Assembly: GCA_016926755.1 (NCBI GenBank)
Contig: JAFGNZ010000091.1
Location: forward strand, 1-44,043
Direction of reading: 5' to 3'
Source: Myxococcaceae bacterium
Lineage (GTDB): Bacteria > Myxococcota > Myxococcia > Myxococcales > Myxococcaceae
DNA length: 44,043 bases
Within the stretch, counting starts at the first letter, position 1. Each line of letters opens with the position of its first letter. The position numbers were made by a program, and so were the translations under genes. The notes beneath the pieces are model-generated. The model searched no databases, was not told where the DNA came from, and saw nothing but the letters and a program-made list of their open reading frames with translations. This document shows, in pieces, positions 1 to 44,043 of this stretch.

Positions 1-295
1 CGACGAGGCTTCGGAGGTCCTCATTCGCGTCCCGAGACCGAGCGAGCACGGCGTGCTTCGGCTGCTCGCCTCGCCTCAACACCCTCTCAGCGCACTGGGC
101 AAACACCTCGTCCGCCGCAACGGAGCCGAAGGAGACCGAGGCACCCTCGGACAAGGGGTGCCCCGAAGACTTACGCCGCGTCGTCGAGCCGGCATGTTGA
201 ATTGCCTTGACGTATCGGCCTTGAAGCGCAATACGCGGTTTATCCTGCATTCATGGAAACCTGGGCCAATCGCCCAAATCCATCACGGAGACGAC
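1..295. other. Left edge, no recognised gene
   Basis: One plus-strand frame stays open from the window edge into the gene at 296, but its translation is Arg/Pro-rich and resembles no family I know. The segment has no ribosome-binding site for an upstream start. It could be the end of a gene that begins outside the window or simply GC-rich non-coding DNA. The tRNA scar at 977-1001 suggests it belongs to an integrated element. Confidence 0.4.
207..235 (+). promoter_or_regulatory. Candidate promoter for the secreted protein at 296
   Basis: TTGACG at 207-212 is one base off the sigma-70 -35 consensus. A 17-bp spacer leads to AATACG at 230-235, a weak -10 match. It lies about 60 bp upstream of the chosen start. 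This is pattern matching only; the -10 is poor. Confidence 0.35.
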
Positions 296-811
296 TTGAA
301 GAACTCATTGATTCAGGCAATGGCTGCTGTTGTCGCGCTTGTGTTTAGTGCACCTGCTCTCGCGGATCCGTCTGTTATTGTTGAGACGCCCCAGCAGCAG
401 GGCCCGGGAGGACTCTACGTCAACTGGGGCTATTATAGTGACGCTCTGTACCCGGGCTGGGATCGACTGCAGTACGGATTTGGGGAGGCTCAGAATGGGT
501 TTGAGAGTGCGGACTGGAGCGCCCGTCGCATTGAGCTCAAGATCCGCTTTGATGCCTCGCCCGGTGCGCTGCCCCCGACGAGCGTGGAGGTGTACTGGGA
601 GAATCTGACCGACGGGACCAGCGAGTACTTCACTATTCCTGTCGCCTACTCGCTCAACCCAGACGGTCAGGAGCACTACTGGACTGCGTTCAGCGTCTAC
701 CGCTTGGATTATGCCATGATCGAGTGGCGGGTCGGCTTCGGTGGGTTCTTGGACCCTTCCATGGAGTTCGAATACTTCGTCGACGGTGACCGGCGCGACC
801 CCTATCCCTAA
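296..811 (+). CDS. Small secreted protein of unknown function
   Basis: A 171-residue protein, assuming the TTG start at 296, which has GGAG at 287-290 five bases upstream. An open frame upstream would add 81 Arg-rich residues that lack any secretory character. With the TTG start the protein opens with a basic and hydrophobic signal peptide (KNSLIQAMAAVVALVFSAPALA) and probable cleavage after ALA near residue 24. The mature part is acidic and aromatic-rich (Tyr, Trp, Phe) and looks beta-rich, as in carbohydrate-binding or beta-sandwich modules, but no family is recognised. It is the last gene before the tgtgccc repeats and tRNA scar, so it may be cargo of an integrated element. It is probably exported to the periplasm or outside. 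Confidence 0.7.
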   Translation: MKNSLIQAMAAVVALVFSAPALADPSVIVETPQQQGPGGLYVNWGYYSDALYPGWDRLQYGFGEAQNGFESADWSARRIELKIRFDASPGALPPTSVEVYWENLTDGTSEYFTIPVAYSLNPDGQEHYWTAFSVYRLDYAMIEWRVGFGGFLDPSMEFEYFVDGDRRDPYP

Positions 812-828
812 CCAGTACGGGCGACTTC

Positions 829-860
829 ATGTGCCCTCACATGTGCCCCCAGTGTGCCCC
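829..860 (+). repeat. Three 12-bp-spaced tgtgccc repeats, possible integrase arm sites
   Basis: TGTGCCC occurs at 830-836, 842-848 and 854-860, exactly 12 bp apart, within the longer form (a/g)tgtgccc(c). Short direct repeats of this kind near an attachment core are typical arm-type binding sites for tyrosine recombinases. They lie about 120 bp from the tRNA 3' scar at 977-1001. The function is inferred from arrangement. Confidence 0.5.
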
Positions 861-976
861 TCCAGCGGGGAATTGAAGGGGACGAGAAGGGACGGAGCGG
901 GGGAACGATCCGATGTGAGATCAAGGCGCTAGCCGGTAACAGCGCGACCTGCCTGGGGCTTTGCTCTCGCCTTGTT

Positions 977-1001
977 GTGGGTTCGATTCCCGCCGCCTCC
1001 G
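977..1001 (+). other. Orphan tRNA 3' end (T arm plus acceptor strand), probable attachment site
   Basis: A perfect T arm is present: stem 977-981 pairs with 989-993 (one G-U pair) around the loop TTCGATT. It is followed by the 7-base acceptor strand CGCCTCC (994-1000) and a G discriminator at 1001. The matching 5' acceptor strand (GGAGGCG) and a D arm are absent upstream, so this is not a whole tRNA. The G discriminator and acceptor sequence would suit tRNA-Ser; a tmRNA would be expected to have A there. A free 3' tRNA end with its own terminator is the classic product of site-specific integration into a tRNA gene, with the element lying to the left. Confidence 0.6.
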
Positions 1002-1009
1002 TCCCGAGA

Positions 1010-1039
1010 AGCCCAGCAATCTTGAAGGGTTGCTGGGTT
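1010..1039 (+). terminator. Hairpin behind the tRNA 3' scar
   Basis: AGCCCAGCAA (1010-1019) pairs with TTGCTGGGTT (1030-1039), a 10-bp stem with one G-U pair and a 10-base loop. No T-run follows. Its position 9 bases after the tRNA end suggests it was the terminator of the intact tRNA gene. Confidence 0.55.
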
Positions 1040-1059
1040 CACGCGCGAGCCGACGCGCT

Positions 1060-1740
1060 CTACTTACAGGAGGGCGCCGTGTTGACGATGGCCCGCCGGC
1101 CCTTGGCCGTCGAGCAGTCGTTCGCCTTGAGCACGATCGTCCCGGTGGCGCAATCCTTCTTCTCCATCGCCTCCTTGGCGCTCTTGCACGCCGCCTCGCC
1201 CGGGTCGCCCTCGTGCTTCTCCACCTGCTGGCGGCACCTGGGGAACATCTTCTCGATCATCAGCGCCCCATTCTTGTTGCCGCAGTCCTGCTTCTTCATC
1301 AGGCCGCTCGCGTCGCACCACTTCGCGTTGGCGACGATGAAGGCCTGCTTGTCGCCGCAGCTGGCCGAGTCTGCCGGGGCTCCTCCTGTCGCCCCGCTCG
1401 CGGCGGCGGGGGCCTCCTGGGACGGCTCGACGGGCTGCTCTTCGGCCTTCGGGGCCTCGGCCCTCGTCTCACCGCCAGCCGCCGCCTTGCTGCAGGCCGC
1501 GAAGCTCGACCGCGCCTTCTCGTCATCCTTCTGCAGGATGTACTCGTACCTCTTGTCGCCGGGAGCGCAGTTCTTGGCTGCCTCGGCCTTCACCTGCTCC
1601 AGCGCCTCGCCGTACTTGCCAGTCGCGTAGGTGACCTCGGTGATGACCGTGCCGTCCTTCTTGGTGGCCTTGAGCTTGTGCTCCTTGGCGAACGCCGGAA
1701 GCGCCATGACGACTACCGCAACGAAGACTGCGACTCTCAT
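1060..1740 (-). CDS. Secreted Cys-containing protein of unknown function
   Basis: A 226-residue protein with a clear Sec signal peptide (MRVAVFVAVVVMALPAFA, cleavage near residue 18). The start has AGAGGAA a few bases upstream. Residues 19-80 are Lys/Asp/Glu-rich, 85-125 form an Ala/Pro/Glu linker, and the C-terminal third carries at least six Cys residues spaced as in a disulphide-bonded domain. I recognise no enzyme motif. It looks like a two-domain periplasmic or extracellular protein of the lineage-restricted type common in myxobacteria. It stands alone on the minus strand, ending just past the tRNA scar. Confidence 0.75.
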   Translation of the reverse strand: MRVAVFVAVVVMALPAFAKEHKLKATKKDGTVITEVTYATGKYGEALEQVKAEAAKNCAPGDKRYEYILQKDDEKARSSFAACSKAAAGGETRAEAPKAEEQPVEPSQEAPAAASGATGGAPADSASCGDKQAFIVANAKWCDASGLMKKQDCGNKNGALMIEKMFPRCRQQVEKHEGDPGEAACKSAKEAMEKKDCATGTIVLKANDCSTAKGRRAIVNTAPSCK

Positions 1741-2029
1741 GAGTGTTCCTCTCCATGCTGGTTACTCGGCGGACAGTAGCACATATCGCACCGCGCACTG
1801 GAGCCTGAACAGTTTTCCAAGCCCCAACCTGTCTCGAGCGCCAACAGGATCAACGTCCGCCACTCAGGCTCGGCAGCTATTACAGAGCGAGAGGACCGTC
1901 TCCCAAGATGCGCTCTCGCTCCTCGGGAGGAGCGGAGAGGAGACCTGGATGTGAGTCATCAACAATTGATTTCAAACTGCTGAATCCAAAGAGAGACATG
2001 CAGCAACTTCTCGGATGGATGGCGTTGGT

Positions 2030-2160
2030 AGCCCTCTGGTGTGGCATACATGGGACGAAGTTGGAGTCGATTGCCACCACCTCGTACCCGAGTCCCTCCA
2101 GGCAGCGCGCCTCCCACTCGCTCTCGGTGGATGATTCCAATGAGGATGCGTGCACAATCC
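2030..2160 (-). pseudogene. IS110-family transposase remnant
   Basis: The minus strand reads LESSTESEWEARCLEGLGYE followed by VVAIDSNFVPCMPHQR. This resembles the conserved stretch of IS110/DEDD transposases around TGSESEWVARCLEALGHEVVVADPNFAPMY. The following K-T-D-R-R-D-A block is degraded and neither the catalytic N-terminus nor the C-terminal half is present. No start, inverted repeats or full ORF remain. The surrounding 1741-2377 holds no other recognisable gene and is less GC-rich than its flanks. Confidence 0.5.
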
Positions 2161-2377
2161 TTGTGGATTCCGTCGAGCGCTGAAGTCCGAGAGAGGAGGC
2201 CATCCGCCTACAGGGACAGCCCCGCCCTCCTGCTTGCGCTTTTCGATCGTGGGATCAATGATCTCCCAGAACTCTCGCTGGAAGATGGATTCTGGTTGAT
2301 GTCGGGTTACCAGGAAAAATCCAGCGCAGAGGGATCTCGAAGTGCTGCCGGTTTCCAGCTGCTCGGGGGCATGCCGC

Positions 2378-3919
2378 ATGACACGGAGATCCGTTGGGAG
2401 AGCCTTGCTGTGGATCGGTGCGCTGCTTGCCAGTGCCTGCCGTGAGGAGTCTGGCGAAGCCTCGCCAGAGCCGGCTCCGGCGACTGTGGCCACGGCGCCT
2501 CAGGAGCTCAGGAGCCTCCCCAGCACAGAGACCGGGGCTGACACCCGTGCGCTACCTGCAGCGCCCAGCGCCGCGGCGAACCCGAACGCGGTCAGCGCGT
2601 TCACCATCAGCTACAGCGTGAAGGATCCGTCGGGCAACACGGGCACCTCTTCCGTCACCCGCCTGGTGACGATGGTCGACACGCTGGCGCCGGTGCTGGT
2701 GCTCAACGGCCCGGCCACCCAGGGCCTGGAGTGCGGCACCCAGTACACCGACCCGGGCGCCACGGCCACTGACCAGTGCTTCGGCAACATCACCCAGCGT
2801 GTCACCCGGACGGGTGCGTTGAACCAGAACGCCTCGGGCAGCTACCTGCTCACCTACAGCGTGACGGACCCGGCGGGCCAGAGCGCGCCACCCGTCTACC
2901 GCACGGTCAACATCACCGACACGCAGCCCCCCACCCTCACCGTCAATGGGCCCCTCCCCCAGCAGCTGGCGTGCGGAACGCAGTACACGGACCCGGGCGC
3001 CACGGCCTTGGACCTCTGCGACGGCAACCTGACCCCGAGCATCACCGTCTCCAGCAACGTCAACACGTCCCTCGCGGGGCAGTACACGACCTCCTACACC
3101 GTGAAGGACCGCGCTGGCCGCACGCGCACCGCCACCCGCCAGGTGACAGTGACAGGCGTCGAGATCCGCCTGAGTGACTACACCGTCTTCGTGCTCCAGA
3201 ACTACAGCGGGGGCCGCGACGTGAGAGGCAAGGTGGCGGCAGGCGGCAACATCACCCTGACGGACTTCTCGGTGGGCCAGGATGTGCCGAGCAACAACGT
3301 CGCCCGGACCCTGGTGGCGGGCAGCAAGCTGACCCTCGCCCGTGGCAGTGTCTGGGGCCCAGCCTTCTACGGAAGCAGCTACAGCGGCGGCGCGACGGTG
3401 ACCTACCACCGGGGCACCGTGGCGCGCGGCACGCCCATCAACTTCGCCTCCCGGTTCACCGAGCTGCGCAGCCTCTCTTCGAAGCTCGCGTCCCTGACGC
3501 CCACCGGCACGACGACGCGTGGGACGGAGGGCTACATCGTGCTCGCGATGACCGGCACCAATCCGAAGGTGAACGTCTTCGAGGTGACCGCCAGCGCCAT
3601 CAACGGGATCAATCAGATGGCCATCAGCGCGCCGGCCGGCGCCCTGGTCGTGATCAACGTCCGCGGCACCTCGGCCACCGTTCAGAACTTCGGGTTCGCG
3701 CTGAGCGGCGGCATCACCGCGAGTGGCATCCTCTACAACTTCATGGAGGCCACGACCCTCAATGCCGGCAGCATCGGCCTCCAGGGCACGGTGCTGGCCC
3801 CCTACGCCAACGTCACCTTCAACAACGGGGCCTGGGATGGCGGCATCTACGCCCTCTCGCTGACGGGCACCGCCGAGGGCCACCTCAAGGCGCTGAACGA
3901 CCGCGCCTCCTGCCAGTGA
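2378..3919 (+). CDS. Lipoprotein with Ig-like (DUF5011-type) repeats and choice-of-anchor A domain
   Basis: A 513-residue surface lipoprotein. The ATG at 2378 gives a basic N-terminus, a hydrophobic stretch and Cys21 (ALLASAC), a fair lipobox. Residues about 70-265 hold Ig-like units: two full copies marked by (E/A)CGTQYTDPGATA...C...GN, preceded by a partial copy that lacks its first half. Residues about 270-510 match the choice-of-anchor A (pAdhesive-type) beta-helical domain (LSDYTVFVLQNYSGGRDVRGKVAAGGNI..., ending in the WDGGIYALSL region). Such proteins are thought to be cell-surface or matrix adhesins. The truncated first repeat, joined directly to a low-complexity lipoprotein leader and sitting just after a transposase remnant, suggests that the N-terminus was re-assembled. 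An earlier ATG at 2371 is in another frame. Confidence 0.8.
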   Translation: MTRRSVGRALLWIGALLASACREESGEASPEPAPATVATAPQELRSLPSTETGADTRALPAAPSAAANPNAVSAFTISYSVKDPSGNTGTSSVTRLVTMVDTLAPVLVLNGPATQGLECGTQYTDPGATATDQCFGNITQRVTRTGALNQNASGSYLLTYSVTDPAGQSAPPVYRTVNITDTQPPTLTVNGPLPQQLACGTQYTDPGATALDLCDGNLTPSITVSSNVNTSLAGQYTTSYTVKDRAGRTRTATRQVTVTGVEIRLSDYTVFVLQNYSGGRDVRGKVAAGGNITLTDFSVGQDVPSNNVARTLVAGSKLTLARGSVWGPAFYGSSYSGGATVTYHRGTVARGTPINFASRFTELRSLSSKLASLTPTGTTTRGTEGYIVLAMTGTNPKVNVFEVTASAINGINQMAISAPAGALVVINVRGTSATVQNFGFALSGGITASGILYNFMEATTLNAGSIGLQGTVLAPYANVTFNNGAWDGGIYALSLTGTAEGHLKALNDRASCQ

Positions 3920-4102
3920 AGAGGCCCCGACTCCTTTGGATGCCAGCAGGCACAGTGGGCTTTCCCTGTCAGGAGGGGGAGCGCTCATCAGCCTCGAGGA
4001 CGTCCCCGACGAGCAGCTGCCCACGCTCATCGAGGCGCTGATGGGCAGCCTCAAGCCCACCCGCGAGGCGGCGCAGGCGCCCACCTCACCTTGGCGTGTG
4101 TT

Positions 4103-5560
4103 ATGGCGTCACGCCCGATGCCACCCGCCCCCCTCGCTTCCTGGTTGCGCCGCGCGTGGCTGCCTGCGTGGGCAGCTTTCGCCGCGTGGTGCGTGAGCGG
4201 GATCCCCCCGGCGGTGGACCTGCCCGCGCACGCCGCGCAGATGCAGACGCTCGCGGAGCTGGTGCGCGGGGCGCCGGACGTCTCGCGCGTCTATGAAGCG
4301 GGCTTCCCCGTGGGCTACGGCCTGCCGGTATGGCTCTTCCTGCCACTCACGCTGCTGACCAACGGCGCGGTGGCGGCCCGCGCGGCCGTGTGGACGGCGC
4401 TGGTGCTCTTCCCGCTGGGCCACCTCGCGCTCGCTCGCGCGCTGGGCCGGACGGGCTGGACGGTGGTGCTGGCGCTGCCGCTCGCCTTCCATCTCTCGTA
4501 CTGGTACGGCTTCTTGCCCAGCTTCTTCGCCGTGCCTTTCGTATTGCTGGGGTTCGCGGCGTACGTGCGCGCCCTGGACGCGCCCACTCGCGCAGGACGG
4601 GGGCGGGCGCTCGCGGCGCTGGCGCTGCTCGCGCTGGGGGCGATGCTCTCGCACCTGGTGGCCTTCGGCATGCTGGGCGTAGGCGTCGTGGCGCTCGCGC
4701 TGGCCTCCCCGCTCCGAGGCGAGGCCCTGCGACGCGCGGCGCTGGGGCTCGCCCCCGCGACGCTGCTGTGCGCAACGCGTGTCCTCGCCCTCGTGGGACG
4801 TGCCGCCGCGCCGGGCTCGCACCTGCCCTCGAGCTACGATGCTGCCTCGCACGTCAACTTCCTCTTCCGGGCCTACCGGCCCGAGGGGCTGCTCGCGGTG
4901 GCGGGCCCGCTGCTCGTGACGGCGGTGTTCGTCGTCGCGGGTTGGGTGCACCGGCGGCAGGAGCCCCGGCGGCCATGGGCGCTCTTCCTCGCGCTGACGG
5001 CGCTCTACGTGGCGACCCCCAAGGCGCTCTCGGGCGCGTGGCTCATCCACGTGCGAGTAGCGGTCCTGGCTGGGGCGGCCGCGCTGCTGCTGGTGGACCC
5101 AGCCCGGCTCGCGCGGCCCTTGCGGGTGCTCCTCGTCGGGATCGTGCTCCTGTCCTTGGTGGAGACGGCGCGCTTCCACGTGCGCTTCGCGCGCGAGGTG
5201 GAGGGGCTGGAGGCCCTCACTGCCGCGCCGCCGCCCGCGGGTGCGCACGGCTACCTGTCCCTCCCGGGGCTGCGGCTGGGGGAGAAGGGCCGGCTCACCT
5301 ACCTCGAGCACCTGGGCCAGTGGTGGACGGGGCGGCAAGGCGGCGTGGGCCACCACTTCTTCGCCGACGCGGACCACCAGCCGGTGCGCTTCCGCGAGGG
5401 CCAGGAGCTGCCCGCACGACTGGACGCCACAGCGCCCCCGGAGGACTTCGCCCCCTTCAGCGCCCTGCTCGTCTACGGCGAGGGGCCCCTGCCCGCGGCC
5501 CTCTCCGGCTTCCGCGAGACGGCGCGCGCTGGGAGGTGGCGCCGCCTCGATCGACCCTGA
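4103..5560 (+). CDS. Multi-pass membrane protein of unknown function
   Basis: A 485-residue integral membrane protein with about 10 predicted transmembrane segments (Leu/Ala/Val stretches between residues 15 and 360) and a soluble C-terminal domain of about 115 residues. The motif DLPAHAAQMQTL in the first external loop recalls the acidic loop motif of GT-C glycosyltransferases and related putative membrane transferases. A role in transferring a lipid-linked sugar is therefore possible but unproven. An in-frame TTG at 4091 would add four residues; ATG 4103 is preferred although neither has a strong ribosome-binding site. The 183 bp upstream (3920-4102) contain a short open stretch reading ISLEDVPDEQLPTLIEALM that may be a gene fragment. 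Confidence 0.7.
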   Translation: MASRPMPPAPLASWLRRAWLPAWAAFAAWCVSGIPPAVDLPAHAAQMQTLAELVRGAPDVSRVYEAGFPVGYGLPVWLFLPLTLLTNGAVAARAAVWTALVLFPLGHLALARALGRTGWTVVLALPLAFHLSYWYGFLPSFFAVPFVLLGFAAYVRALDAPTRAGRGRALAALALLALGAMLSHLVAFGMLGVGVVALALASPLRGEALRRAALGLAPATLLCATRVLALVGRAAAPGSHLPSSYDAASHVNFLFRAYRPEGLLAVAGPLLVTAVFVVAGWVHRRQEPRRPWALFLALTALYVATPKALSGAWLIHVRVAVLAGAAALLLVDPARLARPLRVLLVGIVLLSLVETARFHVRFAREVEGLEALTAAPPPAGAHGYLSLPGLRLGEKGRLTYLEHLGQWWTGRQGGVGHHFFADADHQPVRFREGQELPARLDATAPPEDFAPFSALLVYGEGPLPAALSGFRETARAGRWRRLDRP

Positions 5561-5711
5561 TCCCCGTCCGGGGCGCGCGTGGCGGATCCGCCGCTCTACG
5601 AGGGGACCGTCACCCTGCCCCTCCGCTGAGGCGGCATGCGGTGCAAGGTCTCATTGGCTTCCTCCAGGACGATCCCAAGCTTCCGAGTAGACACTCGCAG
5701 GGAGGATTGTC

Positions 5712-6299
5712 ATGGCCATGGACCCAACGCGCTTCGGCACCGGCTCCCCCTCCAGTACGCGAATCGGCGCGAATGTCTGGGGAGCCCCCCTCGTCGTGGG
5801 GTTGCTGATCACCCTGCTCGGCTGCCTGGCGCTGGCCTCGGTCGGAATCACCAGCCTGATCTCGGTCTTTTTCTATGGAGCGCTGCTGGCGGTGATGGGC
5901 ATCGCGGAGATCGTCCATGCCTTCCGCATCCGGAAGACCGGGCCCTTCCTCCTCTTCCTGCTGGGGGGCGTGCTGTCCATGGTCGTGGGCCTGCTGGTGC
6001 TGGCCTGGCCCGGCGCGGGGCTGGCGGCGCTGACGCTCCTTCTGGCTGGCTACTTCCTGGCCACCGGCCTGTTCCGCACCATCACCTCGGTCATGGACCG
6101 CTACCCCCGGTGGGGCTGGGACTGCGCTGACGGCATCATCAGCATCGCGCTGGGCGCCATCATCATGGCCCAGTGGCCGCTCTCCACGCTCTGGGCCGTG
6201 GGCATCGTCGTGGGGGTAGGGCTGATCAGCCGAGGGATCGCCCTCATGGCGGGCTCGCTGGCGGTGCGCCATGTGCTTCGCGAGGTGAGCCCCCCCTGA
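5712..6299 (+). CDS. HdeD/DUF308 family membrane protein
   Basis: A 195-residue protein with six hydrophobic segments after a 25-residue polar N-terminus, matching the HdeD (DUF308) family: GVLSMVVGLLVLAWPGAGL, a later DGIISIALGAIIMAQWP repeat of the same pattern, and an overall three-hairpin layout. HdeD in Escherichia coli is linked to acid resistance; in other bacteria the role is unknown. GGAGG at 5701-5705 lies six bases before ATG 5712. The gene stands alone. The short region before it encodes ADPPLYEGTVTLPLR then a stop, perhaps the end of a lost gene. Confidence 0.85.
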   Translation: MAMDPTRFGTGSPSSTRIGANVWGAPLVVGLLITLLGCLALASVGITSLISVFFYGALLAVMGIAEIVHAFRIRKTGPFLLFLLGGVLSMVVGLLVLAWPGAGLAALTLLLAGYFLATGLFRTITSVMDRYPRWGWDCADGIISIALGAIIMAQWPLSTLWAVGIVVGVGLISRGIALMAGSLAVRHVLREVSPP

Positions 6300-6581
6300 G
6301 CTCATGGCTCCTTGTCTGGAGGCACCTCGCCCGTCAGCACGCAGATGAGCGCGCCCGGATCGCACTTCACTGAGGAGGAGCGCTTCTACCCAGGTCTGCT
6401 CGTCCGCGCTCGTAAGGAGTACACCCTGGCCCAGGCCCGGGAGGACTTCTGACGTACCTCGGAGCGCGGCCCACCGCGAGCCAGTGGCCAGATTGTGGAC
6501 ACCCGTTGCGGCGATCATGGGCATGGTTTCACGAGAGAGAGGCGTGTTACCCAATGCTGACCCTCAACGAAGGAGCGCGGC
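6300..6581. other. Intergenic region with a possible gene fragment
   Basis: The plus strand at about 6365-6452 reads HFTEEERFYPGLLVRARKEY and runs on to a stop. It is protein-like in composition and faintly like the end of a haemerythrin-type helical domain, but has no start or upstream body. The remainder carries no recognised signal other than AAGGAG before the start at 6582. Confidence 0.3.
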
Positions 6582-8330
6582 ATGACTCGACACCCTTCCC
6601 TCATCGTTCCATGGCTCCTGCTGGCTGCCTGCGCGACCTCTGGAGAGCACTCGCCCGGCAAGCCGGCTCCCGCCGCGCGGGCCCGCGAGGTGCTGGAGGG
6701 TGTCGGCGAGCGCGCGGGGCTCGTGCTCGCGGAGGATGCCTATGGCGACGGCGCGACCCGCCTCGTCTACCTGGAGCAGGGCTGGGGGCCGCCCGAGACC
6801 CTCTGGTACTACCACGCCGATCAGGGCTCGGTCCTCATGCCCTACGACACCCTGGTGCACCTGGAGCAGGCCGGCAGCGACAAGCCCTTCCTCCTCCCCG
6901 AGCACCTGACGCGCTTCCGGTTCCTCAATCAGCACAAGACGCCCAACAACCCGGACGCGCTCCCCGTGGGCTTCGCGCGCCACGGGGACAAGGTGGGCCT
7001 GACCTGCGCGGCGTGCCATACCGGGCAGATCAACTATCGCGGCACGGCGATGCGCATCGACGGTGCCCCGACGCTCGCGGACATCACCGGCTTTCTCCGT
7101 GCGGTGAAGGAGGCGGTGGCGGCCACGCTGGCCGATGAGGCCAAACTCGCGCGGTTTGCCGCCGCGGTGCCGGGAGGTGGCAAGGACAGCGTCAGCCGCG
7201 AGGCGGCGCGCAAGAGCCTCACGGAGACGCTGCGCTGGTTCGAGAGCTATGAGGCCGCCAATCGCTCGACCACGGAGGAGGGCTTCGGCCGGCTCGACGC
7301 GGTCGGGCGGATCATCAACCAGGTGATCCGCTTCACCAGCGGTCCCCAGAACAGCGCCGAGCCCAACGCGCCCACGAGCTTCCCGCTCCTGTGGGACGCG
7401 CCGCGCCACGACTACGTGCAATGGGTGGGGTTCTCATCCAACGCGGGCGCGGGCTCGGTCGGCCGCAACGTCGGCGAGGTGCTGGGGGTGTACGGGCAGA
7501 TCGAGGTGAAGCACTACGAGACGGAGCAGGAGGCGAAGCGAGGCTACCCCTCGACAGTCGAGGCGAACGAGCTGGTCGCGATGGAGGAGACCTTGCGCAG
7601 CCTGAAGTCTCCACGGTGGCCGGAGGACATCCTCCCGCCCATCGATCGCAAGCTGGCGGCCCGTGGCGAGGAGCTGTATCGGACGAACTGCCTGTCCTGC
7701 CACGCGACCATCGATCGCGACGATCCCAGGCGGAGCGTCGTCGCCATGATCACGGGAATCGACGTCGTGGGAACCGACGACACCAGCGCCAGGAACCTCA
7801 TCCAGGCCCGCGCGCCGACCGGCGTGCTCGAGGGAGCCATCTCCCCCAAGGGAGAGATCTACGGCGCCGAGGCCACCGCGCTCGCCTTGCTGGGAGATCT
7901 CGTCACCCGCACGCTGGCGGCGAAGCCCGACGCGGCGGTGAAGGCCACCGTGAACGCCAGGCTCCACGGCCAGGAGGAGACCGCCAAGCAAGGCAACTAC
8001 ACCCGGAACAGTGACAAGGACCCGACCGCGGAGCTGATGACCTACAAGGCGCGTCCGCTCAATGGGACCTGGGCCTCCGCGCCGTACCTCCACAATGGCT
8101 CGGTGCCCACGCTCTATGACTTGCTCCTGCCCCCCGCCGAGCGACCCAGGACGTTCTCCGTCGGCCGCTGGGAGTACGATCCCAGGAAGGTGGGCTACGT
8201 CAGCGACGGCCAGGTGCCCTTCGTGTTCGACACCCGCGTGACTGGCAACTCCAATCGCGGCCACGAGTACGGCGTGACGCTCCCGGACGAGGAGCGCTGG
8301 GCGATCGTGGAATACCTCAAGACCTTGTGA
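6582..8330 (+). CDS. RoxA-like di-haem c-type cytochrome lipoprotein
   Basis: A 582-residue lipoprotein (lipobox LLLAAC, Cys17) with two haem c sites: CAACH at 142-146 and CLSCH at 370-374. The long segment between them, and the MauG/peroxidase-like signature NGTWASAPYLHNGSVPTL (494-511), are features of the RoxA/RoxB rubber oxygenase and related di-haem peroxidase-like cytochromes. RoxA cleaves poly(cis-1,4-isoprene) oxidatively outside the cell, and homologues occur in myxobacteria. The substrate here cannot be read from sequence, and general di-haem oxidase or peroxidase activity is the safer call. The lipid anchor suggests attachment to the outer membrane. AAGGAG lies just upstream of ATG 6582. 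The gene is monocistronic, closed by the hairpin at 8343-8374. Confidence 0.85.
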   Translation: MTRHPSLIVPWLLLAACATSGEHSPGKPAPAARAREVLEGVGERAGLVLAEDAYGDGATRLVYLEQGWGPPETLWYYHADQGSVLMPYDTLVHLEQAGSDKPFLLPEHLTRFRFLNQHKTPNNPDALPVGFARHGDKVGLTCAACHTGQINYRGTAMRIDGAPTLADITGFLRAVKEAVAATLADEAKLARFAAAVPGGGKDSVSREAARKSLTETLRWFESYEAANRSTTEEGFGRLDAVGRIINQVIRFTSGPQNSAEPNAPTSFPLLWDAPRHDYVQWVGFSSNAGAGSVGRNVGEVLGVYGQIEVKHYETEQEAKRGYPSTVEANELVAMEETLRSLKSPRWPEDILPPIDRKLAARGEELYRTNCLSCHATIDRDDPRRSVVAMITGIDVVGTDDTSARNLIQARAPTGVLEGAISPKGEIYGAEATALALLGDLVTRTLAAKPDAAVKATVNARLHGQEETAKQGNYTRNSDKDPTAELMTYKARPLNGTWASAPYLHNGSVPTLYDLLLPPAERPRTFSVGRWEYDPRKVGYVSDGQVPFVFDTRVTGNSNRGHEYGVTLPDEERWAIVEYLKTL

Positions 8331-8342
8331 CGCGCCCAACAC

Positions 8343-8374
8343 GAGGGCCCGAGCCTTCTTCGACTCGGGCCCTC
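8343..8374. terminator. Bidirectional terminator between convergent genes
   Basis: GAGGGCCCGAG (8343-8353) pairs perfectly with CTCGGGCCCTC (8364-8374) around a 10-base loop. It sits between two convergent stop codons (8330 and 8391). A CTTG tract, not a T-run, follows, so termination strength is uncertain. Confidence 0.75.
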
Positions 8375-8390
8375 CTTGCTGCCGCGGCGC

Positions 8391-8786
8391 TCAGGCCAGG
8401 TTCAGCTGCCAGGAGACGCCGTACCGGTCGTTGACCCAGGTGAACTTGCGGCTGAACCCGTAGTTGCCTGGAGGCATGAGCGTGGCGCCGCCCGCCGAAA
8501 GGGCGCCGCAGAGCCGGTCGAGCTCCGCCTCGGAGTCGCAGTCGACGAAGAAGGAGAAGGCCGGCGTGAAGGTGAAGTCGTGCTTCACCGCGCTGTCGAT
8601 GCACATCACCGTCTGGCCTCCGACCGAGAAGACGGCCTTCATCACCGAGCCCTCGGCGCCGGGTCCACCCGGACCATAGCGGACGATGTCGACGATCTCG
8701 CTCCCGGGGATGAGCGAGACGTAGAAGTTCATCGCCTCCTCGGCCCTGCCCTCGAACATCAGAAACGGTCGAACCTTGGCGCCCAT
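8391..8786 (-). CDS. VOC-superfamily PhnB/YjdN-like protein
   Basis: A 131-residue protein typical of the short PhnB/YjdN group of the vicinal oxygen chelate fold: VRPFLMFEGRAEEAMNFYVS at the N-terminus, a central FTPAFSFFVDCDSEAELD strand-helix unit, and the ending GVSWQLNL. Members of this group are often annotated as 3-demethylubiquinone methyltransferase-like, without demonstrated activity. Function is therefore unknown, perhaps small-molecule binding or metal-dependent chemistry. It is transcribed in the same direction as the lipoprotein at 8837-9262 with a 50-bp gap and may be co-transcribed with it. Confidence 0.85.
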   Translation of the reverse strand: MGAKVRPFLMFEGRAEEAMNFYVSLIPGSEIVDIVRYGPGGPGAEGSVMKAVFSVGGQTVMCIDSAVKHDFTFTPAFSFFVDCDSEAELDRLCGALSAGGATLMPPGNYGFSRKFTWVNDRYGVSWQLNLA

Positions 8787-8836
8787 CGTGCCCTCTCGGC
8801 GGGATGCTATCTGCAGGGTGTCGTCGTCAAACCCTA

Positions 8837-9262
8837 TCAGTCATCCCTCCGGGCGTGGCCCCTCTTCTTGCCACGGCCATGGCCGCGATCATCGTCATCC
8901 CCGCCGCCGTCATCGTCATCGTCATCGTGCCGGTCGTCCCGCCGGGCCTTCACCTTCTCGTCCACCTTGAGCAGCGCGCGCGACCAGGCGTCGTACTCGA
9001 GGTGGACGTGGCCCTTGGCGCCGGACGCGAACGCCCGGAACTTCACCTTCCACACGTCACTGCCCGTCTTGTGGGCCTCCTTGAGGTGGCACTCGTAGCC
9101 ACGGGAGCGACAGAACTGGGAGCCAAGGCCCACCGCCTCGTTGTAGCTCATCGCCACGGGACGAGAGGGAGGCGGAGGAGGCGGATGCCCCGGACGTCGA
9201 GGCGTGACGACCAGGCACCCCGGAACCAACAGCAGCACACCCATGAGCATGAGGATTCGCAT
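8837..9262 (-). CDS. Small lipoprotein with Asp/His/Arg-rich tail
   Basis: A 141-residue protein from the ATG at 9262, chosen because GGAGG lies six bases upstream and the start gives a clean lipoprotein signal (LMGVLLLVPGC). A longer frame exists upstream but has no signal features. After a Pro-rich linker there is a small globular region (MSYNEAVGLGSQFCRSRGYE, with two Cys), then about 35 residues dominated by Asp, His, Arg, Gly and Lys (RHDDDDDDGGGDDDD...). The tail could bind divalent metal or polyanions; no family is recognised. Confidence 0.7.
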   Translation of the reverse strand: MRILMLMGVLLLVPGCLVVTPRRPGHPPPPPPSRPVAMSYNEAVGLGSQFCRSRGYECHLKEAHKTGSDVWKVKFRAFASGAKGHVHLEYDAWSRALLKVDEKVKARRDDRHDDDDDDGGGDDDDRGHGRGKKRGHARRDD

Positions 9263-9332
9263 GCCCCCTCCATACGACCAAGGGGGCGGAGCCTTCAAAC
9301 CCACACCGCGCACCCGGGGAGCAGCCACCGCG

Positions 9333-12300
9333 TCACCCCTCCCACGTGGCCAGCATGGAGCGCACCCGCGCGTACCTCAGGAGCAGCTTCTCGCGGTGGG
9401 CGCTGAGCAACACCATGAAGCCCACCACCATCAACCCCAGCAGGGTGAGGAACGCCGCGCCAATGCGGTGATCCCTCATGCCGAAGCGCGCCAGGTTGGC
9501 GACGATGCACGTCACCAGGAACGCGGAGCCCAGGTACACATAGGAGCGGATGCGCAGCGCGATGCCCGCCGCGACTCCCACCAGGCAGACGAGCACGCAG
9601 AGCACCATGGCGCTGGCGTCGCTGAACATCAGCGGCTTCCACGCCCCAGCGACGTAGATGATCGTCACCGCGCAGGCGCGCAGCCGCGCCAGGGTGTCCG
9701 GGGTGAGCGAGCCTCGGAACACTCGCAGCAGCATCAGCAGCGAGAGACCCGCGGGGATGACGTAGTACTGCGGCTCTCCGGCACCCGTGCCGGACCAGAC
9801 GACGAGCAGGGCGGCGTTGAAGGCCACCGCGGAGGCCAGGGAGGCCACGCCCCGGCGCGAGGGGTGCGCGGCGAGCGCGGCGAAGTGCGCGGCGTGGCCC
9901 ACGAGCAGTGCGGCGGCGTACAGCGGCTCATGCCACGGAGCGGTGAGCAGCCCCGCCAGCGGGAAGAGGAAGGCGCCCAGCAGCGCGGGCCGGCGGAAGG
10001 CAGGGAGGCCCGAACCCTCGCGCTGGACGAAGACATAGAGGCCGGAGAAGAACGCGCCGCCCACGAGCGCCATGAGGCTGTCGGTGGCGTCCAGCCCCTC
10101 GAGGCCCATGCCCAGCAACCGCGCGCCCATGTAGCCCAGCGCGACCGTGGCCTGCGCGAAGTACGCGGAGAGCTCGTCCTGCTCTCGCGCCGCGCGGCGC
10201 ACCAGCGCCACCAGCAGCACGCTGAGCCCGGCGCCCGCCACGAGCGCCTCCCGCAGCGCGCCCCGGGTGCCGTCCACCAACAGCACACCCGTGAGCACCT
10301 CGAGCAGCGCCACGGCCGCGAACAGGTGTCCCACGGCCCGGCGCACCCGCTCCCCGGCCAGGGAGAACACCAGCGTGGCGAGCACCGCGGTGGCCGCGCC
10401 CAGGTGCGGGAAGATGAACTCCTTGCCTCGACCGCTGGAGAACACCGCGCCCAGGTACATGACCAGCACGTGGGCGGAGACGAGCGTGGCGAGCCAGCCC
10501 ACCAGCTCGCGCTCGCGGCGCCGGTACACGACGGCCCACGCGGCGCCCGCGGCGAAGGCGAAGCTCACCGGCGCGCTCACGTGCCGCGCGCTCTGCAGGC
10601 CGCCGAGCGCCAGGAGCGAGAGCACCCACCCGCCATGGTGCAGCGCCCGGCCCACGTGGAACTCACGTGCCTCCAGCGCCGTGCCCGCCACGCACAGGGC
10701 GAGCCCCGTCCCGCCGGCGACCACCGGAATCCACACGGGAGGCACCGTGGCGACGAGCACCCCGCCGAGCAGCGCGGTGGCGACATAGGCCATCCACTCC
10801 TCCCGGGCCGCCATGAGCACGATCGCGGTCAGCCCCGCTGGCACCGCCACGGCCAGCGGCAGCGCCCCGGCGCCGCGGTCGAGCAGGAAGTACGCCAGGA
10901 GGCTCGCGAGCGTCAGCACACCGCCGGCCCACAGCGGCTCGCTCCAGGTGTCCTCGAGGCTCGGGAGCACCTTCGCCGCCGCGGAGGAGAGCGCGCGCTG
11001 AACACGGCCGGACTGGCACAGGGCGGACAGGAGCGCGGCGGCGAGCGCCACCCCGGCGAAGGTGAGCGCCGCCAGAGGCCGCACCTCCAGGAACGCATAG
11101 GTGCCCGCCTTCCCGAGTGACGCGAAGGCCAGCACGAAGACGCCCGCGGTGAGCAGCCGGCCCGTGGACAGGAGGAACGCCGCCAGGATGAGCACTCCCG
11201 CCACTCCGGCGATGGCAACAGACGTCGGAGCCAGAAGCGCGGACACCACCGTGAGCAGGAGCGCCCCCAGCGTCACCACGGCTCTCAGCGCCGAGTCCGG
11301 CGCGCCGCGGAAGAAGGCCGCCAGCGCGGCCGGGCGGTGGTGCTCGAACACCCCGAGCGCCAGCAGCGCGCCCGCCGCCCCGGGCCGGGCCTCGGGGATG
11401 AAGGCGAGCAGCAGCGTGGCAAAGCCCAGGCGAACCGAGGGCCGTCGGCCTGGCATGAGCGCGATCGCCACCGCGAGCACGCCCAGCGGAGTGGAACCCC
11501 TCGCCTCCATGAGCACCCCGAGGGCCACCAGCGCCAGCGCTCCCTGCATCCACTCGGAGAGCGCGCGACCGTGCTTCTCCCCCGCGCCCCTACCGAGCAG
11601 CAGTGAGCGCGCGGCCGGCAGGTGCTCCACGGCGCGAACGATCAAGAGGGCGAGCAGCGGAAGCGCGGGCGCGAAGGGAGGCAAGTGCTTCGCGATGAGG
11701 ACAGCGCCCCCAGTGAACAGCACCCCGAGAGCCACGAAGAACGGCTGGCGGTTGGCGCGTGCCCAGAGCAGCGGCAGCACCATGCTCGTCACGAGCAGGA
11801 GCTCCACGGGCCTGTGTCCCCAGAGCAGCAGGGCCACCGCGAGGGTGCAGGCCGCGGACAGCGTGGCCGCCAGCGCGAAGCGCCGCCCACCGGCCAGCAC
11901 GGAGGCCAGCGTTGGCCGATCCTCCAGGAGAGCCATGACGCTCAGGACGGCCGCCAGCCCCAGCAACGCCTCCGGAGACGCGCCGAGCCCCAAGGCGGCA
12001 TACCCGGCCGCGACGACGACGCTGAGGGACGGGTGCAGCGCACGAGCGGTGAGGAGCGCGGCGAGGGCCGCGCCAAGCAGGAGTCCCCTGGGCGCCGTGG
12101 ATGAATCCGCCACCAGCGCCGGGGCGAACGCGGCGGCGAGCGCCACCATGCCCGCGGTGATGGTGCTCGGGCTGCTCCCCCAGCGCACGGCGGCGAGCGA
12201 GGCGCCCAGGGCCCAGAGGATGATCAGCCCCAGGGACAGCTCGGGCGTCATCCAGGCCCAGGGGACGAAGGCTCCGGGCAGCGGGGGCAGGAGCGCCAGC

Positions 12301-14783
12301 CCCGCCATGATCACCGCGACGGGTCGGATCTCCGGGAAGGTGCGCGAGGCGATGGCCACCGCCGCCGCGGAGGCCAGGAGGATGACACCGAGCGCGGGAG
12401 TCTCCATCGCCACCGCCACGAGCACGGCGGCGAAGGAATAGAGGATGCCCGGCACTCCGAGCAGCCGCAGCCGTCCCCCGCGCTCGCCCAGCACGGCGAG
12501 GGCCAGCGCCATGAAGGCCATGGAGAGGGACACGCCCTCCAGCGTCCCGCGGATGAGCGGCGCATAGGTGGCCGCCAGCTTGGGCACCGCCGCGGCGAGG
12601 GCGAACCCGGCCAGCGCGATGAGGCGCGGGTCAGCCAGGGTCCAGGCCACCAGGAGCGTGGCGGCCCCCGAGAGCCCGATGCCCACCGCGGCCAGGCTGC
12701 TGGTGCCCGCGGTGACTCCGAGGACGAAGCCGGCGAGCGCCAGCACTCCCACCGCTCCACTGAAGATGATCCGGAGGGTGCGGGAGCACAGGCTGGCCAG
12801 CCCCGCGAACATCAGGGCCGGCACGCCGCACGCCACGGACGCCACCGCCGAGCCGTAGAGGCCCTGCGCGGCGAAGGGCACGGCCAGCGCCACGAGCGCG
12901 CCCACGAAGGAGAGGTAGATCCGCTCGAACCACAGGCCGCTGGCGACGCAGATCACCGCCAGCGCCAGCGCGCTCCAGAGCGCCGGGCGATAGTCCGGGC
13001 CCACGTGCGCCAGGAGGACGAAGAGGACGCTGGCCGCCGCGGTGGAGCGCAGCAGCACCTCCGCGATGCCCGATGCTCGCGCGTCCCCACTCCGCTCCGC
13101 GCGCGCCATCAGCCGAGACGCCAGCACCACGCCCGCGAGGACGAAGGGCAGCGCGGTCAGCGCGCCGAACTGGAATGGCAGGGGCTCGGTCGAGGCATAG
13201 CCGAGCCGAGCCTTGACGGCCTGGATGAGCGCCTGGACGAAGCCGGGGACGAGCTGGCTGCTGGAGCCGTAGGCCAGGTACGCCCCGAAATACGCGAGGT
13301 GCAGCCAGCGCAGCCGCGAGAGCGTGCCGAGCGACAGCCGGTACATCGTCCAGGTGAAGACGGCCGAGGTGACGAAGAAGGCCGGGGCGGCCCCCGTGCC
13401 GGCGAGGACGATGCAGCCCACCTGGAGCGCCGCCACGCCAATGGCGAGAGGGTCCGCCGCCTGCTCCGCCTGGCGCTCACGGAAGGCCAGGCACGTGGCG
13501 AGCAGGAAGGCGATGAACGGAGCGTAGGTGCCGAGCGCGGGAGGAGCCCCCGCCGCGACGAGCGCCAGGTGCAGCCGGATCGCGAAGAGGGCGAGCAGGA
13601 AGAGCGGGGCGCCCAGCGCGAAGGCGAGCGTGGCACCTCGCCGGGGCTCCGGCGTGGGCCGCCGAGACAGGACGAAGAAGAGCGCGCAGGGGAGCACGTT
13701 CAGCCACACCGCGGGAGCACCGAGCTTCGCGGCGAGCGGCGCCAGCCCCATCATCAGCGTGGCGCTCGCCATGCCCATCTGGACGATGGGTCGGGAGACC
13801 GGATCCAGCGCGTCCGCGGGGCGCCGCACCATCACGGCGGCAAGCGCGGACCAGCCCAGCAGCAGTGGGACGAGGAGTACGGGGTGGACGCCCTCGAGGC
13901 TCAGCGCCTCCCCGAGTGGGAGCACCCCCCCCATGGGCCCGAGCGCGAGCCCCGCGAGCGGCGCCACCGCCGAGCCGATGAGGCCCAGGATGCGCCCCGC
14001 GTTCCCCAGCTCCTGCCGCCGTGCCAGGAAGGCGCCCCAGGCGGAGAAGCCCACGGAGTAGAAGGCGGTCATCCCGAAGACGACAAGCGAGCGCGAGAGC
14101 GAGGTCATCCCCGCCCAGCTCTCGAAGACGAAGTACAGCGTGCCCGCGAGGATGAGGAAGGCGCCGAGGAACCAGGCGATGCTCTCGTAAAGGAAGGGCC
14201 GCCAGAGGCGATCCCAGGTGGAGGTCTCCTCGACGACACGAGCGGCGATGCTCCGCACGGGGGGCGCGTCGAAGATCGGCTCGGTGGTGACCGGGGGCAG
14301 GGGCAGCATCCCTTCACCCTCGGGCGAAGGCTCAGCGCCCTCCTCCTGCTCATCCTGCGCGGCGACCGGTGCCTCGGGCTGGGGAGCAGGCTCCTCCACC
14401 GGAGCCGTGAAGAAGGACTGCACCGCGCCCAGAGGGGTCGCCGCCACGGGGGCGGGCTCCACCGGGGGCGCCTCTTCCACCGGGGCCTGCACCACCACCG
14501 GCTCCACGGCGGAGACCACCTGCTCGGAGGCGGGAGCCTGCGAGGGCTTCTCGGCGAGCACGGAGAGGAGGACCCGAGCCTGCCGCTCGTAGCGCTCGGA
14601 GAGGTAGCCGCGCGTGCTGCGCGAGACCTCGAACGTGTCCCAGCGCTTCATCTCGTCGAGGAGGAAGTGGACGTGGGCCAGCTCCGCCTCCAGGACTTCA
14701 CGGGCACGCGTCGTCATGGCGGTGCCGCAGAGGACGCACTCGCGGCCGCCAAGACGTTCCTGCTGGCATCGGGGGCAATACAT
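9333..14783 (-). CDS. Giant zinc-ribbon polytopic membrane protein (1816 residues)
   Basis: Start ATG 14783 has GAGGAGC six bases upstream. The protein opens with a zinc ribbon (Cys3, Cys6, Cys16, Cys19: CPRC...CVLC) and a helical stretch rich in Glu and Arg. A Pro/Ala/Glu linker follows to about residue 175. From about 195 to the C-terminus it is an almost unbroken series of 40 or more hydrophobic segments. The first membrane block (SIAWFLGAFLILAGTLYFVF) resembles the DUF2157/DUF2339 group of large bacterial membrane proteins of unknown role. Such size and helix number exceed ordinary transporters. It lies 153 bp downstream of pilX on the same strand, so could be read through from the pilin operon. 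Only 8 cytoplasmic charges per hydrophobic block separate many helices, consistent with a repeated two-helix hairpin. Function unknown. Confidence 0.8.
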   Translation of the reverse strand: MYCPRCQQERLGGRECVLCGTAMTTRAREVLEAELAHVHFLLDEMKRWDTFEVSRSTRGYLSERYERQARVLLSVLAEKPSQAPASEQVVSAVEPVVVQAPVEEAPPVEPAPVAATPLGAVQSFFTAPVEEPAPQPEAPVAAQDEQEEGAEPSPEGEGMLPLPPVTTEPIFDAPPVRSIAARVVEETSTWDRLWRPFLYESIAWFLGAFLILAGTLYFVFESWAGMTSLSRSLVVFGMTAFYSVGFSAWGAFLARRQELGNAGRILGLIGSAVAPLAGLALGPMGGVLPLGEALSLEGVHPVLLVPLLLGWSALAAVMVRRPADALDPVSRPIVQMGMASATLMMGLAPLAAKLGAPAVWLNVLPCALFFVLSRRPTPEPRRGATLAFALGAPLFLLALFAIRLHLALVAAGAPPALGTYAPFIAFLLATCLAFRERQAEQAADPLAIGVAALQVGCIVLAGTGAAPAFFVTSAVFTWTMYRLSLGTLSRLRWLHLAYFGAYLAYGSSSQLVPGFVQALIQAVKARLGYASTEPLPFQFGALTALPFVLAGVVLASRLMARAERSGDARASGIAEVLLRSTAAASVLFVLLAHVGPDYRPALWSALALAVICVASGLWFERIYLSFVGALVALAVPFAAQGLYGSAVASVACGVPALMFAGLASLCSRTLRIIFSGAVGVLALAGFVLGVTAGTSSLAAVGIGLSGAATLLVAWTLADPRLIALAGFALAAAVPKLAATYAPLIRGTLEGVSLSMAFMALALAVLGERGGRLRLLGVPGILYSFAAVLVAVAMETPALGVILLASAAAVAIASRTFPEIRPVAVIMAGLALLPPLPGAFVPWAWMTPELSLGLIILWALGASLAAVRWGSSPSTITAGMVALAAAFAPALVADSSTAPRGLLLGAALAALLTARALHPSLSVVVAAGYAALGLGASPEALLGLAAVLSVMALLEDRPTLASVLAGGRRFALAATLSAACTLAVALLLWGHRPVELLLVTSMVLPLLWARANRQPFFVALGVLFTGGAVLIAKHLPPFAPALPLLALLIVRAVEHLPAARSLLLGRGAGEKHGRALSEWMQGALALVALGVLMEARGSTPLGVLAVAIALMPGRRPSVRLGFATLLLAFIPEARPGAAGALLALGVFEHHRPAALAAFFRGAPDSALRAVVTLGALLLTVVSALLAPTSVAIAGVAGVLILAAFLLSTGRLLTAGVFVLAFASLGKAGTYAFLEVRPLAALTFAGVALAAALLSALCQSGRVQRALSSAAAKVLPSLEDTWSEPLWAGGVLTLASLLAYFLLDRGAGALPLAVAVPAGLTAIVLMAAREEWMAYVATALLGGVLVATVPPVWIPVVAGGTGLALCVAGTALEAREFHVGRALHHGGWVLSLLALGGLQSARHVSAPVSFAFAAGAAWAVVYRRRERELVGWLATLVSAHVLVMYLGAVFSSGRGKEFIFPHLGAATAVLATLVFSLAGERVRRAVGHLFAAVALLEVLTGVLLVDGTRGALREALVAGAGLSVLLVALVRRAAREQDELSAYFAQATVALGYMGARLLGMGLEGLDATDSLMALVGGAFFSGLYVFVQREGSGLPAFRRPALLGAFLFPLAGLLTAPWHEPLYAAALLVGHAAHFAALAAHPSRRGVASLASAVAFNAALLVVWSGTGAGEPQYYVIPAGLSLLMLLRVFRGSLTPDTLARLRACAVTIIYVAGAWKPLMFSDASAMVLCVLVCLVGVAAGIALRIRSYVYLGSAFLVTCIVANLARFGMRDHRIGAAFLTLLGLMVVGFMVLLSAHREKLLLRYARVRSMLATWEG

Positions 14784-14854
14784 AGGAAGCTCCTCTAACA
14801 ACAGCCATGCCACCCCAGGGGGCCGAGGAGTATCGGGCACTTGGCCCTCCACTG

Positions 14855-14887
14855 CACCTCGCAGGTGGCACCGGCGCGACGCGGTGC
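14855..14887 (-). terminator. Tandem hairpins after pilX
   Basis: CACCT/AGGTG (14855-14867, 3-base loop) and GCACCG (14868-14873) with CGGTGC (14882-14887) form two adjacent short stems about 50 bases after the pilX stop. They could attenuate transcription into the giant membrane-protein gene. Stems are short and no T-run is seen. Confidence 0.35.
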
Positions 14888-14935
14888 ATGGCGCCCGTGT
14901 GCAGGCCCGTGCACAACCGCCGCACAGGTGTGCAC

Positions 14936-16753
14936 TCAGTGCGTGGACTCGGACTGGAGCCGTACGCGCAGCGGAGGCCCGACGGACAAGGGCGGCAGCT
15001 GGGAGACGGACACCGTCGCGGAGCCGCTCATGGAGATGGCGGCGCCGCGCACCTCGGAGGAGCACGTGGAGGCGTTCTCCGCCACGAGCTGAGCCTCCAG
15101 GTGGGAGTCGGCGCCCAGCTCCACCTGCTCGTGCGCCATCACCACCGCGCTGGTGCCACAAGTGTGGACGCGAGCGAGGCTCCCGCGCAGGCCCAGGTCC
15201 CTGCCCGCCAGCAACACGAAGCCCTTGGGGCTCGCGGGGCGGAAGGAGAGCGCGCCCGTCTCATGGAGGATGCTCCCGGTGGCGATGAGGCTCACGCGGT
15301 AGGCTGGATCGGCGCCGAGCGCCATGCAGTCGGGCGTCTCGAAGCCGCGGAAGCGGACGTTGCCCTCCACGAACCAGACGCCCCGGGGCAGCAGGGCCCC
15401 CGTGGACGTCGGGAGGTACTCGAAGGTGACGTTGCGCAGATCCCTCCGCCCGAAGCCGGAGCGCTCAGGGTAGAGGGCGGTGTCCGCCGCCTCGCAGCCA
15501 GGAGCGCCGGAGGTGAAGCCGGAGGCGCCGTCTGCCTGCCACACGCGCGGCGCCTTGGCGGCGGAGACGCTCAGTGAAGGGGTCGTGCTCCGAAGGCCCG
15601 GATCCGAGTCCGAGACGTGGATGTCCAGGCTCGCCTTCGCCGGGTTCGCGTCGAGCGGCACCCAGCACGCCACGCACTCGGAGGGGCTGCAGATGCGCGG
15701 GCTCGAGCGCGGGGACTCGCAGGCGGTGTAGTTCCACCCATACAGCCGAGCCATGGCCGAGCTCTCATCCAGCCGCAGGTAGTAGAAGGGGGTGCAGGGC
15801 GCCTGGATGCAGTTCTGTGGAGCGTTGGTGACATCCCACGGGGACACGCGGGGCGGAGGAGGTACGAACACGCCGGAGGAGCACACCTCCCCTGCCGTCA
15901 CCCGCCTCGAGGTGGCCGAGCACACGGCTCCACCACTCTGAGCGATGCAGGCCTCATCCTTGCCACAGCGGTTCCACAGAGGCCCCGCGGAGCAGGCCGC
16001 GCCGCACAGGCACCCGCCCTCGATGGAGCCCGTCGCCACCACGTCTCCGAACGGGCCGCATACGTGCGCGGAGCCCTGCATCCTCACGGTGCCACCGGCG
16101 ATGATGCCGGCCGGATCGCCCGGCCCCAGAAGCACCCGCAGCGTGTGGCGCGCGGAGTTGTCCTCGAGGCTCGTCCCTGGGTGGACGCCGATGACCGTGA
16201 CCCACACCATCGAGTCCCGATCCCGCACGGGGTTGTTCCGCGCAGGGCCCAGGTCAAGCCCCTCCAGGCAGCCCCCCAGCGGGCTGTTCGTCGTGGCGGG
16301 GGCCAGGAGGAAGGAGTCCTGCGCGTCATCGTCGTTGTCGTCGATGCGCACGAAGTACGCCCCCTCCTGGCCCGGGAGGACCACGCGCAGGTAGGCCTTG
16401 CCACTGGAGGGGGCGACGACTGGCTCTCCGTCGGAGAAGGGCGGCAGGTGATCGTCCGAGGTGACGCCCCCGAGAGACGGAAGCCCGAGACAATCGGTGT
16501 CCAGCCCCGGATCCAGGGCCCGATCGAGGTCCACGTCCCGCTCCAGCAGCGCCCCGAGGTGCGCGCGCGTGCGCTCCAGGCCCGCCTCGGCGAGGGCCCG
16601 CGCCTGGGCGTCGCTGCGCTCGAAGGCCGCGGTGATGCCCTCATCCCCCGCGCGCTGCTGCGCCACCGCCACGAGCAACACCAGGGCCGCGAGCAGCAGC
16701 AGCACGGCGAGCAGGATGTAACCGCGAGCGTGACGCGAGGAGGAGGCAGGCAC
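14936..16753 (-). CDS. pilX: PilX-like minor pilin with large C-terminal domain
   Basis: A 605-residue protein, several times longer than classical PilX (about 200). The N-terminus is prepilin-like (RG followed by YILLAVLLLLAALVLLVAVA) and continues into the PilX N-terminal helix, FERSDAQARALAEAGLERTR. Residues about 235-350 contain many Cys, suggesting disulphides. The C-terminal third (GVWFVEGNVRFRGF..., IATGSILHETGALSF) looks like a beta-helix or polymer-forming repeat. The start is GTG 16753 with AGGAG seven bases upstream, 9 bp after the pilW stop. As the last of four pilin genes it probably sits at the pilus tip complex. The enlarged domain may replace the missing PilY1 adhesin (inference). 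The absence of Glu5 after the cleavage site agrees with a tip position. Confidence 0.75.
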   Translation of the reverse strand: MPASSSRHARGYILLAVLLLLAALVLLVAVAQQRAGDEGITAAFERSDAQARALAEAGLERTRAHLGALLERDVDLDRALDPGLDTDCLGLPSLGGVTSDDHLPPFSDGEPVVAPSSGKAYLRVVLPGQEGAYFVRIDDNDDDAQDSFLLAPATTNSPLGGCLEGLDLGPARNNPVRDRDSMVWVTVIGVHPGTSLEDNSARHTLRVLLGPGDPAGIIAGGTVRMQGSAHVCGPFGDVVATGSIEGGCLCGAACSAGPLWNRCGKDEACIAQSGGAVCSATSRRVTAGEVCSSGVFVPPPPRVSPWDVTNAPQNCIQAPCTPFYYLRLDESSAMARLYGWNYTACESPRSSPRICSPSECVACWVPLDANPAKASLDIHVSDSDPGLRSTTPSLSVSAAKAPRVWQADGASGFTSGAPGCEAADTALYPERSGFGRRDLRNVTFEYLPTSTGALLPRGVWFVEGNVRFRGFETPDCMALGADPAYRVSLIATGSILHETGALSFRPASPKGFVLLAGRDLGLRGSLARVHTCGTSAVVMAHEQVELGADSHLEAQLVAENASTCSSEVRGAAISMSGSATVSVSQLPPLSVGPPLRVRLQSESTH

Positions 16754-16762
16754 GGTGAGCTC

Positions 16763-17821
16763 CTAGTGTCTCAGCGCGACCGAGGTGAACGTGTCATAGA
16801 GGACGGGCTCCTCGTGTGAGGCAGTCGCGCTCAGGCGCAGCCGCACCTCCACGCGCCGGACGCGGCGGAGCTCCTGGGTGGAGAGTGGAAGCCGATCGAG
16901 TTCGATGCCCTGCGCATCGAAGTATCGGAAGGTGAGCCCCTGAGGGGCCGCGGTGCGCAGCAACGACTCCCACGGCGTCCCCTCCCTCGAAGAAGCGCAG
17001 GGCCTGGAGAGCGCGCTCACGGTCACGGGCCTGCCCAGCTCGCTCCAGCACTGCTTGCGCTCCACGGCGCCGTCCATGAGCCGGTAGAACACGCGATCCA
17101 TGGAGGCCACCCAGCCGCGATTGGGCACGCTGAAGAAGTCCTTGGGCAGCCGCTCGTCGAGCTGCAGGGCGACACGACTGGCCGAGCTGGAGAACAGGCG
17201 CGAGGAGACCTGACGCTCCACCCAGCGGCCGGCGCCGTCCACGAGCACCAGCCACTCGCCGGACCGGTACTTGTTGAGTCCCCAGGGACAGGTGGGCGCG
17301 GTGCGTGGCGAGACGCGGCAGTCCTGCTCGGAGGAGGCGAGCAGCAGTGAGGACTCGTCGGTGCGGCAGGCGTCCGGCGAGGAGCCGTCCACGTCGCAGC
17401 CGCCGTTCAGCTCATTGAGCAGCGCGATGCCGCGCTCGGGCAGCAGCGGCACTTCCTGGTTCGCGGCGAAGGCAGACACCCCGTTGAGGCTCGAGTCCGG
17501 CCGGGGCAGGTCCGCGACGAAGGCGAGCTCCGTCGCGTCGGCGACGAGCAGTGGCCCGGGGAAGAGCTCTCCCTCCCCTTCCCTGCGGGCTCGCGTGGGC
17601 CGTCCCAGGCCGGCCTGGCGCAGCTCCCGGCCAAGCTGCCCCAGCACCAGGCTGACGTCCTGCTTGAGCCGACCGAGCTGCGCCTCCTGGTGGTCCATCC
17701 GCGAGCGGTGCAGCAGGTAGCCCATCACGGCCGCCAGGAGGACCACCCCCACCCCGCTGGCGACGACCACCTCGATGAGCGTGAAGCCGCGCCGCATACG
17801 GGAGGACGAGCGCACTACCAT
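16763..17821 (-). CDS. pilW: PilW-family minor pilin
   Basis: A 352-residue type IV pilin-like protein. RMRRG is followed by FTLIEVVVASGVGVVLLAAV, the canonical prepilin peptidase site with Glu5. The C-terminal region has the PilW pattern, including conserved Cys residues (GGCDVDGSSPDACRTDES) and a final LRRVRRVEVRLRLSA strand. GGGAGGT precedes the ATG at 17821, which overlaps the pilV stop (ATGGTAG, 7 bp), so translation is coupled. It primes pilus assembly with PilV and PilX in the inner membrane. The first 40 bp upstream of the ATG are shared with pilV. Confidence 0.85.
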   Translation of the reverse strand: MVVRSSSRMRRGFTLIEVVVASGVGVVLLAAVMGYLLHRSRMDHQEAQLGRLKQDVSLVLGQLGRELRQAGLGRPTRARREGEGELFPGPLLVADATELAFVADLPRPDSSLNGVSAFAANQEVPLLPERGIALLNELNGGCDVDGSSPDACRTDESSLLLASSEQDCRVSPRTAPTCPWGLNKYRSGEWLVLVDGAGRWVERQVSSRLFSSSASRVALQLDERLPKDFFSVPNRGWVASMDRVFYRLMDGAVERKQCWSELGRPVTVSALSRPCASSREGTPWESLLRTAAPQGLTFRYFDAQGIELDRLPLSTQELRRVRRVEVRLRLSATASHEEPVLYDTFTSVALRH

Positions 17822-18213
17822 CGCAGCACCTCCCTCACCACGGTGCGGCCATCCCCAGCGGTGACGGTGACGGTCGCGCGCAGGTAGCGCAACGGGGAGA
17901 ACCCCACCCGGACATTGCGATCCTCCACGAGCTCGGGAGTGATGCTCCAGGCCCACTCCGGGTGTCCCAGAACGGGGCCGCCAGAAGGGGCCCCCCACGC
18001 GGGAGAGTTCGAGGGCTGCGCGCGCAGGTACTCGAGGCGCTCGGCCGCGACGCGCTCCAGCTCCAGCTCCTCGATGCCTCGCGAGAGGCTCCTGCGAGCG
18101 GCCACTTCCCCGGAGGCGAGCGCGGCGATGGTCAGCGAGATCAGGACCCCGCCCGCGAGCGCCTCCACGAGCAGGTGCCCCGCCCTGCTCCGCCTCGCGC
18201 GCCAGGCCTTCAA
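17815..18213 (-). CDS. pilV: PilV-like minor pilin
   Basis: The short leader ARRSRAG is followed by HLLVEALAGGVLISLTIAAL: cleavage after Gly with Glu at +5, but His, not Phe, at +1. I chose TTG at 18213, because it overlaps the fimT stop as TTGA and has GGAGGG about nine bases upstream, giving a 132-residue protein with a normal 12-residue leader. A GTG at 18246 would add 11 residues but has no ribosome-binding site. The rest is a short globular domain with E-W-A-W-S-I-T-P near residue 90. It is the second gene of the minor pilin operon. Confidence 0.75.
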   Translation of the reverse strand: MKAWRARRSRAGHLLVEALAGGVLISLTIAALASGEVAARRSLSRGIEELELERVAAERLEYLRAQPSNSPAWGAPSGGPVLGHPEWAWSITPELVEDRNVRVGFSPLRYLRATVTVTAGDGRTVVREVLRW

Positions 18214-18734
18214 GGGCAGCCGCCCTCCGAGCCATCGAGCGCACACACGGGCCCATGAGGCGCGGCTACCACGAAGCGCGCGTCTTCTCCGCTTCCAACA
18301 CGGAAGCGCCAGGAGGCACCGTCCCAGGTCCGCCCGTTGGGACGGAACACGAGGGAGCCCGAGCCCTCCTGACTCACCCTCATGCGATCGGGGAGGGTGA
18401 CGCGCTCCACCTCGACGAGCGCGAGGGGATCCACGGGGGACTCGCAGTCCGCGTCACGCCGCCGGCTGACGCGGAGCATGTCGCCCGGAGCGTCGGAGCC
18501 CACGGGGAGGCCGTCCTCGAGGCGCTCGACATGGTGGCAGCGGCCGGTCTCGACGGCGCGCTGACGGGCGCGCACCAGGAGCTGGGCAGTGGCATCGGCG
18601 GCCCGGCGCAGGCGGAAGCTCGCCTGGAGCGGCTGCAGCCCAGCGGCCGTCAAGGCGCTCATGAGGGCGAGCAGCGCCACGGTGACCATCAGCTCCATGA
18701 GGGTGTAGCCGCGCATCCGCCCCGAGCAGACCAT
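18210..18734 (-). CDS. fimT: FimT/GspH-like minor pseudopilin
   Basis: A 174-residue protein with the prepilin signature MRG then YTLMELMVTVALLALMSALT, followed by the GspH/FimT helix with ADATAQLLVRARQRAVETGR and a beta-rich C-terminus. The ATG at 18734 has GGAG seven bases upstream; a GTG at 18740 is too close to it. It starts the four-gene minor pilin operon and ends inside the pilV start. GspH-type subunits form part of the initiating pseudopilus tip and FimT homologues have been linked to DNA uptake. FimT or FimU cannot be told apart here. Confidence 0.8.
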   Translation of the reverse strand: MVCSGRMRGYTLMELMVTVALLALMSALTAAGLQPLQASFRLRRAADATAQLLVRARQRAVETGRCHHVERLEDGLPVGSDAPGDMLRVSRRRDADCESPVDPLALVEVERVTLPDRMRVSQEGSGSLVFRPNGRTWDGASWRFRVGSGEDARFVVAAPHGPVCALDGSEGGCP

Positions 18735-18920
18735 AAACACGCTCCGAAGCGCACGTCACACCCCGCGCAGGAGCCCCTCGGGGAGCATGAAGGCGGAAGG
18801 GGGGAAGCGGTGGCGGTCCAGCTCGTTGAGGGCGCGTCGCTCGTCCGCGCCCTGGCTGGCCTTCCTGTACGCGCTACGATTGAGGCGCGCGGTCCCCCCC
18901 TCTTCCTCTGGAGCCACTTC

Positions 18921-19394
18921 GTGCAGCTCGCCTCCCTCACCCGCCTGTGTGCCGTCCTCGTCCTGCCGCTGGCTACCGGCTGCCTCCACCAACAACGGCC
19001 CTACACCTTCACCGCGCCTCAAGGCGCCGAGGCCCCCATTGATACGCTCGTGCGGACCCTGGCCGCCGAGGGCGTTCAGCCCGCCGTCGTCGCCCCTGAG
19101 CTCGGCATCGTCCACACACGCTGGGACAACCAGGGCATCTGCTACATGCCCGACAGCACCGAGGGCTCACTGCTGCGCCGCTTCACCGCCTCCGTGGCCC
19201 CCACCGTCTCTTCCGGCAGCACCGTCAGCCTGCGCGCGGACGTGCAGTGCTGCCATGCCCACCAGGTGAGCCCTGATGGGGCCAATGTGTCCGGCACCTG
19301 CGCCACCCTGGCGAACATCTACGAGGCGCACCAGCGCGAGGTGGATCAGCTGGGGACCGCGCTCCAGAACGCCATGGTGCGCTCGGCGCAGTAA
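18921..19394 (+). CDS. Small lipoprotein of unknown function
   Basis: A 157-residue protein starting at GTG 18921 (TGGAG seven bases upstream). The signal ends in the lipobox LVLPLATGC with Cys21. The mature part (about 135 residues) holds a short alpha/beta-looking domain with four Cys (CYMPD, QCCHAH, GTCATL), perhaps two disulphides. No family is recognised. A longer frame upstream overlaps the fimT coding region on the other strand and is not supported. The stop at 19394 abuts the argB stop on the opposite strand with no spacer. Confidence 0.75.
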   Translation: MQLASLTRLCAVLVLPLATGCLHQQRPYTFTAPQGAEAPIDTLVRTLAAEGVQPAVVAPELGIVHTRWDNQGICYMPDSTEGSLLRRFTASVAPTVSSGSTVSLRADVQCCHAHQVSPDGANVSGTCATLANIYEAHQREVDQLGTALQNAMVRSAQ

Positions 19395-20243
19395 TCAGCC
19401 GCGCAGGAACGCGGTGCCGAAGCTCCCGGCCCGCTCCGCCTCGCCCAGCAGCGCATTCGCGGGCGAGATGCCGACGATGTGGATGGCCTCGATGCCCTCC
19501 TCCAGCATGGCGAGGCTCTCCTCCACCTTGGGGATCATCCCTCCCTGAATCACGCCGGAGGCGATCTTCGCCTTCGCCTCGGCGGGCGTGAGGGTGGGCA
19601 GGCGGGTGGACGGATCATCCTTGTTGGCGAGCACCCCGGGCACGTTGGACACGAGGAACAGCTTGGCCGCCTTGAGCTTCGCGGCGACGCGCGTGGCCAC
19701 GGTGTCCGCGTTGATGTTGAACACGCCGCCCTGCGCATCCCCGGACAGCGAGCCCAGCACCGGCACGACGCCGGCCTCGGACAGCCTCTCGAAGAGGGCC
19801 GTGTTCACGTCGGTGACATCGCCCACCAGGCCGAGATCGATCGGATCGGGCCCGGCGCCGGTGATGACCTTGGCAGGACGCTTGCGCGCGTCGATGAGCC
19901 CCGCGGAGACGCCGGTGGTGCACAGCGCGGGCACGCCGGCGATGCGGAACGCGGCGGCGACATCCACGGAGACCTGGCCCGCGAGCGTCATCTTCATCAC
20001 CTCGAGGGTGGCCTCATCGGTGACGCGGCGCCCGGCGACCATGCGCGGCGTGAGGCCGAGCTTCTGGGTGAGCTCGGTGGCCTGGGGCCCGCCGCCGTGG
20101 AGCACGGCGACGCGGACCCCCGCCTCCAGGAAGGCGCGCACGGCGGCGCCGACGCTGGCGGCCAGCTTCGCCTTGTCGGAGGCCAGCTCGCCGCCGATCT
20201 TCACGACGAACCAGCGCCCCTTGAACGAGGCCAGCCCGCTCAC
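19395..20243 (-). CDS. argB: Acetylglutamate kinase
   Basis: ArgB phosphorylates N-acetyl-L-glutamate with ATP, the second step of arginine synthesis in the cytoplasm. The 282-residue protein has the family landmarks: VVKIGGEL near the start (Lys15), LHGGGPQ at 48-54, the NINADTVA segment and the later GVIQGGMIPK. The start is GTG 20243, overlapping the argC stop as GTGA, so translation is coupled. An open frame continues upstream through argC in another reading but is not real. Length and motifs are ordinary. Confidence 0.95.
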   Translation of the reverse strand: MSGLASFKGRWFVVKIGGELASDKAKLAASVGAAVRAFLEAGVRVAVLHGGGPQATELTQKLGLTPRMVAGRRVTDEATLEVMKMTLAGQVSVDVAAAFRIAGVPALCTTGVSAGLIDARKRPAKVITGAGPDPIDLGLVGDVTDVNTALFERLSEAGVVPVLGSLSGDAQGGVFNINADTVATRVAAKLKAAKLFLVSNVPGVLANKDDPSTRLPTLTPAEAKAKIASGVIQGGMIPKVEESLAMLEEGIEAIHIVGISPANALLGEAERAGSFGTAFLRG

Positions 20244-21304
20244 GGCCACAGCCCCGGCTCGGCGAGCGTGGTGCGCTCGTCGAAGCCCATCATGACGTTG
20301 AAGCTCTGGATGGCCTGGCCGGCGCCGCCCTTGACCAGGTTGTCCAGCGTGGAGAAGCAGACCACGCGGCGGGTGTCCCCGGTGACGGGGCCCAGCGTGA
20401 AGCCGACCTCCACGTAGTTGCTGCCGGAGACGCCGACCACCTCGGGCTGCCGCCCGCCGCCGATGATGCGGATGAACGGCTCCTTGCCGAAGGTGTCCTT
20501 CCAGAGCGCGTCCAGCTCCTCCTGGGTGGTGGAGGCCGGCACGTCCGCGAAGGAGGTGGCGAAGATGCCGCGCGGCAGGGGCGCGGAGACGGGGACGAAC
20601 TCCAGCGAGAGATCCTGCGCGGCGCCGGCGTTGTGCAGCGTCTGGAGGATCTCTGGGATGTGCTGGTGCTCGAGCGGCTTGTAGGTGCGCAGGTTGCCGG
20701 CACGCAGCGGGTGGTGGGTGGTGATCTGCGGGTTGGCGCCGCTGCCCGAGGAGCCGGTGGCGGCCACCGTGTGGACGGGGCCGCGGAGCTTGCCTCCCCT
20801 GGCCAGGGGCAGCAGGCCCAGGGCGATGGTGGTGGCGAAGCAGCCGGGGCTGGCGATGTAGCGCGCCTGGCGGATGGCCTCGCGGTTCAGCTCGGGCATG
20901 CCGTAGACGAAGGTGCCGTCGGTGAGGTGCTGGGGCGCGGGGTGGGGGACGCCGTAGTACCTGGCGTAGGCGGCGGGATCCCTCAGGCGGAAGTCGCCGG
21001 ACAGGTCGACGATGCGCACGCCCGAGGTGAGGATCTCCATCACCACCTTGGCGGTCGTCTTGTGGGGCATGGCCAGGAAGACCACGTCCGCGCCGGCGAC
21101 CGCCTCGGCGGGGGCGAGCTGCTGGAAGGTGAGCTCGGTGAGGCCGGCGAGGTTGAGGTGGACCTCGCCCACCTTCTTGCCGATGTTGTCCACCGCGGTG
21201 GCGCGGATGACGTCGACGCTCGGGTGGAAGAGGAGCCGGCGGAGGATCTCCGCGCCGCCGTAGCCCGTACCACCGATGAGAACTGCCTTGACCTTGTTGG
21301 CCAT
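20240..21304 (-). CDS. argC: N-acetyl-gamma-glutamyl-phosphate reductase
   Basis: ArgC reduces N-acetylglutamyl phosphate to the semialdehyde with NADPH, the third arginine step. The 354-residue protein begins with the nucleotide-binding loop IGGTGYGGAE (10-19) and contains the catalytic Cys155 in IASPGCFATTIALG. AGGAG stands nine bases before ATG 21304. argC precedes argB as a coupled pair (GTGA). No other arginine genes are nearby, so the pathway is split. The intergenic 21305-21416 is 112 bp and may carry the promoter; no obvious ARG box is seen. Confidence 0.95.
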   Translation of the reverse strand: MANKVKAVLIGGTGYGGAEILRRLLFHPSVDVIRATAVDNIGKKVGEVHLNLAGLTELTFQQLAPAEAVAGADVVFLAMPHKTTAKVVMEILTSGVRIVDLSGDFRLRDPAAYARYYGVPHPAPQHLTDGTFVYGMPELNREAIRQARYIASPGCFATTIALGLLPLARGGKLRGPVHTVAATGSSGSGANPQITTHHPLRAGNLRTYKPLEHQHIPEILQTLHNAGAAQDLSLEFVPVSAPLPRGIFATSFADVPASTTQEELDALWKDTFGKEPFIRIIGGGRQPEVVGVSGSNYVEVGFTLGPVTGDTRRVVCFSTLDNLVKGGAGQAIQSFNVMMGFDERTTLAEPGLWP

Positions 21305-21416
21305 GTGCCAGGACTCCTGAGGGGTTCCGGCGGGTGTATAGGGGCTTGGCGGCCGCGAATCCACCCCGCGTGGCGCCTCCTTGCCCTTCCCCTCTGGCGG
21401 GCAAGCGTATCGTTGA

Positions 21417-22061
21417 CTACTCGAAGTGCACCTGGCTGCCTCCCGAGGTGGGGAGATTGCGCTGGGGAGGGCTGCCGCGGACGGTGATGGTGGAGCCGCC
21501 GGAGGCCGCACCGGAGATCTCCTGGGTGACATGAACGGTGACGCCCGAGCCGCCGCTCACTTCGACCGAGGCCACCTCCGTGAGCAGCTCCCCGGCCTGG
21601 ACCTCACTGTCACCGGAGGCCACCAGGGTGAGCCTCCTGGCCGAGCCGGAGACGCTCACCCCGGAGCGGACGCCGGCCTTCACGGTGAGCTCCTCGGCGT
21701 CGAGCCCGCTGACGCTCATGTCGGTGCCATTGCTCGCCTTCACCTCGGCGAGGGAGGGCGTGATGACGGTGACGACGATGGGCTGGGAGGGCAGGAGGCC
21801 GAGGCCCGAGCTGACGCTGGAGGTGAGCACGCTGCCCTGGAGCTCCAGGCGGATGTACTCCAGCAGGTTCGAGTCACCGCGGATCTTCACGCTGGCCTCG
21901 GGCCCCACGGTGATGTCGCCCTGAAGGCCCTCGGCCAGGCTGATGCCCGAGAAGCGACCGACGACCAGCTCCTGCTCCACGATGTCGCCATTGCCCTGGA
22001 TGTCCCCGCAGCCCACCAGGGCCATGGTGAGTGCAGCTGTGAGCATGAGCTTCGTCCGCAT
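21417..22061 (-). CDS. Lipoprotein with DUF2807 (GIN) domain
   Basis: A 214-residue lipoprotein (lipobox ALVGC, Cys18). It has the head GIN domain (DUF2807) signature: ELVVGRFSGISLAEGLQGDI, then short parallel beta turns such as VKIRGDSNLLE, AEVKASNGTDMSVSG and VEVSGGSGVTV. These stack into a right-handed beta-helix. GIN proteins are periplasmic or outer-membrane, of unknown function, and some are upregulated with envelope stress. AGGAGAGG precedes ATG 22061. A minus-strand orientation relative to the GNAT at 22224 leaves a shared 162-bp divergent promoter region (22062-22223). Confidence 0.9.
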   Translation of the reverse strand: MRTKLMLTAALTMALVGCGDIQGNGDIVEQELVVGRFSGISLAEGLQGDITVGPEASVKIRGDSNLLEYIRLELQGSVLTSSVSSGLGLLPSQPIVVTVITPSLAEVKASNGTDMSVSGLDAEELTVKAGVRSGVSVSGSARRLTLVASGDSEVQAGELLTEVASVEVSGGSGVTVHVTQEISGAASGGSTITVRGSPPQRNLPTSGGSQVHFE

Positions 22062-22223
22062 GAGTCCTCTCCTGTAGAGCGTGCAGCGCCAGAGTGCATG
22101 CAAGGTGCCACGCCGGCATTCATTAGTGGGCAGCGCACTGGAAGTGAGGCGCCCTGGAAGGCGTGCTGGAGAGGCCACACGCGCCACTGGCGAACGGCGA
22201 GCGGCTGTGGAACGGTGGCGCTC

Positions 22224-22730
22224 ATGAGCACCGAGTGGATCCTGCGTCCCATCGAGCCGAAGGACGACGCGGCGGTGGCCGCCATCATCCGAGCCGTGAT
22301 GCCGGAGTTCGGGGCGAGCGGCCCGGGCTTCGCCATCCATGATGCGGAGGTGGAGACGATGAGCGCATCGTACTCACGGCCGAGGCATGGGTACTTCGTG
22401 GTGGAGCGCGAGGGCCGGGTGGTGGGTGGAGGCGGCATCGCGCCGCTGGCGGGGGGAGCCCCGTCCGTGTGCGAGCTGCGGAAGATGTACTTCCTGCGGG
22501 AAGCGCGAGGGCATGGGCTCGGGGAGAAGCTGCTGCGGCGGTGCCTGGCGTTCGCGAAGGAGGCGGGCTACCAGCTCTGCTACCTGGAGACGCTGACGGG
22601 GATGGCTCAGGCACAGAAGCTCTACGAGCGGCTGGGCTTCAGCCGGATCCCGCAGGCGATGGGCAGCACGGGGCACTTCGGCTGCAACCGCTTCTACACG
22701 TTGGAGCTCAGCAAGCCCCTCTCCGCGTGA
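22224..22730 (+). CDS. GNAT-family N-acetyltransferase
   Basis: A 168-residue protein of the GNAT fold: WILRPIEPKDDAAVAAIIR at the N-terminus, ELRKMYFLREARGHGLGEKL with the acetyl-CoA pyrophosphate loop (R-G-H-G-L-G) and the terminal YERLGFSRIP. Its closest relatives seem to be the short stand-alone ElaA/PhnO-like group, but the substrate is unknown. The start ATG 22224 has weak Shine-Dalgarno support. The 98 bp after it hold no hairpin I could recognise. Confidence 0.85.
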   Translation: MSTEWILRPIEPKDDAAVAAIIRAVMPEFGASGPGFAIHDAEVETMSASYSRPRHGYFVVEREGRVVGGGGIAPLAGGAPSVCELRKMYFLREARGHGLGEKLLRRCLAFAKEAGYQLCYLETLTGMAQAQKLYERLGFSRIPQAMGSTGHFGCNRFYTLELSKPLSA

Positions 22731-22827
22731 GGGAGGGCCGGGCGAGGGGCTGCCTCCTCGCCTGCCGCTTGAGCATCGCTCCCGGCACCTGCCCCCCATC
22801 CCCATCTTGAGGAGGAGGAGGTGTCGC

Positions 22828-23025
22828 ATGGCACAGCAGCAGGATCAGGATCGCAAGAAGCTGCACGCGGACGAGGACAAGGAGCGGCTGCATCCGAAGG
22901 TGGACTCGGGCGACGTTTCGGGCCGGGGCCGCGAGCGTCGGGACGACACGGACGTGTTCCCCCAGAAGCGAGGAACGGGCGACTTCGGGACGCACGGCGG
23001 TCCCAGCAAGCACCACACGAAGTGA
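22828..23025 (+). CDS. Small hydrophilic protein, unknown function
   Basis: A 65-residue protein made almost wholly of charged and polar residues (MAQQQDQDRKKLHADEDKER...). It has a very strong ribosome-binding site: GGAGGAGGAG at 22811-22820, seven bases before ATG 22828. Residues 30-65 are Gly/Arg/Asp-rich and probably disordered. Such small, highly charged proteins in myxobacteria are often stress- or spore-related, but nothing specific is seen here. Confidence 0.7.
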   Translation: MAQQQDQDRKKLHADEDKERLHPKVDSGDVSGRGRERRDDTDVFPQKRGTGDFGTHGGPSKHHTK

Positions 23026-23079
23026 GGAGCCCGGAGCCGGCCGGCTCACCCCCCTCATGAACGACTATCACGGGGCTAG

Positions 23080-23402
23080 ATCGAGGCCCTCATCCGCCCG
23101 GTGACGTTCCACGAACCGAAGGCAAAGCAGATCCACGCCATCGCCGTACGCGCGATGCAGGAGTTCTCAGCGTGGACATCCATGTCCACCGGGTGACGAA
23201 CCGGTGGGGCTACGTCCAGGCACGCACCCCGGAGCAGACGATGGAGGCCTTGGAGGCGCGCCTGCCCCGGGCGTACTGGGTAGAGCTCAACCGGCTGCTG
23301 GTGCCCTTCGGGAAGCACGTCTGCACGGGAGCACGCCCCAGGTGCTCCACGTGCCCCGTGCTGTCCATGTGCCGCCAAGTCGGCGTCCAGGCCCCGCGCT
23401 GA
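23080..23402 (+). pseudogene. Endonuclease III (nth-like) remnant with internal deletion
   Basis: In one frame (23080-23166) the sequence reads IEALIRPVTFHEPKAKQIHA, like the N-terminal helices of endonuclease III. In another frame (23172-23402) it continues VDIHVHRVTNRWGYV..., which matches the part that follows the helix-hairpin-helix, and ends with the iron-sulphur cysteines C-x6-C-x2-C-x5-C (CTGARPRCSTCPVLSMC). The 50-60 residues between, including the catalytic Lys and hairpin, are missing and the frame changes, so it is inactive. No start or promoter is recognisable. Confidence 0.75.
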
Positions 23403-23406
23403 AGCG

Positions 23407-24675
23407 CTACCGGTCCGCGCCCATGAGCTGGGTGACGCGCCGGGCCAGCCGCCGCCACGGGTTGGTCCGGCCGCCCGTGTCGAGCGAGATCTCCCGCGCG
23501 TATCGGAAGTCCCGCTCCCAGCACCGCTCCAGCGTCCGGGCAGTCTCCTTGTCCGCCAGCACCATCGAGCCCTCGCTCAGCTTGTTGAGCGACAGCGAGT
23601 CCAGGTTGGTGGAGCCCACCACGCTGAGCCAGTCATCCACCAGCAGCGTCTTCGCGTGCATCATGGACGCCTGGTACTCCCAGATGCGCACCCCCGCCCT
23701 CAGCAGCTGCTCGTAGTTGGCCCGCTGCGAGGCGCGCACCAGCGGCACATCATGGACGGGCCCTGGCGCCAACACCCGCACGTCCACCCCCTCATGCACC
23801 TTGTGCACCAGCTGCTCGAGGATGGCTTTGGGCGGCGTGAAGTACGCATTGGCGATCCACAGCCGCCTGCGCGCGGCGGCGATGACCACGCGCACCATCC
23901 GCTCGGCGTCCGTCATCCCCAGCTTGCCGATGCTGTCCACGAACGCGGCGCGCACGGGCCCCACGTGGCGCGGCCCCGGCAAGTCCTCGGGGCGCAGCAG
24001 GCCGCCGCCACACTCCTGCCAGGATCGCGAGAACGTCAGCTGCATCCGCTCCACGGATGGGCCCTCCACGCGCACGTGCGTGTCGCGCCACTGCTCGGGC
24101 TCGCGGCCGTCACCCTCCCACACCTTCCAGATGCCGAAGCCCCCCGTGTAGCCGATGCGCCCATCGACGATGACCAGCTTCTGGTGGTTGCGCCCCAGCA
24201 GCCGCCCCAGCACCTTGCCCGCCAATAGCCGGTAGTAGTGCACCTCCACCCCGCCCTCGACGAGCCTGCGCTCCACCTTCTGGTCGAAGTCCCGGTCGCC
24301 GGAGACCTCTTCGCTTCCCACCGGATCCACCACCACGCGGCAACGCACCCCAGCCCTCACCCGCTCCCGGAGCGCCTCCACGAAGCGATCCGACAGCTCG
24401 CACGGGCGCCAGATGTACACGAGGATGTGGATGCTCTCGCGCGCCTGGCGGATGTCCTCCAGCATCCGCTCGAACACCCTCCCGTTCTCCAGCAGCTCCA
24501 CCCGGTGCCCCTCTTCCAGGCGGATGCCGGTGGACTGATACAGCACGAAGGAGAAGCCGTCCGGCCCGGGCGGCAGGTGGAACGGCCCCTTCATCTCATG
24601 CCGTCTGCGAACCTCCTCATCCCATCCATGCGCTCCCGGCTGCGGGAGCACCTCGTCCATCACGTCCGTACCCAT
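23407..24675 (-). CDS. Phospholipase D-family (cardiolipin synthase-like) protein
   Basis: A 422-residue protein with two HKD motifs: H164-Q-K166 to D171 (HQKLVIVDGRIGYTGG) and H340-A-K342 to D347 (MHAKTLLVDDWLSVVGSTN). This architecture, with SIHILVYIWR upstream and YFTPPKAILEQL between the motifs, is that of cardiolipin synthase type C/ClsB-like transferases, which make cardiolipin by phosphatidyl exchange. No transmembrane segment is seen at the N-terminus, so membrane contact is peripheral. Its stop lies 4 bp from the nth remnant on the opposite strand. The start ATG 24675 is weak; later ATGs at 24660 and 24591 are possible. Confidence 0.85.
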   Translation of the reverse strand: MGTDVMDEVLPQPGAHGWDEEVRRRHEMKGPFHLPPGPDGFSFVLYQSTGIRLEEGHRVELLENGRVFERMLEDIRQARESIHILVYIWRPCELSDRFVEALRERVRAGVRCRVVVDPVGSEEVSGDRDFDQKVERRLVEGGVEVHYYRLLAGKVLGRLLGRNHQKLVIVDGRIGYTGGFGIWKVWEGDGREPEQWRDTHVRVEGPSVERMQLTFSRSWQECGGGLLRPEDLPGPRHVGPVRAAFVDSIGKLGMTDAERMVRVVIAAARRRLWIANAYFTPPKAILEQLVHKVHEGVDVRVLAPGPVHDVPLVRASQRANYEQLLRAGVRIWEYQASMMHAKTLLVDDWLSVVGSTNLDSLSLNKLSEGSMVLADKETARTLERCWERDFRYAREISLDTGGRTNPWRRLARRVTQLMGADR

Positions 24676-24822
24676 GCCTTGCCAAGCTAGGGATGCGGGG
24701 TGTCACGGCCAGTCTGGGCGACTCTCCCACCTGTCAGCCGCGCGACGCTGCAACCCGCCATTGCCCCGAGAGGCGCTCCGTGGCGAAGTGTGCCTGTCCG
24801 CCTGCTCTCCGGAGAGACACCC

Positions 24823-27162
24823 ATGTCCATTGATGACGTGCAGGACCCTTCCGCCCAGGAGCTGCTGTCCCTGCCCCGTCTGGCCCCCCTCATCCCCATG
24901 CTCTACGTGGCCTGGACGGACGGCGAGCTGACCCCGGAGGAGCTCCGCGCCATGGGTGCCGCGGCCCGCGCCCAGCCATGGCTGGATCTGCGCTCCAGCG
25001 CGGTGCTGGCACGCTGGCTGGATCCGCTGTCCCCTCCCTCCCCCCGCGCCCTGGCGCAGCTGCGTGAGCACATCCGCCACACCGCCGAGCGCCTGGAGAA
25101 GAGCGGGCAGCAGACGCTCGCGGAGCTGGGCACGCAGCTGGCCGAGGTGCTCGGCGGTAAGGACGCCCTGCCCGCTCCCATGCCGGAGCTGACACGCACC
25201 CTGGCCCCCCTGGAGACGGCGCTGGGCATCTCCAGCCCCGAGGCCGTGCGCACGCTCGTCCCCGCGCCCCCACCCGCCCCCGAGGTGTCGGCCGTGCGGC
25301 CCTTGTTCGACGTGGACGCGCTGCGCGCCGTGCTGGAGCGCACCTACCCCGCCGAGCGCGCCCGCATCCGCGAGTGGCTCGCCGAGCCCGCCTTCCGCTA
25401 TGTGGACGAGCGCGACACGGCCGCCTACCGGGCGCAGGTGTTCTCGTGGCTGAAGCAGCTCTCCGAACGCGGCCTGGGGAAGATCGCCTACCCGGACGAC
25501 CTGAGCCAGGTGGACCTGGGTGCCTTCATCACCGCCTTCGAGACGCTGGCCTTCTTCGACCTGAGCCTGGTGGTGAAGGTGGGGGTGAACTTCGGGCTCT
25601 TCGGCGGGAGCATCTACTTCCTGGGCACGGAGCGGCACCGCCGCGAGTACATGCCGAAGGTGGCCTCGCTGGAGCTGCCCGGCTGCTTCGCGATGAGCGA
25701 GCTGGGCCACGGCTCCAACGTGCGGGACGTGGAGACGGTGGCCCGCTACGACGAGGCGAGCGGCGAGTTCGTGGTGCACACGCCCTCGGAGACGGCGCGC
25801 AAGGAGTGGATCGGCAACGCTGCGCAGCACGCGCGGATGGCCACGGTGTTCGCGCAGCTCGAGGTGAAGGGCGAGCGCCACGGCGTCCACGCGCTGCTGG
25901 TGCCGCTCCGGGACGAGCAGGGGCGCCTGCTGCCCGGCATCCGGGTGGAGGACTGCGGGGTGAAGATGGGGCTCAACGGGGTGGACAACGGGCGCCTGTG
26001 GTTCGACCGGGTGCGCGTGCCTCGGGAGAACCTGCTGGACCGCTTCGCGCAGGTGAGCCCCGAGGGCGAGTACACCAGCTCCATCACCAGCGCCTCCCGG
26101 CGCTTCTTCACCATGCTGGGGACGCTGGTGGCGGGCCGGGTGAGCGTGGCGTTCGCGAGCCTGAGCGCGGCCAAGAGCGGGCTGGCCATCGCCATCTCCT
26201 ATGGGGACGAGCGCCGGCAGTTCGGCCCGACCGGGGCGCCCGAGGCGCGGCTGCTGGACTACCAGACGCACCAGCTCCGGCTGCTGCGCCCGCTGGCGAC
26301 GACGTATGCGCTGGACTTCGCGCTCAAGTACCTGGCCCGGCGCTACGTGGAGCGGACGGAGAAGGACGCGCTGGAGGTGGAGTCGCTGGCGGCGGGCCTC
26401 AAGGCGTACAGCTCGTGGCACACCACTCGGACGCTGCAGGTGGCGCGCGAGGCCTGCGGCGGCCAGGGCTACCTGGTGGCCAACCGTCTGCCCTCGCTGA
26501 AGGCGGACACGGACGTGTTCACCACCTTCGAGGGGGACAACACGGTGCTGATGCAGCTGGTGGCCAAGAGCCTGCTGACGGGCTACCGGCAGCAGTTCGC
26601 GGATGACCGCGTCTTCGCCGTGATGAAGCTCATCGTCGAGCGGGCCTCGGGGGCGCTGACGGACCGCAACCCCTTCCAGGTGCGGCGCACGGGCAGCGAG
26701 CACCTGCGGGACGGGGAGTTCCAGCTCCGCGCGCTGCGCTTCCGGGAGTCGGATCTGCTGGCCTCGGCGGCGCGGCGGCTGCGCAAGCGGATGGGCACGG
26801 GGGTGGACTCGTTCCAGGCCTTCATCCAGGTCCAGGACCACCTGCAGGCGCTGGCGCACGCGCACGTGGAGCGCGTGGTGCTGGAGCAGTTCCTCGTGGG
26901 CGTGGAGGAGGTGAAGGATCCGGCGGTGAAGGCCGTGCTTGGCAAGCTCTGTGACTTGTACGGCCTGGGCTGCCTGCTGAACGCGAGCGACTGGTTCCTG
27001 GAGAACGATCACATCGAGGCCTCGAAGGCCAAGGCCATCCGCAAGGAGGTGGCGCGGCTGTGCGCGGAGCTGCGCCCGGATGCGGTGGCGCTGACACGGG
27101 CCTTCGGCATCCCCGACACGTGCCTGGCGGCGCCCATCGGCCTGGGGCGGCTGTCGCCATGA
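24823..27162 (+). CDS. Acyl-CoA oxidase/dehydrogenase with TerB-like N-terminal domain
   Basis: A 779-residue protein. Residues 1-110 form a helical domain with LPRLAPLIPMLYVAWTDGEL then TPEELRAMG, reminiscent of TerB-like domains. Residues 180-720 form the ACOX core: CFAMSELGHGSNVRDVETV (S292-V299 is the acyl-CoA oxidase signature), REACGGQGYLVANRLPSL and the FTTFEGDNTVLMQL segment that contacts FAD and substrate. The reaction would be alpha,beta-oxidation of acyl-CoA with oxygen (H2O2 release) or an ETF acceptor; bacterial ACOX-like enzymes cannot be told apart by sequence here. GGAGAGACACCC immediately precedes ATG 24823. It is monocistronic, or possibly read through to the lipoprotein at 27227 (64 bp). 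Confidence 0.85.
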   Translation: MSIDDVQDPSAQELLSLPRLAPLIPMLYVAWTDGELTPEELRAMGAAARAQPWLDLRSSAVLARWLDPLSPPSPRALAQLREHIRHTAERLEKSGQQTLAELGTQLAEVLGGKDALPAPMPELTRTLAPLETALGISSPEAVRTLVPAPPPAPEVSAVRPLFDVDALRAVLERTYPAERARIREWLAEPAFRYVDERDTAAYRAQVFSWLKQLSERGLGKIAYPDDLSQVDLGAFITAFETLAFFDLSLVVKVGVNFGLFGGSIYFLGTERHRREYMPKVASLELPGCFAMSELGHGSNVRDVETVARYDEASGEFVVHTPSETARKEWIGNAAQHARMATVFAQLEVKGERHGVHALLVPLRDEQGRLLPGIRVEDCGVKMGLNGVDNGRLWFDRVRVPRENLLDRFAQVSPEGEYTSSITSASRRFFTMLGTLVAGRVSVAFASLSAAKSGLAIAISYGDERRQFGPTGAPEARLLDYQTHQLRLLRPLATTYALDFALKYLARRYVERTEKDALEVESLAAGLKAYSSWHTTRTLQVAREACGGQGYLVANRLPSLKADTDVFTTFEGDNTVLMQLVAKSLLTGYRQQFADDRVFAVMKLIVERASGALTDRNPFQVRRTGSEHLRDGEFQLRALRFRESDLLASAARRLRKRMGTGVDSFQAFIQVQDHLQALAHAHVERVVLEQFLVGVEEVKDPAVKAVLGKLCDLYGLGCLLNASDWFLENDHIEASKAKAIRKEVARLCAELRPDAVALTRAFGIPDTCLAAPIGLGRLSP

Positions 27163-27226
27163 GGTGAACAGTGGCGCCAGGGCGGGGCTGGCGCGGCTCC
27201 ACGCTGGGAGCACACTCCTGGCTCCC

Positions 27227-27763
27227 ATGAACCGACTCGCGCCGCTGCTGATGCTCACGCTGCTGACGGGCTGTGCCACCACCTCCGGGGCTCGGAACCT
27301 CACCGCCGAGGAGGAGAACAAGCGGCTGGCCCGGGGCTTCATCGAGGAGATCTACAACCAGCGTCAGCTCGACCGCATCCCCGTCTACGTGGCCCAGGAC
27401 TTCGTGGACCTGTCGCCCGGAGCGCCGTCGGACGCGAAGGGGCCGGAGCTCGTGCGCAAGCAGGCCGAGGCGAGCCTCCAGGCGATGCCGGACCTGCGCT
27501 TCGAGCTCCAGCACCTGGTGGCGGAGGGGGACCTGGTGCTCCTCCACTGGAAGGCGACGGGGACGGATGCGCAGGCGCTGGACGAGGCGGGCGCGCCGAA
27601 GCAGGTGACGCTCCAGGGGCACTCGCTCTTGCGGATGCGGGAGGGCCGGATCGTGGAGTCCTGGGACATCGTCGACCAGCTCGGGTTCCTGCTCCAGCGC
27701 GGCTTCAAGCTCCTGCCGCCGGTCCCAGCTCCGAGCGCCCCCGCGCCCCCCACGGGCTCTTGA
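27227..27763 (+). CDS. SnoaL-like lipoprotein
   Basis: A 178-residue lipoprotein (MNRLAPLLMLTLLTGC, Cys16). The mature part is a SnoaL-like/polyketide cyclase-type NTF2 fold: ARGFIEEIYNQRQLDRIPVY, SLQAMPDLRFELQHLV, LVLLHWKATGT and the closing GRIVESWDIVDQLGFLLQ. Such proteins are often annotated as ester cyclases, but a catalytic role in the periplasm is doubtful. It ends with a Pro/Ala-rich tail. ATG 27227 was chosen for the lipoprotein signal; the frame is open upstream. Confidence 0.85.
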   Translation: MNRLAPLLMLTLLTGCATTSGARNLTAEEENKRLARGFIEEIYNQRQLDRIPVYVAQDFVDLSPGAPSDAKGPELVRKQAEASLQAMPDLRFELQHLVAEGDLVLLHWKATGTDAQALDEAGAPKQVTLQGHSLLRMREGRIVESWDIVDQLGFLLQRGFKLLPPVPAPSAPAPPTGS

Positions 27764-27771
27764 GCACGCAG

Positions 27772-27789
27772 CCCCGTCACTGCACGGGG
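27772..27789. terminator. Short hairpin between convergent genes
   Basis: CCCCGT (27772-27777) pairs with ACGGGG (27784-27789) around a 6-base loop. It overlaps the stop of the minus-strand gene ending at 27777 and lies nine bases after the plus-strand stop at 27763. It has no T-run. Confidence 0.4.
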
Positions 27790-28400
27790 GAAGGCGCGCG
27801 GAAGACCTCGCCGTCGTGCCCCTCCAGCACCAGGCTGGCGCTGTTGGAGGGAGACACCCGCAGCGTCGCCCGGGGCTGCCCCAGCCTGTCCACGAGCAGC
27901 AACCCCGGCGAGCCATGCTCATCCGCTCCGAGGATCGCGCGCGGCCGGCCGTCCTCATCCGCCAGCTCCAGCCGCGTCGAGCCGTCCGGGAACATGCCCA
28001 CCGCGAAGAACTCCGCGCCGCCGTTCTTGGCGAACGCCAGCCGGGGCGCCTCGTCCGAGTACACGGTGAGCTCGGCGAGCGTGCTCCCCTCGGCGGTGGA
28101 GAAGCGCAGCCTCGGCGCGCCATCCTGGGAGATGCCCAGCAGGGCCCGGGGGTGGCCCGCCGCATCGCTGAGCACCAGCCCCGCGCTCCCGTCCGCCTCG
28201 GCGGAGAGCGTGGCGCGCGCGCGCCCCTGCGCATCCGCCAGCGTCAGCCGTGAGACGATGAGGGAGCCGGCGTGCCCCTCCTCCTTGAGGAGCGCGGCCC
28301 CAAGTCCCAGGACGGCCACGGCGAGCGCGGCGACGCTAACGCCCTGCATGCGCCGATAGCCTCGCTCCAGGCGCTCCAGCCGCGGGTCGAGCTGCTCCAT
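27777..28400 (-). CDS. Membrane-anchored beta-repeat protein, unknown function
   Basis: A 207-residue protein with a cytoplasmic N-terminus, MEQLDPRLERLERGYRRMQG, one transmembrane segment (VSVAALAVAVLGLGAALL, residues 21-38), and an external repeat region. At least four copies of a unit of about 26 residues can be seen, marked by G-(R/H/A)-P-R-(A/L)-x-L and a D-x-x-G-(S/x)-x-x-L turn (GHPRALLGIS, GAPRLRFST, GRPRAILGAD, GQPRATLRVS). This looks like a small beta-helix or propeller. No family is recognised. Confidence 0.7.
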   Translation of the reverse strand: MEQLDPRLERLERGYRRMQGVSVAALAVAVLGLGAALLKEEGHAGSLIVSRLTLADAQGRARATLSAEADGSAGLVLSDAAGHPRALLGISQDGAPRLRFSTAEGSTLAELTVYSDEAPRLAFAKNGGAEFFAVGMFPDGSTRLELADEDGRPRAILGADEHGSPGLLLVDRLGQPRATLRVSPSNSASLVLEGHDGEVFRAPSPVQ

Positions 28401-28567
28401 GTGCGACGACCTCCCTCACGGGCCCATGAAGACGGACCTCTGCGGGGAGAGGCTAACGGACCTCAGGGCAGGATGCGCGCCCATCTGTCCTTTCACGGAC
28501 GCGGAGCCAGGGACGGCAGTGGCCAGCAGCGCAGGCGCTCCCTATCCGGTGAGCCATGGAGATGCCC

Positions 28568-30004
28568 ATGATCCGGAAACTCTTGCTCCTACCGCTGCTC
28601 CTCCCACTCGCCGCGTGTGTGCGAAACCCCGTCACCGGCGAGAAGCAGCTCTCGCTCATCTCCACCCAGGACGAGATCGCCATCGGCCAGCAGGCGGCCA
28701 AGGACGTGCAGCAGTCCATCGGCCTGCTGAAGGACCCGCAGGCCCAGCAGTACGTGGCCAATGTAGGCATGCCCATGGCACGCAAGTCCGAGCGGCCGGA
28801 GCTCCCCTGGAGCTTCCAGGTGGTGGATGACCCGACCGTGAACGCCTTCGCGCTGCCGGGCGGCCCCATCTTCGCCACGCGAGGCCTGCTGACGCACCTC
28901 AACTCGGAGGCGGAGCTGGCCGCGGTGCTCGGGCACGAGATCGGCCATGTCACCGCGCGGCACTCGGTGAGCCAGCTCTCCAAGGCGCAGCTGGCGCAGC
29001 TCGGGCTGGGCGTGGGCATGATCATCGAGCCGGACCTCGCCAAATATGGCGGGCTCGCGATGGCGGGCCTGCAGCTGCTCTTCCTCAAGTACGGCCGGGA
29101 CGCGGAGCGCCAGTCGGACGAGCTGGGCTTCAGGTACATGCTGGAGCAGGGCTACGACGTGCGCGAGATGGAGGATGTCTTCCGCACGCTCGACCGCGTG
29201 GGGGAGGCGGGCGGTAGCGGCCGGCTACCCTCGTGGCTCTCCACGCACCCCAACCCGGAGGACCGGCTGGAGTGGACGCGCGCGCGCGTCGCCCAGCTCG
29301 GCAGGAACCTGGAGCAACTGAGGGTGGCCCAGCCCGAGTACCTCCGGATGCTCCAGGGCATGGCGTACGGGCAGAACCCGCGGCAGGGCTTCTTCCGCGG
29401 CAACCTCTTCCTGCACCCGGAGCTGCGCTTCCAGCTGGAGTTCCCCCAGGGCTGGCAGACGGCGAACCAGCCCCAGGCGGTGCTGGGGGCGAGCCCGAAC
29501 CAGGACGCCGTCGTCGGGCTGGGCACTTTGGGGGGTGGCCTCTCGCCGGAGCAGGCCCTGCAACAGTTCTTCGCGCAGCAGGGGGTGCGCGCGCTGGAGG
29601 CGCCCGTCGCGGGGCTCCCCCCGGCCACGCGCTACTTCGAGGCCCAGACGGAGCAGGGAGTCCTCCGCGGCCTCACCTCGTTCATCTCCTGGCAAGGCGG
29701 GACGTTCCAGCTCATCGGCTACACGGTGGCCGAGCAGCTCTCCCATTATGAGCCGGCGTTCCGCGCCACCTTCACCAGCTTCCGGGAGCTGACGGACCCG
29801 GCGGTCCTGGCGGTGCAGCCCGCCCGCCTCGAGCTGGTGACGCTGGAGCAGGCCATGACGCTGGAGCAGTTCCAGTCACGCTACCCGTCCACCATCCCCC
29901 TGGCGGAGCTGGCCCTGATCAACGGCATGCAGCCAGGAGACACGCTCGCGGCGGGCCGAATGGTGAAGCGGGTGACGGGCGGCACGCCCACCAGCCCCAG
30001 GTAA
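28568..30004 (+). CDS. M48-family metalloprotease lipoprotein with LysM-like C-terminus
   Basis: A 478-residue periplasmic protease of the BepA/YcaL type. The signal ends in the lipobox PLAAC. The zinc site is HEIGH (residues 123-127) with a third ligand candidate, Glu180, in DAERQSDELG. RNPVTGEKQLSLISTQDEIA is the family N-terminal signature. After residue 250 comes a domain of about 170 residues unique to this group, then a LysM-like module (EQFQSRYPSTIPLAELALIN) that may bind peptidoglycan. The best ribosome-binding site (GGAG) fits ATG 28568; ATGs at 28556 and 28562 are possible. Such proteases trim or degrade misassembled outer-membrane proteins. Confidence 0.9.
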   Translation: MIRKLLLLPLLLPLAACVRNPVTGEKQLSLISTQDEIAIGQQAAKDVQQSIGLLKDPQAQQYVANVGMPMARKSERPELPWSFQVVDDPTVNAFALPGGPIFATRGLLTHLNSEAELAAVLGHEIGHVTARHSVSQLSKAQLAQLGLGVGMIIEPDLAKYGGLAMAGLQLLFLKYGRDAERQSDELGFRYMLEQGYDVREMEDVFRTLDRVGEAGGSGRLPSWLSTHPNPEDRLEWTRARVAQLGRNLEQLRVAQPEYLRMLQGMAYGQNPRQGFFRGNLFLHPELRFQLEFPQGWQTANQPQAVLGASPNQDAVVGLGTLGGGLSPEQALQQFFAQQGVRALEAPVAGLPPATRYFEAQTEQGVLRGLTSFISWQGGTFQLIGYTVAEQLSHYEPAFRATFTSFRELTDPAVLAVQPARLELVTLEQAMTLEQFQSRYPSTIPLAELALINGMQPGDTLAAGRMVKRVTGGTPTSPR

Positions 30005-30009
30005 TGTCC

Positions 30010-30258
30010 TCAGCGGCGATCCCGCTGGAGATCCGAGAGGATCTTCTTCAGGTACCAGGCCTCGGTGCGGCCGGGGAACCGCTCCTTGAGCGCCAGCAGG
30101 TGGCGCGCGAGCGACTCCTCGGCCTGCGGCCTCGGCAGGGGCGTGTTGCGGAACCAGGCCCGCCGCAGCCGCTGGGCCTCCGTGCCCCGGAGCACGAGCC
30201 CCACGACGACCACGAGCACCACGGCCCCCACGAGGATCAACGCCGACCTTCCGTCCAC
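30010..30258 (-). CDS. Small single-pass membrane protein
   Basis: An 82-residue protein (GTG start 30258, with AGGAGGCGGA upstream). One transmembrane helix (ALILVGAVVLVVVVGLVL) is followed by an amphipathic, Arg/Lys-rich helical tail (EAQRLRRAWFRN..., LKKILSDLQRD). No family is recognised. It is convergent with the protease gene, with a 5-bp gap, and stands 65 bp from the Sll1717-like ATPase gene on the same strand. Confidence 0.65.
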   Translation of the reverse strand: MDGRSALILVGAVVLVVVVGLVLRGTEAQRLRRAWFRNTPLPRPQAEESLARHLLALKERFPGRTEAWYLKKILSDLQRDRR

Positions 30259-30323
30259 ACTCCGCCTCCTGCTTTGCCCTCACAGGTTTGCTCTTCTACT
30301 GCCTGCGCAGTCATGACCAACGG

Positions 30324-31814
30324 TCAGGTCTTGGGACGAGCCACGCCGCCCTTGCGCTTCAAGTGGAGGCCCTTGAGATATAGATCCCCTACATCTACCC
30401 GCCCATCTGTTCGAGTGGAGGCAATGCCCAACTCCACTAAGTAGTCCAAAAGAGCATCGGGCTCGATATCGGGTGGACGATGCCCTTCCGGCGACCAGTT
30501 GATCTGGAGTGCTCGCACCATTTCCCGACGCTCCGCGGGCACGCGCGGAGGGGCTTCATCGAAGGCTTTCTGGACGAGGCGAATCCAAGGAAACTCCTCT
30601 TGGGCGAGTTCATTCACTCGGAACTCGGAGACACGATCCAAGCCAACTCGCAGCGAGGTATAGTGGATAAGATTGGGGCGTTCAGCTCGTGGTGATCGTT
30701 TCTCGCTGTTGGCAGCCTCCTCGATCAGACGGAGGGCAGATCTCGGGAAAATGCGGTCATGACCATCCTTGAGGTGATTTGGGATCCACCGAAGTGTGAG
30801 TCCTTTTCGCGGATCCGTTCCCATATACTCACCAAACATGTGCTTGACCGCACTGGAGAAAGCCTTCTCATCCTGCACTGCGGGAATCCACCCGAGGAAC
30901 TCATCCTCTTCCTCCTGGAGTTTGGCCCGGCTGAGATATTGCTTCATCCCCTCACTGACATTGAGGAGGCGTTTGAAGAGCAGCCGGTAGATGTCTCCTG
31001 GGCTCCAGAAGAGATCCGCCGGGTGCCAAGCGATCTTCGCAATATCAGGCCCCCGCAGAGCGGCCCTCTCATAAAGATCCCTGCGCAGGAAGATCTTACA
31101 TCGAATACGCTGCCACCTGCGCGAATATATCGCCCAGAGTTGGATGAGCCCCTGGAGAGCCACCTGAATGACACTCCACTTTCCAGGGCTGACACGATCC
31201 AGGTCGTCGTAGACGATGAAGACGTATCGATCCTCTTGCATCAACTGGCGATCTAACTCGTCTAGCGCTTCAAAGAGTACCCCCTGGCTCCTGGCGCCCC
31301 CCACAGCCCTCGCGAGCGTGTCGAGGTCATAAGCAGCCCGCTGGAGTACTTGCCCCACCTCATCTGGCAAGGAACTCCCGTCTAGCCGGCCATCCTGCAC
31401 TAGCACATGTGCCAAAAGCCCCAGCCAGAGGAGGCGCAATTCCTCCGCTCCCCGTCCGCGAGCATAGGCATCAATGAGGTCCGACGCGGGAAAGAGCGAA
31501 CCCGTGGTCTCAAAGCCGACGATCCAGGAGGAACGCTCCAGTGGAAGCGTTCCATGGCCACGGCTTGCGGCGATCCGGGCTAACAGTCTGCGCCCCTCGG
31601 GAAATTTCAACGCCTTAAAGAGCTGCGTCTTGCCCGCGCCCTTATCACCGATGATGAGGCGTACATGGGGGTCCAGAGCGCGCAGGTGTCGTGGAATTGG
31701 GAGGAACTCCCGAAAAAACTCCCGAGCCTCCTCAGGTGCATGATCAGCTACGCCCTGGCCGCAAGCCCTGATGACATCATCCAGCAACGCATCTGCTTGT
31801 TCGACCCTCTTCAT
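30324..31814 (-). CDS. P-loop ATPase, Sll1717-like, third gene of HEPN-ATPase-ATPase trio
   Basis: A 496-residue protein with Walker A GDKGAGKT (56-63) and Walker B VFIVYDDLD (198-206), in the arrangement I associate with the Sll1717-type P-loop ATPases (related to KAP/STAND NTPases). The segment after Walker B (FLRRDLYERAALRGPDIAKI) carries candidate sensor residues. The last 150 residues look like a winged-helix-rich domain ending in a basic tail, LHLKRKGGVARPKT. Its start overlaps the KGGVGR-ATPase stop by 4 bp (ATGA). It may be the effector or a switch that responds to the upstream ATPase. Codon use is visibly less GC-rich than the flanks. Confidence 0.8.
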   Translation of the reverse strand: MKRVEQADALLDDVIRACGQGVADHAPEEAREFFREFLPIPRHLRALDPHVRLIIGDKGAGKTQLFKALKFPEGRRLLARIAASRGHGTLPLERSSWIVGFETTGSLFPASDLIDAYARGRGAEELRLLWLGLLAHVLVQDGRLDGSSLPDEVGQVLQRAAYDLDTLARAVGGARSQGVLFEALDELDRQLMQEDRYVFIVYDDLDRVSPGKWSVIQVALQGLIQLWAIYSRRWQRIRCKIFLRRDLYERAALRGPDIAKIAWHPADLFWSPGDIYRLLFKRLLNVSEGMKQYLSRAKLQEEEDEFLGWIPAVQDEKAFSSAVKHMFGEYMGTDPRKGLTLRWIPNHLKDGHDRIFPRSALRLIEEAANSEKRSPRAERPNLIHYTSLRVGLDRVSEFRVNELAQEEFPWIRLVQKAFDEAPPRVPAERREMVRALQINWSPEGHRPPDIEPDALLDYLVELGIASTRTDGRVDVGDLYLKGLHLKRKGGVARPKT

Positions 31815-33118
31815 GGCCCTGTCCTGCCCAGCCGCTCAAGCAGCCATGTGGAGAAGGCTTTGTAGTCCCCCTGCGTCAGAGGTGTCACCATGTCCCTCAG
31901 TGCGCGAGCGCGCTGGAGTTCGCTATCGAAACCGATGGCGAAGGAATGATGTGGTCGGGTTGCATCTTCGATGGCGGGTACCGGCCACTCCCCATTGGGA
32001 TCCGCATCGTAGAAGCGATCAGTGAAGAGTTGATACGCTCGGTCGATGAACTGCTCGACCCGGGCCTTGCGTGCTGGGTCCGTGCTGGGCGGCGCCATGG
32101 CGTAGACCAGAGCGCAGTCCTGCTGGGCCCTCTCCATCTCAATGCGGCGCCGTCCGAGATGGTCGACCACAATGCCGACTCCTTCCCAACTCTGCTCGCT
32201 ATCCAACCCGAAGAGTACATCGAGGTGAGCAATGCCGTTGAGCGCCAGCCCACCAATGTCATGCAACCCCGCGCGAGAATCAATCAGCACGTAGGCTGGA
32301 GCACGGTCACTCCGGAGTTGGCGAAGCAGATCCAGCAGTGGTGGCTCCGGAGCCTCGGGCCGTAAAATCCGCTCGTAATCTACGCGAGCAAGCTTCTCAA
32401 GGTAGAGTGCGTCTACATTGCCTGCAGGCACCACCGTAATGGGGGCTCCCTCCCCAATGATATCAGGGTCGTCACAGATGAAGAAGTAGTCCCCCAAGCT
32501 TAAACGGCGGCCTTCGTACAAAGGGCGTTCAAGAAGGTAGTCGATAAGCCCACACGGAGCTCTCGCAGCACTGGAAGCGAAGAGCGACCCTGCCCCCGGC
32601 GCCTCAAGATCCAAATCGATGACGCAGACACTCTTCCCCGCCCGAGCCATCTGGATAGCAAAGGCGGCTAGCGCAGTGGTGCGGCCTACCCCTCCCTTGA
32701 ACGAAAAGAAGGAGATGATTGGGGCCATCTGCGGCCGCAAGAGCCAGGGTGGGTCGAGTGGAGCACCGAACCAGGTGGCTTTGGACAGATGTCTATCCAA
32801 CTCTCTCAGCTCGAAGTTGGGGCCTTGGACTGGAAGAGCCTGACTCCAAGCCTTATCGTAAACGAGCCGCTCCGCTGTATCGAGCGAGTCGTGCCAAACC
32901 CAGCACTCATTTCCCCAGAAGCCTTCAGCCGCTCGCTGCAGGGCCGCGCGGAGGTCGGCCTCAAGCGCGCTCGCGTCAGCACCTGCCACAGGCTTGACCA
33001 GGATACGAAGGCGTCCTCGAAGGTCCCAGATGAGGCATGCCCGCTCTAGCCGCCCACCCCACGCAGTCTGGGAGAGTTCCTGGACAGCATCCCGTCGGGC
33101 CTCTGCGAAGTGCTTCAT
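31811..33118 (-). CDS. ParA/MinD-like ATPase with KGGVGR P-loop
   Basis: A 435-residue protein. Residues 1-125 form an N-terminal alpha/beta domain (IWDLRGRLRILVKPV, GNECWVWHDSLDTAERL) of unknown type. Residues 130-430 form a deviant-Walker ATPase: KGGVGRTT (141-148, with Arg where ParA/MinD has Lys/Thr), SVCVIDLDLEAPG and a later YVLIDSRAGLHDIGG segment. I recall this as the KGGVGR-motif variant AAA ATPase group, associated with conflict systems. It overlaps both neighbours by 4 bp (ATGA), so the three proteins are probably made in fixed ratio. The signal sensed is unknown. Confidence 0.8.
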   Translation of the reverse strand: MKHFAEARRDAVQELSQTAWGGRLERACLIWDLRGRLRILVKPVAGADASALEADLRAALQRAAEGFWGNECWVWHDSLDTAERLVYDKAWSQALPVQGPNFELRELDRHLSKATWFGAPLDPPWLLRPQMAPIISFFSFKGGVGRTTALAAFAIQMARAGKSVCVIDLDLEAPGAGSLFASSAARAPCGLIDYLLERPLYEGRRLSLGDYFFICDDPDIIGEGAPITVVPAGNVDALYLEKLARVDYERILRPEAPEPPLLDLLRQLRSDRAPAYVLIDSRAGLHDIGGLALNGIAHLDVLFGLDSEQSWEGVGIVVDHLGRRRIEMERAQQDCALVYAMAPPSTDPARKARVEQFIDRAYQLFTDRFYDADPNGEWPVPAIEDATRPHHSFAIGFDSELQRARALRDMVTPLTQGDYKAFSTWLLERLGRTGP

Positions 33119-33564
33119 GGGTTCAATGCTCCACTGCCATCAAGGATCGCCTCCACCATGACGCGCTCGTACACTTCAGCGGCTCCTGTCACCATGAGAT
33201 CTCCATCAACGACGGCACCGGTCGGAAGATAGCGCAGGTCCGGCCTCCAGACGGACACCATCTGTGGCAGCAGGGGGATATCATCAAACCGATAACGGGT
33301 TGCCCCCGGCGATAGGATGGCGGCCAGTACCAGGGCCTGACCACTCAAGCGCCGGAGATCATGCCCGTACTCTCTGGCACCGTGACCGTGGATTTCCAGC
33401 AACCTCTTCAGCGCGCACTCGACTACGTAGCCTGCTAAGTATGCGGCATTGTCGAGCCGCTCCGCAGCGAGGAGTGTGCGTGCATCATGCAAGTGGCGGC
33501 GTGCGGCCGATCCGTAGTCTTCCTCAAGCGTCTTGAGCCCGAGCTTCCCTCTGCCTTGAGTCAT
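33115..33564 (-). CDS. HEPN-domain protein
   Basis: A 149-residue protein dominated by the HEPN helical fold: YGSAARRHLHDARTLLAAER, then LDNAAYLAGYVVECALKRLL and EIHGHGAREYGHDL. A candidate R-x4-H nuclease motif is R54...H59, with a GHDL turn at 67-70. HEPN proteins are commonly RNases or partners of nucleotidyltransferases in toxin-antitoxin and defence systems. It is the first gene of the trio, starting at ATG 33564, and overlaps the next gene by 4 bp. The 127 bp upstream to the RT stop carry a small hairpin (GGCAC/GTGCC at 33665-33680). The catalytic status is inferred. Confidence 0.8.
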   Translation of the reverse strand: MTQGRGKLGLKTLEEDYGSAARRHLHDARTLLAAERLDNAAYLAGYVVECALKRLLEIHGHGAREYGHDLRRLSGQALVLAAILSPGATRYRFDDIPLLPQMVSVWRPDLRYLPTGAVVDGDLMVTGAAEVYERVMVEAILDGSGALNP

Positions 33565-33691
33565 GAGAACACCTTACCTCGGCACGAGACCGTCGTGTGG
33601 ATGACTCGCTCCGGACGCGTCTCTTGCTAATGCGGAAACGTGGTTGCCCACAACGTGAGGAGACGGCACCTGCTCGTGCCAAAGCGCTGCC

Positions 33692-35254
33692 TCAGAACAG
33701 CTTCCACCACTTCTTCTTCGCGGGCGCACCCGGGCTGGCAGGCTCGCCTGACTTCGGCTCCTCCCCCAAGCGGGCTCCACTCGGCGGGGCTGCCGCCGTA
33801 CCTGCCTGCGCGGGCGGCGCGGCCTTGCGCCTGGGGGGCACCACCGCCTTGCGGCCGTACTTCTTCTCCAGCGCCCGGGCCTGCTCCAGGAACACCCGGC
33901 CCTTCGTCGGATCCACCATCATCACGTAGTTGGCGAAGCCCACCGCAGAGGCGATGACGTCCGTCGAGCCGTTCCACGTCCTGCCCTCGGGCCCGCTCTT
34001 CTCGAGCTGGTGCAGCAGCGCTCGGAAGCGCCGCAGCGTCTCCCGATCCACGCCGGGCTTGTCGTTGACGACGATGCCCGTCACCTCCTGCTGCCGGCCG
34101 CGCCGCAGCACCCGCGTCTTCTCCGGGTGCGGGACGAAGCCCTCCTTCTGGATGACGAACCGCACCAGCCGCAGCAGCTTCCCCACGTCCCCCGGCCCAC
34201 CCGGAGGCAGCGAGAACGTCAGGTCATCCGCGTAGCGCGTGTACGTGAAGCCCAGCTTCCGCCCCACCCCCTTCAACCGCCGATCGAGCCGCTGGCACAG
34301 CAGGTTCGTCAGCGCCGGAGAGGTGGGGGCCCCCTGCGGCAGCCGCCGGCCTCCCTGCGCCACGTAGTACCGCTGCCCGTCCAGCTCCACCTCCTCGAGA
34401 TCCGGCTCGGTGCACAGCAGCGCCAGCGCCGTGGCCGTCGCCTCGCTGTACCCCAGCTTCACGAAGAAGCCCTTCACCCGCGGGTACACCACCGTGGGGA
34501 AGAAGTCCTTCAAGTCCAGGTTCACCACCGCCGCCGCGCCCACGTGCGGCAGCGCGTTGGTGACGATGGAGCGCCCCGGCCGGAAGCCGTGCGCCGCCTC
34601 GTGCATGGGCAGCTTCTCCAGCAAATTCTCCAGCACCCAGTGCTGCGCCGCCTTCAGCCGCGGCAGGGGCGCGGAGATGATGCGCAGGCCTCCCGTCTTC
34701 TTCCGCAGCGCGAAGCGCACGTAGTTCGTCCGCGTGGACACCGTCCGCGCGAAGCACAGCCCCCGCAGCTGCCCCACCGTCATCCCCAGCGCCTGCGCCA
34801 GCACCTCCGGCGTCTCCAGCTTCGGCAGCCCCTGGCGCTCCAGCTTCGCCACGTCCGGCGTGCGGTGGCTCAACCCGCCCGACACCCCGCGCCCCAGGAA
34901 CAGGAGCTCCTTGGCCTTGCGCGCCTTCCACGCCTCCGCCCGCGCCACCCGCTCGCGCTCGCGCCGCTCCTTCGTCTCCTGCTGCTTGCGCCGGCTCTCC
35001 GCCAGCCGCTTCTTGCGCAGCTCCTTCTTCAGCCGCTCCAGGTTCCCCAGCCGGCTCTGCTCGGTCGTCAGCGCGCGGAGCTGCGCCCTCAGGTCCGCCT
35101 TGCGGTGCAGCTCGTCCGCCGGATCCCCGGGCACGCCGCTGCGCGCGGGCCAGAAGCCCAGCCGCACCATCTCCTCGAAGATGACCTCCTCCTTGGAGGT
35201 CTCCCGGATGCGGTCGTACAGCTCCTGCCGGTTGCGGGGGGGTTGTTGGGCCAT
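33692..35254 (-). CDS. Retron-type reverse transcriptase
   Basis: A 520-residue reverse transcriptase. The retron/group II-like core spans about 170-440: NLDLKDFFP with the catalytic Asp, RRLPQGAPTSPALTNLLC, YADD at 341-344 and the retron-typical VTG at 391-393 (EVTGIVVND). The first 170 residues are an extension typical of the long myxobacterial retron RTs such as Mx162: an N-terminal helical region and a heptad-rich basic segment (KELRKKRLAESRRKQQETKE). The last 55 residues are Pro/Ala/Lys-rich. The gene is immediately downstream of the structured RNA at 35287-35517. Its start ATG 35254 is 33 bases from the a2 end of that RNA. RT makes msDNA from the RNA by cDNA synthesis primed by a branch G. 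Confidence 0.92.
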   Translation of the reverse strand: MAQQPPRNRQELYDRIRETSKEEVIFEEMVRLGFWPARSGVPGDPADELHRKADLRAQLRALTTEQSRLGNLERLKKELRKKRLAESRRKQQETKERRERERVARAEAWKARKAKELLFLGRGVSGGLSHRTPDVAKLERQGLPKLETPEVLAQALGMTVGQLRGLCFARTVSTRTNYVRFALRKKTGGLRIISAPLPRLKAAQHWVLENLLEKLPMHEAAHGFRPGRSIVTNALPHVGAAAVVNLDLKDFFPTVVYPRVKGFFVKLGYSEATATALALLCTEPDLEEVELDGQRYYVAQGGRRLPQGAPTSPALTNLLCQRLDRRLKGVGRKLGFTYTRYADDLTFSLPPGGPGDVGKLLRLVRFVIQKEGFVPHPEKTRVLRRGRQQEVTGIVVNDKPGVDRETLRRFRALLHQLEKSGPEGRTWNGSTDVIASAVGFANYVMMVDPTKGRVFLEQARALEKKYGRKAVVPPRRKAAPPAQAGTAAAPPSGARLGEEPKSGEPASPGAPAKKKWWKLF

Positions 35255-35286
35255 GACGCTCTCATGAAGAGAGGGGAGGGTTCGTC

Positions 35287-35517
35287 CACGCGGCGGTCCA
35301 AGAGCACCTTCGTACAGCTCTCAGGACTGGCTCGTCTCTACTCAAGCCGTGGCCCCTACCACGTGCGATATGGATTTACGGAATCCACACCGCCATACGC
35401 ACGTGGTAGGGAGACACGGCACAGTCAAGAGCGGGCCAGTGAAGCATCACAGGCCAGGAGGCAAGGACGGCGAAACGCCGCCCGGGTTGCAAGGTACTGC
35501 CCTCTGACCGCCGCGTG
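35287..35517 (-). ncRNA. Retron msr-msd RNA
   Basis: Read on the minus strand, a1 (35517 to 35506, CACGCGGCGGTC) is perfectly complementary to a2 (35298 to 35287), 12 bp. After a1 come msr hairpins: GGGCGGCG-ttt-CGCCGTCC (35483-35465, 8 bp, one G-U) and GGCC-t-GTGA-tgct-TCAC-t-GGCC (35455-35434). The msd is a long stem: GCCGTG/CACGGC (35420-35415 with 35351-35346), a perfect 14-bp stem (35411-35398 with 35367-35354) and a TGGATT/AATCCA apical hairpin (35387-35382 with 35376-35371). The branch G is probably just inside a1 (about 35504). Only 17 bp separate a1 from the upstream stop codon. Confidence 0.88.
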
Positions 35518-35534
35518 CGCGAACCCTCCCTTCT

Positions 35535-37181
35535 TCATGTCCGATTCGACTTCGAGTGCTGGAGCCGCAGCGCGAGCAGGTGCTCGCACGGCCCCTTGAA
35601 CAACTTGTTCTGCTGGAAGAAGTTGCAGGTGCACTCGCCGAAGACAATACGCTGATCCCCATCGAGCCGCAAAGCGGGCGAGTGCGCCTTGCTCCCCTCG
35701 CGCACCGTCCCGCGCAGCTCCAGCGAGCCATCCCCATTCGAGGGCCGCGCCTGCACCGTCACCGCCCGCGCCTCCAGGAAGCGCGCGGCCTTCTCCTCGC
35801 GCTCGTTGGAGAACCGCAGCTTCTCCATGGGCAGCGGCTCACGGCTCAGCTCGCGCGCGCGGTACACGCCCTTGTTCAAGTCCCAGATGGCCCGGCCCGC
35901 CTGCGTATAGGCGCCCAGCGCGCCCAGCACCGTGGCCCGGTCCAGCCCCAGCCGCGCCGCCAGCGCCTCGGGTGGCTCGCGCCACGTCTCCTTGAGCGCG
36001 TCGAAGACGCGACGCCGGGTGAACGCGTCCACCTCCGTGCGCGGCGCCATCAGGTCGAAGTTGCCCGCCGTGGACCAGTCATTGGCCGTCCACCCGCTCA
36101 GCCCCAGCGTGAAGGACAGATCTCCCAGGTCCGCCACGTAGAAGGAGGGCATCCCGCTGCCCAGCAGGTGCACCGTGAAGCGCCGGGCCACGGGGATGAG
36201 CCGCTCGAGGATGAGCAAGCGGCGCCGGCCCCACACGCGGATGTCGTGCGTGCCCTCGCCCTGGAAGATGGAGCGCGGGCACGGCACCTCCAGGCCCCAC
36301 GGCTCGAAGAGCACCTTCACCGGCTGCCCCGGCGTGAGCCGGTAGCGCATGGAGCGCGGCCCCTTCTTCTCCTTGTGCCGCTTGAGCACGAAGAGGAAGT
36401 TGTGCACGTCCATCGGGTGCAGCTCCACGCGCGTGGCCGGCAGGCTCATCGCCGAGTTCACCTGTAGGAACCCGCGCACCCACGAGTCCGGCAGATCGAT
36501 CTTCACTTCCTTGTGGGCCGCGTCCACGCCCGTCTGCGTGGTGAAGCCCGTCGGGTCCACCTCGAAGCGCGTCCTCTTGTACGAGCGGATCTTCTGGAAC
36601 TCGTCATACAGCGGCGATGAGTAGTCGATGTTGGTGGTGCCGCAGGAGAACTCGCCGATGTTCTGGAACACCTCGTAGCTGGCGCCCAGCCGGCCGTAGC
36701 TGGACTCGTCCTGGCTGAAGCACTCGAAGAAGGCCTCGTCCGGGTGGACGGTGATGACCGGGTCGAACACGAACCAGAAGTCCCGGTTCTTCTCGTAGAG
36801 GTAGTTGAAGTAGCGCTGCCGCGCGTTCATGAACGGGCGCATCCGCGCGTGGCTCTGCCGCTCCAGCTCCGTCAGCTCCTCGCGCAGGGACTTCAGCCGG
36901 CTGGCCACCTGCTGGCGCTGGGCGAGGATGGCCTCCAGGTCCACGTCCTCCTGCTTCGCCGCCCACGCCTTGTAGGCCGTCTTGTCCTTGGGTTTGAAGC
37001 GCAGGTCCGACACCACCACGCTGTGCAGCGCGGAGATGGCCTCGCGGAAGGCCACGTTCTGCCGCAGCTCCCCGGAGAAGTACGTGGGGGGACGCCTGGT
37101 GTCCGGCGAGAAGGACAGCTCGGTGCGGTCGCCCCGGTGCTCGACGGCGGTGTTGCCCCGATAGGCGTACTCAAACTCCAC
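35535..37181 (-). CDS. SWIM zinc-finger protein (WHSWIM-type), retron accessory
   Basis: A 548-residue protein with a C-terminal SWIM motif: Cys517-x-Cys519, then Cys532-x-His534 (CTCNFFQQNKLFKGPCEH). The N-terminal part contains a coiled region (VASRLKSLREELTELERQSH) and a larger alpha/beta domain. A segment around residues 400-450 (RRRVFDALKETWREPPEALA...LGALGAYTQAG) looks winged-helix-like, hence WHSWIM. SWIM domains bind DNA or protein partners. The start GTG 37181 overlaps the ARM gene stop by 11 bp, with GGAGG five bases upstream. The position between ARM protein and RNA/RT matches the type XIII retron gene order as I recall it. Confidence 0.85.
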   Translation of the reverse strand: MEFEYAYRGNTAVEHRGDRTELSFSPDTRRPPTYFSGELRQNVAFREAISALHSVVVSDLRFKPKDKTAYKAWAAKQEDVDLEAILAQRQQVASRLKSLREELTELERQSHARMRPFMNARQRYFNYLYEKNRDFWFVFDPVITVHPDEAFFECFSQDESSYGRLGASYEVFQNIGEFSCGTTNIDYSSPLYDEFQKIRSYKRTRFEVDPTGFTTQTGVDAAHKEVKIDLPDSWVRGFLQVNSAMSLPATRVELHPMDVHNFLFVLKRHKEKKGPRSMRYRLTPGQPVKVLFEPWGLEVPCPRSIFQGEGTHDIRVWGRRRLLILERLIPVARRFTVHLLGSGMPSFYVADLGDLSFTLGLSGWTANDWSTAGNFDLMAPRTEVDAFTRRRVFDALKETWREPPEALAARLGLDRATVLGALGAYTQAGRAIWDLNKGVYRARELSREPLPMEKLRFSNEREEKAARFLEARAVTVQARPSNGDGSLELRGTVREGSKAHSPALRLDGDQRIVFGECTCNFFQQNKLFKGPCEHLLALRLQHSKSNRT

Positions 37182-40100
37182 GACGGACCTCCACCGGCTT
37201 CACGCGCACGGGCAGGGGGACGGCAGGCTGCGCCTTCCCGATGGCGAGCATGGCCTCCAGCGCCGCGGCACGATTCTCTATAGCAATCGTCGCTGACAAC
37301 CGGTGCAGCACGTCCATGGACTGCCGGCCCGCGGCCTCGTTGCGCTGGCCCTCCTGGCGGAGGAACCGCAGCACGCGGCCCCGCGCGGCCCGCCCCTTGT
37401 TCACCTGGCCCAGCACGCGGATGAAGTAGGGCATCAGCTTCTCCACCAGGGCGGGGTTGCCGCTGGCGAAGCGCTCCAGGTAGTGCGTGGCGAACAGCTG
37501 CACGGGGGGCGCGGGGTGCTCGGACAGGCGCAGGAGCAGCTCCGGCCCGTCCGAGTCCCGGAACGAGCGCGCCAGCAGCTCGCGCCCGAACGTCTGCACG
37601 TCCGTCCGCACGCTGTCGGCCACGGAGACGAGCACGTCCAGGGTGTAGTCCTCCGGAGCGAAGCGCTCGCGGAAGTAGCGGAAGGCGAAGGCTCGGGCGT
37701 CCTCCCAGCGGGTATCCAGCAGCCGCACGGCCGTGGCCAGCTCGGCGCGCACCTCGGGCACATGCCCCTCCAGCCAGCGCCAGGCCCACTCGCGCACCTT
37801 GAGCACATCGTGGCCCGCCAGCTTCACCGCGCGCTCCACCTCCACCGTCAGCGCGTCCCCCCGCTTCTCGAGCAGCTCCGCGCCCAGCCCCTGCGCCGTG
37901 CTGTCCTCCGAGTCCAGCAGCCGCCACATCACCTCCACGGAGAGGGCCTGGAACGCGGGAGCCAGCTCGCCGGTGAGCAGGCCCGCCACGTGCTCCGGCA
38001 CGCCCTCGGGCAGCCGCCGGCGCAGCAACCCCGCCACGAGCGTCTCCACCATCCGCCCCCCCGCCGCCGTGTCCAGGGCGACGAGCCGCCCGATCAACGG
38101 CCGGATGCCATGGCGGACATCAGGGTGCGGACTGGAGGCGAGCCTGCCGAGCACCGCCTCGTTCGCGAGGAACACCTCGTCCGGCATCTTCCCCAGCAGG
38201 CGCAGCCCCAGGGTGCGCAGCGAAGCGCTGTCGGACTGGAGGAGTTGACCGAGCACCTCCGGAGGCACCGGCTCGGTGCGCAGATCCCTGCGCAGGAGCA
38301 GCTCGCCGCCCAGCTCCTGGAGCTCAATGAGCGGGTGGGCCAGCAGCTCGATGAGCACCTCCGCGCCCGGCGGCCGTCCCAGAGGGCCCAGCGCGGCGAG
38401 CACGAGCTGCTTCACGTCCGCGGCCATCGGGCCATCATGGGGCCCCAGCTTCCGCGCGGCCTGGAGCAGCTGACGAACGAACGCCTCGGCCACCTCGTCT
38501 GGCAGGACGGAGCTGCGCAGCAAGCTGGCCACGTACTGACGGGTCTCGGTCTGGGGCGAGGTGGCCAGGGCGGCGAGGAAGGACAGGTCCTTGAGGAGCA
38601 CGTCCCGCAGCCTGTCCAGCCAGCGGAACGCCTGCTGTCGCGCGGGCGCGTGGGAGGAGCGGGCCGCGGCGAGCACCAGCGCCCGGGGCTCCCCACTCGC
38701 GTCCACCCGCTGCACGGCCAGCTCCAGGCCGAGCTGCGCGGTCGTCGCGTAGGGCTTCTCCAGCAGCATCGCCACGGCGTCCGTGTCGAGCTGGGCGAGG
38801 AACCCCGTCATCGAGCGCAGCGCGCGGGTGGCGAAGGCGTGCACGGGAGCGCAGCGGCTCTCGTCCAGCAGGTGCATCAGCCCCTGGGGCGTGCGATCCC
38901 ACAGCTTGGGGAAGCGCTCCTCGCGCTCGCGAGGCTCCTCGTCCGGGCGCTGCCGTGTCTTCGCGTAGAAGGAGAGCCTGCGGTCCACGGCCACGCAGCG
39001 GCGGCTGCCCCCGTGCAGCAGGTGGTTGAAGGCCCAGTAGGGAGCGAACTCCTCCCAGTGGCGCTCCTCGCGGCTGCGGCCGTAGCCCGTGGTCGTCACC
39101 TGTGCGGCCACGGCGTCCTCGTCGCTGAAGGCCAGCAGCACGCCCACGGCCATCTTCACGAAGTCGGGATCCTCGATCTGGCCCAGCCGCCGCAGCGTTC
39201 GCCACCCGCGACGCCGCAGGAACAGGCGCGTGGCCTTCGAGAAGCCGCCGCGACCGCTCCGGCTCGTGGAGCGCTCCTTCTCGTACCGCCGGGCGATGAC
39301 ACCGAACACCTCGCCGTCCCGGCGGTACTCGGCCATCTTGAAGAGGTGGCGCAGCGCCTTCACCGCGTTGCGCTGGAAGGGCGCGGTCCGCAGTACGCGC
39401 AGCAGCGCCGGCCGCACGGTCTCCGAGTCCACGAGGTACACCGTCTCCAGCACCTCGTAGGGATCCTTCCCGCCGGCGGCCAGGTGCTTGTCCAGCGCCT
39501 GCCCGAAGGCCTCCGCATTACCCGCCTGCGCCGCATCACGCAGGGCCGGAGGCAGCCTGGCCATCAGGTCCTGGCGGAACTCGCGGCGGGTGGGCTCGTC
39601 GGAGAGCTGGAGCAGCGCCTCGGTGGCCATGCGGCGCACCATGTCTGGGGTGCCCGGATCTCCATAGAGTCGCCCCAGCGCGGCCACGGACGGGGCCGAG
39701 CCCATGCGCCCGAGCGCCGCGGCGATGCAGTAGGCGCGCAGCGGGGTAGCCCGCTCCAGCATGGGCAGGAGGATGGGCTCGGCGGCGCGCACGCGCAGCT
39801 CGCCCACGCTCCAGATGACGCGCTCCAGGGGCCGGGGCTGCGCGCGGACCTCGGTCGTGCGGAACCAGCGACGGGTGCTGGCCTCCTGCGTGAGCTGCTG
39901 GAGCAGGGTGCGCTCGCGAGCCGAAGCCCCAGGGGGCGCGGACGGTTCCGCGGGAGCAGGTCCGCCAGCTGCCACGGGCGCGGGCGCGGCGGGCCGAGGC
40001 GGAGCCGGAGGCAGCCCGGTGGAGGGGTGGCCCGAGCGCACGTACCCGGTCTCGAGCTTGGACTGGACGAGCTTGTCGAAGGTGCGCCGCGCCTCCGCCA

Positions 40101-40269
40101 TGTTCACGGGAGCGGGCGTCTTGGTGCCGTCCTTGAGGGCGGTGCCGCGCCGGCCGTAGCGGAAGTTGACGACGTACTGGCCCGCCCCCACCTCGAGCAG
40201 GTCCACCTCGTACAGCTTGTCGCTCTTCCCTTCCTGGAAGAGGAGCGTCACCTGCTCGATCAGCTTCAC
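37171..40269 (-). CDS. WGR-domain protein with ARM/HEAT repeats, retron accessory
   Basis: A 1032-residue protein. Residues 1-80 form a WGR domain (QYVVNFRYGRRG at 31-42 replaces W-G-R; TALKDGTKTPAPVN follows). A Pro/Ala linker covers 80-120. From about 125 to 1020 it is an alpha-solenoid of ARM/HEAT repeats (repeated L-x-x-L and A-L-x-x-L patterns). It carries no enzyme motif, so it is probably a scaffold or effector that grips nucleic acid. WGR domains in PARP and MolR-like proteins bind DNA ends or 5'-phosphorylated nicks. GTG 40269 is one base after the previous gene's TGA. It is tightly coupled to both neighbours. Confidence 0.85.
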   Translation of the reverse strand: MKLIEQVTLLFQEGKSDKLYEVDLLEVGAGQYVVNFRYGRRGTALKDGTKTPAPVNMAEARRTFDKLVQSKLETGYVRSGHPSTGLPPAPPRPAAPAPVAAGGPAPAEPSAPPGASARERTLLQQLTQEASTRRWFRTTEVRAQPRPLERVIWSVGELRVRAAEPILLPMLERATPLRAYCIAAALGRMGSAPSVAALGRLYGDPGTPDMVRRMATEALLQLSDEPTRREFRQDLMARLPPALRDAAQAGNAEAFGQALDKHLAAGGKDPYEVLETVYLVDSETVRPALLRVLRTAPFQRNAVKALRHLFKMAEYRRDGEVFGVIARRYEKERSTSRSGRGGFSKATRLFLRRRGWRTLRRLGQIEDPDFVKMAVGVLLAFSDEDAVAAQVTTTGYGRSREERHWEEFAPYWAFNHLLHGGSRRCVAVDRRLSFYAKTRQRPDEEPREREERFPKLWDRTPQGLMHLLDESRCAPVHAFATRALRSMTGFLAQLDTDAVAMLLEKPYATTAQLGLELAVQRVDASGEPRALVLAAARSSHAPARQQAFRWLDRLRDVLLKDLSFLAALATSPQTETRQYVASLLRSSVLPDEVAEAFVRQLLQAARKLGPHDGPMAADVKQLVLAALGPLGRPPGAEVLIELLAHPLIELQELGGELLLRRDLRTEPVPPEVLGQLLQSDSASLRTLGLRLLGKMPDEVFLANEAVLGRLASSPHPDVRHGIRPLIGRLVALDTAAGGRMVETLVAGLLRRRLPEGVPEHVAGLLTGELAPAFQALSVEVMWRLLDSEDSTAQGLGAELLEKRGDALTVEVERAVKLAGHDVLKVREWAWRWLEGHVPEVRAELATAVRLLDTRWEDARAFAFRYFRERFAPEDYTLDVLVSVADSVRTDVQTFGRELLARSFRDSDGPELLLRLSEHPAPPVQLFATHYLERFASGNPALVEKLMPYFIRVLGQVNKGRAARGRVLRFLRQEGQRNEAAGRQSMDVLHRLSATIAIENRAAALEAMLAIGKAQPAVPLPVRVKPVEVRRGV

Positions 40270-40270
40270 G

Positions 40271-41695
40271 TCAGCTCACCAGCTTCTTGATGTCGCCGTA
40301 GGCGCGGTAGAAGCCACCGCGCGAGGACTCGCGCACGCCCTCCACGACGTAGCGGGAGCCCGCCTCGCGGATGTCCTTGGGGAACTGCACGTGCCAGCCC
40401 TTGTTGTAGCCCGGGGACACCACGCGCACGCGGAGGCCGCCACCATCCTCGTAGCACTCGACGATGACGCCCGAGCCCGCGCTGCGCGTCGTCTCCACCG
40501 TGCCCACCTGGGCGGTGGCCAGGGGCTTGGGGGCCTTGACGGTGATGGGCTTGGGCAGGGTGCCCTTCTGGGCAGCCTGGATGGCGGCCTCGCTCGCGTC
40601 GATGCAGGCCAGCGAGCCATCCGTGGTGACGATGTAGAGCCGGTCCTTGAAGAACTGCATGGAGAAGGCCGAGCCGCAGCCGGTGGACAGCTTCCACAGC
40701 CGCTCACCCTTCTGGTTGAAGCAGTAGATGCTGGACATGTTGTCGCCGGCGAAGACGTACTTCCCGTCATCCACGGCGGCGCAGGAGAACACGGCCGAGT
40801 CGCACTTCATCACCGGCCCCGCGTCCCCCTTCTTGGAGAAGCGGTGCACATGGCCGGTGCTGGTGCAGGCGTAGATGGAGGACTCCTCCTGCCAGCCGAA
40901 CATCACGTGGCCGTTGGTGGGCTTGGACCAGATCTCGGAGCCATCCTCCCAGTCGTACATGGTCACGCCCTTGGCGTGGCCGTGATACATGCCCACCTCG
41001 TCACAGCGCACCATCCACGCGTGGGTGCCCTTGCTCTGGCGGGTCCACACGCCCTCGTCCTCGTGGTTGATGGCGGTGAGCTTGCCGTTGGCGTCGGACA
41101 CGCCGAGCACGGCGTCCTTGATGTCGATCCAGAAGATGTCGACATCCTCGGCGATGGCGTACGCCTTGCGAGGCACCTTGCCGCCGAGATCGTACACGTT
41201 GCCATCGTCACAGCCGGCATAGAGCCAACGGTCATCGGCGACGATGCACTTGACGCCCTCGGGGAGGCGGAACTGGTCGAGCACCTTGCCGTCATGGCTG
41301 AGCGAGTAGATGCGACCGCTCTCGTTGCCGACCCAGCAGCGCGCCTCGTCCACGAAGATGCCGAAGGCGCGGTCGCCGGTGCCGAACTTCCAGAGGATGG
41401 GGGCCTGGGAGGCGGAGGAGGTGCCGCTGGTGATCTCTCGGCGAGTAATGGAGCGCTTCTTGCGCACGCCCTGCACGGCCGGCGCGTAGCCCTTCTTGGT
41501 CTTCTCGGCGATCTTCTTCTGCGCCTCGGCGAGGGCCTTGTCGGCGCTGGGGAAGTCAGTGACCTTGAGCTGGCCGGAGTCCCCGATGCGGCCGAAGCGG
41601 ATGGAGAGCTTCTTCCCCTCCACCTTCACCTCATAGAACTTGTGCGAGCTACCGCCGTCTTCCGAAAGCTCCAGGTACGTCAGCTGATCAGCCAT
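40271..41695 (-). CDS. WGR-domain beta-propeller protein, first gene of the retron operon
   Basis: A 474-residue protein. Residues 1-75 form a WGR domain (KFYEVKVEGKKLSIRFGRIG, F34-G35-R36-I37-G38). A Lys/Arg linker (VRKKRSITRREI) leads to a beta-propeller of about six or seven blades from residue 100 to 380, with PQQ/WD-like blade ends (DGKVLDQFRLPEG, GERLWKLSTG, GSLACIDASE). The last 90 residues are a separate small beta domain. It lacks a signal peptide, so it acts in the cytoplasm. It heads the operon and shares a WGR domain with the next gene, suggesting they dock on the same DNA or RNA. This gene is not part of the type XIII set that I remember. Confidence 0.8.
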   Translation of the reverse strand: MADQLTYLELSEDGGSSHKFYEVKVEGKKLSIRFGRIGDSGQLKVTDFPSADKALAEAQKKIAEKTKKGYAPAVQGVRKKRSITRREITSGTSSASQAPILWKFGTGDRAFGIFVDEARCWVGNESGRIYSLSHDGKVLDQFRLPEGVKCIVADDRWLYAGCDDGNVYDLGGKVPRKAYAIAEDVDIFWIDIKDAVLGVSDANGKLTAINHEDEGVWTRQSKGTHAWMVRCDEVGMYHGHAKGVTMYDWEDGSEIWSKPTNGHVMFGWQEESSIYACTSTGHVHRFSKKGDAGPVMKCDSAVFSCAAVDDGKYVFAGDNMSSIYCFNQKGERLWKLSTGCGSAFSMQFFKDRLYIVTTDGSLACIDASEAAIQAAQKGTLPKPITVKAPKPLATAQVGTVETTRSAGSGVIVECYEDGGGLRVRVVSPGYNKGWHVQFPKDIREAGSRYVVEGVRESSRGGFYRAYGDIKKLVS

Positions 41696-41938
41696 TCCCG
41701 TGGTCCCTCAAAGCGAACGAGGAGCAGCCTAGCCGCACCCGCTGACATTCCGGAAGCCCCACGCACCAGGAGACTTGGTACGCGGGTGACCCGATGTTGC
41801 AGGTCATCTCACGAACAACAACCTCCAGAATGGGCCATGGCCGAGCGCTTCACTCGGGCGCCGTAACCGATGGCTGCGGAGATCGCTCCACTGTAGTGCT
41901 TCTGGACTCAAGTTTCGCAGGGCGCCAGAGGGATAAAA

Positions 41939-42007
41939 GGGCTCAACTCAACTGAGAAGCACCGTTAGAGGGAGAAAGCGAGACGATGGGCTCAACCCAA
42001 TTGAGAA
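41939..42007. promoter_or_regulatory. Two near-identical 20-bp repeats, candidate operators in a divergent promoter region
   Basis: GGGCTCAACTCAACTGAGAA (41939-41958) and GGGCTCAACCCAATTGAGAA (41988-42007) are identical at 18 of 20 positions and start 49 bp apart. Each is partly palindromic (CTCA...TGAG; the second CTCAA...TTGAG). They lie in the 401-bp region 41696-42096 between the retron operon (minus) and the gene at 42097 (plus). A regulator dimer could bind both. Apart from these repeats the 41696-42096 region shows no gene. Confidence 0.6.
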
Positions 42008-42096
42008 CCGTAATCAGGCTCCACCTCGCATTGGGCGCCTGAACCTCCTATGCTCTTCGCGACGCGGTTTTCCGGCTCATTGCACGGAGGGACTGA

Positions 42097-42771
42097 GTGG
42101 CTGTGCCCAAGGGAGGTGAGGCAGGAGCGTTCCTCGACGGCTGGTTCTCGTCGTTCTGTGACTGGCTGGCCGTCGACCGGGGCCGCGAGGTGCTCGAGGT
42201 CCTGAGTGACGCGGCTCAGGAGCTCTACGTGAACGCTCTCGCGGCGCATCACTTGCGGCACTATGGGCGGAGGCACACCGCGCTCAAGGATCCACCGCGC
42301 GGACAACTCTTCTGGGCGCGTTGTGAGTGGGGCAAGACGGATATCTGTTGCGGCATCGCCAGGGAGCCCATCGAAGACTGGGACTCAGACTACAAACGCA
42401 ACGCCACAGGCGATCTGGCGCTGATCGAGGCGAAGGTCATCTACAAACACTACTCACCCAGTATAAAGAGCGCGAAGGTCCAGGAGCTCGCCTCGAAGCT
42501 CAGCGAATCGGCTGCGGACGCTGAGTATCCGGGTGAACTCTTCGCGCTCGTCTGGTGGCTGACCTACGAGGAGCCCGCCAAGGATGAGGGGCCACGCATG
42601 TTGCTGGAGCAGATGCTGGAGGAGAAGGGACTCGTTCGTCGCGGCAACCGCGGCCTCGTCCGCGTCGCTACTGCCGACCTCCGAAGCGCCTGGCCCAACG
42701 AGACCAACGGGAAGCCGCTCGATGCCTGGCTGTTGGTCGGACTCTACTCGTACGTAAGACACGGGCCCTGA
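42097..42771 (+). CDS. PD-(D/E)XK-like protein, unknown function
   Basis: A 224-residue protein beginning at GTG 42097 (GGAGGG five bases upstream). Residues 100-118 read KRNATGDLALIEAKVIYKHY, with the spacing D...ExK of a PD-(D/E)XK nuclease active site (D106, E111, K113 by approximate count). Flanking helices (VQELASKLSES, MLLEQMLEEKGLVRR) are consistent with a small nuclease. It could alternatively be a restriction-like or DUF-family protein. It is divergent from the retron operon over a shared regulatory region and convergent with the truncated gene at 42818. Nothing else in the neighbourhood names its partner. Confidence 0.65.
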   Translation: MAVPKGGEAGAFLDGWFSSFCDWLAVDRGREVLEVLSDAAQELYVNALAAHHLRHYGRRHTALKDPPRGQLFWARCEWGKTDICCGIAREPIEDWDSDYKRNATGDLALIEAKVIYKHYSPSIKSAKVQELASKLSESAADAEYPGELFALVWWLTYEEPAKDEGPRMLLEQMLEEKGLVRRGNRGLVRVATADLRSAWPNETNGKPLDAWLLVGLYSYVRHGP

Positions 42772-42817
42772 TCTCGCCCGCGTTGTCCACGAAATCGGGG
42801 CAGGCTCAAGCGTCGAA

Positions 42818-43087
42818 TCAGGTTGCTCGCGCACGAACTGCGACACCCTCCACGGCTGCGGCGGAGCTGGGATTTCCTGCCCGGCCAATACAGGTGAGGA
42901 CAACCTCATACTCCCGCTTCGCAAGGGCAGAGCGAACCTTGCCGCGATAGGAGATGGTGCCAACTTCATCCTTGGCGCGGGAACTTTCGGCGAGACCCAG
43001 CGCGTCACGTGCTGCGAACAACTCCGGCGGAATGACCGTCAGGATCGCAATATCCACTTGTGGGGAGCCACCGTGCCGGTGCGCCAT
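42818..43087 (-). pseudogene. Truncated nucleoside phosphorylase/MTAN-like (PNP_UDP) fragment
   Basis: The 89-residue reading begins with QVDIAILTVIPPELFAARDA and continues to YEVVLTCIGRAGNPSSAAAV. This is the first strand-helix-strand of the PNP_UDP fold, as in nucleosidase domains attached to bacterial conflict effectors. Whole members have 230 or more residues; here the frame ends just after the second conserved stretch with an unrelated tail (EGVAVRARAT). The C-terminal two thirds, including the catalytic pocket, are missing. The truncation faces the stop of the 42097 gene, suggesting a rearrangement junction near 42772-42818. It might still be translated as a short protein. Confidence 0.65.
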
Positions 43088-43176
43088 GAACGAGCCTTCA
43101 TTCCGAAGAATCCGTCATGAAGTGTACGCGCTGCCCGCCGCCCACACCACCGAGGCCTCCCCTCGGGCACACGCTT

Positions 43177-44043
43177 CTATGGCTGCTCCGAGGTCGGAGG
43201 GCGCGTGGAATGGTAGGTAGGCACGTAACACCTGTTCTTCCATTCGTAGAGGGGGAGACTGCACGGGGGTGGCTCATGCGTTGGGCCTACCCAGCAGCCG
43301 CCATTGATCACGACTTCATGTCTCGTGCATGGAGGCTGACGCTGGCCGGGCAGCGGCTCCTTCGGCACATCGAGGCTGAGCCCCTCCTGCTCCGTCCCTT
43401 GTGGAGCGACGCTCACGCGTGCCGAGAGCACAGCCTCCGCCATGCCTGAGGTTCCTCCGTCCCGCTGCTCCTCCTCTCGTGGCGCTTCCGCCACCGCCGC
43501 GGGCGCCTGCACGGATTGCCAGGGCGCTGGCTCCCTCATGAGGAGAACCAGCCCAAAGCCCACGATCGGCGCGGCCAACCCCAGCCCCCATGCCAGGGCT
43601 CGGCGCATCCTCACGGGCCGCGCCGAGTAAGCCGGCGCTGTGTCAGGGGTGCGTTGCGGAATGAGACGATCCGCCTTGCGCCCAGCGGTCCGCGCCGCGT
43701 GCTCGAGCGCGCGGGCGACTTCCCCCGCCCTGCCCCGAGCCGACGGATCATCCGCGAGCATCTGGCAGATGAGCGACGCCAACTCCGGGCACGCCCCCAC
43801 CAGCGCGTCAGGCGATACCAACACCCGGAACGTCCACTCTGTGTCGTCCTCTGTCGACTCCGGGCCCTCGGCTGGCGGTGGGTATATGCCTGTGACGAGT
43901 CGGTAGGCCGTCACTCCCAGCGCGTACACGTCATCGGCCGCCCCGGCCTTGTAGCGAGCGCGTGCGTTGCGCCGGAACCTCCACTGGAAGCTCAGCGACT
44001 CGGGGCTCCAGTACTGCGGCGTGCCCGGAGGAACCGGCTCCCG
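43177..44043 (-). CDS. Ser/Thr protein kinase (Hanks type), 5' end outside the window
   Basis: The partial minus-strand gene starts beyond 44043. The readable part of the kinase core has VPPGTPQYWSPE (a P+1/APE-like segment) and AADDVYALGVTAYRLVTG (D-x-Y-x-L-G of subdomain IX), ending with LASLICQMLADDPSARGRAG. A transmembrane helix follows (RALAWGLGLAAPIVGFGLVLLM), then a periplasmic or external tail with five or more Cys residues (PPCTRHEVVINGGCWVGPTH..., KNRCYVPTYHS). This is the common layout of membrane-bound myxobacterial kinases, where the external tail senses ligand. The catalytic Lys, HRD and DFG lie outside the window. Confidence 0.85.
   Translation of the reverse strand, partial: REPVPPGTPQYWSPESLSFQWRFRRNARARYKAGAADDVYALGVTAYRLVTGIYPPPAEGPESTEDDTEWTFRVLVSPDALVGACPELASLICQMLADDPSARGRAGEVARALEHAARTAGRKADRLIPQRTPDTAPAYSARPVRMRRALAWGLGLAAPIVGFGLVLLMREPAPWQSVQAPAAVAEAPREEEQRDGGTSGMAEAVLSARVSVAPQGTEQEGLSLDVPKEPLPGQRQPPCTRHEVVINGGCWVGPTHEPPPCSLPLYEWKNRCYVPTYHSTRPPTSEQP

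What the first reader, a model, noticed from the sequence alone, without database searches (positions are those of the whole stretch)
35287..35517. A retron msr-msd RNA can be read by eye upstream of the RT
A 12-bp perfect a1/a2 stem encloses two short msr hairpins, one with a UUU loop, and a long msd stem with a 14-bp perfect helix, on the strand of the RT gene and immediately upstream of it. The layout is as expected of a retron. The specific RNA sequence is probably new.
Basis: seen in the sequence. Interest (0 to 1): 0.8.

Follow-up and report, generated by a model that had tools for sequence, protein, structure and literature searches.

The report
Retron whose msDNA fed CRISPR arrays
The RNA is a real type XIII retron, an ordinary bacterial defence element, but pieces of its reverse-transcribed DNA hairpin appear to have been stored as CRISPR memories in this genome and in a close relative, a natural counterpart of an engineered trick that has apparently not been reported before.

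Summary
In detail: on the minus strand, between the SWIM-protein and reverse-transcriptase genes, lies a retron msr-msd RNA. Fold z is -10.35. The a1/a2 stem is longer than stated (12 bp perfect plus 9 bp). The msd stem has compensatory changes in 12 relatives. RT, SWIM and WGR-HEAT neighbours match PADLOC type XIII with 613, 775 and 1127 bits. By itself this is a new member of a known kind, in the Mx162/Sa163 group.

The surprise lies outside the coordinates. A 35-nt msd segment (35324-35358) is, exactly, the leader-proximal spacer of this genome's type I-G CRISPR array. A sister species carries three spacers from the msd stems of two of its own retrons, in a different CRISPR subtype (MxI-B). 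Two of them match the msd up to the stem base, then continue as the opposite hairpin arm would, starting next to an ATG, the published MxI-B PAM, which is absent from the contiguous chromosomal context. The third also mixes both arms. The polarity fits the cDNA strand.

Best reading: Cas4-Cas1/Cas2 captured folded msDNA. Evidence is four spacers in two genomes. Acquisition from a chromosomal hairpin is the main rival.

The parts
35506..35528 (-). a1 arm of the retron ncRNA (12-bp perfect core 35506-35517 plus 9-bp outer part)
35275..35298 (-). a2 arm of the retron ncRNA
35504..35504 (-). predicted priming guanosine (in GTCAG just inside a1; invariant in 12 relatives). Inferred, not shown
   Evidence: invariant column; by analogy with known retrons
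35465..35483 (-). msr hairpin, 8 bp, UUU loop
35326..35440 (-). msd stem-loop, including the 14-bp perfect helix 35354-35367/35398-35411
   Evidence: 12 pairs in the msd stem with both-sided changes
35324..35358 (+). segment identical to the leader-proximal CRISPR spacer of this genome (G000:C84:21196-21230); sister-genome spacers #73 and #153 map to the same place
35299..35461 (+). predicted extent of the msDNA (cDNA strand), about 160 nt; ends inferred from the a1/a2 position and the size of Mx162
   Evidence: inference; Mx162 sizes from PMC6868368
33692..35254 (-). retron reverse transcriptase, 520 aa, type XIII (YADD, NALPH, VTG motifs)
   Evidence: (RT_XIII 613 bits)
35535..37181 (-). SWIM zinc-finger protein of type XIII retrons, 548 aa
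   Evidence: (SWIM_XIII 775 bits)
37171..40269 (-). WGR + HEAT-repeat protein of type XIII retrons, 1032 aa
   Evidence: (WGR_XIII 1127 bits)
40271..41695 (-). WGR + beta-propeller protein, next to the retron in all six close relatives checked; possible fourth component

Best explanation
The locus is a type XIII retron. Its RNA folds through a1/a2, primes from a G just inside a1, and is copied into a msDNA whose DNA part is a long hairpin. Because msDNA is abundant, the Cas4-Cas1/Cas2 machinery of these myxobacteria sometimes takes the stem of the folded msDNA as a prespacer. One stem end is set at a PAM in the single-stranded 3' overhang, the other by the length ruler, and gaps are filled after integration. 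The resulting spacer carries the opposite arm's sequence at its base end. Shown by sequence: the retron; the spacer identity in two genomes; the arm mixture in three spacers; the ATG next to two of them. Inferred: msDNA synthesis, and msDNA rather than chromosomal DNA as donor. The spacers are probably by-products that do not attack the retron, because the genomic copy lacks the PAM and, in the sister genome, mismatches the seed.
For: Type XIII retron. Spacer in this genome: 35 nt identical to the msd, last spacer before the leader of a 63-spacer type I-G array. Sister genome G041: spacers #73 and #153 (80 spacers apart, 37 and 36 nt) from its orthologous msd, and #142 from its Mx162-like msd. 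Its array carries a Cas4-Cas1 fusion of MYXAN type plus Cas2. Arm mixture: #73 and #153 read CATCACTGG... where the contiguous arm reads CAGGACTGG... and the opposite arm reads ATG|CATCACTGG; #142 carries 5'-arm identity at the base end and 3'-arm identity at the loop end. This polarity is the one expected for the cDNA strand. ATG is the preferred MxI-B PAM and MxI-B repeats end in TTGAGCAC, as here (PMC11237760). Enrichment: about 4 other self-derived spacers in 103 tested lie scattered in the genome; at that rate about 0.001 retron spacers are expected and four were seen. Precedent: engineered Retro-Cascorder puts retron RT-DNA into arrays (described in PMC11394691).
Against: Only four spacers in two genomes; #73 and #153 could share ancestry. 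Arm-mixture evidence rests on few bases (two in #73/#153, one to three in #142). This genome's own spacer is not mixed: it follows one arm with one mismatch at its last base, and shows no I-G PAM on the retron locus. Spacer #142 has TGG where ATG/WTB is expected (TTG is one base off). None of the other ten genomes with this retron shows such a spacer. The Mx162-like msd stems are the strongest inverted repeats in the 263 kb sampled, so a chromosomal hairpin could also be a hot spot. msDNA itself was not observed. This genome keeps only a C-terminal piece of Cas4-Cas1.
Confidence: 0.7

Rival explanations
1. Chromosomal hot spot: the msd inverted repeat extrudes as a hairpin during replication and is cut, and the fragments are captured by Cas1-Cas2. 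Reverse transcription plays no part.
For: Strong inverted repeats are rare in the sampled DNA and the Mx162-like msd stems are the strongest. A hairpin extruded from the cDNA-sense chromosomal strand would give the same mixture of arms.
Against: The msd of this retron is only a moderate inverted repeat on the chromosome (score 14), yet it gave three of four spacers. The a1/a2 repeat of the same locus gave none. msDNA is multicopy, a chromosomal hairpin is not (established knowledge).
Confidence: 0.17
2. Ordinary self-acquisition from linear chromosomal DNA. The mismatches are later mutations.
For: Other self-derived spacers exist in these arrays (queA in this genome, a T2SSE ATPase in G041), and myxobacteria are reported to have many genome-targeting spacers (PMC11237760). 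This genome's own spacer fits a contiguous arm, 35 of 36.
Against: Four hits in about 1 kb of msd against roughly 0.001 expected (arithmetic). Mismatches sit at spacer ends and, in G041, equal the hairpin partner. The MxI-B PAM is absent in the contiguous context of #73 and #153. Three of the four other self spacers are exact over their full length.
Confidence: 0.08
3. The spacers came from a phage, plasmid or another strain that carries a similar retron, as normal immunity.
For: The single mismatch in this genome's spacer (C for T) equals the base found in Archangium orthologues, so an allele from another strain is conceivable.
Against: No relative of the ncRNA in 50,697 phage records, one weak Methylobacterium replicon match in 72,556 plasmids, none in IMG/VR by pattern. 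Each spacer matches its own genome's allele best or equal best. No known allele has GATG after CCAGT.
Confidence: 0.05

Closest known systems
Type XIII retrons (PADLOC RT_XIII / SWIM_XIII / WGR_XIII) and the myxobacterial retrons Mxa1 (Mx162) and Sau1 (Sa163)
   Same: RT with long N-terminal extension, SWIM protein, WGR-HEAT protein, ncRNA between SWIM and RT with long a1/a2, UUU-loop msr hairpin and one long msd stem
   Different: Separate ncRNA group from the Mx162-like retrons, which occur in the same genome on other contigs; extra WGR-propeller gene alongside
Retro-Cascorder (engineered; Bhattarai-Kline et al. 2022, described in PMC11394691)
   Same: Retron reverse-transcribed DNA becomes a CRISPR spacer through Cas1-Cas2
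   Different: Engineered barcodes, with two ssDNAs annealed to a duplex, against natural msDNA, apparently folded on itself, with Cas4-Cas1 fusions of two other subtypes
RT-Cas1 systems that acquire spacers from RNA (e.g. Marinomonas mediterranea, PMC11014452)
   Same: Reverse transcription feeds a CRISPR array
   Different: There the RT is fused to Cas1; here the RT belongs to an unrelated defence system and Cas1 is fused to Cas4
Self-targeting spacers in myxobacterial CRISPR arrays (PMC11237760)
   Same: Spacers matching the host genome
   Different: That paper does not mention retrons or msDNA; here the donor appears to be an extrachromosomal cDNA

Membership tests
Type XIII retron | Retron RT of the type XIII clade | tested here: met
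   RT_XIII 613 bits, next best 323; YADD, NALPH and VTG motifs visible
Type XIII retron | Associated SWIM and HEAT/ARM (WGR) proteins | tested here: met
   SWIM_XIII 775 bits, WGR_XIII 1127 bits; kept at the same positions in close relatives
Type XIII retron | msr-msd RNA with a1/a2 stem, msr hairpins and msd stem on the RT strand | tested here: met
Type XIII retron | msDNA with 2'-5' branched linkage made in cells | not testable with these tools
   needs nucleic-acid extraction; the CRISPR spacers are indirect evidence of msDNA
Type XIII retron | Anti-phage function | not testable with these tools
   no assay
Rfam msr (RF00170) and other Rfam RNAs | Match at gathering threshold | tested here: not met
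   no Rfam family at gathering threshold; only chance matches at E up to 10
CRISPR spacer derived from msDNA | Sequence lies between CRISPR repeats next to cas genes | tested here: met
   64-repeat I-G array and 275-repeat MxI-B-type array
CRISPR spacer derived from msDNA | Ends follow the hairpin (arm mixture, PAM in the overhang) and not contiguous chromosomal DNA | tested here: inconclusive
   met for G041 #73, #153 and, without PAM, #142; not met at the base end of this genome's spacer
CRISPR spacer derived from msDNA | Dependence on active retron RT | not testable with these tools
   needs an RT mutant

The most novel reading that the evidence does not exclude
Retron msDNA is a regular, physiologically meaningful donor to CRISPR adaptation in myxobacteria: msDNA released or overproduced when a retron is triggered by phage is written into the array, so that one defence system leaves a record in another.
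Probability: 0.12. Interest if true: 0.95.

Novelty: new variant of a known kind. Interest (0 to 1): 0.74.

Why it matters
It would be, as far as I could find, the first natural case of CRISPR acquiring reverse-transcribed retron DNA. It would explain one source of self-matching spacers, show that Cas4-Cas1 can use an intracellular DNA hairpin as prespacer, and give a genomic fossil that a retron makes msDNA in nature. The link between two defence systems can be tested directly in Myxococcus xanthus, which has both MxI-B CRISPR and Mx162.

Tried and rejected
Rfam search found no family. Phage, plasmid and IMG/VR searches gave no mobile donor; the only match was a 72% hit on a Methylobacterium replicon. 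Pattern searches over 96 family genomes for the other msd arm and for the base of the Mx162-like stem gave no further spacers; the latter pattern reaches past the stem and would have missed spacer #142. Other retrons of G000, G040 and G042 gave no spacers. PAM inference for the I-G array from its self-matches gave no consistent motif. The idea that the G041 spacers are copies from the array's 8-spacer tandem duplication was rejected: they lie outside it and differ in length.

Full report
WHAT WAS CLAIMED AND WHAT IS THERE. It is there, on the minus strand. The 12-bp perfect a1/a2 stem pairs 35506-35517 with 35287-35298 and continues outward by 9 bp to 35528/35275; a 37-nt, 84% complementary repeat spans 35270-35306 and 35498-35534. 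The UUU-loop hairpin has 8 bp; the second msr hairpin is only 3 bp. The msd stem contains the 14-bp perfect helix. The fold is far beyond chance: -153.6 kcal/mol, z = -10.35, none of 200 shuffles as stable. Twelve orthologous RNAs fold alike, with 13 of 84 pairs changed on both sides, nearly all in the msd stem; the a1/a2 core is invariant and therefore silent. Rfam has no family for it.

THE SYSTEM. The RT (33692-35254) is PADLOC RT_XIII with 613 bits against 323 for the next profile; 35535-37181 is SWIM_XIII (775 bits) and 37171-40269 is WGR_XIII (1127 bits). Relatives in Archangium, Nannocystis, several cyanobacteria and Saprospira keep RT, SWIM and WGR-HEAT together; in other cyanobacterial loci only the RT was found in the DNA held. 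So this is an ordinary type XIII retron, related to Mx162 and Sa163 (PMC6868368) but of a different RNA group; the same genome holds two more related RTs with their own ncRNAs. A WGR-propeller gene (40271-41695) sits beside the retron in all six close relatives checked and may be a fourth part.

THE UNEXPECTED LINK. Searching the own genome with the ncRNA gave a second exact match of 35 nt at contig C84:21196-21230. It is a CRISPR spacer. The array has 64 repeats. Repeat orientation, degenerate repeats at the other end and the cas operon (Cas3g, Csx17, Csb1, Csb2: type I-G) place the leader next to this spacer, so it is the newest. It equals window 35324-35358, one arm of the msd stem, with one mismatch in its 36th base.

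A SECOND GENOME. Searching 96 genomes of the family showed two more spacers in a sister species, G041, matching the same msd place of that species' own retron. They lie 80 spacers apart in a 275-repeat array, are 37 and 36 nt long, and are outside the array's one tandem duplication. The array has another repeat, ending TTGAGCAC in transcript sense, and a Cas4-Cas1 fusion of MYXAN type with Cas2 next to its leader: this is the myxobacterial MxI-B type (PMC11237760). A search with the other retrons of four genomes found a third G041 spacer, #142, from the msd stem of its Mx162-like retron. Thus four spacers, three msd stems, two genomes, two CRISPR subtypes.

WHY msDNA AND NOT THE CHROMOSOME. 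First, enrichment. Of 103 spacers compared with their genomes, about four others match self: exactly in or near queA, in a T2SSE ATPase and beside an enolase-superfamily gene, and with two mismatches near a ParB gene. At that rate, spread evenly, about 0.001 spacers are expected in the roughly 1 kb of msd sequence in the two genomes (my arithmetic); four were seen. Second, arm mixture. A prespacer cut from a cDNA hairpin should take its base end from the 3' arm of the DNA, and its loop end from the 5' arm, since 3' ends are integrated and gaps are filled. In RNA terms: 5'-arm identity at the base, 3'-arm identity at the loop. Spacers #73 and #153 begin CATCACTGG where the contiguous chromosomal arm has CAGGACTGG; CATC is what the opposite arm gives. 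Spacer #142 has the 5'-arm bases at the base end and the 3'-arm base at the loop end. The polarity is that of the cDNA strand; a hairpin of the RNA-sense strand predicts the reverse. Third, PAM. In the opposite arm the two spacers start directly after ATG, the preferred MxI-B PAM; the contiguous arm has TCT there (PMC11237760). The PAM-side end is identical in both while the far end differs by one base, as a ruler would give.

LIMITS. The informative bases are few. This genome's own spacer shows only the loop-end pattern; its base end follows the contiguous arm with one mismatch, and no I-G PAM (TTV) adjoins the retron protospacer. #142 has TGG instead of WTB. Ten other genomes with this retron have no such spacer. 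A hairpin extruded from the chromosome could imitate the pattern, and the Mx162-like stems are the strongest inverted repeats in the 263 kb sampled. No msDNA has been observed. This genome keeps only the last 119 residues of a Cas4-Cas1 protein beyond the trailer end, so it may no longer acquire spacers.

CONSEQUENCE FOR THE CELL. The stored spacers should not attack the retron locus: in G041 the genomic copy lacks the PAM and mismatches the spacer at positions 3 and 4 of the seed; in this genome TGG stands where TTV is expected. I therefore take them as by-products of abundant msDNA, not as regulation.

NOVELTY. The engineered Retro-Cascorder stores retron DNA barcodes through Cas1-Cas2 (described in PMC11394691), and RT-Cas1 fusions store RNA (PMC11014452). 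In the open literature held I found no natural spacer from msDNA; the survey of myxobacterial CRISPR does not mention retrons. Subscription papers were not searchable. An E. coli control with the Eco1 msd was negative in 5,426 genomes.

Noticed in passing
G041:C15 (L107), G040:C1 (L110), G010:C17, G095:C71: Mx162-like retrons with two tandem msr-msd copies before one RT; where read (G041, G040), flanks are the same but msd stems differ.
   Followed up: no
L107, L110, L112, L114, L117, L124, L125 and G000:C76: The Mx162-like msd stem is nearly perfectly paired in each species yet its sequence is almost unrecognisable between species, while its base and the RNA around it are constant.
   Followed up: partly
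window 31811-33564: HEPN protein and ParA-like ATPase, both matching PADLOC candidate defence pair PDC-M28A/B, directly downstream of the RT; not found beside the retron in the relatives checked.
   Followed up: partly
G000:C84:16258-16617 (L041): Only the last 119 residues of a Cas4g/Cas1g fusion, starting right at the trailer end of the I-G array: a deletion or an assembly join.
   Followed up: partly
NZ_LR743510.1:344138-344325: A Methylobacterium bullatum replicon in PLSDB holds a 72% match to 74% of the ncRNA (36-224), presumably another type XIII-like retron outside the myxobacteria.
   Followed up: no
G041:C5 spacers 51-58 and 59-66 (L065): Exact tandem duplication of eight repeat-spacer units inside the array.
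   Followed up: no
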